Positions 1 through 64,000 of a stretch of DNA of 64,000 nucleotides are shown one piece after another (position 1 is the first letter of the stretch; each line of letters starts with the position of its first letter). Made by a program: the position numbers and the translations under genes. The DNA is taken from NCBI GenBank assembly GCA_016868785.1, contig VGFS01000008.1, positions 1-64,000 on the forward strand, written 5' to 3'. Below the pieces are notes generated by a model. That model searched no databases and had not been told where the DNA came from. It worked only from the letters and a program-made list of their open reading frames with translations. This DNA is from Bacteroidota bacterium (GTDB lineage: Bacteria; Bacteroidota; Bacteroidia; NS11-12g; UBA955).

Positions 1-308
1 CCCAACGAAAACAGCGCCGTGAATACCCTCGGAATGAAAAAATCGGTTCCGAAATACCTTACCCACAACCACAAAAGCGTTTGTAAACCCGCTGGATGTC
101 CGTCAACCGCCACCCCGTTTTGAAGGTGGTCGTGCCAGTTGCTGGCCTGCATCGCCCTAAAAATCGCGCTAAGCTCGTCATACCCCCATGCCATAGAATC
201 AATGTCCCAAAACCGCAGCAAAAAAATCTCCCCTACCAACAGCAGCCAACCCCATTGAAACCATTTTGGGGTTTGAGAAAATGAATCTCTGTGTCGCGCC
301 AAAAACAT
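1..308 (-). CDS. Glycosyltransferase family 39 / dolichyl-P-mannose mannosyltransferase-like membrane protein, N-terminal part (partial, runs off the left edge)
   Basis: Manual reverse-strand translation from ATG at 308: MFLARHRDSFSQTPKWFQWGWLLLVGEIFLLRFWDIDSMAWGYDELSAIFRAMQASNWHDHLQNGVAVDGHPAGLQTLLWLWVRYFGTDFF. It has an N-terminal TM helix and the loop-1 acidic/DGHP pattern of GT39-like enzymes. The ORF track omits it because it is truncated. Confidence 0.6.
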   Translation of the reverse strand, partial: MFLARHRDSFSQTPKWFQWGWLLLVGEIFLLRFWDIDSMAWGYDELSAIFRAMQASNWHDHLQNGVAVDGHPAGLQTLLWLWVRYFGTDFFIPRVFTALFSL

Positions 309-311
309 GGG

Positions 312-1571
312 TTACGTCTTTTGCTTGGTTTTTTGCGCCGATGGAAACAAGATGTTATTCAATATCAACCGGTAACCCGGACTGTTGGGGTGTAAATTCA
401 AATCTGTGGGCGGTTCCCCTACAAAATGTTGGTAATCCTCCGGATCATGACCGCCGAAAAATGTCCACGTGCCTTTCCCCAATTCTCCATGGATGTATCG
501 CGCTTCGTTGAGGATTGCGTTTTCACCCATCACCAAAACATCGGAGCGAACCAAATGACTGCGATAGGCCGTGGTTTGTCCCATGAAACCCTTGATGGTA
601 CGGGTATGGTTCTGACACAATATGCTTGGAATCAAATCCCATTTGGCAGAGTAGTCGAACAAAGTAAATAGGTCTTCTTCTTCCCGTACCCTGCGCTGCA
701 CGGGGTCTACATCGATGTTGCTAAATTCATAGTACATGGGATCTTCGATGAGGGTAAAATCTTTGAAGGCAATGCATTTGTCGTAATCCAACTTCTCTCG
801 GGCTCGGCTGTCTGCGGGAGTTCCATCAAAGACGGACTCACAAATGTCGGTCTCTGCGGCAGCCATCGCAATGTCATAGGTGTCGGTTGCGCTGCACATG
901 GCAAACAAAAATCCACCGCCCAACATGAAATCGCGAATTTTCATTATCACCGCTCGCTTCAGTTCGCGGGCAGAGCCATAGCCATGCTTTTTGGCCATAG
1001 TTTCGGCCTCGGCCACCTCGGCCAAATACCATGGGGCAGAATGGTAGCTGGAGTAAAATTTCCCAAACTGACCGGTGAAATCTTCATGATGCAGGTGCAA
1101 CCAATCATACTCGAGCAACTTGCCGCCAAGTACCTCATCATCAAAGACAACATCGTAAGGGATTTCGGCATAGGTCAATACCAACGTAACGGCATCGTCC
1201 CATGGTTGCTTTGTTTTGGGCGAATACACAGCAATTTTTGGGGCGTTCAGCAGTTTTACCGCATTCATGTTGGCACTGGGATTCTGAATTTCCGTGAGAA
1301 TGGCGTTTGCAGCACCGTCTGTAATAGTTTCATAGGAGATGCCACGAACCTTGCATTCTTTTTCGGCTGCGGCGGAATAGGGAAACATGAAACTGCCCCC
1401 CTGATAGTTCAATAGCCACTGAACTTCTTGCTTTTGGTTCAGTAACCAATAGGCCAGACCGTAAGATTTAAGGTGGTTTTTCTGGGATTCATCCATCGGA
1501 ACCAACAGCTGTGATGCCGATCCAATCTGCGCTAATAAGAAAACAAAACAGAAAATCGCTGTCCTAACCAT
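312..1571 (-). CDS. Secreted conserved Bacteroidota protein, of the family usually labelled 'asparagine synthetase B'
   Basis: 419-aa ORF with signal peptide (MVRTAIFCFVFLLAQIGSAS) followed by LLVPMDESQKNHLKSYGLAYWLL; ends 3 nt before the GT39-like start. Confidence 0.6.
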   Translation of the reverse strand: MVRTAIFCFVFLLAQIGSASQLLVPMDESQKNHLKSYGLAYWLLNQKQEVQWLLNYQGGSFMFPYSAAAEKECKVRGISYETITDGAANAILTEIQNPSANMNAVKLLNAPKIAVYSPKTKQPWDDAVTLVLTYAEIPYDVVFDDEVLGGKLLEYDWLHLHHEDFTGQFGKFYSSYHSAPWYLAEVAEAETMAKKHGYGSARELKRAVIMKIRDFMLGGGFLFAMCSATDTYDIAMAAAETDICESVFDGTPADSRAREKLDYDKCIAFKDFTLIEDPMYYEFSNIDVDPVQRRVREEEDLFTLFDYSAKWDLIPSILCQNHTRTIKGFMGQTTAYRSHLVRSDVLVMGENAILNEARYIHGELGKGTWTFFGGHDPEDYQHFVGEPPTDLNLHPNSPGYRLILNNILFPSAQKTKQKT

Positions 1572-1900
1572 GCCAATAATATCCCAAAGATAAGCGATGT
1601 TAGGCCATAAATGACGGCCAAGCGATATTCTTGATGTTCACAATATTGAATGATTTCAATGACCAAACCACTGAAAGTGGATAATCCACCCAAGAGGCCA
1701 GTAAATAGAAGCAATCGCCAAAAATCACTACTAATCTTTGGGTAAATGGTGCCGATAAGCAGGCAGGCAGCCATATTAACTAAAAAGGTGCCCCAAGAGA
1801 ATTGATGGGGAACAAAAGGTATTTTTAGGATAAACAGCCATCTAAATAAACTCCCCAAAGCCCCGCCAACCAAAACAGCCAATAAATTCGCAAATTGCAT
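1532..1900 (-). CDS. crcB: Fluoride channel CrcB/FluC
   Basis: 122 aa, four hydrophobic segments, GGALGSLFRW, GTFLVNMAACLLIG and GLLGGLSTFSGL motifs; overlaps the downstream gene by 40 nt. Confidence 0.85.
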   Translation of the reverse strand: MQFANLLAVLVGGALGSLFRWLFILKIPFVPHQFSWGTFLVNMAACLLIGTIYPKISSDFWRLLLFTGLLGGLSTFSGLVIEIIQYCEHQEYRLAVIYGLTSLIFGILLAWLGQRFSVLFSY

Positions 1901-1936
1901 GCTACGAAGTTACTAAACCCCATTAATTTTGTGGTG

Positions 1937-2638
1937 ATGATTGTGGCAATTAAATCGGTTAAAAATCTATCGGATAGGGTAAAAGTATTCGAATTGGAAT
2001 TGCCAGAAGCCGTGGTGTTTACTGCCGGACAGTTTGTTATCGTCAAGGCGCAAGTAGGGGGTGAGCGTATTGAACGGAGTTATTCCATTGCCAATGAAAA
2101 CGCAGGGGAAGCCCAGCATATCGAACTGTGCATTGCCTTGAATCCCTTAGGGAAAATGTCGCCCCATTTATTTGGTTTATCAGCGGGCGCAGCGTTGGAA
2201 ATTTCGTTGCCACAGGGTGGTTTTGTGTTGCGCGATGCCGCAATAGAGGTGCCCACAATCTTCGTATGTACCGGTACAGGGGTGGCGCCATTCCGGTCAA
2301 TGATCTCATCGAAATTGGAGGAAACCCGCGAATCGATGGTGTATTTGGTGATGGGAAACCGGGCGTCTACTGACATGCTATACCACCAGCAATGGATGGA
2401 TTTGCAATTGCAGCAGCCTAGATTCCGCTATTTGCCAACGCTGAGTAGGGGGGATGGCCAGGAAAAAGGGGTGTTGGCGGGGTATGTACACGCGCATTAC
2501 AGCGAAATTGTAAAAGCCAATCCGGAGGTACAGGTTTATGTGTGCGGTTGGGAGGTGATGTGTAAGGAGGCCCGACAGCGATTGAAAGACATGGGATTAA
2601 CCCGCAGGCAGTATTTTTTTGAGCAATACGATGGTTGA
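1937..2638 (+). CDS. Ferredoxin-NADP reductase-like FAD/NAD(P)-binding oxidoreductase
   Basis: RSYSIAN FAD motif, GTGVAPFRSM nucleotide-binding motif, YVCGWEVMCKEA C-terminus. The ORF opens at 1895; the internal ATG at 1937 is preferred because it lies just after a TAATTTTG -7 element. Confidence 0.8.
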   Translation: MIVAIKSVKNLSDRVKVFELELPEAVVFTAGQFVIVKAQVGGERIERSYSIANENAGEAQHIELCIALNPLGKMSPHLFGLSAGAALEISLPQGGFVLRDAAIEVPTIFVCTGTGVAPFRSMISSKLEETRESMVYLVMGNRASTDMLYHQQWMDLQLQQPRFRYLPTLSRGDGQEKGVLAGYVHAHYSEIVKANPEVQVYVCGWEVMCKEARQRLKDMGLTRRQYFFEQYDG

Positions 2639-2777
2639 GGAGTCGATTTTGGGCAAATAATTTTTTTGCTTTCGATTTTTCCCTTAATATTGCGATGTAG
2701 TTCGGATTTGCGCATCAGCAAACCTTGGAATTTCCCCTACTTTATTGCATCAGATTTTTTGAATACGAATATTTTTT

Positions 2778-4496
2778 ATGGCCGATAAACCGGATTTCTC
2801 TAAAATGAGCGTGGGTGATTTGCGTACCCTTGCCGACAACCTCCAAATTGACAACACCGCCAAAATGAAAAAGGGCGATTTAATAGCCGCCATTGAAATG
2901 TCGGCCTCTAGCAGCAATGCTGCCAATGGGGCGTCGCCCGCTGCTGACGCAGGTGAGCGCCGAGGCCGTCGTCCACGCAAAGCAAACAGCGAAAACGAAG
3001 GCGATGGAACAACCGCTGAAAATTCGGATGGTGCTGAGCATTCAGTTACTGAGAGTGGGGTAGACAAACCCGCTGTGCAGCCGCAACCCTTCCAACGTCA
3101 TCGCGAATCGGGAGAAGGAGCAGAGCCGCGCAACAATCGACCTTTAAATAATGGTAAAAACGGCAGAGGGCCGCGCGAGCAGCGCGAGCCGCTTGAAAAC
3201 CGCGAGGGCAGAGATCAACGCGAACCCCGCAACGGTCGCGAAAACCGCGAACCCCGCGAACCCCGCGAGAATCGTGAACCCCGCGAAAGTGTAGAAAACA
3301 AAGAAACCGTGCCAAAGCCCGAACCCGCCCTGTCGGCAGAAGAAAAACGCCGCAGAGAAGCCCTCGCCCTCTTTACAGAAATGGAAGGGGTGGTGAGTAC
3401 CCAAGGTGTGCTCGAAACCGTGCCCGATGGATACGGATTCCTCCGCTCCCCAGACTATAACTACGTAGCATCCCCCGATGATGTATACATCCCCGGCTTC
3501 ATGATTAAGCAAAATGGTCTGAAAACCGGTGATACCGTGCGCGGAACCATCCGCCCGCCCAAAGAAAATGAAAAGTATTTCTGCTTGGTGAAAATAGAAA
3601 GCGTCAATGGTAGAACCCCCGAAGAAGTGCGCGATCGCGTGGCCTTCGAACACCTCACGCCCCTGTTCCCCGATGAGAAATTGAATTTGTGCGATAGCGC
3701 CTCCAACTACCCCAACCGAATCATCGATTTGATATCGCCCATCGGAAAAGGACAGCGAGGCCTGATTGTGGCCCAGCCAAAAACAGGTAAAACATGGTTG
3801 CTGAAAGGCATCGCCAACGCCATCGCCAAAAACCACCCCGAGGTGTATATGATTATCTTGCTGATCGATGAACGTCCGGAAGAAGTGACCGACATGGCTC
3901 GTAGTGTGCGCGCCGAAGTCGTGGCTTCAACCTTCGACGAACCCGCCGATAAGCACGTGAAATTGACCAATATGGTGCTGGAAAAAGCCAAGCGATTGGT
4001 GGAATGTGGTCATGATGTGGTGATTCTGCTCGACTCAATCACGCGTTTGGCCCGCGCATTCAACACCGTTCAGCCTGCCTCAGGTAAGATATTGTCGGGC
4101 GGAGTCGATGCCAATGCCCTACACAAACCCAAGCGATTCTTTGGTGCTGCCAGAAACATCGAAGGGGGCGGATCGCTGACAATCATCGCAACTGCTTTGA
4201 CAGATACAGGGTCTAAGATGGACGAAGTGATTTTCGAAGAATTCAAAGGTACCGGTAACATGGAATTGCAGTTGGATCGCAAACTATCGAACAAGCGCAT
4301 TTTCCCTGCCATCGATATTTTGAGCTCGAGTACCCGTCGCGACGATTTATTGGTAGACAAAGTAACCAACCAAAGGATGTGGGTGTTGAGAAACCACTTG
4401 GCAGATATGAATTCAGAAGAAGCCATGAACACCTTCTTGAAGTACATGCAAAATACCAAAGACAACAACGAGTTTTTGGTGAGTATGAACCGCTAA
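2778..4496 (+). CDS. rho: Transcription termination factor Rho with long disordered Arg/Glu/Asn-rich insert
   Basis: N-terminal Rho SAP-like domain, RNA-binding domain ([28 protein letters not shown]), Walker A ([11 protein letters not shown]), Walker B, C-terminal Rho motifs. Confidence 0.97.
3171..3291 (+). repeat. Imperfect tandem repeat (cgcgaacccc units) coding for (N/P)REPRE repeats inside rho
   Basis: Repeated cgcgaacccc/cgcgaaaac units encode [38 protein letters not shown]. Confidence 0.85.
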
Positions 4497-4782
4497 TTCA
4501 ACGTTTTTGGCAGATTTCCGCCGCTTTGAAACGGTTGTTGAGTGTAACATGCGGTGCAAAAGTTCATACAAATGGTAATTGTGTACTTGGTCTGCGATTG
4601 TGATGGTGGGTAAGTGATAAAATTCCATGCATAGCAAGTGATTGTATTTTAGGTTTTTGTGGCGGTTTTTGGGTGTTACTATGTGGAGGTGTCCTCAAAT
4701 TGGAAACTTGTTAAAAAAAATGTGCAAAACCCATGAACATAGAAGGGATTTCTGTTGTTTTTTTGGACAAATTATTTGAGAG

Positions 4783-5118
4783 ATGGACAAGCCCAAAGTT
4801 GTCATTGAGTATAACAAGTTGTCAGCGGAACTGCTCGACTTGTTTGATGAGACCTACCCAACAGGCGTAACCGGAAAAACGGTGCGTTATCCCAATTCAA
4901 AAGGTGAGATTGTAACCGCGGTACGTTTGGATACGGAAGACACCAGTTATTTGGTGAAGTTGAGTACCCGTGCCAAGGAAATTCTCACAGAAGAAGATTT
5001 GGATGCGTTGATTCGTACGTCTACGAAATCCAAAGATGCGGACGATGAAGAGGAAGCGGAGGAAGAAGAAGAGGAAGAAGAAGATCCCCGCAAATCATCC
5101 ATAGAAGACGAAGACTAA
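4783..5118 (+). CDS. Small conserved Bacteroidota protein with polyacidic C-terminal tail (homologues sometimes labelled 'DNA primase')
   Basis: 111 aa; folded N-terminal half (KVVIEYNKLSAELLDLFDETYP...AVRLDTEDTSYLVKLS) and a DADDEEEAEEEEEEEEDPR tail. Confidence 0.6.
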   Translation: MDKPKVVIEYNKLSAELLDLFDETYPTGVTGKTVRYPNSKGEIVTAVRLDTEDTSYLVKLSTRAKEILTEEDLDALIRTSTKSKDADDEEEAEEEEEEEEDPRKSSIEDED

Positions 5119-5129
5119 TATCGCAGAAG

Positions 5130-5516
5130 ATGGTTACTGAAATAACTCACAACATCAAAGTGTCTGTGGAGTGCGTTTTTAGCAGCCAACATAGCTCTGT
5201 TCTTCAAAATCAATTCGCCTTTTTTTACCACATTACCATTGAAAATCTGGGAGATTTTTCGGTGCGATTGTTGCGCCGGAAATGGATCATCGTGGATGCT
5301 CATGGTTCGGAGCGACAGGTAGAAGGCGAGGGTGTGGTAGGGGTTCAGCCCAGCATACCGCCTGCCGATCAGCATGAATATACGAGTTCTTGCATGCTGA
5401 GTACCCCTTTTGGGGTGATGTGCGGGAATTACACCTTCGAGCGATTAATGGATGGTCAATTGTTTGCCGTTTCCATTCCCGAGTTTAAGTTGGAAGTGCC
5501 CTATCTGTTGAGTTAA
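5130..5516 (+). CDS. apaG: ApaG family protein
   Basis: 128 aa with FFYHITIENLG, LLRRKWIIVDAHG, VEGEGVVGVQPSIPP and GNYTFERLMDGQLFAVSIPEF, the ApaG fingerprint. Confidence 0.92.
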   Translation: MVTEITHNIKVSVECVFSSQHSSVLQNQFAFFYHITIENLGDFSVRLLRRKWIIVDAHGSERQVEGEGVVGVQPSIPPADQHEYTSSCMLSTPFGVMCGNYTFERLMDGQLFAVSIPEFKLEVPYLLS

Positions 5517-5518
5517 CA

Positions 5519-5549
5519 TTGGCAAAGCGGGATCGCCTGCCTATCTTTG
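5519..5549 (+). promoter_or_regulatory. Bacteroidota-type promoter TTG-N20-TATCTTTG for the SDR gene
   Basis: TTG 5519-5521, 20-nt spacer, TATCTTTG 5542-5549, ATG at 5554. Confidence 0.65.
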
Positions 5550-5553
5550 ATTC

Positions 5554-6258
5554 ATGAATTGCAATGTGGTTGTTACCGGTGCAAGCCGTGGAATTGGATT
5601 TGCTGTGGCAAAGCGGTTTGCTTCGGAAGGACATCATTTGTTGATCATCGCCAGAAATGCCGGTGATTTGGATAAAGCAAAAGCAGCATTAGAACAAGCG
5701 GGTGCTGCCAGTGTAAAGGCCATCGCCGCCGATTTGTCATCGCCCCAAGCCATTGCAGTGTGTGTAGACCAGGTTTTGGCGCATTTTGCCCAAATTCATG
5801 TTTTGGTGAACAATGCGGGGTTGTTTTTAGGAGGTACGATGATGGAGGAAGAAGCGGGGCAGTTTCAACATTTGATCAATACCAATGTGATTTCAGCGTA
5901 CGAAATGACACGCGGATTGTGGTCGTGCATGAAAGGCGTTAACAAAGCTCACGTATTCAATATGTGCAGCATCGCGAGTATCACCGCCTACGCCGCAGGT
6001 GGCAGTTATTCCGTAGCGAAATTTGCGCTGATGGGATTCTCCAAGTCGCTGCGATTGGAAGGGATGCCCCACGGAATCAGGGTGAGTGCCGTATTGCCTG
6101 GTGCTACTTTGACCGATAGTTGGGCGGGTGTGGATTTGCCACCCTCAAGATTCATGGATCCAAACGATGTAGCTGAAGCCATTTTTACCGCGTTTTCTAT
6201 CAATGAACACACCGTGATGGAGGAAGTTTTGCTCCGTCCCATTCTCGGAGATATCTGA
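5554..6258 (+). CDS. SDR family NAD(P)-dependent oxidoreductase
   Basis: TGASRGIG cofactor motif, NNAG, S-YxxxK (YSVAK) catalytic motif. Confidence 0.92.
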   Translation: MNCNVVVTGASRGIGFAVAKRFASEGHHLLIIARNAGDLDKAKAALEQAGAASVKAIAADLSSPQAIAVCVDQVLAHFAQIHVLVNNAGLFLGGTMMEEEAGQFQHLINTNVISAYEMTRGLWSCMKGVNKAHVFNMCSIASITAYAAGGSYSVAKFALMGFSKSLRLEGMPHGIRVSAVLPGATLTDSWAGVDLPPSRFMDPNDVAEAIFTAFSINEHTVMEEVLLRPILGDI

Positions 6259-6334
6259 TTGAGTAGGGTGGGATCGGGATATTGACATTTTATTGTCATG
6301 GTCAATTATCATAGGGGATTTCTCCGTTTTTTCT

Positions 6335-6342
6335 TATATTTG
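6335..6342 (+). promoter_or_regulatory. -7 element TATATTTG upstream of the T9SS cargo gene
   Basis: Exact TAnnTTTG match 20 nt before the ATG at 6363; no clear -33 TTG at standard spacing. Confidence 0.4.
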
Positions 6343-6362
6343 CGTTACGAGAATTTAATAAA

Positions 6363-7721
6363 ATGAAAAAATCATTACTTTCATTGGTTGCGATGTTGGG
6401 ATTGACAACAGCTGCCATGGCTCAGGCCTCCGGTTTCGATGTGCCCAAAGAGCAGAAGAACATCAAGGTAAACAAAACTTCCTACGTGTTGAAAGACAAG
6501 ACGTTGACGCCTACACGTCGTGCAGGAAGCTACGGCAACTGGTACAATTTTACCGCTGCCTACGAGGAAAACGAATTGTTGGGTCAGACATTGAGTGGGT
6601 TTGTAAACTTCATCCAACCCGATACCAACTTGTACATGGTTTACAGCGATGGTGCCAAGCTTAAATTGGGTTTCCACATCGTAGGTACAACCTTCGATCC
6701 CAAAGATTCTGCTTTCTTGAACAAAGCGGAAGTATTGACGCGTTACAACCCATATACAGTTGATACATTGGCTTTCACTCAGTTTTACATCCGTCAGGTT
6801 GACCAAGTAAACGTGGGTGGTAAAATGGTTGACGTTGTGGATACTGTTTACGTTCAGTATTTTAACATCACCGGTATTAAGCCAGGTGGATACACTTTGC
6901 AAAGCAACCCCGGTGTAACTTACCGTTATGCAACTCCTGCTATCGATAAGTTGTCATACAAGTCTTTGTTAAACAGCGCTGCTGTGAAAACCGATACATT
7001 GTTGTTGACCAAAGAATTTGCCGATAGTATGATTCTTGAAAATGGTACGCCCAAGTCATTCATCGGACGCACATTTGCTTCAACCCCCAATGTTACCACA
7101 AGATCTACCAACGGTGCTGATGGTACTACTAACTTGTTTGCCTACAGCGTATTGTACCGCCCTATGATCAAAGCAACTTTGGGTGATACAGGACTGGCTT
7201 ACAACGGTTCTATCGTATTCAAGAAGTACAACATGTACGGTTTACGTTTGGGTTCTTTGGATGGTCACGACCAATTGATAACTTCTAGCAACAAAATCAA
7301 CAACATGTTCGTAACCAACTTTCAAGTTCGTTATGGTCAAACATTGTTTGGTTTCCTGAAATCATACTTGCCAGGTACAGTATTCGGAAATACCATTTTC
7401 TTCCCTAGTGCAGTGCACATCACCACACCAAACTTGTCTAACAAGAATGTTGTTGCTGGTTTGTTAGGTGTTCAGGTTTATCCTAACCCCGTAGCCACTA
7501 ACGCTTCAGCAGATGTAGTATTCGAATTGACTGCTCCTTCAGCAGTGAAAGCGGTTGTTACTGATTTGAACGGTCGTGCTGTTAGTGCTACCGCTTCTGT
7601 AAACTGCATTGCAGGTCATAACGCCATCTCTGTAAGCACTCAAGGCCTGTCAAAAGGTATCTACATGGTAACCGTTGAGAGCAATTTGGGTCGCATGAGC
7701 AGCAAATTGACAGTAAACTAA
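6363..7721 (+). CDS. Secreted protein with T9SS type A C-terminal sorting domain
   Basis: Signal peptide; C-terminal VYPNPVATNASADVVFEL...GLSKGIYMVTVESNLGRMSSKLTVN. Confidence 0.85.
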   Translation: MKKSLLSLVAMLGLTTAAMAQASGFDVPKEQKNIKVNKTSYVLKDKTLTPTRRAGSYGNWYNFTAAYEENELLGQTLSGFVNFIQPDTNLYMVYSDGAKLKLGFHIVGTTFDPKDSAFLNKAEVLTRYNPYTVDTLAFTQFYIRQVDQVNVGGKMVDVVDTVYVQYFNITGIKPGGYTLQSNPGVTYRYATPAIDKLSYKSLLNSAAVKTDTLLLTKEFADSMILENGTPKSFIGRTFASTPNVTTRSTNGADGTTNLFAYSVLYRPMIKATLGDTGLAYNGSIVFKKYNMYGLRLGSLDGHDQLITSSNKINNMFVTNFQVRYGQTLFGFLKSYLPGTVFGNTIFFPSAVHITTPNLSNKNVVAGLLGVQVYPNPVATNASADVVFELTAPSAVKAVVTDLNGRAVSATASVNCIAGHNAISVSTQGLSKGIYMVTVESNLGRMSSKLTVN

Positions 7722-7743
7722 TTCTCTTAGGAATTATACAAGG

Positions 7744-7773
7744 AAAGAGCCGGGCATGCCCGGCTCTTTTTTT
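7744..7773 (+). terminator. Rho-independent terminator
   Basis: Perfect palindrome AAAGAGCCGGGCATGCCCGGCTCTTT (7744-7769) followed by a T tract. Confidence 0.92.
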
Positions 7774-7821
7774 ATCCCCTTATGCAATGAAATTTAGCAC
7801 GACATTTGCTATTGCCTACCT

Positions 7822-9315
7822 ATGAAAATGCGTTGTCTGTTCCCCCTTGTTGTGCTTGCCTTGGCGGCAGAAGCCTCTCATGCCCAAACATTTTTGGGAT
7901 TGCAAAACAGCAACTTCGCAGGCGTTCATAGCGTATACAGCAATCCGGCCTTGTTGACTTCCATGGCGTATAAACGACATGCGAATTTGTCAAGCTTCGG
8001 CCTAGATGTTAATAGCAACCTTGTAACCTTAACCGCCCCCTTTACTCCTTGGCAAGTAATAACTGGGAATGTGCCCGCGGCCTACCTCAACAGTAAAGGT
8101 AGGGTGGCCTGGAAAAATAGTTACTTACAGAGTTTTCCCGTAGGAAGTACTGGCTGGGCGCAAATGGGAACGGAATGGAGAGGTCCGGCCTATGCAAAGC
8201 GAATCGGACAGAAAATGGTTTGGGCAACCCACATTAGAACCCGAGCCAATGTGTCGATGCGAAACGTTTCTGATGCTACCTTGGCGTATGCACGGGAATT
8301 TATGGACAGTGGATTCAAACAAGTTGGTGGATTACAACTGCTGCAAACCGCAACCCATCCGCTTTCCCTTCAAGCCAATGCCTATCAAGAAGTGGGTGCT
8401 ACCTTGGCGGCTACCCTCATCGATGCCAAAAAATTCAAATTGTCGGCCGGAATTACCGGCAAATACCTGATGGGACTGGGGCATTTCTCTCTATTGTCTG
8501 AAGGTATGCAACTACAAGCCTACGGCAAAGATTCCATCGTCATTAACCACAGCCAATTTGATGTAGCCTATTCGGAATCTCAATTGTTTCAGCGTTTGTT
8601 GCAAGGGGTAGTGACGGGTGGACTTCCATCGCTACGCGATATCATGGGCAATGGATTTGGCATGGATCTAGGGATAACCCTGGAAGGTGGAAAAGGGGGG
8701 AGTATCGTACAGTTCAAAGACCGCTGGATGGGAGATCCTACCGTAAGGAATTATCAGTGGCGTATTGCGGCTTCTTTGATGGATTGGGGAAATGTGAGCT
8801 ACAAGAACCGATTGCGAACCTTTCACATGGGGAATGCGAATCCGGTTACGTTTAAAATGGATACGGCGTTTGTGACAGCGTTTGACCAAGGCAGTACAGA
8901 GGGCTTTGCGTATTTGGAGCAGTTCGCCAAGGATAACATGAGTTACAGTCAAGGTGCTCAAACCCAGCGCATCGCCATGCCCACCCAATTGCAAATTCAG
9001 GGCGATTTTCGACTGATGAGCCGCGTATATGCTTCATTTCTGTGGCAGCAGTCCTTGGTGTCAGCCCAAACCATGGGATTTAGGCAGGGTTCAGCACTCA
9101 TTGTAACCCCTCGCATTGAAACCAAATGGTTGGAAGTGGCTACGCCGCTCGGACTTACCCAAGATTATCGCAAGGGAAACATAGGGGCCTATTTAAGAGT
9201 AGGACCTGTGTTCTTGGGGTCCGATAATTTCCTCTCAAACCTGATGTTGAACAACATCAAAGGCGTGAATTTCTACTGTGGTGTAAGCAGCTCAATAGGG
9301 AAGTTTAGGAAGTAA
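7822..9315 (+). CDS. DUF5723-type outer-membrane beta-barrel protein
   Basis: Signal peptide, then TFLGLQNSNFAGVHSVYSNPALLTSMAYKRHANLSSFG, typical of Bacteroidota DUF5723 proteins. Confidence 0.7.
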   Translation: MKMRCLFPLVVLALAAEASHAQTFLGLQNSNFAGVHSVYSNPALLTSMAYKRHANLSSFGLDVNSNLVTLTAPFTPWQVITGNVPAAYLNSKGRVAWKNSYLQSFPVGSTGWAQMGTEWRGPAYAKRIGQKMVWATHIRTRANVSMRNVSDATLAYAREFMDSGFKQVGGLQLLQTATHPLSLQANAYQEVGATLAATLIDAKKFKLSAGITGKYLMGLGHFSLLSEGMQLQAYGKDSIVINHSQFDVAYSESQLFQRLLQGVVTGGLPSLRDIMGNGFGMDLGITLEGGKGGSIVQFKDRWMGDPTVRNYQWRIAASLMDWGNVSYKNRLRTFHMGNANPVTFKMDTAFVTAFDQGSTEGFAYLEQFAKDNMSYSQGAQTQRIAMPTQLQIQGDFRLMSRVYASFLWQQSLVSAQTMGFRQGSALIVTPRIETKWLEVATPLGLTQDYRKGNIGAYLRVGPVFLGSDNFLSNLMLNNIKGVNFYCGVSSSIGKFRK

Positions 9316-9318
9316 GGG

Positions 9319-10626
9319 TCAGTCGATGCGTGTGATTTTGGCACCCAAGGCGTTCAATCGCTCTTCGATGCGCTCATAGCCACGGTCGATCTGTTCGATG
9401 TTTTTGATGGTGCTCTTGCCTTTGGCACTCATGGCGGCGATCAACAGAGCCACGCCCGCACGAATGTCGGGTGAGCTCATGGTAATGCCTTTGAGCTGCG
9501 TTCTGCGATCCAAACCAATGACGGTTGCACGGTGAGGGTCGCACAGGATGATTTGAGCTCCCATATCGATCAGGTTGTCGACGAAGAACAGGCGGCTTTC
9601 AAACATTTTCTGATGGATCAACACAGTACCGCGCGCTTGTGTGGCGGTCACCAAGGCAATGGAAATCAAATCAGGGGTGAATCCTGGCCAAATTTGATCG
9701 GAAACCGTTAATATAGAACCATCGATGAAGGTATCGATTTCATAGTGATCCATGGCAGGGATGAAAATGTCATCGCCCCGGATTTCTATTTTCACCCCCA
9801 ATCTTTGGAACATTTTAGGGATAATGCCGAGCATGTCTACCCGGCAACCTTTTAAGGTGATTTCGCTTTGGGTGATGGCGGCCATCCCAATGAAACTGCC
9901 GATTTCAATCATATCGGGAAGGCAACGGTGCGCACATCCGCCCAATTGTTTTACCCCTTCTATGGTGAGTTGGTTGGAGCCGATGCCGGTAATTTTGGCC
10001 CCCATGCTATTGAGCATCAAGCACAGTTGCTGTAAATAGGGTTCGCAAGCGGCATTGTAAATGGTGGTTGTGCCTTCGGCCAATACCGCAGCCATCAGAA
10101 TGTTGGCAGTACCGGTTACCGACGCTTCGTCGAGCAACATGTAGCAGCCTTTCAAACGGTCGCTGCTGACTTTATAAAAATTGTTTTCGGCTTGAAATTC
10201 GAAATTTGCTCCCAAGTTGATGAATCCTTCAAAGTGGGTGTCGAGTCTTCGTCGGCCAATTTTGTCGCCGCCTGGCGAGGGGATGTAGCCACGTCCAAAA
10301 CGGGCCAACAAAGGTCCAACGATCATGATAGACCCGCGCAAAGCAGCCCCTTGTTTTTTGAATTCCGCGCTATTGAGGAATTCTAGGTCGATATTGTCGG
10401 AGACGAACGTGTATGAGCCGCGCTCATTGCGGGTTACTTTTACCCCCAAGCTTTGCAACAATTCGATGAGCTTTAATACGTCGCGAATCTCCGGTATGTT
10501 GGTGATGGTGACGGGCTCTGCGGTCAATAAAACGGAACAAAGGACTTGTAACGCTTCATTTTTTGCACCCTGAGGGATGATTTCTCCGCGGAGTTTGTGT
10601 CCGCCTTCAATTTCAAATATGGCCAT
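9319..10626 (-). CDS. murA: UDP-N-acetylglucosamine 1-carboxyvinyltransferase (Asp variant at the catalytic Cys position)
   Basis: GAKNEALQVL, ALRGSIMIVGPLLARFGRGYIPSPGGDKIGRRRLDTHF, ASVTGTANILMAAVLAEG, RGYERIEERLNALGA. Confidence 0.97.
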   Translation of the reverse strand: MAIFEIEGGHKLRGEIIPQGAKNEALQVLCSVLLTAEPVTITNIPEIRDVLKLIELLQSLGVKVTRNERGSYTFVSDNIDLEFLNSAEFKKQGAALRGSIMIVGPLLARFGRGYIPSPGGDKIGRRRLDTHFEGFINLGANFEFQAENNFYKVSSDRLKGCYMLLDEASVTGTANILMAAVLAEGTTTIYNAACEPYLQQLCLMLNSMGAKITGIGSNQLTIEGVKQLGGCAHRCLPDMIEIGSFIGMAAITQSEITLKGCRVDMLGIIPKMFQRLGVKIEIRGDDIFIPAMDHYEIDTFIDGSILTVSDQIWPGFTPDLISIALVTATQARGTVLIHQKMFESRLFFVDNLIDMGAQIILCDPHRATVIGLDRRTQLKGITMSSPDIRAGVALLIAAMSAKGKSTIKNIEQIDRGYERIEERLNALGAKITRID

Positions 10627-10631
10627 GATGG

Positions 10632-11309
10632 TTAGAATCGACGGTAGTTTTTACCGCGGTTTTTGTTGTTTTTTTTGTTGTTGTTTTTATTGTTGCGGCT
10701 GAAGTGCTGAGATTTTTGTTGGGCAGGACGGCGGATACTCACAGTGGTATCGGCGCTCACCACCAATTCTGAACCTTCGATGTTTAACTGTCCTTTCGAT
10801 AAGGTCTTCAGGTGGTCGGCGATGACTTCATTGCTCAAATTTTCGTTGTTCCATGCTTTGCAAGAATTGTACATGAAAGAAGCAATCATGTTCACCAAGT
10901 CTTGTTTGAGTTCGACATCTTCCATCTCTGCTGCACGATCAATCATCATTTGCAAGTTGCGGCCATAAAAGCGAAAGCGAATCCCACTGAAATTGTAGCC
11001 CAAATGATCGGGGCGTACGAATTCTTTTTTGATTGGAACGATCTCATACGGACAATCTACGTCCAATTCATAATTGGCAATCTGAAAGATATGACCCCAC
11101 AAAATCTCTTTGTAATTCGATTGTTGTTTGATTTCAGGATTCAATGTTGCCATGATTTGGGCCAAATTGTGAACCCAAGAAGTGCGTTCTTCCTTGCTGG
11201 CCATGGTTTTGATGTGGTCGATGTACTCTTGCACGTGACGACCGTATTCGGCGATGCCCAATGCAGTTCTTTGTGTATTGTAATCGTCTTGGAGCGTAAG
11301 CATATACAT
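10632..11309 (-). CDS. DUF4290 domain protein with basic Asn/Lys-rich C-terminal tail
   Basis: QDDYNTQRTALGIAEYGRHVQEYIDHIKTM...WGHIFQIANYELDVDCPYEI; 6 nt upstream of murA. Start uncertain (ORF opens at 11333). Confidence 0.75.
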   Translation of the reverse strand: MYMLTLQDDYNTQRTALGIAEYGRHVQEYIDHIKTMASKEERTSWVHNLAQIMATLNPEIKQQSNYKEILWGHIFQIANYELDVDCPYEIVPIKKEFVRPDHLGYNFSGIRFRFYGRNLQMMIDRAAEMEDVELKQDLVNMIASFMYNSCKAWNNENLSNEVIADHLKTLSKGQLNIEGSELVVSADTTVSIRRPAQQKSQHFSRNNKNNNKKNNKNRGKNYRRF

Positions 11310-11386
11310 GCAAAATAACACAGAACCAATCAAATAAAATTCAAAACTTTCCCGCAGTTGTCGTGTTTGTTATACAAGCAATACAC

Positions 11387-12016
11387 ATGAAAAATCAAAT
11401 CGTTTCCGAGTACGTGAAATACTGCCTCAAACACGGGCAGGCCCCTGCAAATGTTTATCAACTTTGTGAGCATTTGAACATCGAAGAATCGACGTTTTAC
11501 AGCCACTTTGGTAGCTTAGATAAAGTGGAGGAATCGGTGCTGGTGACCCGCTGGACATCGGTGGCCGAAAAGTTCGCGCAAGAAGAGCAATTTGCGGGAT
11601 ACGGCTTAACGGAAAAGATGCTAACCCTGCATTTTGCCTTCATTGAGAGTCTGCGCGACATCAGAAGTTACTTGCTATGGAAGTTTAAGGATTGGAAAAA
11701 TCCCATGGACCAAGTAAAGGGACTGATGGCATTGAGAGAAGCATTCCAAAAAACGGTGAGCCCCTTGTTAGATATGGCAAGCAATCAGGGAGAAATCCCT
11801 GATCGAAAAGTGGTTTCCAAGTTAAACGTGGAAGCGCTGGGCATGAACTTGGCCTTTGTGATGCATTTTTGGTTGAAAGATGATTCCACAGATTTTGAGC
11901 GCACCGATGCCTGCATAGAAAAATCAGTACAGTTGACCATGGACTTTGTGGGCAGAAATGCGGTAGACAAATTGTTTGATTTTGGCAAATTCTTGATTCA
12001 AGGATTTCAGCGATGA
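11387..12016 (+). CDS. TetR/AcrR-like transcriptional regulator
   Basis: N-terminal helix-turn-helix (VYQLCEHLNIEESTFYSHFGSLDKVEESVL), all-helical C-terminal domain. The ORF opens at 11363. Confidence 0.7.
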   Translation: MKNQIVSEYVKYCLKHGQAPANVYQLCEHLNIEESTFYSHFGSLDKVEESVLVTRWTSVAEKFAQEEQFAGYGLTEKMLTLHFAFIESLRDIRSYLLWKFKDWKNPMDQVKGLMALREAFQKTVSPLLDMASNQGEIPDRKVVSKLNVEALGMNLAFVMHFWLKDDSTDFERTDACIEKSVQLTMDFVGRNAVDKLFDFGKFLIQGFQR

Positions 12017-13350
12017 TCGATACCCAAGACAAAATACCCACGTCCAAAGTGGAGCGCGCCATAAAATTGGTGGGAGCCGGGGCAAAAATTGGCGGGAATT
12101 ACTTGAAATATTACGCCAAGAAAACAATCAACAGCGATACCACCAAAGAAGAACTTCACGCCAACAATGCTAACGATATTTATCAATCCTTGAGTCAGCT
12201 CAAAGGCAGTGCATTGAAAGTGGCGCAGATGCTCAGCATGGACAAAAACCTGCTGCCGCGGGCTTACACCGACAAATTTGCCATGTCTCAATACTCAGCG
12301 CCCCCAATGTCGGGTCCGTTGGTGGTTAGAACCTTTCAAAAGTCAGTGGGAAAATCACCGTTCGATGTGTTTGACCAATTCAATACGCAATGTAGTGCCG
12401 CGGCCAGTATCGGGCAGGTACATCAAGCCCAAAAAGATGGCAAAACCTTGGCCGTGAAAGTGCAATATCCTGGCATTGCCGACAGTATTCAAAGCGATCT
12501 GAAAATGGTAAAACCTGTGGCCAATGCCATGTTCGGCTTGCCAGAAAAAGAGATGCAGAAATACTTCCAAGAAGTGGAAGAAAAGCTACTTGAGGAGACG
12601 AATTACACCTTAGAACTTCAGCGATCACAGGAAATTGCGAAGGCATCTTTAATAGTGAAAGATGTGTTTTTCCCCAACTACTATCCCGAATTCAGCAGCC
12701 CCAAAGTGTTGGTGATGGACTGGCTGCAAGGCGATCACTTGAAAGAGTTTCTCGATAAAAAACCATCGCAAGCGATAAAAAATCGGGTAGCGCAAGCCCT
12801 GTGGGATTTTTATAACCACCAACTGCACACAGAGTTGGCCATTCATGCCGATCCGCATCCTGGCAATTTTTTACTACAAGAGGATGGTCGCGTAGGTGTG
12901 ATTGATTTCGGTTGCGTGAAAGTAGTGCCCGAAGATTTCTATTATCATTATTTCCCCTTATTGGTTCCGGAAATCCGCGAAAATCAAGCCGTGGTAGACC
13001 AATTACTCAATCACATAGAAATCATTTTCCCCCAAGATTCGCAAGCCGTAAAAGATGAGTTGCAAGTGGCCTTTTTGGACATGACAGCGCTATTGAGTCG
13101 GCCGTTTGAATCCGAACAATTCCAGTTTACGCATGAATTCATCGATGAAATCTATGCCAAAGGGGAGGAGATTTATCAGATTCCAGAGGTAAAACGTCCT
13201 ACGCAACCCAGGGGGAGCAAACATGCCTTGTATGTGAACAGGACCTATTTCGGCATCTACAGCATGATGGCAGATTTGAATGCCTCCATCGAAACCAAAT
13301 CACACACTTGGTCTGGTAAATTGGTAGATTATTGGAAAGACAGCGTTTAA
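12013..13350 (+). CDS. ABC1/AarF/UbiB-COQ8 family atypical kinase
   Basis: SALKVAQMLSMD (KxGQ-like), AAASIGQVHQA Ala-rich loop, HADPHPGNFLL catalytic motif, VIDFGCVK; ATGA overlap with the upstream TetR gene. Confidence 0.9.
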   Translation: MIDTQDKIPTSKVERAIKLVGAGAKIGGNYLKYYAKKTINSDTTKEELHANNANDIYQSLSQLKGSALKVAQMLSMDKNLLPRAYTDKFAMSQYSAPPMSGPLVVRTFQKSVGKSPFDVFDQFNTQCSAAASIGQVHQAQKDGKTLAVKVQYPGIADSIQSDLKMVKPVANAMFGLPEKEMQKYFQEVEEKLLEETNYTLELQRSQEIAKASLIVKDVFFPNYYPEFSSPKVLVMDWLQGDHLKEFLDKKPSQAIKNRVAQALWDFYNHQLHTELAIHADPHPGNFLLQEDGRVGVIDFGCVKVVPEDFYYHYFPLLVPEIRENQAVVDQLLNHIEIIFPQDSQAVKDELQVAFLDMTALLSRPFESEQFQFTHEFIDEIYAKGEEIYQIPEVKRPTQPRGSKHALYVNRTYFGIYSMMADLNASIETKSHTWSGKLVDYWKDSV

Positions 13351-15635
13351 AGCGCAATTCCAATGCTCATCAATATGGCGCGACCGTCGGATGGCATCAA
13401 GCCAGGGCCGGGATATCCTCCAGATCGGCGGGTGAAATAGTGTACATTGGTGAGGTTGTTTACACTCAATTTCAAGTTTACCGATTTGCTCACACTCAAT
13501 GTGGTATTCCAATCCCAGATGCGGTAGGCGGGAATTAGTCCGGTGTTGCCGTTGCTGCTAGCAGGGCGGGTGTTGTTCGCATCCGAAAAGGTTTCCGACA
13601 CATAACTCATCTGAATTTGGGTAATGAATTTACGCTGAGGATTGTTCTTCGAAGCACATTGGAATCCTATGCCAGTGCGCAAGATGTTGGATGGCGCATT
13701 TTCTACAGAATTGCCTTTGAGGTTAATAGAATCATATTTGCCCGCATTGTTTTTGGTGGTGATATAATAGTTGCCGTAGCGAGCATGGGTGTAAGCGTAA
13801 CTCACGAAAAAGGGCAAGCCCCAACGACTGTTTTTCCTCAGTTTTTTGACCAAATCTACATCCACAACCGCCTCGATGCCCGTGCTTTTGCTGTTTCCCA
13901 CGTTGGTTTTAAGCGTGATGGCCTTTCCTTGGTTGTCGAACTGGGTGATTCTGCCAATCCGGTTATTGTACTGAAGTACGAAAACACTGGCGTCGAAATA
14001 AAGCCACTGTCCTTTGCGACCTCTGAAACCCAAATCGTTGTTGTAGCCGTTGGCATCTTTGAGGTTGGCGTCGATCTGCTCCGTTCCAGGGGCTGCCTGC
14101 ATGTCGCTGAAAAGTATGGGACGATAGTTTTGGGTGGCGTTTGCATAGATTTCAAAGCCATTTTTCAAGTGATATTCCGCGGAAATGCCACCGAGGAAAA
14201 AGCTTCTTTGCTGAGGGGTTGCGATTACGGGGATTTCTTGTCCAACCAAGTTGTATCCCGTTCTGCCCGAAACGGTTGAATGGATTTGCTCTGCACGTAG
14301 ACCGGGGATCAAAATGAAACGGGGTGAAAAACGAATCACTTGCTCGGCAAACCATGCCATGTTTTGTGTGTTGAAAGTCAGGGCAGTGGGGAAGAGGTTT
14401 GTGGTAAAGTTCGCATCAATACCCGTGCTGCCCACCCCTTTCTGATATCGCTGTGTTTGCCCTTTGAAATAGCGAATGCCCGTGCTCAAAGTTTGCTTTT
14501 TGCCAAACAATACATAATGGGAAATGTAGCTGATTTCTGTACCGATGTTTTTGTATTTGTCGGTAGCCAAATCCCGGGTGTTGTATTGTCCTGTGGCTTT
14601 GTTGATGGTGTCGGTCACCAAAATACTTGCCGTATTGCCAATGCTGTGGCGTGTAGCATCCATGCCGAATACTTGTACTTGGAGACGACTTCTAACTGAT
14701 AGCGCGTAGTCCAATTTGATGTTGGCGGTTTGCCAAGGAGTAGAGAACCAATTTCTGCTGCGAAAACTCTGTTTGATGTCTTGCGCAAATTGCAGGTCGG
14801 TCAATCCACCCGGCTGTTGACTCAACATGTTGTAACGCATGTAGTCTATGCTGATGTGGGCTTTTTTGCCCAAATTGTAGGTGCCTGATCCATAAAACGT
14901 TTCAGTTTCATAGGCGCTGTTTTTGCGGAATCCATCGGCCGAACGCTTGTCGTAAAAGGCATAATAATGTCCTTTGTTGGTCTTGCCACCCAATCCTACA
15001 TAGGTGTTGAGCAAGCCAAAACTGCCAATGGTCTGCTGGCTTTCCGCATGACAAGGCTTTTGAAGATTGCTTCCATCGCGCATTACATAGTTAATCAATC
15101 CGCCAAACTGAGGTCCGTACTGCAATGCACCAGCCCCTCTGGTAATCTGAATGCGCTGTATCGCTTGCATGGGCGGATTGTAATAAGCCTCTGGATATCC
15201 ATAGGGATCTGCGGAAATATCGGCGCCGTTCTGACGGATGTTGAACTCCCAACTTCTGTTTGGACTAAGTCCGCGGTTGGCAATCCCAATTTGAATGCCC
15301 GAGCCATCGCTTTCCCAAATGTGAATCCCCGGTACTTTGGCCAGAATTTGTCGCATCGAATTGTTCGCCACCACCGTATTCAGTTGGTCCATCACCACCA
15401 GACTGTTCTTTTTACCGGCATTGATTTTGGTGCCCACCACTTCCGGCAACATCATGACGTCGCGCTGCTGTCCGCTTCCTACAAGGGTAATTTCAGATAG
15501 ATATTCTAAGTGCAAGGACGTATCGGCCTTCGGATTAGCTTGGGATTGTGCGAATGAAGAAGAAGTAAGAGAAAAACCCGAAAAGATGATCAAATAGGGT
15601 ACAATGTTCTTGGTGGTAAAATTGAAAAAAGCCAT
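13347..15635 (-). CDS. TonB-dependent outer-membrane receptor, FecA (ferric dicitrate)-like
   Basis: Plug domain NRGLSPNRSWEFNIRQNGADISADPYGYPEAYYNPP, RIQITRGAGALQYGPQFGGLINYVMRD, C-terminal barrel. Confidence 0.88.
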   Translation of the reverse strand: MAFFNFTTKNIVPYLIIFSGFSLTSSSFAQSQANPKADTSLHLEYLSEITLVGSGQQRDVMMLPEVVGTKINAGKKNSLVVMDQLNTVVANNSMRQILAKVPGIHIWESDGSGIQIGIANRGLSPNRSWEFNIRQNGADISADPYGYPEAYYNPPMQAIQRIQITRGAGALQYGPQFGGLINYVMRDGSNLQKPCHAESQQTIGSFGLLNTYVGLGGKTNKGHYYAFYDKRSADGFRKNSAYETETFYGSGTYNLGKKAHISIDYMRYNMLSQQPGGLTDLQFAQDIKQSFRSRNWFSTPWQTANIKLDYALSVRSRLQVQVFGMDATRHSIGNTASILVTDTINKATGQYNTRDLATDKYKNIGTEISYISHYVLFGKKQTLSTGIRYFKGQTQRYQKGVGSTGIDANFTTNLFPTALTFNTQNMAWFAEQVIRFSPRFILIPGLRAEQIHSTVSGRTGYNLVGQEIPVIATPQQRSFFLGGISAEYHLKNGFEIYANATQNYRPILFSDMQAAPGTEQIDANLKDANGYNNDLGFRGRKGQWLYFDASVFVLQYNNRIGRITQFDNQGKAITLKTNVGNSKSTGIEAVVDVDLVKKLRKNSRWGLPFFVSYAYTHARYGNYYITTKNNAGKYDSINLKGNSVENAPSNILRTGIGFQCASKNNPQRKFITQIQMSYVSETFSDANNTRPASSNGNTGLIPAYRIWDWNTTLSVSKSVNLKLSVNNLTNVHYFTRRSGGYPGPGLMPSDGRAILMSIGIAL

Positions 15636-15660
15636 CTATTTATAATGGTTCTAAACAGTG

Positions 15661-15691
15661 CAAACTTACACCGAAAATTGAGCACCGCCAA
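15661..15691 (-). promoter_or_regulatory. Promoter TTG-N20-TAAGTTTG for the TonB receptor
   Basis: Minus strand: TTG (complement 15689-15691), 20-nt spacer, TAAGTTTG (complement 15661-15668), start codon at 15635. Confidence 0.65.
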
Positions 15692-15693
15692 CT

Positions 15694-15716
15694 TTATTTA
15701 GAATTATTTTAAATAA
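15694..15716. promoter_or_regulatory. Candidate operator, 23-bp palindrome with one mismatched pair
   Basis: TTATTTAGAATTATTTTAAATAA, 10 of 11 pairs symmetric, 2 bp upstream of the -33 TTG. Confidence 0.6.
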
Positions 15717-15803
15717 CATGACAATTGTCAGGGAATGAACCATAATCTGCTTCATTTTTCATCGGCGCAAGCCTAATAGTGCACTTCACTGTAGGCTGAT
15801 TGA

Positions 15804-16469
15804 TTACAAAGCCCTAAAAGTATAGCCGTCCGATTTCATTCTTTCCAAGTACTTGGGTAGGATATACTTGAGCTGGTTTTCTGCTTTTTCGCTGTCGTGA
15901 AACACCACAATGCTACCCGGTTTACTGTGATTCAGTAGGGCTTTGAGGCTTCTGTCAACGTTTAAATTGCGGTCGTAATCGCAGCTCAAATTGCTCCATT
16001 GTACTACCTCGTACCCCAGTGCCTTCAGCGCTCGGGTCTGCCGTAAAGTAATCCTACCATAGGGAGGACGGAACAATCGCCCTGTTTCAGCACCCACCGC
16101 TGCCAATGCCTCCTCGCAGGTCATTACCTCTTTCATGTAGGCATCTGCAGCAAAACGCCACCCCTTAACATGATGCATGGTGTGATTCGCCAACGTATGC
16201 CCCGCCAACCTTACCTGCTCGGCCACCGCCGGGTACTTTCGTAGATTGTCGCCCACACAAAAAAAGGTTGCTACAGCGCCGTATTGCGACAACTGATCCA
16301 AAACCCACGGCGTGATATTCGGATGTGGCCCATCGTCAAACGTTAAAAAGACTGCCTTCTCCGTTACCTCCCTGCGCCACGTAAATGACGGAAACAGGCG
16401 CTGAATTGTGGAAGGAACCGAGAAAAAGTGCATCGCAAAGCAAAGTTGTGACTTTTGACATGTTTTCAC
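15804..16469 (-). CDS. Polysaccharide deacetylase (NodB homology, CE4)
   Basis: VFLTFDDGPHPNITPWVLD, TLANHTMHH, LFRPPYGRI. Confidence 0.92.
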   Translation of the reverse strand: MKTCQKSQLCFAMHFFSVPSTIQRLFPSFTWRREVTEKAVFLTFDDGPHPNITPWVLDQLSQYGAVATFFCVGDNLRKYPAVAEQVRLAGHTLANHTMHHVKGWRFAADAYMKEVMTCEEALAAVGAETGRLFRPPYGRITLRQTRALKALGYEVVQWSNLSCDYDRNLNVDRSLKALLNHSKPGSIVVFHDSEKAENQLKYILPKYLERMKSDGYTFRAL

Positions 16470-16497
16470 AACCCAACATCAATTAAATTTGTACCCT

Positions 16498-17829
16498 ATG
16501 GCAGAAAAAGTAACCCTTGTAGGCGGCGGATTGGCCGGTAGTTTGATGTCGATTTACCTCGCCAAGCGCGGTTACGAAGTGTATATCTATGAACGTCGGG
16601 CCGACATGCGTTCCGGAAACTATGTGGGCGGAAGAAGTATCAACTTGGCGCTGTCTACCCGCGGAATCCGTGGTCTGGCCAAAGTAGGACTCGATCAAGA
16701 AGTGTTGGATATTTCCATACCCATGACGGGCCGAATGATGCACCCCGTGCAAGGCGATCTGAAATATCAGCCCTATGGCAAAGAAGGACAGGCCATTTAC
16801 AGTGTATCGCGCGGACAATTAAACATCAAATTGCTGCAACTTGCCGATCAGTACCCCAACATTCACATGTTTTTCAACTACAAGTGCACTGCCGCCAACC
16901 TTGAAACCTGTGAAACGACTTACACCAATGAAAATGGAGAGACGGTGGTTGACAAAGCCGATGTGGTTTTGGGTACCGATGGTGCTTTCAGTGCGCTTCG
17001 CGATGCCATGCAGCGTACCCCCCGTTTTAATTTTTCCCAGAATTACGAGAACTACGGATACAAAGAATTGGAGATTGTGCCCGATGCCAACGGAGAATTT
17101 CAGTTCGATAAAAATTGCCTGCATATATGGCCTCGCAAGAGTTTCATGATGATTGCATTGCCCAATCCGGGTGGGAACTTTACTTGTACATTATTTATGC
17201 CCTTTGATGGCAATCCGGGCATCGACGACCTGAAAACGCCCGAGCAAATTACTGTGTTTTTCAATACCCATTTCCCCGACGCCGTGCCAATGATGCCGGG
17301 TTTGGTGGACGACTACTTGCAAAATCCTACTGGAATGTTAACCACCATGCGTTGTTACCCATGGGTGAAAGGAACCAATGCGCTGATGGGGGATAGTGCT
17401 CACGCCGTTGTGCCGTTTTACGGTCAAGGCATGAACTGCTCGTTTGAGGATTGCATAGTATTGGATGAGTGCATCGAAGAATTGGGCGGCGATTGGGCAT
17501 CTGTGCTCGATGCCTATCAAAAGTTGCGCAAACCCAATGCCGACGCGATCGCCAATTTGGCCTTGCAGAATTTCGTGGAAATGCGTGATTTGGTTGGTAG
17601 CGATGCCTTCTTACACAAAAAGAAAGTAGAACACACCTTGAGTGAAAAGCACCCCGATTTGTTTGTATCTCAATACGAACGGGTAACGTTTTCAACCCGC
17701 GATTACGCGGAAGCGCTGGCGTATGGCGAACTCAACGACCGCGTTCTTGAGTCCATCATCCAGAATGGTTGGGAAGAGCGGTTGGACGATCGTGCATTCG
17801 TTGAGACGTTGTTTGCCGACAACAAATAA
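16498..17829 (+). CDS. kmo: Kynurenine 3-monooxygenase
   Basis: GGGLAGSLMSIYLAKRGYEVYIYERR, GGRSINLALSTRG, LMGDSAHAVVPFYGQGMNCSFEDC. The ORF opens at 16489; MAEKV at 16498 is preferred. Confidence 0.9.
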   Translation: MAEKVTLVGGGLAGSLMSIYLAKRGYEVYIYERRADMRSGNYVGGRSINLALSTRGIRGLAKVGLDQEVLDISIPMTGRMMHPVQGDLKYQPYGKEGQAIYSVSRGQLNIKLLQLADQYPNIHMFFNYKCTAANLETCETTYTNENGETVVDKADVVLGTDGAFSALRDAMQRTPRFNFSQNYENYGYKELEIVPDANGEFQFDKNCLHIWPRKSFMMIALPNPGGNFTCTLFMPFDGNPGIDDLKTPEQITVFFNTHFPDAVPMMPGLVDDYLQNPTGMLTTMRCYPWVKGTNALMGDSAHAVVPFYGQGMNCSFEDCIVLDECIEELGGDWASVLDAYQKLRKPNADAIANLALQNFVEMRDLVGSDAFLHKKKVEHTLSEKHPDLFVSQYERVTFSTRDYAEALAYGELNDRVLESIIQNGWEERLDDRAFVETLFADNK

Positions 17830-17901
17830 AGGCCATCAGCCGTTTTAGTTGTCATTGCCATAAGCTTTCGGTCTCACTAAACGAAAACGCCTTCAAGCCA
17901 A

Positions 17902-18135
17902 TTACTTGGATTTTTTCTGGTTGTATTGGGCTTTTGTTTTGGCTTCAATACTATCGATGATGTCCGGATTGTACTGGGTTTTATACTTTCCTTTCAGGGT
18001 GAATTTTCCCTTGCGCTCTCCGCGGGTGTCGCGGATGGGTTTGAGTATGGTCATGTAGGCCCAAACACTCACAGTGGTGATGAGGGCAAAGAAACCAATG
18101 GCTACAATCAGTTTGTTGCGTTGTTGCTTGTTCAT
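17902..18135 (-). CDS. Small single-TM hypothetical protein
   Basis: 77 aa, one TM helix, basic C-terminus; ATG overlaps the upstream stop by 4 nt (ATGA). Confidence 0.65.
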   Translation of the reverse strand: MNKQQRNKLIVAIGFFALITTVSVWAYMTILKPIRDTRGERKGKFTLKGKYKTQYNPDIIDSIEAKTKAQYNQKKSK

Positions 18136-19238
18136 GGGTTAAAAGGGTGTTTGAGGGCTTCTCCAATGGCTTCAAGGTCTTTCACCACGGCTTCCACGAG
18201 CGGGATGCCTTGCAATTGTCGGACAGTATATTCCTGCATTTCTGGTTCTCCAGGAACGATTACTGGTTTGTTGCTATGCAGCGGTTTGGTGGCCCGGAAT
18301 CGCTGAATCCAAAGGTCCATGTCGCGCTGAAAATCAGCCAAATCCCTGAATCCGTCTACGTCCCAAGCGCCTACGAAATGTCCCAATCCTTTGCCGGGTT
18401 GGTCGGGCCGGGGTTGCAGAAAACTCACAAAGGGGGGAACCCATGGACCAAAGTTGGCGCCGTTGAGAACCCCAGAAAAAATATCTACCCAGGCGCCTAA
18501 GCCATAGCCTTTGTGGGCACCGTGGTCGGCATCGGAACCCAATGGGAGAAGCATTCCGCCTTGTTTGAGTGCGGAGGCGTTGGTGGTGTCTTCCCCGGTT
18601 TGGGTTAGGGCCCAGCCCGCAGGGATGGGTTTTTGCACGCGTTCCGCAATTTCTAATTTGCCGTTGGCTGCGGCGGCGGTGGCCATATCGAGCACGAAGG
18701 CGGGCTCATTGCCTGCTGGAACGGCCACACAAATAGGGTTGGTGCCTAACATGCGTTCGGCTCCACCGGCGGGCGTAACGAGCGGAGAGGCATTGGTCGT
18801 GGAAAACCCAATGTAATTGTGGGGTAGGGCCATCATGGCGTGGTAGGCCGCTATCCCGAAATGGTTGGAATTGGAGATGCCTACCCAACCTGAACCACAT
18901 TCGTGGGTCATTTCCAGTGCCTTTTGCATCGCAAAAGGCGCTGATACCAGGCCGATGGCCCCATCGGCCTCCAAATGTCCTGTGGCCCGCTTTCTTTGGG
19001 TGAATTGTAATTGGGGTTTGGGGTTGATTCGGCCGGCTTCAACCAGACGAATGTAACCGCTGAGGCGGGCCACGCCGTGACTGTCGATCCCCCGTAAATC
19101 GGCCATCATCAACACATCGGCGGCCTGAATGGCGTCGGCTTCACTGAACGACAGCCGCAAGAATATCACTTGAAGCCAGTCGCGCAGCGCACTGGCTGAC
19201 ACTTGACTTGTATTTGGGTACTGCATCATTCCGCTCAT
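18132..19238 (-). CDS. Ldh family oxidoreductase (malate/L-lactate dehydrogenase type 2)
   Basis: DLRGIDSHGVARLSGYI, GISNSNHFGIAAYH, LGTNPICVAVPAG, HKGYGLG. The preferred start at 19238 makes an ATGA overlap with the M61 stop. Confidence 0.9.
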   Translation of the reverse strand: MSGMMQYPNTSQVSASALRDWLQVIFLRLSFSEADAIQAADVLMMADLRGIDSHGVARLSGYIRLVEAGRINPKPQLQFTQRKRATGHLEADGAIGLVSAPFAMQKALEMTHECGSGWVGISNSNHFGIAAYHAMMALPHNYIGFSTTNASPLVTPAGGAERMLGTNPICVAVPAGNEPAFVLDMATAAAANGKLEIAERVQKPIPAGWALTQTGEDTTNASALKQGGMLLPLGSDADHGAHKGYGLGAWVDIFSGVLNGANFGPWVPPFVSFLQPRPDQPGKGLGHFVGAWDVDGFRDLADFQRDMDLWIQRFRATKPLHSNKPVIVPGEPEMQEYTVRQLQGIPLVEAVVKDLEAIGEALKHPFNP

Positions 19239-21202
19239 TTTAATAAGGTTTGTAATGCGCCATTGGCTTCCCAAAATTCATCGCCTTTGGCCGTTGCAGG
19301 CAACATGAACTCATATTTCACCTCTGGAAACGTAGAGAAAATCCCGCTGCATTCCCGCAGCAATCCCGCCCGGTTTACCAGCAAGGTAATTTCTTTGGGT
19401 TCGCCAATTTTCAAATATAGATCGTCGATGTTGTTCTCAATTCTCACCCCATTCACAGCGATCAATTCATCATTCACATTCACCCCCAGCTGAAACCCAG
19501 CAGCCGTAGGGTGGGCATGTATGCCTTTTACCAAGGTTCTGCCATTCGACGATTCACAGGTAAGACCAAACTTTTTGGATTGACTTTCGGTGATTTTGGT
19601 ATCGATCCCGGCCATCTTGGTCAAGGCAGCGTAATCCGGGATTTCTGTGCTGTGCAACAATTGCTTGGCAAATTGATCGAATGATTTTCCAGTGCCAATG
19701 CCTGTTTCGGGGTTGCCATTGCCGGTAATGATAACGGTTTTTACGGCATCGATAAATTCTTTTTCCGTGATGCCTTTTCCTTCTTCGCCCAAGGCTTTGT
19801 TCTTGTAGTGCGTGCGCCACAAATATTGCATCACATCGTCAAGATGCTTGCTTCCGTTGGTGTTTGCCGCGATCCAAGCATCGAAGAGAAACCCAACAAT
19901 CACACCCTTGCTATAGTAGGAATAGGTGCTGTTTTTGGAGTTTTCGTTGGGACGATATTCCTTGATCCACGCATCGTGGCTCATCTCACTGATGGTTGCT
20001 ACCCGGGCCCCCATGCGATTTTCGTGTGCATTGACATAGCCAGCCATGGTGCTCAAAAACTCCTTGCGGGTAACAATGCCAGCGCGCATCAGCGCGATTT
20101 CATCGTAGTAGCTGGTAATTCCTTCGGCCAACCACAGCAAATCGGTATAGTTCTCTTGACGATAATTGAAGGGGCCCAATTCGGCCGGACGGATTCGCTT
20201 CACATTCCACAAATGGAAATATTCGTGGGCAACGAGTCCCAAAAAGCCTTTGTATCGCGCAGCATCGGTATAGGCCCAGCGACTCATCATCAAAACGGTG
20301 CTGTTTTTATGCTCCAATCCGCCGCCACCGGCTTCCACGTTCTGAACGATGAATGTGTATCGCTTGCAAGGATGATCATTCACCACTTTGGCCATGGTTC
20401 TGCACATTAGCTGCATGTCGTCTCTGAGTTTCTCTAAATCAGCATTGTTGCGACCCACCATCGCCACTTCATGGGGGATCCCATTCACATCAAATTTGAA
20501 AACAGGGAAGTTTCCCAATTGCACGGGCGCATCGACCAAATCGTCGAAGTTGGGGTAGGTGAAATCCGCATGTCGCATCATTGAACCAAGTTCCGCCGGG
20601 GTATATTCTCTGTCTACCGCAGACTCGTAGGACGATTGGTCTAAAGCAGTGGCCGTTTTAAACCACCTAACTGGGTAGTATATGGCCAAATCACCGCCCA
20701 AGTGCTCAGAGCCTTTTACGGTCATCAACACCGAGGCCATGTTGAGCAAAGCTTGATCGTCATCAATAAAGCTGGTGCGAACGCTCAACTCAAAACAGTA
20801 TACGCTGTAACGAAATTCAACGGCCGTCACACCCTTTGGAATCGTCAATCTCCAGGTGTTTTTGTCCAACTTATTTGGGGTGATCGGACTGCCGAAATTG
20901 AGGGGTTCCTCGGCAAACACCATTTTAGATTCGTCCAAACTCAAACCGCGAGCACTTACCGACTCCACGTTTTTTGCGAACTCTCGCACTAAATAACTAC
21001 CGGGTGTCCAAACGGGCATGTAAATATCAAGCGAACCGGGCTTTAAATCCTCCAAACGAAGGGTGACTTCGGCATAGTGACTTTTGGGGTCGGTAATCGC
21101 GATGGTGTAATGAACGCGAGGGCTGGCGTTTTTCTTTGCGTCTGCGGAATTGGGTATCATGGAAATCAAAGTGAATCCCAAGGCGTAAATCGTCCTTAGC
21201 AT
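19235..21202 (-). CDS. M61 family metallopeptidase (glycyl aminopeptidase-like) with C-terminal PDZ-like domain
   Basis: VAHEYFHLWNVKRIRP zinc motif, WLAEGITSYYDE, GVNVNDELIAVNG PDZ-like segment, signal peptide. Confidence 0.92.
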   Translation of the reverse strand: MLRTIYALGFTLISMIPNSADAKKNASPRVHYTIAITDPKSHYAEVTLRLEDLKPGSLDIYMPVWTPGSYLVREFAKNVESVSARGLSLDESKMVFAEEPLNFGSPITPNKLDKNTWRLTIPKGVTAVEFRYSVYCFELSVRTSFIDDDQALLNMASVLMTVKGSEHLGGDLAIYYPVRWFKTATALDQSSYESAVDREYTPAELGSMMRHADFTYPNFDDLVDAPVQLGNFPVFKFDVNGIPHEVAMVGRNNADLEKLRDDMQLMCRTMAKVVNDHPCKRYTFIVQNVEAGGGGLEHKNSTVLMMSRWAYTDAARYKGFLGLVAHEYFHLWNVKRIRPAELGPFNYRQENYTDLLWLAEGITSYYDEIALMRAGIVTRKEFLSTMAGYVNAHENRMGARVATISEMSHDAWIKEYRPNENSKNSTYSYYSKGVIVGFLFDAWIAANTNGSKHLDDVMQYLWRTHYKNKALGEEGKGITEKEFIDAVKTVIITGNGNPETGIGTGKSFDQFAKQLLHSTEIPDYAALTKMAGIDTKITESQSKKFGLTCESSNGRTLVKGIHAHPTAAGFQLGVNVNDELIAVNGVRIENNIDDLYLKIGEPKEITLLVNRAGLLRECSGIFSTFPEVKYEFMLPATAKGDEFWEANGALQTLLK

Positions 21203-21237
21203 GATACAAAAATCAATAATTTTCGGGAGTAAACCTA

Positions 21238-21744
21238 TTATTTGGCTTTGTAAACCGGCACAGTGGAGCAGGGCTCGCCATACATGATGCTCTTGGCCAA
21301 TGGCGTGAGCAAGCGTGTGATTTCAGCGTAAGCTGCCGCAGTTACGGGTAGGTCGCCACACCCTTTGATAACCATTTTTTGATCTCGGAAAGATTCTACA
21401 TCCAACGTTTGTAGTGCATTGCGCCATAGAACTGCTTCCAGGGCCTGCAGATCTCCAAAAACGATTTCCCTCGCAATGCCCGATAGTTTGGAGGCAATGA
21501 GCATGTAAGCCCAAGTTGGAACAATGGCATCGGCACTGCAACCGATGGCTACAAAGGCATTTTGATAGGCCAACCAATCGTGGTTTTTAACCCAATCACG
21601 AAAATCCTTTTCTTTCAAAACCATTCCCATGAAGAGCACTTCTTTGATGTCGATAAACTTCCGTTCACCCACTGGGAAATGATCTTCCAAGTTGAGGGTG
21701 ATTAGGCCGCTGTTGGCTACTTTGTTGACGAAAACTTCATCCAT
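21238..21744 (-). CDS. DUF2480 family protein
   Basis: VNKVANSGLITLNLEDHFPVGER...EKDFRDWVKNHDWLAYQNAFVAIGCSADAIVPTWAYML. Confidence 0.8.
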   Translation of the reverse strand: MDEVFVNKVANSGLITLNLEDHFPVGERKFIDIKEVLFMGMVLKEKDFRDWVKNHDWLAYQNAFVAIGCSADAIVPTWAYMLIASKLSGIAREIVFGDLQALEAVLWRNALQTLDVESFRDQKMVIKGCGDLPVTAAAYAEITRLLTPLAKSIMYGEPCSTVPVYKAK

Positions 21745-21786
21745 GGTGGGCAGGTTTACAAATATACACCCGTTTGGGCGATGCCG

Positions 21787-23217
21787 TTAATCGACCAAGG
21801 TTACTTTGATGGTGTTGGTGCGCTGTTTTTTGTGGATGGGCATGCTGGCGCAGTTGATCACGTATTCGCCTTTCTTTACCATTTGCTGGGCTTTGAGGAT
21901 GTCCACAACGTCTTGGAAGGTGTCGTCGGTACTCACAAAACTGTCATAATAGAATCCCCGAACGCCCCAAACCAAATTCAATGTCGCCAACAGTTTTTTG
22001 TTGTCGGTGAATATGAAAACGTTGGCTTCCGGACGGTAGCTGGCCACCCGAAACCCAGTAAATCCAGATTTTGTCATGGCCACGATGGCTTTTGCATGGA
22101 GGTGATCGCTCATTTTAACCGCGGTAAAGCAAATTTCATCGCTGGCAAAAGAGGGTGATTCGGGTGTGGGTTTTACCCCTTTGTAGTAGGTTCTACGGTC
22201 GTTTTCAATATCAGTAATGATGCTGCCCATGACTTCAATGACGCGCAGCGGGTATTTTCCCACACTGGTTTCGGCCGATAACATGAGAGCGTCGGCACCG
22301 TCGAGTACTGCATTGGCGACATCGTTGATTTCTGCCCGGGTGGGCATGCTGTCAACAATCATAGTTTCCATCATTTGGGTGGCGATGATGCAAGGTTTGG
22401 CGGCGGCCAAGCATTTCTCAATGATGGTTTTCTGAATCAGGGGTACCCGCTGCAAGGGGACTTCAACTCCCAGGTCGCCGCGGGCTACCATGATACCGTC
22501 CGATATTTTGATGATTTCATCTATGTTGTTAACGGACTCGGGTTTTTCAATTTTGGCAATGACTTTGGTGTGGGTGCCCTTTTCTGCGATCAATCGCTTG
22601 AGCTCTACGATATCGTCGGCTGTGCGCACGAAACTCAAAGCCACCCAATCTACTTCCTGACTAAGCCCGTACTCCAAATCGGCCAAGTCTTTTTTGGTAA
22701 GGCTGGGTACAGTTAGGTTGGAATCGGGTAGGTTGAATCCTTTGTTGGACGATAATGGTCCGCCAGCTACAACCTGGGCTTTTAAAGTAGTTTCGTTCAC
22801 TTTTTCGGTGAATTCCAACGATACTTTACCATCGTTGAGCAAAATGCGCTCACCGGGTTTGCAGTCCTGAATGAGGCGTTTGTAACTAACGAAAAGCACT
22901 TCTTGTGTTGAAATTTGTTCTTCGGTGGTGACCAAAATGGTATTTCCTTCTTGGAGAATGAATTCACCATCTACTTTGCCAATTCTGAGTTTGGGTCCCT
23001 GTAAATCCTGAAGTATAGCCACATTGCATCCCAAGCGCTGGTTGATATTTCTCACCCGGTCTATCACCTCTTGGTGTAGTTCGTAGGCGCCATGTGAGAA
23101 GTTGAGTCGACACACATCCACACCGGCGAGGATGATTTTTTCCAACATTTCTTCACTGCTGGTGGCGGGCCCGATGGTGGCGACGATTTTGGTTTTGTTG
23201 AATTTTCCTTTGTACAT
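21787..23217 (-). CDS. pyk: Pyruvate kinase
   Basis: KTKIVATIGPATSS, RLNFSHG, DLQGPKLRIG, VALSFVRTADDI, MVARGDLGVEVP, MMETMI, MLSAETSVGKYP. Confidence 0.98.
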   Translation of the reverse strand: MYKGKFNKTKIVATIGPATSSEEMLEKIILAGVDVCRLNFSHGAYELHQEVIDRVRNINQRLGCNVAILQDLQGPKLRIGKVDGEFILQEGNTILVTTEEQISTQEVLFVSYKRLIQDCKPGERILLNDGKVSLEFTEKVNETTLKAQVVAGGPLSSNKGFNLPDSNLTVPSLTKKDLADLEYGLSQEVDWVALSFVRTADDIVELKRLIAEKGTHTKVIAKIEKPESVNNIDEIIKISDGIMVARGDLGVEVPLQRVPLIQKTIIEKCLAAAKPCIIATQMMETMIVDSMPTRAEINDVANAVLDGADALMLSAETSVGKYPLRVIEVMGSIITDIENDRRTYYKGVKPTPESPSFASDEICFTAVKMSDHLHAKAIVAMTKSGFTGFRVASYRPEANVFIFTDNKKLLATLNLVWGVRGFYYDSFVSTDDTFQDVVDILKAQQMVKKGEYVINCASMPIHKKQRTNTIKVTLVD

Positions 23218-23232
23218 GTTTTGTCGGTGCGA

Positions 23233-23709
23233 CTACAGATGACTTAGGGCATTGATCCAATTCAGTTTGCCGTGTTTGTCGGACGGAAACGTGTAAGCCA
23301 GTTGAACTGAGGCGATGGTTTTGATACCCTTCAGCCATTCCTCAGTTCCGCCCATGTCTTCAGCGCCGCGCATCAGCAACCAGAAATCGGGTGTAGGTTT
23401 GCCTGTGTAAAGCATGCCTCCGCTTCCTTTGTTCTCCACGATCCACATTTCACAGGCGGTTTCATTGCCTTCCCAGTAGTATTCTACATGCCTTGATTCT
23501 GTATTCTGAGACAAAAATACTGAAAAGGGAGGGTCTTGTCGCACAAATTGGGAAGAAAAAGTGTCATCTAGACACCAAGCCATCAAATGTGGCGGTATTT
23601 GGGTATGTATGGCAATGATCTCTAGGTCAATGCTAGCCCCTAGGAAGGTCGATTTGTAGCGTTTGATGGACAAAAGAATTTTTACAAAAATAATTTTAAT
23701 GTGGTATCT
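23233..23709 (-). CDS. IPExxxVDY-like family protein (start uncertain)
   Basis: ORF opens at 23733; position between pyk and acpP and the pattern [17 protein letters not shown]...[19 protein letters not shown]...DFWLLMRG fit this family. Downstream starts are possible. Confidence 0.5.
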
Positions 23710-23754
23710 CATCAAAAAATTGTTTCTTTGCAACTCAAATCAAAAAATAAGATC

Positions 23755-23991
23755 ATGTCAGAAATTGCAGAAAAAGTAAAGGCCATTATCGTAGACAAGC
23801 TTGGTGTTGAAGAAAGCGAAGTAGTAACCGATGCTAGCTTCACAAATGACTTGGGTGCCGATTCACTTGACACCGTGGAATTGATTATGGAATTTGAAAA
23901 AGAGTTCGATATCAGCATTCCAGACGATCAGGCTGAAAAGATTCAAACTGTTGGAGAAGCAGTTCGTTACATCGAAGAAAACAAAAAGTAA
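23755..23991 (+). CDS. acpP: Acyl carrier protein
   Basis: [23 protein letters not shown]...[28 protein letters not shown]. Confidence 0.97.
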
Positions 23992-23994
23992 GCC

Positions 23995-25248
23995 ATGCAA
24001 CTCCGGAGAGTTGTTGTAACTGGACTGGGTGCGTTAACGCCTATCGGAAATGATGTTCCATCATTTTACAAAGGTTTGCAGTCCGGTATCAGCGGGGCGG
24101 GTTTGATTACCCACTTCGACACAGAAAAGTTCAAGGTGAAATTCGCCTGTGAGGTGAAAAACTTCAATCCTGAAGATTTTTTCGACCGCAAGGAGGCGAG
24201 AAAAATGGATCCTTTTACGCAATTCGCCATGGTGGCGGCCGATGAGGCGATAAACCATAGTGGACTGTTGCAGCAAACCTACAATCCGGATCGCATAGGT
24301 GTGGTTTGGGGCGCCGGTATCGGTGGTCTCACCACATTCTTCGCAGAAATTGTTGACTACGCAAAGGGCGACGGAACGCCTCGTTTCTCGCCCTTTTTCA
24401 TTCCTAAAATGATCGTTGACATCGCCCCAGGGTATATCAGTATCAAACACGGATTCCGAGGTCCCAATTTCTCTACCGTTTCAGCTTGTGCCTCATCAAC
24501 CCATGCATTAATCGATGCTTTCAACTACATCCGTTTGGGAAAAGCTGATGCAATCGTAGCAGGGGGGTCTGAAGCTTCAGTGAACGAGCCATCCGTGGGT
24601 GGTTTCAGTAACATGAAGGCCTTGAGCGAGCGAAACGATGACTTCCTCACCGCCAGCAGACCTTTCGATAAGGATCGCGATGGATTTGTGATGGGGGAAG
24701 GAGCCGCCGCCATGATCTTGGAGGATTACGAACATGCCAAGGCTAGGGGCGCGAAAATTTATGCAGAAATTGTGGGTGGCGGAATGACCGCCGACGCCTA
24801 TCACTTGACCGCACCACACCCAGAAGGGTTGGGCGCCTGCAACGTGATGAAAGCAGCCCTTGAGGATGCGGGAATGACGCCGGCCGACATAGATTACATC
24901 AACGTTCATGGTACCAGTACACCATTGGGTGATATCGCCGAGAGCAAAGCCATTCTATCGGTGTTCGGTGAACACGCCTACAACCTCAATATCAGTAGCA
25001 CAAAGAGTATGACAGGTCACTTGTTGGGTGGCGCCGGTGCCATTGAATCATTGGCCTGCATAATGGCTGTTAGTGAGAATGTGATTCCTCCTACAATCAA
25101 CCACTTTACCGATGATCCAGAATTCGACATCAAACTGAACTTTACCTTCAATGTCGCGCAGAAACGAACAGTTCGCGCTGCCTTGAGCAATACTTTTGGG
25201 TTTGGTGGACATAACGCTTCTGTGATATTCAAGAAGTTCGAAGGTTAA
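23995..25248 (+). CDS. fabF: Beta-ketoacyl-ACP synthase II
   Basis: VVVTGLGALTPIGND, TVSACASSTHAL active-site Cys, NVHGTSTPLGD, TKSMTGHLLGGAGA. Confidence 0.98.
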   Translation: MQLRRVVVTGLGALTPIGNDVPSFYKGLQSGISGAGLITHFDTEKFKVKFACEVKNFNPEDFFDRKEARKMDPFTQFAMVAADEAINHSGLLQQTYNPDRIGVVWGAGIGGLTTFFAEIVDYAKGDGTPRFSPFFIPKMIVDIAPGYISIKHGFRGPNFSTVSACASSTHALIDAFNYIRLGKADAIVAGGSEASVNEPSVGGFSNMKALSERNDDFLTASRPFDKDRDGFVMGEGAAAMILEDYEHAKARGAKIYAEIVGGGMTADAYHLTAPHPEGLGACNVMKAALEDAGMTPADIDYINVHGTSTPLGDIAESKAILSVFGEHAYNLNISSTKSMTGHLLGGAGAIESLACIMAVSENVIPPTINHFTDDPEFDIKLNFTFNVAQKRTVRAALSNTFGFGGHNASVIFKKFEG

Positions 25249-25260
25249 TATAACACCCCA

Positions 25261-25983
25261 TTGGTTCAACTCTTCTCGCGATTTTCTGTTAGCAATCACC
25301 TGTCCAAACAAGTGTATCGTGTGACTGGTGTGAAACCCGGTAAGTTGCGTATTTATCAGGAAGCTCTCAGGCACAGTTCGATGTCTGATTATCACAACAA
25401 TGAGCAAATCGTCAACAATGAACGCCTGGAATTTTTGGGTGATGCCGTTCTCGATGCCGTTGTAGCAGAACTCCTTTTCAAACAATTTCCCAAGAAAAAC
25501 GAGGGCTTCCTCACCGAGATGCGCACGCGCATTGTCAATCGGGAACAATTAGCCTACCTCGCAAGTAAGTTGGGTTTGGTTGAAATCATGGATATCAAGC
25601 GCGATTTACATCAAAATAGAATCGCCCTAAAAACCATCGGCGGCAATGCCCTAGAAGCGTTGATTGGGGCCATCTACCTTGACAAAGGTTTCAAAACCGC
25701 TCGGGATTTTATTGTGAATCGATTGGTAGGACAGTACTTGGACATCGAAAAGCTGATGACTACGGCCGTCTCGTATAAAGCGTTGGTGATGAAATGGGCA
25801 CAACAACAAAAGAAAACCCTTCGTTTTCAGCATGAATTAGCTCAAAACGGCAGATTGGAGTTACACGTAGTCACTTTGCACATCGAAGACGAAGTTTGGT
25901 TTACCGAGGAGAATCACAGCCGAAAAAAAGCCGAGGAACTTTGTTGCGAAAAAGCCTATCGCAAACTCAATTTAACCGTTTAA
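25261..25983 (+). CDS. rnc: Ribonuclease III
   Basis: NERLEFLGDAVLDAVVAELLF signature, C-terminal dsRBD; the ORF track calls a TTG start. Confidence 0.95.
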   Translation: MVQLFSRFSVSNHLSKQVYRVTGVKPGKLRIYQEALRHSSMSDYHNNEQIVNNERLEFLGDAVLDAVVAELLFKQFPKKNEGFLTEMRTRIVNREQLAYLASKLGLVEIMDIKRDLHQNRIALKTIGGNALEALIGAIYLDKGFKTARDFIVNRLVGQYLDIEKLMTTAVSYKALVMKWAQQQKKTLRFQHELAQNGRLELHVVTLHIEDEVWFTEENHSRKKAEELCCEKAYRKLNLTV

Positions 25984-28900
25984 TTAGCCCCCTGCGGCAA
26001 CATCATCGCCCTCTTCAGTCAAAGGCAACAATACCATTTGGTCTGTTGATTTGGCAAATCCACACCAGTAACAGCCCGCCGTTCCACAGCCGTTCATGAA
26101 CTCTAATGAATTGAGCTTGTCGTTGGCCTGCACAATCCAATGTTTGATTTTTTCATTGTCGGCATCGTCGAAGTGTAATTTTATCAAAGGAAAATCACCG
26201 TTTTCATCCTTTTCTACACAGTCGATCATAGCCATGTTGCAGTCCCAACTTTTTCCCGCTTGGTTGTTGGTCATCAACTGATAAACCCCCAACTGAAACC
26301 AATAGGGATTGGGTAGTTTGTCGGCCGTTCGCGGACCAGGGGCTGCTGCCTTTTTCTTGGAATTGTCTGGCTTGCCAGTTTTGTAATCAATCACCGTAGC
26401 ACGATTGCCATCGAAAACGATTTTGTCCAAAAAACCCGTGATGTGGATGCCTTCGATGACCGCGCTGATGCTTTTTTCGGTTAACACCACTTCGTATCTC
26501 CGGAATTCGTCGGATCGGGCGGCGTAATACAAGGGCAGCAAATCTTTTCCCTGTTGCATGCGCAGTTTGAATTGTTTTTCATTGAATCCATGTCGCTGAC
26601 GGTACATTTCGCGCTCAAAATGTTGAATAACTTCTTGTAAACTGAGCCACTTTTTTTCTTTGGTCCATGCGTCTACCCAGTGTTTCATAGCGGCGTGCAT
26701 GGCGGTTCCAAAGGCAGCGGCTGGCGAAGGGGCATCAGGAACCCTCACGACCCGGGTGAAATAGAATTTCAATCCACACTCTAGAATGCTATACAAGGTT
26801 GAAGGAGAGAATTTGAAGTTGTTAATTCTGTTCTTGACCCAGTCTATGCGATTTTCATCAAGCTTTGGCTTTGCGGTTCGTTTCAATAGCGCCTTCTGAA
26901 CATATAACAAGTGCGCGGTGTCTGGCGTATTCGGTGTCTCTGGTAAGGGCAAATTCAATTCAAACAAAAAACTGGATGGTTGTGTATCTGCAACTTTGGT
27001 GGGGGTGATTTTCTTCTGATTGTGGCTCAGATGTAACGACTTTTTGGCACGGGTGATGGCAACATAAAATAATCGCCTGCGCTCTTCGATATCTTCTTCG
27101 GTGCTTGTGTTGTTGGAAAGCTTAATTTCTTTCCCCTGTAATAACTTGGTGATGCTGAAAGGCATGCGACCGGCCTCGCTGTCTTCCCATTCCGGACGGT
27201 TGCAACGAACCACAAAGACATGATCGAATTCCAAGCCTTTGCTAGAATGTGCCGTAATAAATTGAACCCCTTCGGCAGTTCCAATGCGTTTTTCAAGGGG
27301 CACGGTTACTTTGTTGTTTTGCATTTTCTTCACGATGCCCAGAAATTCTGGGATTTTCATGAAGGGATTTTTTTCGCTCAAGCGAATGGCGAATTGCATG
27401 AACGTTTGCAAAACCTCCAAAGCCCATTCTTGGTCCTGCGATTTTAAAGCATAGGCCAGATAACCGCCTTCACTGTACATCCGTTGTATCAATTCGGGCA
27501 CCGTAATCCAACTAGTTTCTTTTAGCCAATTTTCAATGTTGTTCCAAAGTTCTCTCAAGGCAACAGTGGGCGGCGTAGAGAACATATCCGTCTGCTCCGG
27601 AGCCTGTAATTTTTCTCCGATGTGTTTTCTCCAAGAATAGGTCTCTCCCTGTAGGTTTGCGGTGCTACGCTGATGATAAATGTCTACCGAAAGTTGATTT
27701 ACCTCGAAACTGCTTAGGTCGTATAACGGACTCATCAGCAACTTATAAATGAGGTGCTCGCCGCTGTTGGCCAACTCCAATTCCAGCGACAAATATTCAA
27801 GCCAAGTGAGGAGGTGGAGTATGATGTTTTCGTTGAGGACGTCTGCCGAGCGATGAATCACAAACGGAATGTTCAACATCTCAAAGGCATCTGCCAGCGT
27901 AACCGCATGCTTGTTCAAGGGGTACAAAACGGCGATTTCATGGGGTTTCTCCTCTGCGGCGATCAATCGCTGAATTTCCTGACCAATACCAACCGCTTCG
28001 TGAAACTCATTCACAAACAGGCGAGCTGTGGGTTCGATGGCGGGGTAGGATCGATTCTCGCCGCTGGCCAAAAGCGTTTTGCTCAATCCCGGAATTTGGG
28101 CAATCAAACGTAGTTGATTGTTGTCCACCAAACTCTGTGCAGCATCCAATATGTGCTGGGTACTTCGATAGTTTTGTGTGAGGACAAAGGTTTTTAATCC
28201 CTCATCGTATCGCTTGGCGAAATCGAGCATGTTGCTCACTTTGGCTCCTTGGAAGGCGTATACGCTTTGATCGTCGTCGCCCACAACAAAGCAATTGGGT
28301 TCGTTGCCCCAATAAGAAATGAGTTGATGTAAAATGCGGTTCTGTAAACCACTGGTGTCCTGATATTCATCCACCAAAACATAGTGATATTGCTCTTGTT
28401 GATCGAGCAACAATTCGTCGTCCGTATCAAAAGCGTTAGCTACCCAATCCAACATGTCGGAGAATTCATATAGTCCTGCAGACGCTTTGGCTGATTTGTA
28501 TTGTTCGAAAAGATCCGCCGCCTCTTTGGCACGGGACCAGTTTTTCTTGTATTTGTCGTACTCGCCGGGTTTGATGTCGCCTGCTTTGTTTTCCCCGCGA
28601 TTGACTTTGAACACGGCGTTTGGGAACGCCAATTTAAACGCCTCGGGCTCAAGCAATCCATCGGCCCATGTGTGGAATTCATGGGCTGTGATGCCCTCAG
28701 ATTGCATCAATTCCCAAACCTTTGACAGGTCTCTGCGGGTTGATTGGGCATCTTCTTGATAGGTTTTTAGCAGGGAATTTGCCGGCAGCGACTCAATAAT
28801 GCCCTGAATTAGGTCAATTTTGTCTAATTCATCCATCACGCGGAGTTCCTTTCGGGCGAATTTTTCGGGACGTTCCTGGATGATTTTATTGCACAATCCG

Positions 28901-29175
28901 TGAAAGGTGTGAATCGGAATTTTAAACGCATCGGCCCCCATGAACTGACTCAAGCGCTTTTGCATGGCCGTGGCACCAGCTTCGGTGTAGGTGAGACACA
29001 GTATATTTTGGGGCTGCGAATCGGTTTTGGTGAGAATGTTGAGAATGCGCGTTGCCAAAATCTGCGTTTTTCCGGTGCCCGGACCGGCAATCACCATCAC
29101 CGGACCTTCGATGGCATTGACCGCATCTTGTTGTTGTTGATTGAGTTTGACGTAGAGATCTTGGAACGACTGCAT
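25984..29175 (-). CDS. UvrD/Rep-type SF1 helicase with C-terminal RecB-like nuclease and Cys cluster
   Basis: VIAGPGTGKTQILATRI, VDEYQDTSGLQ, FVVGDDDQSVYAFQGA, TAHSSKGLEFDHVFV, LFYVAITRAKKSL, nuclease ITGFLDKIVFDGNRATVIDYKTGK, CGTAGCYWC. Confidence 0.95.
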   Translation of the reverse strand: MQSFQDLYVKLNQQQQDAVNAIEGPVMVIAGPGTGKTQILATRILNILTKTDSQPQNILCLTYTEAGATAMQKRLSQFMGADAFKIPIHTFHGLCNKIIQERPEKFARKELRVMDELDKIDLIQGIIESLPANSLLKTYQEDAQSTRRDLSKVWELMQSEGITAHEFHTWADGLLEPEAFKLAFPNAVFKVNRGENKAGDIKPGEYDKYKKNWSRAKEAADLFEQYKSAKASAGLYEFSDMLDWVANAFDTDDELLLDQQEQYHYVLVDEYQDTSGLQNRILHQLISYWGNEPNCFVVGDDDQSVYAFQGAKVSNMLDFAKRYDEGLKTFVLTQNYRSTQHILDAAQSLVDNNQLRLIAQIPGLSKTLLASGENRSYPAIEPTARLFVNEFHEAVGIGQEIQRLIAAEEKPHEIAVLYPLNKHAVTLADAFEMLNIPFVIHRSADVLNENIILHLLTWLEYLSLELELANSGEHLIYKLLMSPLYDLSSFEVNQLSVDIYHQRSTANLQGETYSWRKHIGEKLQAPEQTDMFSTPPTVALRELWNNIENWLKETSWITVPELIQRMYSEGGYLAYALKSQDQEWALEVLQTFMQFAIRLSEKNPFMKIPEFLGIVKKMQNNKVTVPLEKRIGTAEGVQFITAHSSKGLEFDHVFVVRCNRPEWEDSEAGRMPFSITKLLQGKEIKLSNNTSTEEDIEERRRLFYVAITRAKKSLHLSHNQKKITPTKVADTQPSSFLFELNLPLPETPNTPDTAHLLYVQKALLKRTAKPKLDENRIDWVKNRINNFKFSPSTLYSILECGLKFYFTRVVRVPDAPSPAAAFGTAMHAAMKHWVDAWTKEKKWLSLQEVIQHFEREMYRQRHGFNEKQFKLRMQQGKDLLPLYYAARSDEFRRYEVVLTEKSISAVIEGIHITGFLDKIVFDGNRATVIDYKTGKPDNSKKKAAAPGPRTADKLPNPYWFQLGVYQLMTNNQAGKSWDCNMAMIDCVEKDENGDFPLIKLHFDDADNEKIKHWIVQANDKLNSLEFMNGCGTAGCYWCGFAKSTDQMVLLPLTEEGDDVAAGG

Positions 29176-29207
29176 ATTTGCAATATAGCCATTATCTTCG
29201 CATTTTT

Positions 29208-29738
29208 ATGAGCCAAACGAAACAAGAATACAACGCCGTTTTAAGTGCCTGTAGCGAGGTTTTTATCAAGAAAAACGATGATTACGGTACCTCTTGGCGA
29301 TTGTTTCGCCCTTCTAGTCTCACCGATCAAATTTATATCAAAGCACAACGCATTCGTAACATCGAGGAGTCGGGAGAAAATGCGGTGGGCGATGACATTC
29401 GCGGCGAATTCATGGGCATCGTCAATTATAGCTTAATTGCGCTCATTCAATTGCATTACATTCAATTGCAAAAAGACCCATCGGATATCAGTGAAATTGC
29501 AGGGGTGTACGATATGTGGGCTGAAAAAACGCGCGATCTGATGTTGTTGAAGAATACCGATTACAGCGAAGTGTGGCGAGATATGCGAATTAGCAGTTTT
29601 ACCGATATGATTTTGGTGAAAATTGCTCGCATCAAACAAATTGAAGACAACCAAGGCAAAACATCGGTTAGTGAAGGGGCTGACGCCAACTACCAAGACA
29701 TCATCAACTACGCGATTTTTGCGTTGATTAGAATGTAA
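29208..29738 (+). CDS. DUF1599 (nucleotide modification-associated domain 1) protein, two tandem domain copies
   Basis: KKNDDYGTSWRLFRPSSLTDQIYIKAQRIRNIEE and LKNTDYSEVWRDMRISSFTDMILVKIARIKQIED. Confidence 0.8.
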   Translation: MSQTKQEYNAVLSACSEVFIKKNDDYGTSWRLFRPSSLTDQIYIKAQRIRNIEESGENAVGDDIRGEFMGIVNYSLIALIQLHYIQLQKDPSDISEIAGVYDMWAEKTRDLMLLKNTDYSEVWRDMRISSFTDMILVKIARIKQIEDNQGKTSVSEGADANYQDIINYAIFALIRM

Positions 29739-29839
29739 GGCTCCGTTTGTCGCAATTTATCGCAAAAATTTTCGTCCCAACAGGGTACATTTTGCATTCA
29801 TAGTATGGTTGCAGTATCTTGCAAAGACGAAAATCGCCC

Positions 29840-31519
29840 ATGAGAATTCCATACTTAATTGCCAGATTTTTGACCGGGGCCTTGTTTGTGTTTTCCGGTA
29901 TTGTAAAGCTCAACGATCCCAGCGGTTTTGGGATCAAACTCAATGAGTATTTCGATGTGTTTGCCCAAGATTTGGCCACGCCCCAAGATTCTATGCGACT
30001 TGTGGTGTATGGTGGGGGCCAGAAGCTGATCGATCAAAAAACCGTGCTATACAGTTTTGATACCGAGAAAGAGATGGTGTTGGAGGCCCGCGGTGTAGAA
30101 GAGGAAGGTGATTCAGGGTCCACGTTGAGAAAGATCAACTTGCGATGCTATTGGGGTGGATCATCCGTTGCGGAAACAACCCTTGATGTAAAATTACCGC
30201 AGTCAGAATCGTTGGGTTTTGAATTTATGGCGTTAACGCCAGGATTGGAATTGCTGCCGCCATCGAACCTACCCAATGAACCCCAAACGGGTGGACATTT
30301 AACGTTCCCAGCTGCGGTGGAGGATATGATAGAGGGCGTCGATGGGACTGGAGATTGGTCCGATATCTCCGTTTCAGAGAGTCTTTCGTTGAATGTGTCG
30401 GCCTATGCCAAACCCAACGGCGTACTGTTCGATTTTTTCAAATGGTTTAAGAATTACAGTTTGTATTTGAGCGTGTTTTTCTGCGCACTTGAGGTTTTGT
30501 TGGGCTTGGCGATGTTGATTGGCTGGAACATTCGTTTAACAATTGGCATCACGGCCGCTCTGATTGTTTTCTTCACCTTCCTCACCGGGTACAGTGCCTA
30601 CTTCAACAAAGTCACCGATTGTGGTTGTTTTGGGGATTTTCTCAAATTGAAACCCTGGCATTCTTTCTACAAAGATTTGATTTTGTTGGGTTTGGTATCG
30701 GTAATGATGCTGGGCATGAAGCACAATGTGCCTTGGTTTTCGAAACCCTTTGGCGTGAAATTGATGGGCGTTTTTACCGTGTTAACGGTTTGGTTTGGGG
30801 TGTATTGTTACTTGTATTTGCCTGTATGGGATTTTCTGCCTTACAAAGTGGGGAATAACATTTTGACCATCATGACAGAGGTGCCTAAAGGACAGCGGGC
30901 ATCAGACAGCATAGAAATAACATGGGTTTTGTACAAGCCCAAAGCCAATGGGGGCATCGATTCCATTACCTGTACTGCGGCTGAATTCTCCAAGAAAATG
31001 GAGGAGGGGTATCAATATGATGATCAAAAATCTCAGCGCAGAAAGTTGGTCATTGAGGGTTACAAGTCGCCCATTCACGATTTTGCCATCAACGACGATG
31101 CCACAGGGGCCGATATGAAAGATTCTTTCCTGCGGACCTCTGCGTTTCAATTGGCTTATGTGATACCGTATCTCGAAACTGCGAATTTGTCGGAATTGAC
31201 GCAATTACAAGCAATCCTTGCATGGGCCAAAAAGAAGGGAGTTAGGGTATATGGATTGAGCGCCGTTTCTCAAGAGCCAGCGACAGAATTTCTTCAGAAG
31301 CACAACTTGCCCATGAAAATGTACTCAGCGGATCAGAAAATGCTCATAACAATGGCGAGGTATAATCCCACCTTGTATTTGATGAAAGGGCCGGTGGTTT
31401 TGGGTAAATGGAGTGGGGTAGATTTGCCATCGCCGAATCGACTCGATAAACTCAGGAAAAAGGTGCTGGGTAAAAAAACTGGACTTGCCAAGGTGCTGTC
31501 GGGCCTCAAGAAATCATGA
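29840..31519 (+). CDS. DoxX/MauE-like membrane protein (BT_3928-type)
   Basis: ARFLTGALFVFSGIVKLNDPSGFGIKLNEYFDVF, DCGCFGDFLKLKPWHSFYKDL. The ORF opens at 29819. Confidence 0.7.
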   Translation: MRIPYLIARFLTGALFVFSGIVKLNDPSGFGIKLNEYFDVFAQDLATPQDSMRLVVYGGGQKLIDQKTVLYSFDTEKEMVLEARGVEEEGDSGSTLRKINLRCYWGGSSVAETTLDVKLPQSESLGFEFMALTPGLELLPPSNLPNEPQTGGHLTFPAAVEDMIEGVDGTGDWSDISVSESLSLNVSAYAKPNGVLFDFFKWFKNYSLYLSVFFCALEVLLGLAMLIGWNIRLTIGITAALIVFFTFLTGYSAYFNKVTDCGCFGDFLKLKPWHSFYKDLILLGLVSVMMLGMKHNVPWFSKPFGVKLMGVFTVLTVWFGVYCYLYLPVWDFLPYKVGNNILTIMTEVPKGQRASDSIEITWVLYKPKANGGIDSITCTAAEFSKKMEEGYQYDDQKSQRRKLVIEGYKSPIHDFAINDDATGADMKDSFLRTSAFQLAYVIPYLETANLSELTQLQAILAWAKKKGVRVYGLSAVSQEPATEFLQKHNLPMKMYSADQKMLITMARYNPTLYLMKGPVVLGKWSGVDLPSPNRLDKLRKKVLGKKTGLAKVLSGLKKS

Positions 31520-32565
31520 AGCCGTTGCTGAAAAAGTCGGGGTTTTTACTGTCGGTGTTGCTCGGGTTGGTGTTGTTTATTTTTATTCTGTTCCAGGCCT
31601 TACCCAATGCCGAGGAGATGCTTACTTCCCAGCGGGCCGATGCCAAAACCAAGCAGGCGATTGTGGCGGAGTTGGGGTTGGATCAACCTGTTCATTTGCA
31701 GGCCTTATATTATTTAAACGATTTGTCTCCGATTGCTTGTTATGACACTGCCTCTGCAAAACGTCGCTACCTCACCGGATTTGCTATTAGGTCGGGTTCC
31801 ATGGAATGGTGGTTGAAATTGCCGTATTTGAGAATATCATTTCAAACCAAGCAACCAGTGGGAGGGATGCTGTTTCAGGCGTTTGTTGGCACAATGATAT
31901 TGGCTCTCGCGGCGATGTTGATTGCTTTGGCGGTGGGTATTCCTTTGGGGGTGATGGCCGCAATGAAACAAGGAAAATGGGTTGATCACTTGATTGTAGG
32001 TCTTTCGGCGATTGGGATTTCCATGCCCAGTTTTTTCTCGGCGATGTTATTTTCTTGGTTGTTTGGATTTGTATGGCATGCTTACACGAATTTGCCCATG
32101 ACGGGAAGCTTGTGGGAGGTGGATGCCTTGGGTGAACATAAAATATGGGTTTGGTGTAATATGATATTGCCGGCACTGGCTTTGGGGATCCGACCCCTGG
32201 CGGTCTTCGTCCAACTCACAAGAAATACCATGGTGGAGATGCTTGCCCAAGATTTTGTACGCACAGCCAAAGCAAAAGGGTTGTCTCAATGGCAGGCAAC
32301 ATTCAAGCACGCATTGCCCAATGCGTTAAATCCGCTGATCACCAGTGTTGGCGGGTGGTTTAGCAGTTTATTGGCGGGGTCGTTTTTTACAGAATACATT
32401 TTTCAGTGGCGGGGATTGGGGAAGGTTACCATTGAAGCATTGCAACAATCCGATTTTCCGGTGGTCATGGGCGCAGTTTTATTCACAGCTTGTGTGTTTT
32501 TCATTTTGCACACATTAACGGAATGGTTGTATGTTTGGATAGATCCTCGTGTACGTTATGAATAA
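31516..32565 (+). CDS. ABC transporter permease, DppB/OppB type
   Basis: Six TM segments, EAA-like loop RTAKAKGLSQWQATFKHALPNALNPLI; ATGA overlap with the upstream gene. Confidence 0.88.
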   Translation: MKPLLKKSGFLLSVLLGLVLFIFILFQALPNAEEMLTSQRADAKTKQAIVAELGLDQPVHLQALYYLNDLSPIACYDTASAKRRYLTGFAIRSGSMEWWLKLPYLRISFQTKQPVGGMLFQAFVGTMILALAAMLIALAVGIPLGVMAAMKQGKWVDHLIVGLSAIGISMPSFFSAMLFSWLFGFVWHAYTNLPMTGSLWEVDALGEHKIWVWCNMILPALALGIRPLAVFVQLTRNTMVEMLAQDFVRTAKAKGLSQWQATFKHALPNALNPLITSVGGWFSSLLAGSFFTEYIFQWRGLGKVTIEALQQSDFPVVMGAVLFTACVFFILHTLTEWLYVWIDPRVRYE

Positions 32566-33070
32566 ACTCTATCTCGTTGGTTTGCCAGCATCCGGAAAAA
32601 CAACCACTGCGCAGTGGCTTGCCCAAAAGTTGGGCTGGACCTTTTTGGATTTGGATGCGTTGATCGAGGCGAAAATGAGCATGGGCATCGCTGAGATTTT
32701 TGTGTCGATGGGAGAGGATGCTTTTCGTGAAATTGAAGCCAAATGCCTGCGCGAAACGGCGGGAATGTCCAACGTTGTTGTGGGCTGTGGCGGAGGTACC
32801 GCTGCTTTTCATCACAACATGGATTGGATGAAATCACAAGGTCTTACGGTGTTTTTGAATACTTCCGTGGATGTTTTGGTGCATCGCATTGCTGAAAAAG
32901 CGTCGCAACGTCCTATGTTTTCGGGCTGTGGACGACAAGAAATCTTGTCAAAACTCACGGAAATCGCCGAAAAACGCCATATTTACTATAGTTCTGCCAA
33001 AATAATTTGGAACAAAAGCGAACCAAGCGATTTTCTTTATCGCGCTGTAAATCAATTAGTTAGCGTTTAA
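32558..33070 (+). CDS. aroK: Shikimate kinase
   Basis: GLPASGKTTTAQWLA, FLDLDALIE, FREIEAKCLRE, VGCGGGTA, RPMFSG. Confidence 0.93.
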   Translation: MNKLYLVGLPASGKTTTAQWLAQKLGWTFLDLDALIEAKMSMGIAEIFVSMGEDAFREIEAKCLRETAGMSNVVVGCGGGTAAFHHNMDWMKSQGLTVFLNTSVDVLVHRIAEKASQRPMFSGCGRQEILSKLTEIAEKRHIYYSSAKIIWNKSEPSDFLYRAVNQLVSV

Positions 33071-33140
33071 GGCGCTCCGTTTTTTTACAAATTGTTAATT
33101 TCTCGTGTAAAAGTTCATGAGGCCAATGGAAATGCAGTAC

Positions 33141-33170
33141 TTGACAAACTGAATCCCTTGTTTACTTTTG
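33141..33170 (+). promoter_or_regulatory. Promoter TTG-N19-TACTTTTG for the HU gene
   Basis: TTG 33141-33143, 19-nt spacer, TACTTTTG 33163-33170, ATG at 33200. Confidence 0.65.
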
Positions 33171-33199
33171 GAACACTAACAAAAACTAAATTTATAATC

Positions 33200-33469
33200 A
33201 TGAACAAATCAGATTTAATTGGAAGAATCGCTAGCGATGCTGGCATTACCAAAGCTCAAGCTGCTTCTGCATTGAACAGCTTCACCACCGCTACTGCTGA
33301 GGCCTTGAAAAAAGGTGACAAAGTGATTTTGGTAGGTTTCGGAACTTTCTCAGTTAGCGCGCGTAATGCACGTACTGGCCGTAACCCACAAACCGGTGCT
33401 GTAATCAAAATTGCTGCTAAGAAAGTAGCAAAATTCAAAGCAGGTGCTGAATTGAACGCTGGTATCTAA
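33200..33469 (+). CDS. HU family DNA-binding protein
   Basis: MNKSDLIGRIASDAGITKAQAASALNSF...GFGTFSVSARNARTGRNPQTG. The ORF opens at 33092 but the HU start is 33200. Confidence 0.97.
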   Translation: MNKSDLIGRIASDAGITKAQAASALNSFTTATAEALKKGDKVILVGFGTFSVSARNARTGRNPQTGAVIKIAAKKVAKFKAGAELNAGI

Positions 33470-33491
33470 TACTACTTTCAACAAACCTTTG

Positions 33492-33518
33492 AAAACCCCG
33501 CCTTTGCGGGGTTTTTTT
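33492..33518 (+). terminator. Rho-independent terminator after HU
   Basis: AAAACCCCGC-CTTT-GCGGGGTTTT plus T tract. Confidence 0.92.
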
Positions 33519-33549
33519 ATGTCCATCCAATGTTGCCTACCTTTGTGGC

Positions 33550-34740
33550 ATGCATTCTTTTGCCCGACAGACGTTTCTTGAAAACATGGCACAAACCAGC
33601 CCAAATCCCTTGGCGTTGCATGTGGTTCGTGCGGAGGGTAATTATCTGTTCGATGTAGACGGTAACAAATACCTCGATCTCATTGCCGGTATTTCAGTTT
33701 GTAACATTGGCCATCAGCATCCCGCCGTGGTGCAGGCTGTGCAGGCCCAAGCCGCTGAATTTATGCATGTAATGGTGTATGGCGAAACAGTGCAAACACC
33801 GCAATCAAACTATGCCAAGCAATTGGTTCAATGTTTACCAGAAAATTTGAACTGTTGCTATTTCGTAAATTCTGGTGCAGAAGCCATCGATGGCGCCATG
33901 AAGTTGACCAAACGCGTGACCGGTAAAACACAGTTTGTGGCCCTCACGGATGCCTATCACGGCAGTACTCAAGGTCCATTAAGCCTGATGAGTAATGACT
34001 ACTACAGTCAAGCCTACAGGCCGCTGTTGCCATCTGTTCATTTTGTCAATCAAAACGATTTAAGTGCCATCGATAGTATTCCTTGGTCAGAAATAGCCGG
34101 AGTAGTGGTAGAAATCGTGCAGGCCGAACGCGGAGATCAATTGTCGTCAAGAGAATTTTTGCAGGCACTCCGACGAAAGTGCGATCAGCATTGCTGTTTG
34201 TTAATTTTTGATGAAATCCAAACCGGGTTTGGCAGAACAGGCACTCTTTTCGCTTTTGAGCAGGTGGGAATTGTTCCTGATGTCTTGGTATTGGGGAAAG
34301 CCCTGGGTGGCGGAATGCCCATGGGCGCTTTCATCGCCGATCGTGCTTTGATGTCGACCTTGTCTAATCAACCCATTCTCGGCCATATCACAACCTTCGG
34401 CGGTCATCCAGTGGTAGCCGCAGCTGGCGCTGCGGCACTCAATGTGCTGCAATCAGAGGATTTAATCTCTGCGGTGTTTGACAAAGAAAAGTTGTTTCGT
34501 CAATGTCTGAAGCACCCCAAAATTCTGGCCATACACGGACGTGGATTGATGTTGGCAGTACAACTAGCGGATTTTGATTCTGTGCAACTTTGTATTCAAA
34601 AAATGTTAGACAAAGGATTGTTTTCAGATTGGTTCCTGTTTGCCCCCAATTGCCTGCGAATTTCGCCACCGCTCACCATCTCCAACCAGGAGATAGAATC
34701 TGCCTGCCGAAGAATCTTGTCTGCCCTAAAAGAAAATTGA
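33550..34740 (+). CDS. Class III PLP aminotransferase (acetylornithine/4-aminobutyrate type)
   Basis: NSGAEAIDGAMKL, LLIFDEIQTGFGRTGTLFA, LVLGKALGGGMPMGAF. Confidence 0.92.
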   Translation: MHSFARQTFLENMAQTSPNPLALHVVRAEGNYLFDVDGNKYLDLIAGISVCNIGHQHPAVVQAVQAQAAEFMHVMVYGETVQTPQSNYAKQLVQCLPENLNCCYFVNSGAEAIDGAMKLTKRVTGKTQFVALTDAYHGSTQGPLSLMSNDYYSQAYRPLLPSVHFVNQNDLSAIDSIPWSEIAGVVVEIVQAERGDQLSSREFLQALRRKCDQHCCLLIFDEIQTGFGRTGTLFAFEQVGIVPDVLVLGKALGGGMPMGAFIADRALMSTLSNQPILGHITTFGGHPVVAAAGAAALNVLQSEDLISAVFDKEKLFRQCLKHPKILAIHGRGLMLAVQLADFDSVQLCIQKMLDKGLFSDWFLFAPNCLRISPPLTISNQEIESACRRILSALKEN

Positions 34741-34818
34741 ACTTTTTTGGGGGTGAAAGGCACTATATTTGTTGATAAGTTGTTGTTTTTGCGAAAATTG
34801 CAACAAAAAACCAAGCGC

Positions 34819-35721
34819 ATGAGAAGTTCGCAACTGAAAATAGGCATCATATTAACCATGCCATTCATTCTTTTGATTAGTTTCTCTTCTTGTGAGCGCA
34901 TTAATCCTAGCAGCAACAACCGCGAGGAAATGGTTACGGACATAGCCTTGGTTACCACAGAATTGGCTTCGATATTGGAATACTTCGACGAAGCCGCCGA
35001 TCAAACCACCGGAAAAGGCACGCCATCGTTTTTTGAAACCCGGAATTTCAGCAAGGAAACCAAGATAATTCCTGTAGATACCAGCTATTATGACGGTGAT
35101 GGGGTTGAATTCCTGATCGATTTTGGTCCAACCGCCACCCCTTTCAAGCCCACCCAAAAGTGTTTGGATGGCAGATTTCGTGGTGGTGTGGTGAAAATAA
35201 CCTTAGAAATGCACTACATTGAAAACACCTCGAAATCACACATCATCGTCAACAGCGATCGGAGTTTTGTAGTCGCTACTGAATCCAAGACTTTGGTGGT
35301 GAATGAATTGGAGGTGAATGTAGAACGAAAACTCCGAGAGTTGTTGAATTTCGAGGTGAAAAATCTTGAAGTTGACAAGAATTCTTTAGATTTTGATGGC
35401 CTCCTTACTTTGGAGAAAATCTCAGGGATCAACACCCCCGGTATTTTTGGTGACCATTACTTGCTCAATGGAAGTGGCTCCGCGGATGTGGGTGATGAGG
35501 AGTTTAAGTGGGAGATCCGCTCTCCTCTCAAGAAAAAAGTGGAGCCTGGTTGTGGCATGATTCCAGTGAAAGGGTTGTTCAATATTACTGTGGAAAAATC
35601 CAACCAGAACGTTACCAACGGCGATATTTTGGTTGATTTTGATCCTTTTGAAAACGAATCCTGCGACCGTATTGTTCGGATCGTATCTGCAGGCAAAACC
35701 ACCGACGTAGTGCTGGAGTGA
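34819..35721 (+). CDS. Hypothetical lipoprotein
   Basis: Signal peptide with lipobox-like LLISFSSC; no recognised domain. The ORF opens at 34747; internal ATG preferred. Confidence 0.65.
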   Translation: MRSSQLKIGIILTMPFILLISFSSCERINPSSNNREEMVTDIALVTTELASILEYFDEAADQTTGKGTPSFFETRNFSKETKIIPVDTSYYDGDGVEFLIDFGPTATPFKPTQKCLDGRFRGGVVKITLEMHYIENTSKSHIIVNSDRSFVVATESKTLVVNELEVNVERKLRELLNFEVKNLEVDKNSLDFDGLLTLEKISGINTPGIFGDHYLLNGSGSADVGDEEFKWEIRSPLKKKVEPGCGMIPVKGLFNITVEKSNQNVTNGDILVDFDPFENESCDRIVRIVSAGKTTDVVLE

Positions 35722-35723
35722 TT

Positions 35724-36188
35724 TTATCGTAATTCCAGACTTTCTGGTGGAGCGATCAAGTGTAAATTTCCATTTTGTTTCTCAAACCATGCATGTTGAA
35801 GGCCATTGGTAATCCACACGAATCGACTGTCTAATTTATTGTTATATGTAGCTGCTTGAATGAGTGTATTGCGGGTAATCTCCACTGCTGGTGCCTTGCA
35901 TTCGATCAGCAGAAAGGGTTTGGCATCGCTTGCAAATACAACAATATCAAAGCGTTTGCGTAAACCAAAGGCCGCAATTTCTCTCTCTACCGCAATCATG
36001 CCCAACGCAATTTGGTAATGGTTGAATAAATGGGCAATGCAGTGCTGACGAACCCATTCTTCAGGGGTAAAGGGGATAAATTTTTTACGAACGGGATCAA
36101 AAATGACTTTTTTTTGCTCCTGTTCCTGAATACGCAACCCGTACGCTGGAAATTGTAATGCCTGCACCGCGGTAAAAATACAACCCAT
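35724..36188 (-). CDS. HSDR_N-type PD-(D/E)XK domain protein (type I restriction R-subunit N-terminal-like)
   Basis: EEWVRQHCIAHL, KRFDIVVFASDAKPFLLIECKAP nuclease-like core. The ORF opens at 36209. Confidence 0.75.
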   Translation of the reverse strand: MGCIFTAVQALQFPAYGLRIQEQEQKKVIFDPVRKKFIPFTPEEWVRQHCIAHLFNHYQIALGMIAVEREIAAFGLRKRFDIVVFASDAKPFLLIECKAPAVEITRNTLIQAATYNNKLDSRFVWITNGLQHAWFEKQNGNLHLIAPPESLELR

Positions 36189-37221
36189 GGCCAAAATGAG
36201 CGATACCATATCGAATTATTTGGATTTGCGTCGTAAGATTCAATCCAAACAGTATTCGCCAGTATACCTGCTGCATGGGGAAGAAGTGTATTTTATCGAT
36301 GCGCTTACTGAATTGTTAGAGAGGAGTATCCTTCCAGAGGCAGAACGCAGTTTCAACCAAACCTTGATTTATGGCAAAGAGGTGAAAATTCACGACCTCA
36401 TCGCCATGGCCCGCCGATATCCCATGATGAGCGACTACCAAGTGATTTTGGTGAAAGACGCACAAGACATCAAGGAGTTCGATAAGTTGCTATCGTACCT
36501 TGAAAATCCCATGCCTTCAACTGTTTTGGTGTGTGCATTTCGGGGGAATAAAATGGATATGCGGACAAAAATCGGGAAGCAAGCAGACCGATTTGGTGGG
36601 GCTTATTACGCAGCGAAACTCCGCGATTATCAGATCAAAGATTGGCTACCTGAATATTTTAAACAACAAGGTAGAAGCATAGATACTGCTGCCATCCAAA
36701 TGATTGTGGAATTGTTGGGCGCTGATTTGCCCCTAATTCACAATGAACTGGATAAGTTGTTTATCAATGTGAAAGACGAATTTATCCGTGCCACGCACAT
36801 TGAAGCAAATATCGGATTCAACCGCGAATACAACGTATTTGAACTGCAATCGGCTCTGGGTACCAAGAATTTCAACAAGGCCATTCAAATTGCCCATCAC
36901 ATGGGTCAAAGGGCGGAAAAGGGTGAAATCTTGCGCATAGTAACCAATTTGCACAATTACTTCGGTAAAATACTCTTAACTCAACAAATGGGGAACGGAA
37001 GTAAGTCAGAATTGGCCAGCGCGCTTGGTATTAATCCCTTTTTCTTGGATGAATATTTGGGGGCTGCCCGTTTTTATTCACCAACAGATTTAGAGCGTGT
37101 ATTCAACCAAATTAAACTGCTCGATTTGCGCCTGAAAGGGGTTCATCGGGGATCGGCTACAGACGGAGAATTATTGATCGAAGCCATCGTAGGAATACTT
37201 CGCACCCCACAGAGGGTTTGA
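36187..37221 (+). CDS. holA: DNA polymerase III subunit delta
   Basis: QYSPVYLLHGEEVYFIDALTELLE, FNREYNVFELQSALGTKNFNKAIQIAHHM, IVGILRTPQRV. Confidence 0.88.
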   Translation: MAKMSDTISNYLDLRRKIQSKQYSPVYLLHGEEVYFIDALTELLERSILPEAERSFNQTLIYGKEVKIHDLIAMARRYPMMSDYQVILVKDAQDIKEFDKLLSYLENPMPSTVLVCAFRGNKMDMRTKIGKQADRFGGAYYAAKLRDYQIKDWLPEYFKQQGRSIDTAAIQMIVELLGADLPLIHNELDKLFINVKDEFIRATHIEANIGFNREYNVFELQSALGTKNFNKAIQIAHHMGQRAEKGEILRIVTNLHNYFGKILLTQQMGNGSKSELASALGINPFFLDEYLGAARFYSPTDLERVFNQIKLLDLRLKGVHRGSATDGELLIEAIVGILRTPQRV

Positions 37222-37246
37222 TGCGATTTTTCGCATAATTTTTCTT
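37221..37246 (+). terminator. Possible terminator after holA
   Basis: ATGCGA-TTTT-TCGCAT followed by AATTTTTCTTTT; short 6-bp stem. Confidence 0.45.
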
Positions 37247-37272
37247 TTATTTGTAAATAATAAATTTACCCT

Positions 37273-39210
37273 ATGAAAAAACTATACGTGTTAACCATTG
37301 CGGCTGTTGCTACTTCTTTTGCATCAGCGCAAGTTGCTGCGTCGTTGGATGGTGCCAATCAAGGCGCTCCCCAGACGTTGACAACATCAAAAGTCTTCAT
37401 CGATAAAGCCGATAATGGTGGATACGGTGTTGCTCCAACCAAGAAAAAGCCTTTGAGTGCCCGTGGGGTTGACTACAAAAGCTTCGTGAGAATCGGTTCT
37501 ACCTACTACGATTTGCAAACCAACTTTGCCATGCCTCACCGTTTGGCGTTGCATTCAAATGGTGCTGTTTCAGCCACTTGGACAACCGCAAACAGCGATG
37601 CTGCTGGTTTTTCAACCCGTGGATCTGGCTACAACTACCGTAACGAATCAGGCAATTGGAACCCATCCGATAGCTCTCGTGTTGAAAACGTCCGCACTGG
37701 ATGGGCCAACATTGGTATTTTGTCGAACGGATCAGTATTCACCATCGGTCACGATGCCACAAACGGTGGGTTCTACATGGCCAAGAGTGCTTCATCAACT
37801 TCACGACCTTCAACGACCACGAGCATCTTGAAAGAACCTCCTTACAAACCCATTTGGGCTCGTACCGCTAACAACGGCGATGTGATCCACTTGATTTGCT
37901 CATACACCGATTCTGCCGCTCCAGGCGAAGCGCGTGCCCCAAGAAGAAAAGGCATTTTTGCCCCCATGGTTTACAGTCGTTCTAAAGATGGCGGTGCAAC
38001 TTGGGACAAGCAGCACATCATGATGCCCAATTACGATAGCACTTTGACCAACAACGGCGGTGCCGACCAATACAACATCGATGTAAAAGGCAATACCGTT
38101 GCCATCGTAAACGCTGATTTGTTGCAAGGCGTTATCGCTTGGAAATCTATCGATGGTGGGGACAACTGGCAGCGCATCATTGTTGACACATTTAAATATG
38201 CGCCTTGGACAGGCAAAACCGAAATGTTGGATACCCCTTTTACCAACGACGGAACCGTAGATGTGATCATCGACAACAACAACAAACTACACGTATTCTT
38301 CGGTTTGGGTCGTGTAATAGATAACGATACTACAGATGAAAGTTATAGTTTCTACCCTGGTACCCAAGGCATGATGCACTGGTCTGAAGCAACCGATAAA
38401 ACTACATTGATTGCCTCTGGTAATCAGTTTGATCGTACTGAAGATGGTTTCAACTCATTGGAGCAGGCTACCTACAGTGGGCTTACTTCAGGTAACGTAC
38501 CCTCTGGGTTGAGCACTGTTGCTCGTTTGGGTAGTACATCAGCGATGCGTCAGCCGGCCTCGGCCATGGATGCCAACGGCAATTTGTATTGCTTGTTCAG
38601 TGTTCCCATTGAGCAGGATATCTCTGATTTGGGTGCCAACTTCCGTGATATCGGGGTGGTTTACTCTACCGATGGCGGTGCTACTTGGAGCTTGCCACAA
38701 AACGTGACCCAAGTTTTGGGAAGAGAAGATGATTTTGCGTCTACCTGTCGCGTAGCCAACGGATTCTTGCACATGACTTGGCAGCAAGATGAAATCGCCG
38801 GAACCAACTTGCAAAACAACTCAGGTTCGTTTGGTAACCACCCAGTAGTTTTGAACTTGATCAATTACCAAGCCATCCCAGTTACTGAAATTTTGAATGG
38901 TAACATCGGTATGTTGTATGGTGTAAACGTGGAAAAACCCAACACCGGCGAAGTAATGGTGGTAAACCAAAACTATCCTAACCCATTCAGCAACTCAACC
39001 AACGTGTTGGTTTACTTGACTAAGCCTGGCGATATCAAAGTTGAAGTGCGCAATGCCATGGGCGCCTTGGTGAAAACCCAAACCCATAGCAACTTGTACA
39101 AAGGCAACCACGAGTTGACCATTACCGCAGAAGGTTTGTCGACCGGCGTTTATACCTACACCCTCATCGCAGGTGGTAGCAGTGTAAGCAAAACCATGAT
39201 GGTAAAATAA
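37273..39210 (+). CDS. Secreted BNR/sialidase-like protein with T9SS type A sorting domain
   Basis: Asp-box motifs SKDGGATWDKQ, SIDGGDNWQRI, STDGGATWSLP; C-terminal QNYPNPFSNSTNV...GLSTGVYTYTLIAGGSSVSKTMMVK. Confidence 0.85.
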   Translation: MKKLYVLTIAAVATSFASAQVAASLDGANQGAPQTLTTSKVFIDKADNGGYGVAPTKKKPLSARGVDYKSFVRIGSTYYDLQTNFAMPHRLALHSNGAVSATWTTANSDAAGFSTRGSGYNYRNESGNWNPSDSSRVENVRTGWANIGILSNGSVFTIGHDATNGGFYMAKSASSTSRPSTTTSILKEPPYKPIWARTANNGDVIHLICSYTDSAAPGEARAPRRKGIFAPMVYSRSKDGGATWDKQHIMMPNYDSTLTNNGGADQYNIDVKGNTVAIVNADLLQGVIAWKSIDGGDNWQRIIVDTFKYAPWTGKTEMLDTPFTNDGTVDVIIDNNNKLHVFFGLGRVIDNDTTDESYSFYPGTQGMMHWSEATDKTTLIASGNQFDRTEDGFNSLEQATYSGLTSGNVPSGLSTVARLGSTSAMRQPASAMDANGNLYCLFSVPIEQDISDLGANFRDIGVVYSTDGGATWSLPQNVTQVLGREDDFASTCRVANGFLHMTWQQDEIAGTNLQNNSGSFGNHPVVLNLINYQAIPVTEILNGNIGMLYGVNVEKPNTGEVMVVNQNYPNPFSNSTNVLVYLTKPGDIKVEVRNAMGALVKTQTHSNLYKGNHELTITAEGLSTGVYTYTLIAGGSSVSKTMMVK

Positions 39211-39238
39211 TTTTAGGTTAAACCTACGAATGAATTGA

Positions 39239-39268
39239 GGGGCCGACAAAACATTGTCGGCCCCTTTT
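39239..39268 (+). terminator. Rho-independent terminator
   Basis: GGGGCCGACAA-AACA-TTGTCGGCCCC-TTTT. Confidence 0.9.
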
Positions 39269-39284
39269 CGTTTATTTTTGTACC

Positions 39285-39482
39285 ATGTTTAGAACCAATC
39301 ACTGGTACCATTGGATATCTGCCCTGGCCTTTTGGTCGTTCGCTGTAGTCTTTTATTCGAAAGGCAACATAGATGTTATAGGGTATGGGTCTACACCCAT
39401 CGTGGTATTTCTTGTCATATGGGGTGGTTTTAGGGCCTTGAACGGCTATTTATTATACAAGAAGAACAACGAAGTTTCATGA
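39285..39482 (+). CDS. Small membrane protein, two TM helices
   Basis: 65 aa, two hydrophobic segments; ATGA overlap with the downstream gene. Confidence 0.65.
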   Translation: MFRTNHWYHWISALAFWSFAVVFYSKGNIDVIGYGSTPIVVFLVIWGGFRALNGYLLYKKNNEVS

Positions 39483-40453
39483 AATTGGGTAGGACGAAAA
39501 TGGATGGGTTTCAGTCGCGGATCAGGTCTAGGTTTATACTTGGCGTGTTTTTCGTGGCACTTACTTCCTGTATCGACATGGAACACAAAGGCCAACGCAA
39601 TGACATTCCCACCAAAGGGGAGCTAGAAATCGCCATTGATATCAATGATAGCCTACTTTTCAATCAATTGATTGTGCGATTCCATGAGTTGTATCCCCAA
39701 GCCCATATCAAACCATTGTATTTACCCCCCGTGCAAATACTGGAAGGGGTGAGGGATAAGAAGATAACCGCCATGTACATCAATTACTTGTTCGATACAA
39801 CCATGGTCCAATCATTGGAATCAAGGCAGATCAAGGTAAGGTCGCACATTGTGGGGAGCTCAGCCACTGCCTTTGTTGTAAACCCAAAGAATCCCAACGA
39901 TGGATTGAGCGCCGATTCGCTCGGTGGTATGATGTCTGGCCGCATCAAAGGTTGGACAAACCTAGGCACTGTTCCCTTGGTATGGGTTGTGGTGAAAGGG
40001 GATTTGGCTTACAATTATCTCAATGAATGGTATGCACAACGTCAAGGGGTGGGAAATCCAAAACCAGCCATCCCGCCGAAATTTGTTCAAGTGAGCAACC
40101 CTCAGGCACTCTTTCGATATGTAAATAAAACCCCCGGAGCGCTCGGATTCGTGGGCATGAACTGGATCGCCGACCGTGGTGATACCCTGGCCAGAAACCT
40201 CCGACATTCCGTAAAAGTTTTGGCCGTTCAACAGGATTCAACCAAACAATATCACTTGCCATACCAATCGCAAGTCTACGCCAATCAATACCCGTTCATC
40301 ACCCCGGTCATGGGATATGACCTCCAAGGGTATTCCGGATTGGCCCAAGGTTTTTTGGCTTTCTGCTGCGATCAAGGCGGACAAACAATGTTGAAGAAAT
40401 CCGGACTTTCCCCCGCCATACCGCCAACACGCACCATTCAGTTATTTAATTGA
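39479..40453 (+). CDS. PstS-like substrate-binding lipoprotein
   Basis: Lipobox-like VALTSC; PstS_2-like GELEIAIDINDSLLFNQLIVRFHELYPQAHI, VYANQYPFITPVMGYDLQG. Confidence 0.72.
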   Translation: MKLGRTKMDGFQSRIRSRFILGVFFVALTSCIDMEHKGQRNDIPTKGELEIAIDINDSLLFNQLIVRFHELYPQAHIKPLYLPPVQILEGVRDKKITAMYINYLFDTTMVQSLESRQIKVRSHIVGSSATAFVVNPKNPNDGLSADSLGGMMSGRIKGWTNLGTVPLVWVVVKGDLAYNYLNEWYAQRQGVGNPKPAIPPKFVQVSNPQALFRYVNKTPGALGFVGMNWIADRGDTLARNLRHSVKVLAVQQDSTKQYHLPYQSQVYANQYPFITPVMGYDLQGYSGLAQGFLAFCCDQGGQTMLKKSGLSPAIPPTRTIQLFN

Positions 40454-40522
40454 TGGTCTTTTGGAACAATTTTTGAAATTCGTAACACATATATAACAAT
40501 TAGATAGTTTTTTTGCACCAAA

Positions 40523-42352
40523 ATGAAAAAGATAACCGTTTCACTCCTACTTAGTTCCGTGTTGTTGATGACATCGGCTGTGGCTCAGACATTGGCTGAA
40601 GGTCAGCGTTATTCCCGCAACGAGGAATATGAAAAAGCCGAACAGATTTATGCCAAACTCATTGCCGCGAAACCCAAAGTGGGCGACAACTACTACTGGG
40701 CTGGTCTGAATTTCTTGGCCAAAGGCGATTCATTGAGTGCGTTGAATAGTTTCAATGCAGGTCTTGCCATCGCACCGCTTTCTCCCCTTAACTTGGTGGG
40801 TAAAGGTCACATGGAATTGCGCAAGCACAACGTTCAAGGCGCTGAATCTTTCTTCGTTCAAGCCTCTGCTGCGAAAAAGAAATTGCGTCCTTTAATCAAC
40901 AAAGAAATCGCACGCGCTTATTCGTTGGTGGAATATGGCACAGCAGAGCAGTTGAAAAATTATGGAGCCCGCGCCATTGACTATTTGAAAATTAGCAACA
41001 ACGATTTTGAAGCCAAAATTTTGTTGGGTGACGCCATGATCATCAACAACCCAACCAACTCATCAGATGCCATCCAACAGTACATTGTGGCTGGTTATGA
41101 TGCGCCCACTGATCCTAGACCTTTGATGCGTCAAGCTAAAGTGTACGCACGCGCAAACGCTGAAACCTTGGCCATTAGCAAATTGGATGAAGCGTTGGCC
41201 TTGGACGTGAACTATGCCCCCGCATATCGCCAAAAAGCAGAAGTGTTTTCATTGATGAAAGAGCGCGACTCTGCCGTTATTTACTATGAGGAATACTTGA
41301 AGCGCAACGACAATATCACCGCGCGCAAATTTTATGTACAAAACTTGTTCTTGGGTGGCGACTTTGATCGTTGTATCTCGGAGGGTAAGAAATTGTTGGA
41401 GAAAAAATCCATCCCCGTGATCTACGCTACCATTTCGTATGCCATCGCCTCAAAAGAAAAATCCAAACGTCGGTTGGCCGATTCAGCCCAAATTGACTCT
41501 GGATTGAACTACTTCTTCAAGAACTATGAAAATCTGTACATCAAACCCTTGAACCGCGATTTGCTGCCTAGTGAAAACTACTACAAAGGCGTTCTGACCT
41601 ACCGCTATGGTTTGTCAACCACCGATTCAGTGGCAAGAAAACTGCGTACCATCGAAAGTTATAACCTAATGACAATGGCGTTGATGGATACTGCGCGTGC
41701 CGGTGCCAACACCTATCAATTGGCGCAAAAGATGTACTTCGACGGTAAAAATTACGAGCAAGCTTATGGCATCATTGAACTGAAGCGCAAAAAGCAAGCG
41801 GGTAAATTGAACTCTGTGGACTTGTTCTACGCGGGTCGCTGCTTGGCAAACATCAAACGCCAAAAAGAAGCCCTGAACATTTTCAATGAATTGATCACCC
41901 AAGATACCAACTACTTGTCGGGCTATTATTTGATCGCCACCACATGGGCAAGTTTGGATCCCACCGATTCGTCTGGCAATGTAACCCGTGCTTTCGAGCG
42001 TTGGATGGGTAAATTGGATTCAGCACAAAAGGTGCGTTTTGTTCAAGACCGTGAAAATGCCTATCGCAACATGGCCTACTACGCCCAAAAGAAGAAAGAT
42101 TACGAAAAAGCGAGTTACTACTATGGCAAAGTGATTGAGTTGGTGCCCGATGATCAAGTCACCATCGATGTGAAGAAACGTTTCGATGACTACGTGGCCA
42201 AGGTAAAAGCCAAAGCCAACAAGCCAAAGACCGCAACTTCAGGAACCACTACAACCGATGGAGCGAGCACAACATCAGGCGGAACAACGGGAACCACCAC
42301 GCCGACAACCACTACCACCCCGTCGAGCACAACCCCCGCCGGTGGCAAATAA
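40523..42352 (+). CDS. Tetratricopeptide-repeat secreted protein with Thr/Ser/Gly-rich tail
   Basis: Signal peptide, serial TPR-like repeats, tail SGTTTTDGASTTSGGTTGTTTPTTTTTPSSTTPAGGK. Confidence 0.85.
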   Translation: MKKITVSLLLSSVLLMTSAVAQTLAEGQRYSRNEEYEKAEQIYAKLIAAKPKVGDNYYWAGLNFLAKGDSLSALNSFNAGLAIAPLSPLNLVGKGHMELRKHNVQGAESFFVQASAAKKKLRPLINKEIARAYSLVEYGTAEQLKNYGARAIDYLKISNNDFEAKILLGDAMIINNPTNSSDAIQQYIVAGYDAPTDPRPLMRQAKVYARANAETLAISKLDEALALDVNYAPAYRQKAEVFSLMKERDSAVIYYEEYLKRNDNITARKFYVQNLFLGGDFDRCISEGKKLLEKKSIPVIYATISYAIASKEKSKRRLADSAQIDSGLNYFFKNYENLYIKPLNRDLLPSENYYKGVLTYRYGLSTTDSVARKLRTIESYNLMTMALMDTARAGANTYQLAQKMYFDGKNYEQAYGIIELKRKKQAGKLNSVDLFYAGRCLANIKRQKEALNIFNELITQDTNYLSGYYLIATTWASLDPTDSSGNVTRAFERWMGKLDSAQKVRFVQDRENAYRNMAYYAQKKKDYEKASYYYGKVIELVPDDQVTIDVKKRFDDYVAKVKAKANKPKTATSGTTTTDGASTTSGGTTGTTTPTTTTTPSSTTPAGGK

Positions 42353-42376
42353 GTAAGAATATTATCCTTTTTTCAT

Positions 42377-42415
42377 AAAATAAAGCCCCGATCTGCGATC
42401 GGGGCTTTATTTTTG
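42377..42415 (+). terminator. Rho-independent terminator (possibly bidirectional)
   Basis: AAAATAAAGCCCCGATC-TGC-GATCGGGGCTTTATTTT, T tract continuing. Confidence 0.9.
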
Positions 42416-42434
42416 ACTACAAGTCAACTATGGT

Positions 42435-44147
42435 ATGGGAATCAAGCAACGAATAGGAACCGTGATTTTGGCGCTAAGCATTGGCTTTCCCTCCGCTGAA
42501 GCACATTCTTTGTTGTCTTCACAATTGTCACAGACATCGCCCATCGCGCAGCAAAGCGATAATAACGAGCCCGCCCATGTTGCTTCCATCGTTTTTCCCG
42601 AATTGCCCCAAACCCATTTGATACACTGTCGCAACCTCTCTTGGCTGCAGCAACAATTGCCCAAGGCAAAATGCGTGGATCAATCGTTCGGTCTTTTCCA
42701 AATCAATGCCACAGAATCGCAAATCGATGATTTGAAGAAACGAGCAGAAACAGATGGTATCGCCCTGCAAATTCAACCCGAACACATCTTGCAACGCAGA
42801 AGTTGGCTGCCCAATGATCTGTTGCTGTCTAATCAGAAATACCTAGACGTTATCCAAATGCCCAAAGCGTGGGATATGGGACGAAATAGTGTGAATCGCC
42901 AAGGCGATACCCTGGTGGTGGCAGTGCTCGATGATGGACTTGATACCTCTCACCCCGATATAAAGCCCGTGATTTGGATGAACCGGGGCGAAATCCCCTG
43001 GAATGGCAAGGACGATGACGGCAATGGGTACACCGATGATTTTTATGGCTGGAATGGCGGAGATTCATCGGCGGAAGTCTTTAATAAAGAGTCCATTTTT
43101 TACGGTCATGGCACCAGTGTGGCTGGGGTATTGGGTGCGGCAACCAACAACCAATTGGGTATCGCGGGGGTGGCTTATAACGCCAAAATTATGCCCGTTC
43201 ATTGTTATGCGTCTAAAGGGTTATCGAGCGATCTTGGCGTGATTCGGTCTATGCTGTACGTATACCGACAAAAGAAATTGTGGCTCACTACCAACAAACA
43301 AAAGGGTATCAACGTGGTGGCTTTGAATATGTCGGTTGGACTTGATGCTACTTTCCCGAATGAAACCCCCATGTGGTGCGAGTTGTTTGACTCCCTGAAA
43401 AGTGTAGGAATCATGTCTGTGAGTGCCACTACCAATGCCGACAACAACGTAGAAGTGGTGGGTGATATTCCGACGTTGTGTCCCTCCGATGCCCTGATTG
43501 TTACCTCAAGCACCGGGTTGGACAAGCAATGGGTGAAATCGGGCTATGGGAAAGTATCCGTTGATTTGGCGGCTCCGGGCGACAATGTATACACCATTTC
43601 GCCGGTACAAACATCGCCGAGCAATCCATATCGCGGGGAATCGGGGACTTCGTTTGCGACGCCCATGATTGCCGGGACGATTACGTGGTTGAATTCGGTG
43701 GTTTGCAAGACGTATTTACAACTCATGCAGCAGAACCCCGACAGTGCATTGAAGCTGATGCGCGGGTGGATATTGGGTTCCGTAGAGCAGAACAGTTCTT
43801 TGACCGCGAAAACGGTAACTGGCGGTGTTTTGCAAACTTACGGCGCGTGGACAAAAATGGATGCTTGGTGCACTTTGCATGAGCCCACTTACAGCACAAA
43901 TGGGGCGGAGGCGGTAGCGCTTGCGATGTATCCCAATCCAACGGACGGACGTTCTTGCGTATTCCTCGGCGCTCAACCCGGTGTACTATCGCTGCGGTTG
44001 TTGGATGCGGTAGGTCGCGAAGTATGGCGTGGTGAAACCAGGCTGAATGAAACAGTGAGGGTACCTGAGGGGGTATCAGCCGGAACCTATCAATGGGTGA
44101 TAGGCAGCAGCAGAGGTACTGTGGGATTGACGTGGGTGCTGCGTTAA
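42435..44147 (+). CDS. Subtilisin-like S8 serine peptidase with T9SS-type C-terminus
   Basis: Catalytic motifs VVAVLDDGLDTSHPDI, GHGTSVAGVLGA, GTSFATPMIAG; C-terminal MYPNPTDGRSCVFL. Confidence 0.9.
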   Translation: MGIKQRIGTVILALSIGFPSAEAHSLLSSQLSQTSPIAQQSDNNEPAHVASIVFPELPQTHLIHCRNLSWLQQQLPKAKCVDQSFGLFQINATESQIDDLKKRAETDGIALQIQPEHILQRRSWLPNDLLLSNQKYLDVIQMPKAWDMGRNSVNRQGDTLVVAVLDDGLDTSHPDIKPVIWMNRGEIPWNGKDDDGNGYTDDFYGWNGGDSSAEVFNKESIFYGHGTSVAGVLGAATNNQLGIAGVAYNAKIMPVHCYASKGLSSDLGVIRSMLYVYRQKKLWLTTNKQKGINVVALNMSVGLDATFPNETPMWCELFDSLKSVGIMSVSATTNADNNVEVVGDIPTLCPSDALIVTSSTGLDKQWVKSGYGKVSVDLAAPGDNVYTISPVQTSPSNPYRGESGTSFATPMIAGTITWLNSVVCKTYLQLMQQNPDSALKLMRGWILGSVEQNSSLTAKTVTGGVLQTYGAWTKMDAWCTLHEPTYSTNGAEAVALAMYPNPTDGRSCVFLGAQPGVLSLRLLDAVGREVWRGETRLNETVRVPEGVSAGTYQWVIGSSRGTVGLTWVLR

Positions 44148-44168
44148 GTTGATTGCTGTTGGTGCGTA

Positions 44169-44702
44169 TTAGCACACGGGTTTAAAGCCTTCAAAGGCGT
44201 TCAAGCAGTTTTTACAGTAGTGCATACTGCGACACAGGGTAGGTCCGAATGGGGTTTGCATCTCTGTATTTCTTGAATTGCAGTAGGGGCAGGGGGTATC
44301 GCTCAGTACGTCCAATTCAATGTATCCGTCGTGTTTTGGTGGCGGTGCTAGGCCGTGTTTTTTGAGTGCAGCGAGGCCTTTTTCTGTAATCATGTTGGTA
44401 TTCCACTGTTTGTTAAACGTGGTGGTTACCTCGATGTGGGTGTATCCTGATTCGGATAATTTGTCGTGAACCAATTGTTCCATGATGCGCAGTGCGGGAC
44501 AGCCACTGAAAGTGGGTGTCAGCTCTATTTTGGCATGGCCAGGTTCGGGGGATTCTATGCCTGTTACGATGCCCAAATCCACGATGGAAATGGTGGGGAT
44601 TTCGGGATCCATGACGGTTTCCAGAAGGGCTTTGATGGATGTGGACATCGTTTGGCGTATTGTATTAATGGGTTGTGGTGGATTGGGTTTACCAATCGGC
44701 AC
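44169..44702 (-). CDS. paaD: 1,2-phenylacetyl-CoA epoxidase subunit PaaD
   Basis: MDPEIPTISIVDLGIV, TPTFSGCPAL, C-terminal CPYC...CRSMHYCKNC. True start may be the internal ATG of MSTSIKALLE. Confidence 0.92.
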   Translation of the reverse strand: MPIGKPNPPQPINTIRQTMSTSIKALLETVMDPEIPTISIVDLGIVTGIESPEPGHAKIELTPTFSGCPALRIMEQLVHDKLSESGYTHIEVTTTFNKQWNTNMITEKGLAALKKHGLAPPPKHDGYIELDVLSDTPCPYCNSRNTEMQTPFGPTLCRSMHYCKNCLNAFEGFKPVC

Positions 44703-45459
44703 CGGGATCGATGCTAAATACTTCGGTCATTTCATCGAGCAGGGGTTGTAGGTTGGGTGTATGCACACCTTTGCGCCCGCCGAAGGCGGGCTCTACCGCG
44801 TCTACCGATGGAACCATGTATCCATAAGAAGTCAACAACGGTACAACCTTATCCAACCAGCGTTGTTGCAATTCGGCTTCACCACCAAAAATGCCCGCTT
44901 CTATCAACTCAGCTTCGAAATCTCCAGGTTCAAACATCCCCAAAGCCAGCCCGAAATTTTCGTTGATGGCCTGCTGCATTCTGCCAAAGCTTTCTTCGCC
45001 ACCCGCTGCCAACTTCTGCATGAAAATATCGGCATGCATCGTGTGGTATTTGATTTCGCCCTTGAATTTCTTGGCCACCATCGCCAAAGGTTCAAAGACC
45101 GTCTCACTCAACATCTCGAAGCGAATCGCTTCGGCATGGTCGAAAAAGAAATGACGAACCATCGAAAAGTCGTACTCGCCAATCGGCAGTTCTACCAATT
45201 GAGAGCAATGAAACTGGGGGGCATTGCGTGTAAAAGCCACGGTGTCTGGGTCGCTTTCCCCCAATTCGTGTAGCAATTCAAACAGCGCCAACGACTGACC
45301 AATTTTGTCTTGAGCCATGCTGCTGAAGGCGATGTCTTCCTCCAACATTGGACCCAAGCCAGTCCATTCGCTGTTGCGGTGACCAATGATCAACAGGTCG
45401 TCGGCCATTTTATAAAGGAGTTCTTTCAATCCTTCTACGTGTCTTTCTGTAAATTCCAT
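44689..45459 (-). CDS. paaC: 1,2-phenylacetyl-CoA epoxidase subunit PaaC
   Basis: ADDLLIIGHRNSEWTGLGPMLEEDIAFSSMAQDKIGQSLALFELL. Confidence 0.93.
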   Translation of the reverse strand: MEFTERHVEGLKELLYKMADDLLIIGHRNSEWTGLGPMLEEDIAFSSMAQDKIGQSLALFELLHELGESDPDTVAFTRNAPQFHCSQLVELPIGEYDFSMVRHFFFDHAEAIRFEMLSETVFEPLAMVAKKFKGEIKYHTMHADIFMQKLAAGGEESFGRMQQAINENFGLALGMFEPGDFEAELIEAGIFGGEAELQQRWLDKVVPLLTSYGYMVPSVDAVEPAFGGRKGVHTPNLQPLLDEMTEVFSIDPGADW

Positions 45460-45468
45460 GATAGGGTA

Positions 45469-45846
45469 TTAAGCGTTGTTGGTTCTGGCTTTGAATGCGT
45501 TGATGCGGTCCATTACTTTGTAGCTGTTGGGGTCGCGATACAATTTGTCTTCAGTGGTTTCAAAGATGTCGGCGTCTTGGTATTCAGTTACGAAAACATC
45601 GGCTGTTTTTACCACCCACAAATTCACGGCAGCCCCACGTCGGCAGTATTGCTCTTTGGCAAACAGCATGGCCATTTCTGCGTTGGGAGCATGCACATTG
45701 CCCACATGTTGGTGGTGCGTGCCACGCTTGATCTGCTGAAATACTTCGTAGGTTTGGAAGTGCTCGCTGCCGTGCAATTCGCCAATTTTGGACTCGTCGT
45801 CGAGTTCAGCCCTACTAATCCTTGGATCTAAAGAATTGATTTTCAT
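45469..45846 (-). CDS. paaB: 1,2-phenylacetyl-CoA epoxidase subunit PaaB
   Basis: YEVFQQIKRGTHHQHVGNVHAPNAEMAMLFAKEQYCRRGAAVNLWVV. Confidence 0.93.
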   Translation of the reverse strand: MKINSLDPRISRAELDDESKIGELHGSEHFQTYEVFQQIKRGTHHQHVGNVHAPNAEMAMLFAKEQYCRRGAAVNLWVVKTADVFVTEYQDADIFETTEDKLYRDPNSYKVMDRINAFKARTNNA

Positions 45847-45856
45847 TTGGGTGTTA

Positions 45857-46849
45857 TTATGCCAATGGCGTTACGTATGCGTCAGATTTGCTCAACAAGG
45901 CTTTGCGTACCCAGCGACCTTTTTCCTCGGCCATTCTGCGCACGGCCAAACGCTCTTTGTTGCAAGGGCCGTTTCCGTTAATCACCTGCTTGAAGGTGTC
46001 CCAGTTGGGTTCGGTGTATTCCCACTGACCGCTTTCTTCGTTTTTGCGAAGGTTGGGGTCGGGTAGGGTCAATCCTAAATCCCAGATTTTGGGGACATAC
46101 ATGTTCAAGAAGGTTTGGCGCATAGAATCGTTGGATCCCATTTTTACCTTCCAACGCATCAGGATTTCAGAGTGTTGAGAGGCTTTGTCCGGCGGACCAA
46201 AGAAGTGCATGATGGGTTCCCACCAGCGGTTTAGGGCTTCTTGCACCATTTGGCGCTGCACAGGCGTTCCGGTGGCCAAGAAAACCACGTTGTCGTGTCC
46301 GTATTTCAAATGGAACGATTCTTCGGCGCAGATGCGATCCAAAGCGCGACAGTAGGGTCCATAAGAACCTTTGCTGTTGGCCAATTGGTTTACGATAGCA
46401 CCCGCATCAATCAACCAAGCAATCACGGCACTGTCGGCCCAAGTAGGAGCGGGGTAGTTAAATACGTTGGAATATTTGCTTTTGCCATTGATGAGGTCGT
46501 TAACCATGTCTTCTCTACTTTTTCCCAACGTTTCTGCGGCACTGTAGAGCAATTGGGCATGGCCCACTTCATCTTGTACTTTCGCCATCAAGGCCAATTT
46601 GCGACGGAATCCGGGGGCGCGGGTAATCCACGTGCCTTCTGGCAATGAGCCGATGATTTCTGAGTGAGCGTGTTGCTCAATCATTCTCACCAACTGCTTG
46701 CGATACTCTTTGGGCATCCAATCTTTTGGTTCGATTTTATCACCCGCAGCGATGCGTGCTTCGAACTCTGCCAATTTGATTGGATCTTCGTCGGCCAAAA
46801 TGCTGTGCACTTTGCTACCGTCTGTTTCGATGTAAGCGTTTCCGTACAT
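45857..46849 (-). CDS. paaA: 1,2-phenylacetyl-CoA epoxidase subunit PaaA
   Basis: [61 protein letters not shown]. Confidence 0.96.
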
Positions 46850-46859
46850 ATGAATGTGT

Positions 46860-47426
46860 TTAGTTTTTTTGTAGTCCTGAGAGAATGAATTGGGTTAGTT
46901 TCTGGGCGATTTCTTTCGGTTCCATATCGCCTTGAGGCCTGTACCATTCACCCACCCAGTTGAGCGAGGCGAGGATGGTGAGGGTGGCGAATTTTGGGTC
47001 AACGTTTTTGAATTCCCCTTCTTCGAAACCAAGAATCACAATGTCGCGAAATTCTTTTTCGTACAAGTCACGACGTTGAATGAATTGCGCACGTTTGTCG
47101 TCTGATAAATGTCGCCATTCATGCACGAACAAGTGCGATGCGTTGAGGTCCTGGGTAAGTGCTTGGATGTGGTTGTGGATGGCCATGGCCAATTTTTCCG
47201 CAGCGTTGAAGTAGATGTCGTTCACTTCTTTGATGCCCATTTCCAAAGTTTCCGCCAATCCAAAGCAAGTGTCGATGAGGATCTCTTCTTTGCCTTTGAT
47301 GTGGTTGTACAGGCTCGCGGCTTCCATATTTACGGAGCTGGCTATGTCGCGCATCGAGGTATTTAAATACCCTTTTTTGCGCATTAAGCCCAAGGCCGTT
47401 CCCATGATTTCTTGCCGACGTGTCAT
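46860..47426 (-). CDS. TetR/AcrR family transcriptional regulator
   Basis: [50 protein letters not shown]. The ORF opens at 47453 but the promoter layout supports the ATG at 47426. Confidence 0.92.
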
Positions 47427-47437
47427 TGTTAACAATA

Positions 47438-47468
47438 CAAAACTAACTAACACTTGTTAGTTTTCCAA
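47438..47468 (-). promoter_or_regulatory. Promoter TTG-N20-TAGTTTTG for tetR-paaABCD with operator in the spacer
   Basis: Minus strand: TTG (complement 47466-47468), 20-nt spacer, TAGTTTTG (complement 47438-47445). Palindrome AACTAACA-CT-TGTTAGTT at 47445-47462. Confidence 0.75.
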
Positions 47469-47619
47469 ATATTTTGTAAAATTGCCTGAATGGGCGATAG
47501 GAATTTTGCTTGAATTTGGATTTGGACCAATACAGTTGGACTTTTTGTTTTTATTAATATTCAAGGTTTTGATGATAGTATCAAATGATATTATCTGGTT
47601 TGAAACGTCAAATCGTATT

Positions 47620-48357
47620 TCAAACAAACCTCAGTGCTTTCGCTACATCCTCTGGCGTGTCGATAGCAGGGGAGGCCCAAGTGGTTTCTTTTACCCCAAT
47701 ACCCATCCCGTTCTCCAACCAACGCAATTGCTCCAACATCTCTGTTTTTTCTAATGCGCTGGGCGATAATTTAGCCAACGTGCGCAATGCTTCGGTCTTG
47801 AATGCATACATTCCAATGTGACGGTAATACTGAATTCCGGAATTCTGTAATTGCCCATTTCGATCAAATGGAATCGCTGACCGTGAAAAATACAAAGCCT
47901 GATCGTTCACATCACACACCACCTTCACCACATTCGGATTCTGAATTTCTTCCACCTCTTGAATCGCAATTTTTAACGTGGCGATTTCTGTTCTTGGATT
48001 CTCAAACGCCGATACCAACAACGCCACCTGCTCCGGCTTGATGAATGGCTCATCGCCCTGTAAATTCACCACTACATCGCAGTTCCAGCCTAGTTTTTCT
48101 GTAACTTCCGCACATCGGTCCGTGCCGCTGGGATGCAATTCACTGGTCATGACTACCTCACATTTGGATTGAATGTGCTGGGCAATTCTCACATCGTCTG
48201 TGGCCACAGCTACACCAGCATTGGGATTGGCCAAAATCGCCGCTTCAACCACGCGCTCGATCATCGTTTTACCGCCCACATCTTGCAAAGGTTTGCCAGG
48301 AAATCGGGTACTCGCATACCGCGCCGGAATGATGATGCCGAAGGATGTGCCGCTCAT
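47620..48357 (-). CDS. kdsB: 3-deoxy-manno-octulosonate cytidylyltransferase
   Basis: IIPARYASTRFPGKPLQDVGGKTMIERVVE, VVNLQGDEPFI, YRHIGMYAF. Confidence 0.96.
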   Translation of the reverse strand: MSGTSFGIIIPARYASTRFPGKPLQDVGGKTMIERVVEAAILANPNAGVAVATDDVRIAQHIQSKCEVVMTSELHPSGTDRCAEVTEKLGWNCDVVVNLQGDEPFIKPEQVALLVSAFENPRTEIATLKIAIQEVEEIQNPNVVKVVCDVNDQALYFSRSAIPFDRNGQLQNSGIQYYRHIGMYAFKTEALRTLAKLSPSALEKTEMLEQLRWLENGMGIGVKETTWASPAIDTPEDVAKALRFV

Positions 48358-48366
48358 ACCCGCAAG

Positions 48367-49551
48367 TTATTTCTTTTTGTTGGGTTGCTCAAGGAAACCT
48401 CTGATTTTGAAAAATACTTGCGTATTCTGGTATGATCCCCCAAAAGACTCAGCGCCCGGACCGTAAGCAAATACGGGTACCGGAATTCCTGTGTGCTCAT
48501 GGGTGGAAAAATTCATCACCGATTGCTTTGCTTTTGTATCCCATCCCACCAAACTCAATCCGCCCGTTTCGTGATCCGCCGTAATGACAATCAATGTTTC
48601 TTGGTTATCTCTTGCCAATGCCAATACTCGCTGTATCGTAGCATCCAAATCGGCCAATTCAGCCAGCAAGTAGGCACTGTCGTTCTCGTGACCAGCCCAA
48701 TCCACCTGAGATCCCTCTATCATGGTGAAACTGCCCTGTGGGTTTTTAAACATCGTCTTTAAAATGCTCTCACTGGCATCGGCCAAAAAGGGTCCCTGAT
48801 TGTTTCTGCCTTCATGGGCTTTTGGGGGGTAAGCGCTGTCGTTATAAAAAATTACGCGACGGTCAACATCTTGCAACTGTTTCATGGAGCCGTAGCCAGT
48901 GCCAATGCGATACCCGTTTTGCACCAGGGCCTGGGTATCGAAATATATTTTTCCACCGCCAATGGCCACATCGATGGCGCCCCTTGTGGTTTTCATCAAG
49001 TCGATACCGCTATTTTGTTCACCATATTGCAACACACCGAACGGATTGTTTTTCATGCCATTGATAAAATCATTCCCAATTTCATGCATCATTTTTCGCG
49101 AGGGTTGATGGGCAAAAAACGCCCCCGGCGTAGCATGGGTTAATTCACAGGTTACCGCAATGCCCGTAGATTTTCCGCGCAAATGAGCGATTTCTGACAA
49201 CGATAACGGCTTAGAACTGTCTGCCGCCATGCCCACCATGTAGTTGTTCGCTTTTTGTCCGGTCGATAATGCCGTGCCACCAGCACCACTGTCGGTGATG
49301 AATTTATTCGCACTCGACGTAAAACTCAATCCCATCACTGGAAAGTCCCTAAATACCACTGCGGCACTGTCCATGCTATTTATGCCTTTGGTTTTGGCAG
49401 CGTTATAGGCGCTCCACTGGGCCAATCCAGTGCCATCACCGATGATTAAGACAATGTGTTTGGGTGGTTTAGGTGCTTTTGGTTTTGCCGCGGTCAGGCA
49501 AGGAGCTACTAGGCTTAAAACAGCCCATGCAAAGAGGTTCGAACGATTCAC
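48367..49551 (-). CDS. Alkaline phosphatase family protein (secreted)
   Basis: HIVLIIGDGTGLAQ, TDSGAGGTALSTG nucleophile motif, VITADHETGG; GTG start codon. Confidence 0.92.
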   Translation of the reverse strand: MNRSNLFAWAVLSLVAPCLTAAKPKAPKPPKHIVLIIGDGTGLAQWSAYNAAKTKGINSMDSAAVVFRDFPVMGLSFTSSANKFITDSGAGGTALSTGQKANNYMVGMAADSSKPLSLSEIAHLRGKSTGIAVTCELTHATPGAFFAHQPSRKMMHEIGNDFINGMKNNPFGVLQYGEQNSGIDLMKTTRGAIDVAIGGGKIYFDTQALVQNGYRIGTGYGSMKQLQDVDRRVIFYNDSAYPPKAHEGRNNQGPFLADASESILKTMFKNPQGSFTMIEGSQVDWAGHENDSAYLLAELADLDATIQRVLALARDNQETLIVITADHETGGLSLVGWDTKAKQSVMNFSTHEHTGIPVPVFAYGPGAESFGGSYQNTQVFFKIRGFLEQPNKKK

Positions 49552-49652
49552 AAGACAAAATTACACAGGATTCATCACTCGTTCTGCAATTAACACAACC
49601 TTAATCACCCAAAACACAGATTTTAGGTCGTATTTTTGCAGAAATAAGCATC

Positions 49653-51281
49653 ATGAACGGAACATTTCATATCCCACAAGCCATCAATGAACCCATCTAC
49701 GAATACGCTTCAGGAACTGCAGAGCGTAAACAATTGCAGGCAGCACTCAAAGAGGCTCGCAGTAAAGTGGAAGACATTCCCATGTACATCGGATCAGAGG
49801 AAGTGCGTACTGGCAACGTATTTGATTTGTTTCCACCCCATGATCGTCACCACAAAATCGGACAGTATCATCGCGGAACCAAAAACCATGTGCAACAAGC
49901 CATCGATGCTGCTCTTGCCGCCAAACCCATGTGGGAGTCTATGCCCTGGGAACAGCGCGCGGCGATATTCTTGAAAGCGGCCGAATTGATGGCCACCAAA
50001 TACCGTTACGTGCTCAATGCCTCTACCATGTTGGCGCAAAGCAAAAACGCTTTCCAATCAGAGATTGATAGCATTTGTGAAATGGTTGATTTCTTGCGTT
50101 TCAATGTGCAATACATGGCTGAAATCTATAATGAGCAGCCGCCAGCCAACGCCAAAGGCATCTGGAATCGCTTGGAATATCGTCCGCTCGAAGGATTTAT
50201 TTTTGCCCTCACGCCGTTCAACTTTACGGCCATTGCCGGAAACCTGCCCACAGCACCAGCCATGATGGGCAACGTCATCGTATGGAAACCTGCCGATTCT
50301 CAGATCTATAGCGCCAATGTGTTGATGCGCATATTCAAAGAAGCGGGATTGCCCGATGGCGTGGTGAATTTGGTTTACGCAGACGGTCCTGAAACCGGTG
50401 AGGTGGTGTTTAATCATCCAGAATTTTCAGGCATTAACTTTACGGGTAGTACCGGAGTATTCCGTCATATTTGGCAAACCATCGGCACCAACATCGCCAA
50501 GTATCGCAGTTACCCCCGCATCGTGGGTGAAACGGGTGGTAAAGATTTCATTTTGGCGCACAGCAGTGCCCAAGTGGATGTGATCGTAACCGCCATCATC
50601 CGTGGCGCATTTGAATTCCAAGGACAAAAATGCTCGGCTGCGAGCCGCGTGTATATGCCCCATAGTTTGTGGCCTGCCGTAAAAACAAAATTGCTGTCAG
50701 AAATGGCAACCATCAAAGTAGGTCCAACCGAAGATTTTACCAATTTTGTGAATGCCGTGATCGACGAGCGAGCCTTCAATAAAATCAAAGGGTATATCGA
50801 TCAAGCCAAAGCCGATGGCGTTGAGGTGTTGTGGGGTGGAAATTGTGACATGTCGAAAGGATATTTCATCGATCCCACCATTTTGATGGCCCCATCAGCG
50901 CACTATCGCACCATGTGTGAGGAGATTTTTGGTCCCGTGGTTACCATTTGGGTATACGCCGATGCGGAATGGAACGATATGTTCGACGTGGTTGACAAGA
51001 CCAGTGAATATGCGTTAACTGGCGCGGTTTTGGCCCAAGAAAGACAGGCCATCACCGATGCAACATGGGCGTTGCGTCACAGTGCCGGCAATTTCTATAT
51101 CAACGACAAACCAACTGGCGCCGTTGTAGGTCAACAGCCATTTGGTGGGGGCAGAGGCAGTGGAACCAACGACAAAGCAGGGGCTAAAGTTAACCTGTTG
51201 CGTTGGGTGAGTCAGCGCACCATCAAAGAAACCTTTGTTCCGCCAACCGATTATCGCTATCCCTTCTTACAAGCGGATTGA
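49653..51281 (+). CDS. pruA: L-glutamate gamma-semialdehyde dehydrogenase
   Basis: FNFTAIAGNLPTAPAMMGNVIVWKP, FTGSTGVFRHIW, GETGGKDFIL, FEFQGQKCSAASR. Confidence 0.96.
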   Translation: MNGTFHIPQAINEPIYEYASGTAERKQLQAALKEARSKVEDIPMYIGSEEVRTGNVFDLFPPHDRHHKIGQYHRGTKNHVQQAIDAALAAKPMWESMPWEQRAAIFLKAAELMATKYRYVLNASTMLAQSKNAFQSEIDSICEMVDFLRFNVQYMAEIYNEQPPANAKGIWNRLEYRPLEGFIFALTPFNFTAIAGNLPTAPAMMGNVIVWKPADSQIYSANVLMRIFKEAGLPDGVVNLVYADGPETGEVVFNHPEFSGINFTGSTGVFRHIWQTIGTNIAKYRSYPRIVGETGGKDFILAHSSAQVDVIVTAIIRGAFEFQGQKCSAASRVYMPHSLWPAVKTKLLSEMATIKVGPTEDFTNFVNAVIDERAFNKIKGYIDQAKADGVEVLWGGNCDMSKGYFIDPTILMAPSAHYRTMCEEIFGPVVTIWVYADAEWNDMFDVVDKTSEYALTGAVLAQERQAITDATWALRHSAGNFYINDKPTGAVVGQQPFGGGRGSGTNDKAGAKVNLLRWVSQRTIKETFVPPTDYRYPFLQAD

Positions 51282-51310
51282 TACACACAGGTGTTTACCG
51301 CAAAGTAACG

Positions 51311-52147
51311 CTAGAATCCCAGATTGAGCTGGTCGTGAAGAACCTTCGCCACCGCATGTCGCAATGCCTTGCCCTGGAAGTTTGCTACCCAGCGTAGGCC
51401 GCGAGTGGCTGAAGTGGTGAATATCTCTTCGGCGGAGGTTAGGTCGATTTCCGACAACGGCCTTTCCTGCACACTGTATCCATAGGCATCCGCCAAATGT
51501 ATAACCACTTTTCGCATGACCCCATCGATGCAATATTCCGACACGGGCGGGGTGATGATAAATTCGCCTTTTACCACAAATAGGTTCGACGCAACCGTTT
51601 CACAAGGCCTTCCATAATCGTTGAAGATGACCACGTCGTTTAAGCCATGTTCTTTCGCGTAAATTCCTGCCAAGGTGTAAGTGAGCGATGAACAGGTTTT
51701 TAAGGTGGAAGTAAAGTTGTTGTTTTTCGACAATTCTTTGTAGGTGCCGAGGGTTAAACCTTGTTCGTTCCAGGGGTAGGGACGGTTGCCATGGGTTTCG
51801 TTAATTTCAGTAACAACTGATGCTTCCATCTGGTCTGGGGTATACAATCCTGCCGATTCACGGAAAAAAGTGAGTCGAATTCTGGCCGATTTCCAGCCCG
51901 CTTCACTGCACGCTTTCAAGACCGAAGTTTCCCAAGATATCTCATCCCAACTGCTCGGAATATTGATCTTTAACAACAGGGCTGATTTTTTAATCCGGTC
52001 CACATGCAACGGCAATTGTAAGATACGACCTTGCCACAAAGCACAACTTTCAAAGAAACCATCCCCATACCGATAGCCACGGCTGTTGGGTGTGAAAAAA
52101 GGAGCGTATTCAGCGATTATGTTGTTGTTAATCAGGTAGATAGGCAT
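51311..52147 (-). CDS. Class IV PLP aminotransferase (PabC/D-amino acid aminotransferase type)
   Basis: GYRYGDGFFES, SSLTYTLAGIYAKEHGLNDVVIFND, TVASNLFVV. The ORF opens at 52186; MPIYL preferred. Confidence 0.85.
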   Translation of the reverse strand: MPIYLINNNIIAEYAPFFTPNSRGYRYGDGFFESCALWQGRILQLPLHVDRIKKSALLLKINIPSSWDEISWETSVLKACSEAGWKSARIRLTFFRESAGLYTPDQMEASVVTEINETHGNRPYPWNEQGLTLGTYKELSKNNNFTSTLKTCSSLTYTLAGIYAKEHGLNDVVIFNDYGRPCETVASNLFVVKGEFIITPPVSEYCIDGVMRKVVIHLADAYGYSVQERPLSEIDLTSAEEIFTTSATRGLRWVANFQGKALRHAVAKVLHDQLNLGF

Positions 52148-52192
52148 AAATAGAAAGGGTTGATTTGCGTAGAAACGACTTCCCAATGGGCG

Positions 52193-52765
52193 TTATTTCC
52201 AACGCGAATAGCGAAAATAGGTATTCCCTTCCTGTATCACCAACGAATCCCCGGAAAAATGTTGAATCCTGAAATTGCGGATAGGTTCGGGCGTGGTGGA
52301 TCCTTGGTCGTAATAGAGCGCCAATTGGTATCCGGTTCTGCAAAAGGGTAGGCTACAGGCTTCCACCCGCGCACGCCCCCAAGCTTTTTTCCCGATGGCG
52401 ACTATCGCATAGAAAAACGGACCGTTTTCAGCAATTCGTAGGGTGTCGTTCGATGTTAGGGCTAGGGGAACCAATTTCCCTTCCACAAGTTTGGCTGCGG
52501 TGTAAATCCCGCCGGGTCTATTGCCCAATCCCAAATGAAATGTGTCAATACTCCGATAAAGCCATGTGCCGGCCAATTGCTGACGGGTAATTGTGGGTAG
52601 GGTGTCGCCCGATATGCCACTTGGTAATCGATGATTGATTTTGCATCCGTCGCGATTTTTGTCTGGCGAGCCCATTGAACCGCTGCTAGAACCGGCGATG
52701 AATAGGGTGAGGACGCCCAAGGCAATTACCCATGTCAAAACGGATTTTTGCTGTAGAACCATCAT
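52193..52765 (-). CDS. Hypothetical membrane-anchored/secreted protein
   Basis: 190 aa, N-terminal hydrophobic segment, C-terminal beta-rich region; no recognised family. Confidence 0.6.
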   Translation of the reverse strand: MMVLQQKSVLTWVIALGVLTLFIAGSSSGSMGSPDKNRDGCKINHRLPSGISGDTLPTITRQQLAGTWLYRSIDTFHLGLGNRPGGIYTAAKLVEGKLVPLALTSNDTLRIAENGPFFYAIVAIGKKAWGRARVEACSLPFCRTGYQLALYYDQGSTTPEPIRNFRIQHFSGDSLVIQEGNTYFRYSRWK

Positions 52766-52774
52766 GATACAATG

Positions 52775-53398
52775 TTAACCGTTTCTACGTTTGATTTCGT
52801 CACGTATTTTGGCCGCCTTGCCGTAGTCTTCGTCGTTGATGGCATCCTCTAAGAGTTGCTCCAATTCATCCATTGACAATTTGGCATAGCCCGAATTTAC
52901 ATGACTATTGGCTTGGGGTTCCGTGAGATCGTCAACCAATTGCCCTGGCATCTCTTCCTCCTCGAAGTCCTCGTTTTGTTCGTCGTTGTAGGCTGCTTCC
53001 TCCAGTATTTTTTCTACGCAATAGATCGGACACCGAAATTTGATACCCATGGCAATGGCGTCGCTCGTTCTGGAATCCAGAACCACCAATTTGGAGGTGG
53101 AATCATTCACACACAAACAAGTAATTCCCGCATAATAAATGCCCTCATCGAGCTGTTGAATGTTGATCTCCGTGACGGTGATGTCGAACTCTCTCAGTGC
53201 GTTACTGAACAGATCGTGTGTCATGGGACGTGTGGGTTTCATGCCTTCAAGTTCCATTGCGATGGCTTGTGCTTCGAATCCACCAATGATGATGGGAAGT
53301 ATGCGATTTCCGTTGAGTTCCTTCAAATACAGGGTATAGGCACCGTGTGAATGTGCAGGAACGATATTCCTGATAACCATTTCTACGCGATTGCTCAT
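52775..53398 (-). CDS. Bifunctional nuclease family (DUF151) protein with C-terminal UVR motif
   Basis: LPIIIGGFEAQAIAMELEGMKPTRPMTHDLFSN, DSRTSDAIAMGIKFRCPIY; tail KLSMDELEQLLEDAINDEDYGKAAKIRDEIKRR. Confidence 0.9.
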   Translation of the reverse strand: MSNRVEMVIRNIVPAHSHGAYTLYLKELNGNRILPIIIGGFEAQAIAMELEGMKPTRPMTHDLFSNALREFDITVTEINIQQLDEGIYYAGITCLCVNDSTSKLVVLDSRTSDAIAMGIKFRCPIYCVEKILEEAAYNDEQNEDFEEEEMPGQLVDDLTEPQANSHVNSGYAKLSMDELEQLLEDAINDEDYGKAAKIRDEIKRRNG

Positions 53399-53419
53399 GA
53401 ATCTGTATCTGGGATTAAA

Positions 53420-54361
53420 TTAGTTTTTGGCAGCGGCAATCAATTGAGGCAATACCTCAAAAGCATCGCCTACAATACCATAATCAGCGGCTTTAAAGAA
53501 AGGGGCTTCGGGATCTTTGTTGATAGCCACAATGACTTTGCTTGAGCTTACGCCGGCCAAGTGCTGAATGGCGCCAGAAATTCCCACAGCCACATACAAG
53601 TTGGGTTTAATGGTGATACCCGTTTGTCCAACGTGTTCACTATGCGGACGCCATTCCATGTCGCTCACAGGCTTTGAACAGGCGGTGGCAGCGCCCAACG
53701 CTGTGGCTAAATCCTCGATCAAATGCCAATTCTCAGGTCCTTTCAAACCACGTCCACCACTGATTACCACTTCGGCTTCTGTGAGGGGGATTTTGCCCGT
53801 TACTTTGTTTACGGCATCGATGGTTAGGCCGCTATTGGATAGACCCACGCTACTATTTTCAACTTGGGCAGATTCGCCAAAGGTTTTGATTTCAAATGAG
53901 TTTGGGGTGATGGCCAAAACTTTGTTTGTTCTGGTAAGGTTCACAAAAGCGAAGGCTTTTCCTGAGAATACGCCACGTTTTACGTTGAATCCATCTTGTG
54001 TGTCGGGCAAGCTTACGACGTTCGAGGCCAAAGAGGCGCCCATTAACTGCGCCAATCTTGGCGACAGAGATTTTCCTGTGTAGGTATTGCTCACAATTAC
54101 CGTGGTTGCGCTCACTTCGTTTGCCACACCATGAACCGCCGCCGCATACGCGTCGGCTGTAAAGGCTTCGCCCACAGAAATTGTTTTCACCTGGTGAGCC
54201 CCATACAAACCCAATTCGGATCCGTCTGCACCCTGTCCGATGGCTACAGCCACAACCTTACTTCCCAATAAGTCGGCCACTTGACGACCGTATGACACGG
54301 CTTCAAAAGCCGCTTTTTTGAATTTTCCGTCGCTGATTTCAGCAAATACTAATACTGACAT
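53420..54361 (-). CDS. etfA: Electron transfer flavoprotein subunit alpha
   Basis: VISGGRGLKGPENWHLIEDLATALGAA, GQTGITIKPNLYVAVGISGAIQHLAG. Confidence 0.96.
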   Translation of the reverse strand: MSVLVFAEISDGKFKKAAFEAVSYGRQVADLLGSKVVAVAIGQGADGSELGLYGAHQVKTISVGEAFTADAYAAAVHGVANEVSATTVIVSNTYTGKSLSPRLAQLMGASLASNVVSLPDTQDGFNVKRGVFSGKAFAFVNLTRTNKVLAITPNSFEIKTFGESAQVENSSVGLSNSGLTIDAVNKVTGKIPLTEAEVVISGGRGLKGPENWHLIEDLATALGAATACSKPVSDMEWRPHSEHVGQTGITIKPNLYVAVGISGAIQHLAGVSSSKVIVAINKDPEAPFFKAADYGIVGDAFEVLPQLIAAAKN

Positions 54362-54362
54362 G

Positions 54363-55094
54363 TTAGATGACTTTGGCTTCGTTTCTGAGAATATCAATGA
54401 GTTTACCCGCTTCGCTGGGGTCGATCAATTTAACACCCGATTTAGGGGCAGGCAATTCAAATGAGGCATACTGACTGTAACCACCCGAGGTCTTTGCGGG
54501 CACTACCTGCAAAGGTTTGGTTCTTGCGGCCATGATGCCACGCATATTCGGAATTCGGGGTTCACACAAGTCTTTTTGTGCACTGGCCACGCAAGGACCG
54601 GCACAAGAAACGGTTTCGCGTCCACCATCGATGTCGCGGTCGAAACTGAATTTTCCAGCTGCGTAATCGATGCGGGTTACCACGTTGATGGATGGGATAC
54701 CCAACATCGCGCCCAACAAACCACAAACAGCACCGCCGTTGTAGTCAATGCTCTCCCGACCTGTTATGATCAAATCATACCCTTCGGCAATTTTTGAAAT
54801 TTCCTCAGCAACATGCTGCGCGTCCATGGCTTCCGCATCGATGCGAATCGCCTCGTTAGCTCCCATGCTCAATGCTTTGCGAATGACCGGTTCAGCGTCG
54901 GCCTTTCCTACGTGCACAATGGTCAACGTACCTCCATTGGCCTCCGCAATCTCCAAACCGCGGGTTACCGCCAATTCGTCGTAAGGATTCAAGATGTACT
55001 GAACACCCGCAGTGTTAAACTGGGTGTTGTTATCGGTAAAGGTAATTTTTGTAGTGGTATCCGGAACCACACTGATGCAAGCAAGGATTTTCAT
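54363..55094 (-). CDS. etfB: Electron transfer flavoprotein subunit beta
   Basis: NPYDELAVTRGLEIAEANGG, DLIITGRESIDYNGGAVCGLLGAMLG. Confidence 0.96.
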   Translation of the reverse strand: MKILACISVVPDTTTKITFTDNNTQFNTAGVQYILNPYDELAVTRGLEIAEANGGTLTIVHVGKADAEPVIRKALSMGANEAIRIDAEAMDAQHVAEEISKIAEGYDLIITGRESIDYNGGAVCGLLGAMLGIPSINVVTRIDYAAGKFSFDRDIDGGRETVSCAGPCVASAQKDLCEPRIPNMRGIMAARTKPLQVVPAKTSGGYSQYASFELPAPKSGVKLIDPSEAGKLIDILRNEAKVI

Positions 55095-55186
55095 TCCGGT
55101 CGTTTAATATTTTACAAAAATAGCAAATTTTCACCGGCTTTGTTTGATTCCCACCCGCCAAGTTGGTAGTTTCGTTTTTTCAATTC

Positions 55187-56539
55187 ATGAATTATCATTT
55201 CATCGCCATCGGTGGGGCCGTTATGCACAATTTGGCCCTGGAACTCCAACACAACCAACATCACATCACCGGTAGCGACGATGAGATTTTTGAACCCGCC
55301 AAATCGCGGCTCGCCCTTGCCGGTATTTTGCCACCTGCCCATGGATGGTTTCCTGAAAAAATACACCCAAACTTAGACGGAATCATTCTGGGGATGCATG
55401 CCAAACAAGACAATCCAGAGTTGCAACGCGCCATAGAACTGGGGATATCCATCTACAGTTTTCCAGAATTCATCTATCACCATGCCCAAAACAAAACCCG
55501 TTTGGTGATGGCGGGAAGCCACGGCAAAACAACCTGTACGGGCATGTTGATGCATATTCTCAAATGTCTCCAAAAACCATTCGATTACTTGGTGGGTTCA
55601 CAATTGCCAGGTTTTGAGCGCATGGTGAAATTGTCAGACGCCCCCCTCATGGTGATCGAAGGAGACGAATACCTCACATCGCCCCTGGATCTCAGGCCCA
55701 AATTTGTCCATTACCAAGCCCATGCCGCCATGATTACGGGCATCGCCTGGGATCATGTGAACGTGTTTCCCACCGAAGAAATTTATCACAATCAGTTTTC
55801 ATTGTTGATTGATACGCTTCAGCCGGGCGGACATTTGTTCTGGTTCAACGGCGACGAAGCCCTGAAAAACATCGCACAAAAAAGTGGATTTCCTCAACAA
55901 GCGATTTACGATGCGCCCCAATATCAAAATGTCAAGGGGGGCACCGCAGTAACCGTGAACAACCGTGTGTATACGTTGCCTTTCTATGGCCGACACAATC
56001 TACAAAATGCGGCGGGTGTGGTGAAAATAGCCTCAACCATCGGGATATCAGAAGAAGAAGCTTGGTCGGCCTTGCAGTCCTTTCCGGGCACGGCCAAACG
56101 CCTTGAGCCCATCTTGGAAACGGAAAACTTGACGGTGATTCGGGATTTTGCCCATGCCCCTTCCAAAGTGGAAGCATCGGTGTTGGCGGTGCGCGAGCAA
56201 TTCCCCAACCACAAATTCATTGCCGTGTTTGAAGTACACACTTACAGCAGCCTCAATTCAGAATTTATGCAACGATACCAGGGTACACTCAATCCCGCCG
56301 ATGCCATTTGCGTATTGTACGATCCCCATGTTTTCCAGCTCAAACGCATGGAAGTACCATCGAAAGAAACCATCGAACAGCGTTTTGGGAAAGGACAGGC
56401 CCTGAGTGATTTATCATCGCTAAAAAATTGGCTCAGCAATGCTTTGGAGACCCATCAGCCCGCGGTGGTTTTGTTGATGAGCAGTGGGAATTTGTGCGGT
56501 TTGTCGGTAGATTATTTCACCGATTCCAGTCGCTCGTAA
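55187..56539 (+). CDS. mpl: UDP-N-acetylmuramate:L-alanyl-gamma-D-glutamyl-meso-diaminopimelate ligase
   Basis: FIAIGGAVMHNLALELQHNQHHITGSDDEIFEP, MAGSHGKTTCTGML, VIEGDEYLTSPLD, RDFAHAPSKVEASV. The ORF opens at 55163. Confidence 0.92.
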   Translation: MNYHFIAIGGAVMHNLALELQHNQHHITGSDDEIFEPAKSRLALAGILPPAHGWFPEKIHPNLDGIILGMHAKQDNPELQRAIELGISIYSFPEFIYHHAQNKTRLVMAGSHGKTTCTGMLMHILKCLQKPFDYLVGSQLPGFERMVKLSDAPLMVIEGDEYLTSPLDLRPKFVHYQAHAAMITGIAWDHVNVFPTEEIYHNQFSLLIDTLQPGGHLFWFNGDEALKNIAQKSGFPQQAIYDAPQYQNVKGGTAVTVNNRVYTLPFYGRHNLQNAAGVVKIASTIGISEEEAWSALQSFPGTAKRLEPILETENLTVIRDFAHAPSKVEASVLAVREQFPNHKFIAVFEVHTYSSLNSEFMQRYQGTLNPADAICVLYDPHVFQLKRMEVPSKETIEQRFGKGQALSDLSSLKNWLSNALETHQPAVVLLMSSGNLCGLSVDYFTDSSRS

Positions 56540-59500
56540 ATCGTTTGCAGCAATTGTCCACGGAAGCCCTGTTGAGAAATTTTCTTATTCCATTCGCTCG
56601 GGTAGGTACGATTAGATAAAAACACGAAAGTGATGCCATTTGCAGGGTCGCACCAAGCCCACGTGCCTGTGTAGCCACTGTGTCCGAACAATGTGCCCGG
56701 GGCGCCTTCAAATACATTGGCCTTGTTGCCCTCTTTGCCATTGGGTTTGTCGAATCCCAGGCCGCGGTAACCCTTTTTTGTGGGTCCTGCGTGAATTTTG
56801 GAAAACAATTCAACCGTGGTGGGTTTCAACATAAAACTACCCGTTTTGCTTGAATATCCGTGTTCTTGAAACAAATACATGAGCTTGGCCATGTCCATGG
56901 CCGTTGAAAATAACCCCGCATTGCCCGCAACGCCCCCCAACATCATGGCGCTGGGGTCGTGCACAATCCCCCGAACCTCACCCCGAGGCCACAGAGAATC
57001 AATCAACGTTGGCGCGATTCTGTGGGGTGAAATACCCTGCTCCAAGGGCTTGAAACTGGTGTTGGTCATTCCAATGGACCGATAAAAATCACCGTTGATC
57101 AACGATTGCCAAAGGGCAGGGTTTCGTTGTTCAACCCACTTTGCCAATAAAATCATGTTGATGTCACTGTAAACGTAAGATTTATCGGTTGACGGCTGGG
57201 TAGACAACATCCACTTCCATGCCGAATCAGACCATCTCTTTTCCAAACATTGTCCCATCGAAATTTCGAATTGGGTTTGGATATTGTCGTTCTCTCCAAC
57301 CACGAGCGAGGGGGTGGTTGTTTTTGCCTCATGCAGTTGACACCCCACAGACTTTGCGCCCATTTTCATGGCCCTTTGCTGCATGGGTAGGAAGGGGGGT
57401 AAACCACTTTGGTGGGTCAGTAACTCGCGAAAAGTAATAGACGAGAGTGCTTTGTTTTGCGACGACAGTTCTGGCCATGTTTTGCCGATGGGTGCATTTA
57501 GGTTTAACCCTTTGGTATTCTCATATTGCTTCATGAAAGCCAAGGTGGTGGCGGCGATTTTGGTGATTGAAGCAACGTCATAAACATGGTCCTGGGTGGT
57601 TGGTATCTCATTTCCGAGTAAATCCTTGACAGTTCCCACATTGATGTTGGCCGCAATCCGACCATCCTTGAGAACCACCAATTGCGCAGAGGGAAACAGC
57701 TCCCTTGCCAATCCATCGCGCATCATAGAATCCAAAACGGCATGTAATTCGGGATCGTAACCATGAATATGGCCATGGGCATAGTCGATATCGTCAATGT
57801 GAGCGTTTTGACCGCTGCTACAATTTTCTTGTAAATGCGTCAATCCGATGTTGTTTGTGCCGTAATGATGTGATTTGCCGAAGACCATCCGCAATGCGCT
57901 GTTGACGGTATATGGGTTGTATTCGTGCGCAATCAAAATATTACAGTTGTTGTGCACGCTCAACAAGGGTTGTACCGCGTATTGATGTCCAAAATGGATG
58001 TAGAAATCGCTGAAACCAAGATAGGCGTGCTCAAGGTTTTTCTGGGGGTTGTTGGAATGTTGAAGGGGACCTTTTGCAAGAACCCGTGTCCACGATCGGG
58101 GGATCGCGCGTGATTTCAATTTCCAGGTAGGCCAATCGAGTCCAACAAATAATCGTGTGTTGTTGGCAAGTTTGGATAGTGTAGTATCAACGCTTGTACT
58201 GTCTGCGTTCCAAGGCAATAAAGTGGTTTGAATGCTGCCCAATAGAAACTGTTGCAGGTGTATGGGAAGGAGATACGGAATGCTATCCCCAATGACAATA
58301 AGTTGCAGCGTGTCGTCCGGTGAACCAGCATCCAAAAACGTAGGTTTGAAGGTGCTTTGTTTCACATCACAAGAAAGGTTTGCATGCCGACAATAAATCA
58401 TCGATTCATCGGCCACTTCTTGGCCATACAAATTGTTGAATTTGACTTTAATTTGTTCCAAATCGCTGAGCAGATTGTTGGGGTTGACAAAACGGTTTTC
58501 GAATAGACCCAAATCATATTTTGTTGCCAATAAACGAATGACGCGTGAAGCGATCTCTGCACTGTCTATCTCCCCCTTGGTTTTTGCCTTTTCCGCGGAA
58601 TCCAGGAATCCAACAACATCCTCAGGGAAAAGGATAATGTCGTTACCTGCCTTTAATGCCATCAAGGCAACATCGGCAGGACTTCCCATTTTTGCTACAC
58701 CCTTCATATTCAGGGCATCTGTGATAATCAAACCTTGAAAACCCAGTTCTTGACGAAGCCATGTTTTAACAAAAAACGGGGAAATGGAGCAGGGTAATTT
58801 TGAAGTGTCGATGCTGGGTATTCTGAGGTGGGCGACCATCACTGAGGCTACGCCTTGTTTAATTTGTTTGATGAAAGGCGGAAGATCGTTTTGCTCGACG
58901 TCGGATTTGCTTTTTAGCACCACTGGCAGATCCAAATGTGAATCGGTTTTGGTATCGCCATGTCCCGGAAAATGTTTGGCCGATGCAAGTAAGCCCCCAG
59001 TTTGAAGTCCTTCCGTTAATCCACTTCCCAAGTTAGAAACTTCTTCGGCATTGGATCCAAAACTCCTAAATCCGATGATTGGGTTGTTAAGCTCGGTATT
59101 GACATCCACGGAGGGAGCGAAATTGATGTGAATTCCCAATCTTTTGCATTGGGCAGCCATGGATAGACCCATTTGATAAGTTAGCTGTCTGTTTCGCGTT
59201 GCCCCCAACGTCAGTTGGAACGGATATTTCTCCATGCCCGTTAATCGCATAGCCGGACCCCATTCGCCATCAATGCCAATAAGCAGAGGAATGTCGCTTT
59301 CTTGTTGAAAGTAATTGGTGAGGTAAAGTTGAGACAAGGGATTTCCTTGGAAAAATATCACACCGCCTACGCCACAGTCGCGGATTTGATAAAGCAATCG
59401 CTTTTGAAATTGCTGGGAGTCGAGCATTTCATCGGCCCGAAGTTCTCTGCTCCAGGCGGGTACCATCAAAGTCTGGGCAAGCTGTTTTCTAAACGATAAA

Positions 59501-59670
59501 CCACGAACGGTTGCCTGTGCGAATTCAAGGGCTTCTGTGCTGTGGTAAAAACCGGCGCCGAAATTGGGCTGAGACTGAGCCATCGCCCCATGGGTCAAAA
59601 TTGCGTACAACGCCACTGCAACTCGCTTGATCCATGATACCATCCCACAAATCAACGGAATCGCTTTCAA
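56512..59670 (-). CDS. GH3 beta-N-acetylhexosaminidase (NagZ-like) fused to a beta-lactamase-fold serine hydrolase
   Basis: GH3: NFAPSVDVNTELNNPIIGFRSFG, ASAKHFPGHGDTKTDSHLDLPV, ITDALNMKGVA. C-terminal half: DVASITKIAATT (SxxK), YSD, GHSGYTG. Confidence 0.92.
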   Translation of the reverse strand: MKAIPLICGMVSWIKRVAVALYAILTHGAMAQSQPNFGAGFYHSTEALEFAQATVRGLSFRKQLAQTLMVPAWSRELRADEMLDSQQFQKRLLYQIRDCGVGGVIFFQGNPLSQLYLTNYFQQESDIPLLIGIDGEWGPAMRLTGMEKYPFQLTLGATRNRQLTYQMGLSMAAQCKRLGIHINFAPSVDVNTELNNPIIGFRSFGSNAEEVSNLGSGLTEGLQTGGLLASAKHFPGHGDTKTDSHLDLPVVLKSKSDVEQNDLPPFIKQIKQGVASVMVAHLRIPSIDTSKLPCSISPFFVKTWLRQELGFQGLIITDALNMKGVAKMGSPADVALMALKAGNDIILFPEDVVGFLDSAEKAKTKGEIDSAEIASRVIRLLATKYDLGLFENRFVNPNNLLSDLEQIKVKFNNLYGQEVADESMIYCRHANLSCDVKQSTFKPTFLDAGSPDDTLQLIVIGDSIPYLLPIHLQQFLLGSIQTTLLPWNADSTSVDTTLSKLANNTRLFVGLDWPTWKLKSRAIPRSWTRVLAKGPLQHSNNPQKNLEHAYLGFSDFYIHFGHQYAVQPLLSVHNNCNILIAHEYNPYTVNSALRMVFGKSHHYGTNNIGLTHLQENCSSGQNAHIDDIDYAHGHIHGYDPELHAVLDSMMRDGLARELFPSAQLVVLKDGRIAANINVGTVKDLLGNEIPTTQDHVYDVASITKIAATTLAFMKQYENTKGLNLNAPIGKTWPELSSQNKALSSITFRELLTHQSGLPPFLPMQQRAMKMGAKSVGCQLHEAKTTTPSLVVGENDNIQTQFEISMGQCLEKRWSDSAWKWMLSTQPSTDKSYVYSDINMILLAKWVEQRNPALWQSLINGDFYRSIGMTNTSFKPLEQGISPHRIAPTLIDSLWPRGEVRGIVHDPSAMMLGGVAGNAGLFSTAMDMAKLMYLFQEHGYSSKTGSFMLKPTTVELFSKIHAGPTKKGYRGLGFDKPNGKEGNKANVFEGAPGTLFGHSGYTGTWAWCDPANGITFVFLSNRTYPSEWNKKISQQGFRGQLLQTIYERLESVK

Positions 59671-59830
59671 TCTATGGAAACATTTTCTCCCTCAAAGATG
59701 TGGAAAACGATGGTTTACTTTCCGATATTGCGCCCAACAAAAAAAAATCGAGGTGTCAAGCCACGATATGTCAGGTATTGTTGTCTAACCCAAAGCATTA
59801 GGCAATGTAGCATGTACTTAACAAACTCGA

Positions 59831-60370
59831 ATGACGGAACAAGAACTGGTAGATGGATGTATTCGCGAAGATCGAATTTGCCAGCGCGAGTTATGGAATC
59901 GCTACTCGAGAAAAATCATGTCGCTTTGCCTGAGATATTGTAACAGCCAAGAAGAAGCAGAAGACGCACTCATGGAAGCCTACGTGAAAATCTACGACAA
60001 TCTGTCAAAATTCCGGTTCCAAAGTTCATTGGAAACCTGGATGCGTAGGGTAGCGGTGAATTTGTGCATCAATAAAATTCGGGCACGGAAGCACATTTGG
60101 ACCTCCATCACCGAAGACGAATACCGTTTGGGTTACAACGATGATGCCTTTGAACATTTGGAGGTAAACCAAATCATGAAACTGGTTGAAGCTTTGCCGG
60201 TGGGGTATCGAACCGTATTCAACATGTACGCGATTGAGGGATATTCTCACAAAGACATCGCTGAAATGTTGGGCATCGACGAAGGAACCAGCCGTTCTCA
60301 GTATGCCAAAGCAAGAAAAGTACTTCAACAACATATACAAAAATCTGAAGGAGGGTCGCTGGCCCCATAA
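59831..60370 (+). CDS. ECF-type RNA polymerase sigma factor
   Basis: Region 2 ALMEAYVKIYDNLSKFRFQSSLETWMRRVAVNLCINKIR, region 4 YRTVFNMYAIEGYSHKDIAEMLGIDEGTSRSQYAKARKVL. Confidence 0.95.
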   Translation: MTEQELVDGCIREDRICQRELWNRYSRKIMSLCLRYCNSQEEAEDALMEAYVKIYDNLSKFRFQSSLETWMRRVAVNLCINKIRARKHIWTSITEDEYRLGYNDDAFEHLEVNQIMKLVEALPVGYRTVFNMYAIEGYSHKDIAEMLGIDEGTSRSQYAKARKVLQQHIQKSEGGSLAP

Positions 60371-60371
60371 C

Positions 60372-61736
60372 ATGGAGAACCAACGTTTGCATAGTCAGTT
60401 ACGCGATAAATTGCATGATTTGGAGTCGCCCTTCAATGAGCGTGTTTCGTTCGAGGCCGTCATGAAAAAGCGGGAACGCAAGAAGCGCAGAATGATTTTG
60501 TGGATTCCATCGATGGTGGTGGTTGCTGGATTGTTTGTTCTGGGTGGTTTGGGATTGTTATGGGTTCAAACCGATCAGCAGCCCGAAAGATCCAAGCAGG
60601 TTTCTGTAGCGAAATCGATATACAAGCCCGGGAAAGCGAAAAAATCCTTGCTGATGTCTCAAAAAATGAGTTCATCGGGAGAGGAGAAAATCGCACAATC
60701 AACAAGACAACAAGAGATTGGGATTGGTCGAAGCAAGGGGTTGTGGATGATTCCAGAAGCAGATGTCACTGCTGATAATAGTTTGGAATCGCCAGTGATT
60801 TCGAGCGTTGAGGCGGTGATTACAGACGAAAGACCGAAAGAAACGGCTGCTGTGAGCCCCGTGACTACATTGGCCGCCCCAGTGGAATTGGTAGAAGTGC
60901 CAGTTGAACTGGTTCAGACAAAGGATGCCGTGCCCTATTTGAATCTAGACATGCTCTGTGATCCTCAAGGCATTGAAAAGACCCAGTTGGGCATCTCTGT
61001 TCCTTTGAAAGATCACGCGGAAATTCCTGAGGGAGAATATGAAGCGCAGTGGGATCCTGCCTTGCTAAAATCAAAGTGGTATGCTGAATTTTCGGCCACA
61101 ACGGGTAGCAGTGTCGTGATTAATTTCAATGAAGACGATCGCCTAAGTATTTTAGGGAATATATACCATGCCAATTACCATGGTTTGATACTGAAGGATG
61201 TGGGTAAAGGATTCATGGTTGGATCGGGATTGAGCTACGGCGAAATGGTGGGTACAGGAGAATGGCGGGTAAGAGAATTTGAAGAGCGCATGAGTATTGA
61301 TACTTATGACGTAGTTGTGATGCTTCCACCCATTCAAACGGTTCGTGTTTATGATACCACGTATTCTCAAGTTCGCGTTGAAACTGTAGGGATGTTGAAT
61401 TTCCGCATCGATAAATACGCCATTCCAATGGCCGTTAGGTATAATTTCATGTTGGGTAAAATGGCATGGCGTGCCGCGGCTCAATTGAACCCAGGTCTCA
61501 CCATTAAAACGGCAGGGGATTTCTTTACCAATAACGAGTATACGCCCATCGCGTCGCAGAAAAACCTTACTTTAGATATGAAATTGGCGGTTGGCCCAAC
61601 CATATCCATCTTTAATAATTGGTTTTTGGTGTTGGAGCCCAATATGATGCACCACACGTTCAGGGATATGAAATCGGGTGTTACCAAAGGGAAAACACTC
61701 ACCGGATTTGGGGTGAGCGTATTGCACCACTTTTAA
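60372..61736 (+). CDS. Membrane-anchored protein with probable C-terminal beta-barrel domain, sigma-factor partner candidate
   Basis: Cytoplasmic basic N-terminus, TM ILWIPSMVVVAGLFVLGGLGLLWV, long linker, beta-rich C-terminus ending in Phe. ATG is 1 nt after the sigma stop. The ORF opens artefactually at 60186. Confidence 0.7.
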   Translation: MENQRLHSQLRDKLHDLESPFNERVSFEAVMKKRERKKRRMILWIPSMVVVAGLFVLGGLGLLWVQTDQQPERSKQVSVAKSIYKPGKAKKSLLMSQKMSSSGEEKIAQSTRQQEIGIGRSKGLWMIPEADVTADNSLESPVISSVEAVITDERPKETAAVSPVTTLAAPVELVEVPVELVQTKDAVPYLNLDMLCDPQGIEKTQLGISVPLKDHAEIPEGEYEAQWDPALLKSKWYAEFSATTGSSVVINFNEDDRLSILGNIYHANYHGLILKDVGKGFMVGSGLSYGEMVGTGEWRVREFEERMSIDTYDVVVMLPPIQTVRVYDTTYSQVRVETVGMLNFRIDKYAIPMAVRYNFMLGKMAWRAAAQLNPGLTIKTAGDFFTNNEYTPIASQKNLTLDMKLAVGPTISIFNNWFLVLEPNMMHHTFRDMKSGVTKGKTLTGFGVSVLHHF

Positions 61737-61759
61737 TTTACGGACTGTGAGTTGCGCAG

Positions 61760-62821
61760 TTAAACGCGCTCGTTCCAGTTGAAAATGTCTTCGGTTTCTC
61801 CCAATCGTATACCGTCGAGCCAATTTTTCACTCCGTCAGATACCGATGAATCGCCTTGTTCGAGAACCTCGTGGTAATGACCTGCATGGCCGAAACCCTG
61901 AATGCGTATGAGTGTGGCCGCCGTACCGGTGATGAAAATTTCTTTCAATTCCCCTGCTTCGAGGCGGTCTTTTAACTCCCTCACCGATAATTCACGTTCG
62001 ATCACAGAATGTCCTAGTTCGCGTAAACCTTGGATTACACTGTCGCGCGTGATACCCGCCAACAAAGTGTTCCCCATTTTGGGGGTAATGACTTCATTGT
62101 GAAAAACGGCGAAAAGATTGGTGGTGCCGGTTTCTTCCACCAACGTGTGCGTGAGCGGATCTGTCCATAAAACCTGGTCGTAACCTTCTTGCTGTGCACG
62201 CAAAGTAGGATACATGGCGGCGCCATAATTGCCGGCACATTTGGTGAAACCCACACCCCCAGGAGCAGCTCTGCTAAATTCCTCTTCCACTTTAATTTTT
62301 AAGGCTTTGGTGTAATAGGGCCCAACCGGACAGCAGAAGATAGCGAACGTATAGGTTTCTGATGGTTTTACCCCGATAAAATCATCGGTAGCAAACATGT
62401 AGGGTCTTATATATAGCGATCCACCTTCTGTTTTTGGTACCCATTCTGCATCCAATTGTATGAGCGATTTGAGTCCGTCCATGAATAACTCCTCAGGAAC
62501 AACGGGCATAACCATGCGTTCGGCGCTGCGGTTGAGACGTTTCCAATTTTCACGAGGTCTAAACAAGATGGGTTGACCTGTTTTTTTGTCGGCGAAAGCC
62601 TTCATGCCTTCAAAAATCGATTGGCCATAATGGATGGCACTGGTGGCAGGACTTAGGCTGAGCGGACCGTAAGGAACGATGCGGGCGTTGGTCCACTCGT
62701 TCCCATTCCAATGGGCGAGGAACATATGGTCCGTAAAAATCTTTCCAAAACCAATATTTTTTGGATCAAATTGACCAATTCTACTGTTTTGTGTTTTTTC
62801 AATCGTAATTTCGAAACCCAT
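61760..62821 (-). CDS. ilvE: Branched-chain amino acid aminotransferase
   Basis: LSPATSAIHYGQSIFEGMKAF, LYIRPYMFATDDFIGV, VEETGTTNLFAVF, LAGITRDSVI. Confidence 0.95.
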   Translation of the reverse strand: MGFEITIEKTQNSRIGQFDPKNIGFGKIFTDHMFLAHWNGNEWTNARIVPYGPLSLSPATSAIHYGQSIFEGMKAFADKKTGQPILFRPRENWKRLNRSAERMVMPVVPEELFMDGLKSLIQLDAEWVPKTEGGSLYIRPYMFATDDFIGVKPSETYTFAIFCCPVGPYYTKALKIKVEEEFSRAAPGGVGFTKCAGNYGAAMYPTLRAQQEGYDQVLWTDPLTHTLVEETGTTNLFAVFHNEVITPKMGNTLLAGITRDSVIQGLRELGHSVIERELSVRELKDRLEAGELKEIFITGTAATLIRIQGFGHAGHYHEVLEQGDSSVSDGVKNWLDGIRLGETEDIFNWNERV

Positions 62822-62852
62822 CTAGTACAAAATTAGAGCAATTTCATTTCCA

Positions 62853-63467
62853 ATGTCAGAAAATCGCCAATTTGTTGAAAATCCTTTGTTGCTCACGGAT
62901 CTGTTTCCCAAGGGCATCTATCATTTCAAAGAATCGAACGATGAAGCGATTGAGGTGCCTCAAGTGGCTGATAGTGAATCAGAAAAAGAGGTGGTTTTCG
63001 CTTCCGCAGCGTTAGCAGAAAGTCCTGAAATCGCGGTCGAAAAAAATGAAATCAATGCGCAAATATCGACAAGTTACAATCCAGAGGAAGATACCATGAT
63101 TACACTCACCATCATCAACCTTTTATTTGATGCCACTGATGCGTCATGGGATGAGGCTACCAAATTATCCTACGATAAGTTGATGTCGGCCGTTAAAGTA
63201 AACCAAGAATCGGTTCTGTCAGAGGACATTGAAACGGTCATGGCAGTGGGAGAGGCCGACTATCACCCCGAACTGCTCGGTGATCGATTGTCGCCCGTGA
63301 TTTTTGTATGGTCGGATCGTGATATTGCACAAATCCCTGCATTGTACAAAGCCAAACCCACCGAGAAAGGGGTGATGGTCAGATTTCCCTCATTTGCGGC
63401 CATGTGTGCCAATGTGGAAATGAAAAAAATGGTTTGGCAGACTATGAAACAAGTGTTGAAATTTTAA
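62853..63467 (+). CDS. Hypothetical protein
   Basis: 204-aa ORF in intergenic space between ilvE and the final gene; acidic N-terminal half, mixed alpha/beta C-terminal half. Confidence 0.6.
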   Translation: MSENRQFVENPLLLTDLFPKGIYHFKESNDEAIEVPQVADSESEKEVVFASAALAESPEIAVEKNEINAQISTSYNPEEDTMITLTIINLLFDATDASWDEATKLSYDKLMSAVKVNQESVLSEDIETVMAVGEADYHPELLGDRLSPVIFVWSDRDIAQIPALYKAKPTEKGVMVRFPSFAAMCANVEMKKMVWQTMKQVLKF

Positions 63468-63549
63468 ATTCAACTTTGGGTTAGGGATATTGTCAATACA
63501 TACTGGTTTTTTTAACTGGGCTAGGCTGCATTTTATGTAGGTTTTATGT

Positions 63550-63580
63550 CAAATAAACTGTGTAAACAACAGTTTATTTG
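63550..63580. promoter_or_regulatory. Perfect 12-bp inverted repeat with 7-nt loop upstream of the last gene
   Basis: CAAATAAACTGT-GTAAACA-ACAGTTTATTTG. Confidence 0.5.
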
Positions 63581-63651
63581 TAGTTGCGAAAAATGCAAAA
63601 AAAATGCTTGTAACTACTGTGAAAGTCAATTAATTTCGTAATCGCTGTAAC

Positions 63652-64000
63652 ATGAAAAAACGCTACCCACTTTCAATTTTCAAAGGGTTTAAGCTCTTCT
63701 TAATACTATTTTTTGCTTTTGTATTTGCGCCCTCAGCGAAAGCCGACCACGTAATGGGCTCTGACATGGGCTATCAGTGTTTGGGCGGGGGAAAGTATAA
63801 AATCATTATCAAATTCTACCGCGATTGTAGGGGTGCCAGCGCGCCTCCGAGCTGGAGTTTGTTGTACTGGTACGCGGGTAACAACCAAGGGGCTGGCACA
63901 TCACGATATTCCATTTCAATGACACGGACGGGTATTCGTGACATCACCCCAAGATGTTCAACTGCAAGTTCTCCCTGTTCTCCCACCAATACCAGCTATA
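63652..64000 (+). CDS. Large secreted protein, N-terminal fragment (PKD/gliding-motility C-terminal-type family; runs off the right edge)
   Basis: Manual translation MKKRYPLSIFKGFKLFLILFFAFVFAPSAKADHVMGSDMGYQCLGGGKYKIIIKFYRDCRGASAPPSW: signal peptide then the ADHxMGSD..Y.CLGG.KYKI..KFYRDCRG N-terminus common to large Bacteroidota surface proteins. Confidence 0.7.
   Translation, partial: MKKRYPLSIFKGFKLFLILFFAFVFAPSAKADHVMGSDMGYQCLGGGKYKIIIKFYRDCRGASAPPSWSLLYWYAGNNQGAGTSRYSISMTRTGIRDITPRCSTASSPCSPTNTSY

Follow-up and report, generated by a model that had tools for sequence, protein, structure and literature searches.

A conserved palindrome in the promoter of a Bacteroidota tetR-paaABCD operon as the likely operator of a PaaR-type autorepressor

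The window analysed here, a stretch of 64,000 nucleotides from a Bacteroidota bacterium (contig VGFS01000008.1 of assembly GCA_016868785.1), carries on its minus strand the genes tetR, paaA, paaB, paaC and paaD, which are listed with the features of their promoter in Table 1. This gene order had been proposed in a preliminary description of the locus and was confirmed with Pfam and NCBIfam, PaaB passing the Pfam threshold only. Since consecutive genes are separated by about 10 nt or overlap, tetR-paaABCD most likely constitutes a single operon. The kdsB gene lies upstream of tetR in the same orientation, after a gap of about 190 nt.

Table 1. Genes and predicted regulatory features of the tetR-paaABCD locus (positions in the window)
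Feature	Position	Strand	Basis or remark
-33 element TTG	47466..47468	-	20-nt spacer to -7 element
-7 element TAGTTTTG (consensus TAnnTTTG)	47438..47445	-	in 7/7 distinct promoters of the window's genus and its sister genus
Predicted transcription start	47433	-	by analogy with F. psychrophilum, box at -12 to -5 (PMC9723704); 7-nt leader
TetR operator (predicted)	47445..47462	.	perfect palindrome AACTAACACTTGTTAGTT, kept in 51/51 orthologous upstream regions
Conserved operator core CTAAC-N4-GTTAG	47447-47460		within palindrome
Second dyad AAAACTAAC-N8-GTTAGTTTT	47439..47464	.	overlaps palindrome (repeat search)
tetR (PaaR-like repressor, 188 aa; TetR_N + TetR_C_24)	46860..47426	-	Pfam, structure model
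paaA	45857..46849	-	TIGR02156, 448.5 bits
paaB	45469..45846	-	PF06243, 90.7 bits; TIGR02157, 83.6 bits, just below 85.45 cut-off
paaC	44689..45459	-	TIGR02158, 209.3 bits
paaD	44169..44702	-	TIGR02159, 156 bits

The first gene had been taken for a TetR regulator and, indeed, its product scores above the cut-offs of both TetR-family domains (PF00440 and PF17932). The structure model (pLDDT 94.8) predicts nine helices and an all-helical C-terminal domain. Its structural neighbours are KstR2 (top match, TM-score 0.93), PfmR and AibR with isovaleryl-CoA, the best neighbour chains reaching TM-scores (query) of 0.83-0.93. By profile the closest protein of solved structure is PfmR, with about 32% identity to the PfmR gene on pTT27. 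PaaX is another repressor of paa operons that responds to phenylacetyl-CoA (PMC9493321), but it is a GntR-type regulator, from another protein family than TetR, and this identity was rejected.

On the minus strand, the region upstream of tetR reads TTTGGAAAACTAACAAGTGTTAGTTAGTTTTGTATTGTTAACAATG and contains TTG-N20-TAGTTTTG, with a -7 box whose first base precedes the start codon of tetR by 19 nt. The suggested match of both elements to the Bacteroidota primary-sigma consensus was borne out; TTG-N18-21-TAnnTTTG arose by chance in 0.6% of dinucleotide-shuffled versions of the 110-nt region upstream of tetR. A scan for E. coli-type -35/-10 elements gave no match clearly over the shuffle level. 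Promoter statistics were then drawn from 445 kb (the window and loci L102-L121 of its own genome, G000) with 339 simple longest-ORF gene calls. There, 63 of 92 TAnnTTTG boxes fall 11-30 nt upstream of an ATG, and a coding control of equal lengths held 14 boxes. With its position at -19 the tetR box is unremarkable for this genome, in which boxes are preferred about -12 to -30 from the ATG. In the F. psychrophilum transcriptome the same box lies at -12 to -5 (PMC9723704), and by analogy transcription of tetR would start so as to leave a leader of about 7 nt, which is short, yet common in the window's genome. In the same 445 kb we observed that the first base of TAnnTTTG peaks at -12/-13 from the ATG, 23 of the 72 boxes within -45..-9 starting at -12 to -14; with such a peak, many transcripts would have no leader or hardly any. 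Leaderless transcripts amount to 5.5% in F. psychrophilum (PMC9723704).

The 8+2+8 palindrome reported between these elements, AACTAACA-CT-TGTTAGTT, is exact, and a palindrome of this kind was found in 0.6% of dinucleotide shuffles of the 110-nt upstream region. It overlaps with an inverted pair formed by AAAACTAAC (47439-47447) and GTTAGTTTT (47456-47464). This second dyad amounts to a third CTAAC half-site at 47443-47447, which corresponds on the minus strand to an extension, GTTAGTTAG; extensions of this type were counted in 22 of 30 promoters from the window's family versus 1 of 21 in the sister family.

We searched 77 genomes around that of the window, which was included, as well as named Bacteroidota and Flavobacteriales MAGs. 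Orthologues of tetR were found in 55 of the 77 genomes, and more of them in the two additional sets. In 55 of 56 cases paaA lies directly downstream of tetR, the remaining tetR being located at a contig end. By score there are two kinds of PaaA: 55 proteins at 302-458 bits, all with tetR, and 15 at 484-546 bits, none with tetR. In several relatives we noticed a protein of about 430-460 aa inserted between paaA and paaB (L057:2479-3867, L060:2680-3981 and L061:2366-3742); the one tested, from L057, carries a Por_Secre_tail secretion-system sorting tail.

When the orthologous promoters were aligned, the palindrome proved to be conserved in related paa promoters. Each of the 51 distinct regions upstream of orthologous tetR genes has the core CTAAC-N4-GTT(A/C)G no more than 60 nt from the start; as the search pattern left only position 2 (T/G) and position 13 (A/C) free to vary, the constancy of the remaining bases is built into the pattern, and what counts as evidence is that every region fits it. 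Shuffled upstream regions gave a mean of 0.01 cores and a maximum of 1. The core lies 17-55 nt upstream of the aligned start, its N4 is mostly R-A-N-Y, and the TetR proteins that accompany it range down to 40% identity. The full promoter pattern, TTG 18-21 nt before TAnnTTTG, was recovered in 39 of the 51 regions (in 300 rounds of shuffling, 0.5 on average and 3 at most). For the TetR homologues encoded on plasmids of Saprospira and Deinococcus (31-34% identity), the CTAAC operator was not found upstream. On the Saprospira grandis plasmid (NC_016936.1; L163), a 31%-identical TetR heads a row made of a thiamine-diphosphate enzyme and paaEABCD.

A TAnnTTTG box stands near nearly every one of the 51 operators, in three layouts. 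In layout I the box starts 15 nt downstream of the first base of the core, and the operator occupies the spacer; in layout II (38/51) the box lies 8-17 nt upstream of the operator, which then covers the start site; in layout III (3/51, all from genus g10) the box is 34 nt downstream and the operator lies on the -33 region. Three promoters have only a mismatched or distant box. Thus the location of the operator in the -33/-7 spacer, as first described, holds for the window's genus and its sister genus, to which layout I is confined (7/51), but it does not hold as a general mechanism of the family, in which the operator mostly lies over the start site.

In a tree built from 27 orthologous proteins, the sequences with layout I form one group with support of 100/97; layout I, shared by the two sister genera only, is a derived state with one origin. 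Its -33 TTG coincides in position with the -7 box of layout II (offset -13), and the TAG of its own -7 box is part of the GTTAGTTAG extension; we infer a conversion of layout II into layout I. While the box switches sides, the distance from operator to gene stays short, which suggests a promoter that shifted about an operator that stayed where it was. We tentatively propose a conceivable, if somewhat doubtful, history in which the operator was the fixed point and the promoter was assembled anew around it on at least two occasions. In the window's lineage, the former -7 box would have given its TTTG to the new -33 TTG, and the third half-site GTTAGTTAG would have furnished half of the new -7 box; in genus g9, further promoters, those of a tryptophanase-type lyase and of a radical SAM-SPASM protein, would have taken up the operator. 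If this is true, part of the sequence read by the sigma factor in the window's lineage is now also recognised by the repressor. In any case, three natural promoter layouts around one operator should be useful for asking how operator position alters repression.

The nearest known counterpart is PaaR of T. thermophilus HB8 (TTHA0973), the first gene product of the autoregulated operon TTHA0973-paaABCD (TTHA0973-0969) (PMC6651687). It binds CNAACGNNCGTTNG; in a TTHA0973-deficient strain the operon is up 11- to 100-fold, and phenylacetyl-CoA weakens the binding of PaaR to DNA (PMC6651687, PMC9493321). The window shares with it a TetR gene placed first before paaABCD in the same operon order, and an operator of the form CNAAC-N4-GTTNG in the promoter; 12 of the 51 orthologous operators match CNAACGNNCGTTNG exactly, and all 51 fit CNAAC-N4-GTTNG. 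It differs in the inner pair of the operator (A-T instead of the Thermus consensus G-C), in its Bacteroidota promoter (TTG / TAnnTTTG), in an operon without a PaaZ-type gene and in a genome with a single operator rather than two. PaaR of B. cenocepacia (BCAL0210) is also a TetR repressor of paa genes, with an inverted repeat between -35 and -10, as in the window, and a dual overlapping inverted repeat was noted there as well (PMC2770484). However, its operator, ACCGACCGGTCGGTT, has another sequence and spacing, and the regulator is encoded in a separate transcription unit and acts on several target promoters. A literature search for a paa regulator of Bacteroidota yielded nothing useful.

Based on this comparison, the system of the window is best read as a mostly ordinary Bacteroidota member of the PaaR kind. 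The palindrome is very likely the operator of a PaaR-type TetR autorepressor that heads tetR-paaABCD and would be released by an aromatic CoA thioester, most likely phenylacetyl-CoA. In the absence of inducer, a TetR dimer would sit on the palindrome and cover about -29 to -12 of the promoter; perhaps two dimers bind, given the third half-site. The bound repressor would keep RNA polymerase off, so that tetR and paaABCD would both be repressed. The CoA thioester, phenylacetyl-CoA being the substrate of the Paa epoxidase, would then bind to the C-terminal domain and release the repressor. Against this reading speak the A/T inner pair of the window's own site, the missing PaaK and a paaE that is located elsewhere and has no operator. 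If the reading holds, CTAAC-N4-GTT(A/C)G would be a sharply defined operator consensus for phenylacetate control in a large aquatic Bacteroidota group.

Three other explanations have to be weighed. That the palindrome is a functionless chance repeat is practically out of the question: although inverted repeats with arms of 8 and a loop of up to 8 arise in 3.4% of shuffles of this AT-rich upstream region, the conservation of the operator in 51 of 51 regions amid diverged flanks, against the shuffled mean given above, already refutes it, and the operator is single-copy in the window's genome. A real operator could also be combined with another, ancestral promoter, whose -7 box AATATTTG would lie just upstream, the repressor then blocking the start region. 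This arrangement is the one seen in layout II, and the window has AATATTTG on the minus strand at 47466-47473, at the matching offset of 13. Nevertheless, the first T is missing from this box and TTG does not occur 18-21 nt before it, it has decayed further in the relatives L013 (TTTTCTTG) and L015 (TTTCCTTG) while TTG-N20-TAGYTTTG is kept in 7 of 7, and boxes near -47 from the ATG are rare in the window's genome, where those at -12 to -30 are common. We therefore judge AATATTTG to be the weaker candidate compared with TAGTTTTG, and an active ancestral promoter quite improbable.

The remaining explanation concerns the ligand. The TetR protein might sense another acyl-CoA, of branched-chain, fatty or steroid type, as relatives resembling PfmR, AibR or KstR2 might, an option that we consider unlikely. 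KstR2, the top structural match, binds a steroid-derived CoA thioester. PfmR (T. thermophilus TTHB023, PDB 3vpr) has the same fold and is the closest solved relative by sequence, and the group lacks a recognisable PaaK. Against these points, tetR is strictly linked to paaA. Moreover, PfmR heads a different operon, that of an acyl-CoA dehydrogenase, and its operator, TACCGACCGNTNGGTN, does not fit CTAAC-N4-GTTAG, unlike the PaaR site (PMC7022988); a PfmR-type operator was also rejected for the orthologous promoters, all of which carry the CTAAC-N4-GTT(A/C)G core. Altogether, the likeness to the PaaR proteins of Thermus and Burkholderia, the CoA-type structural neighbours and the differing operator and operon of PfmR make a PaaR-type repressor released by a CoA thioester the best reading.

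As to the source of phenylacetyl-CoA, the group has no recognisable PaaK: PaaK (TIGR02155) was not found in the window's own genome and exceeded the cut-off in 0 of 77 genomes, and PaaA did so in 66 of the 77. For PaaZ, only weak aldehyde dehydrogenase matches were detected in the own genome. If phenylacetyl-CoA is the ligand, it may, speculatively, come from phenylalanine via a 2-oxoacid dehydrogenase or be made by an unrecognised ligase; the order of tetR, thiamine-diphosphate enzyme and paaEABCD on the Saprospira plasmid hints at the former route.

The genome search for the palindrome that had been suggested for defining the regulon returned one site only: in the 2.07 Mb genome of the window (G000) there is no other site with up to 2 mismatches. 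As the operator occurs once, the regulon probably consists of the tetR-paaABCD operon alone. In the same genome a second CTAACRNNYGTTAG site was not found; allowing one mismatch gave 14 further sites, almost all of them located within genes and none next to a paa gene. A paaE-like reductase (G000:C4:20196-21254, L102) is encoded away from paaABCD; it has a TAAATTTG box of its own, and the operator was not found upstream of it.

Across the genomes, second copies of the operator are overall no commoner than a reversed control pattern, so that only recurrent ones deserve attention. In both genomes of genus g9 the operator is followed, after 36-38 nt, by the gene of a beta-eliminating lyase of tryptophanase / tyrosine phenol-lyase type (L141 in G022, L151 in G032). 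Radical SAM-SPASM proteins that are homologous to each other have it at a distance of 40-135 nt upstream in three genomes, in L136 (G022), L150 (G032) and L128 (G025). An operator-like site was seen 87-88 nt upstream of a gene that, judged by eye only, resembles cytochrome c oxidase subunit II (L147 in G022, L149 in G032). In two species of the window's genus, CTAACAAGTGTTAG, which is the tetR operator core, precedes a photolyase-related (DPRP) gene in L157 (G014) and L159 (G005, gene recognised by eye); tetR and paaA were not detected in G014. Finally, in both g14 genomes the core lies 20 nt upstream of a gene for a glucosaminidase-like secreted protein whose Pfam score is just below the cut-off (L144 in G035, L145 in G027).
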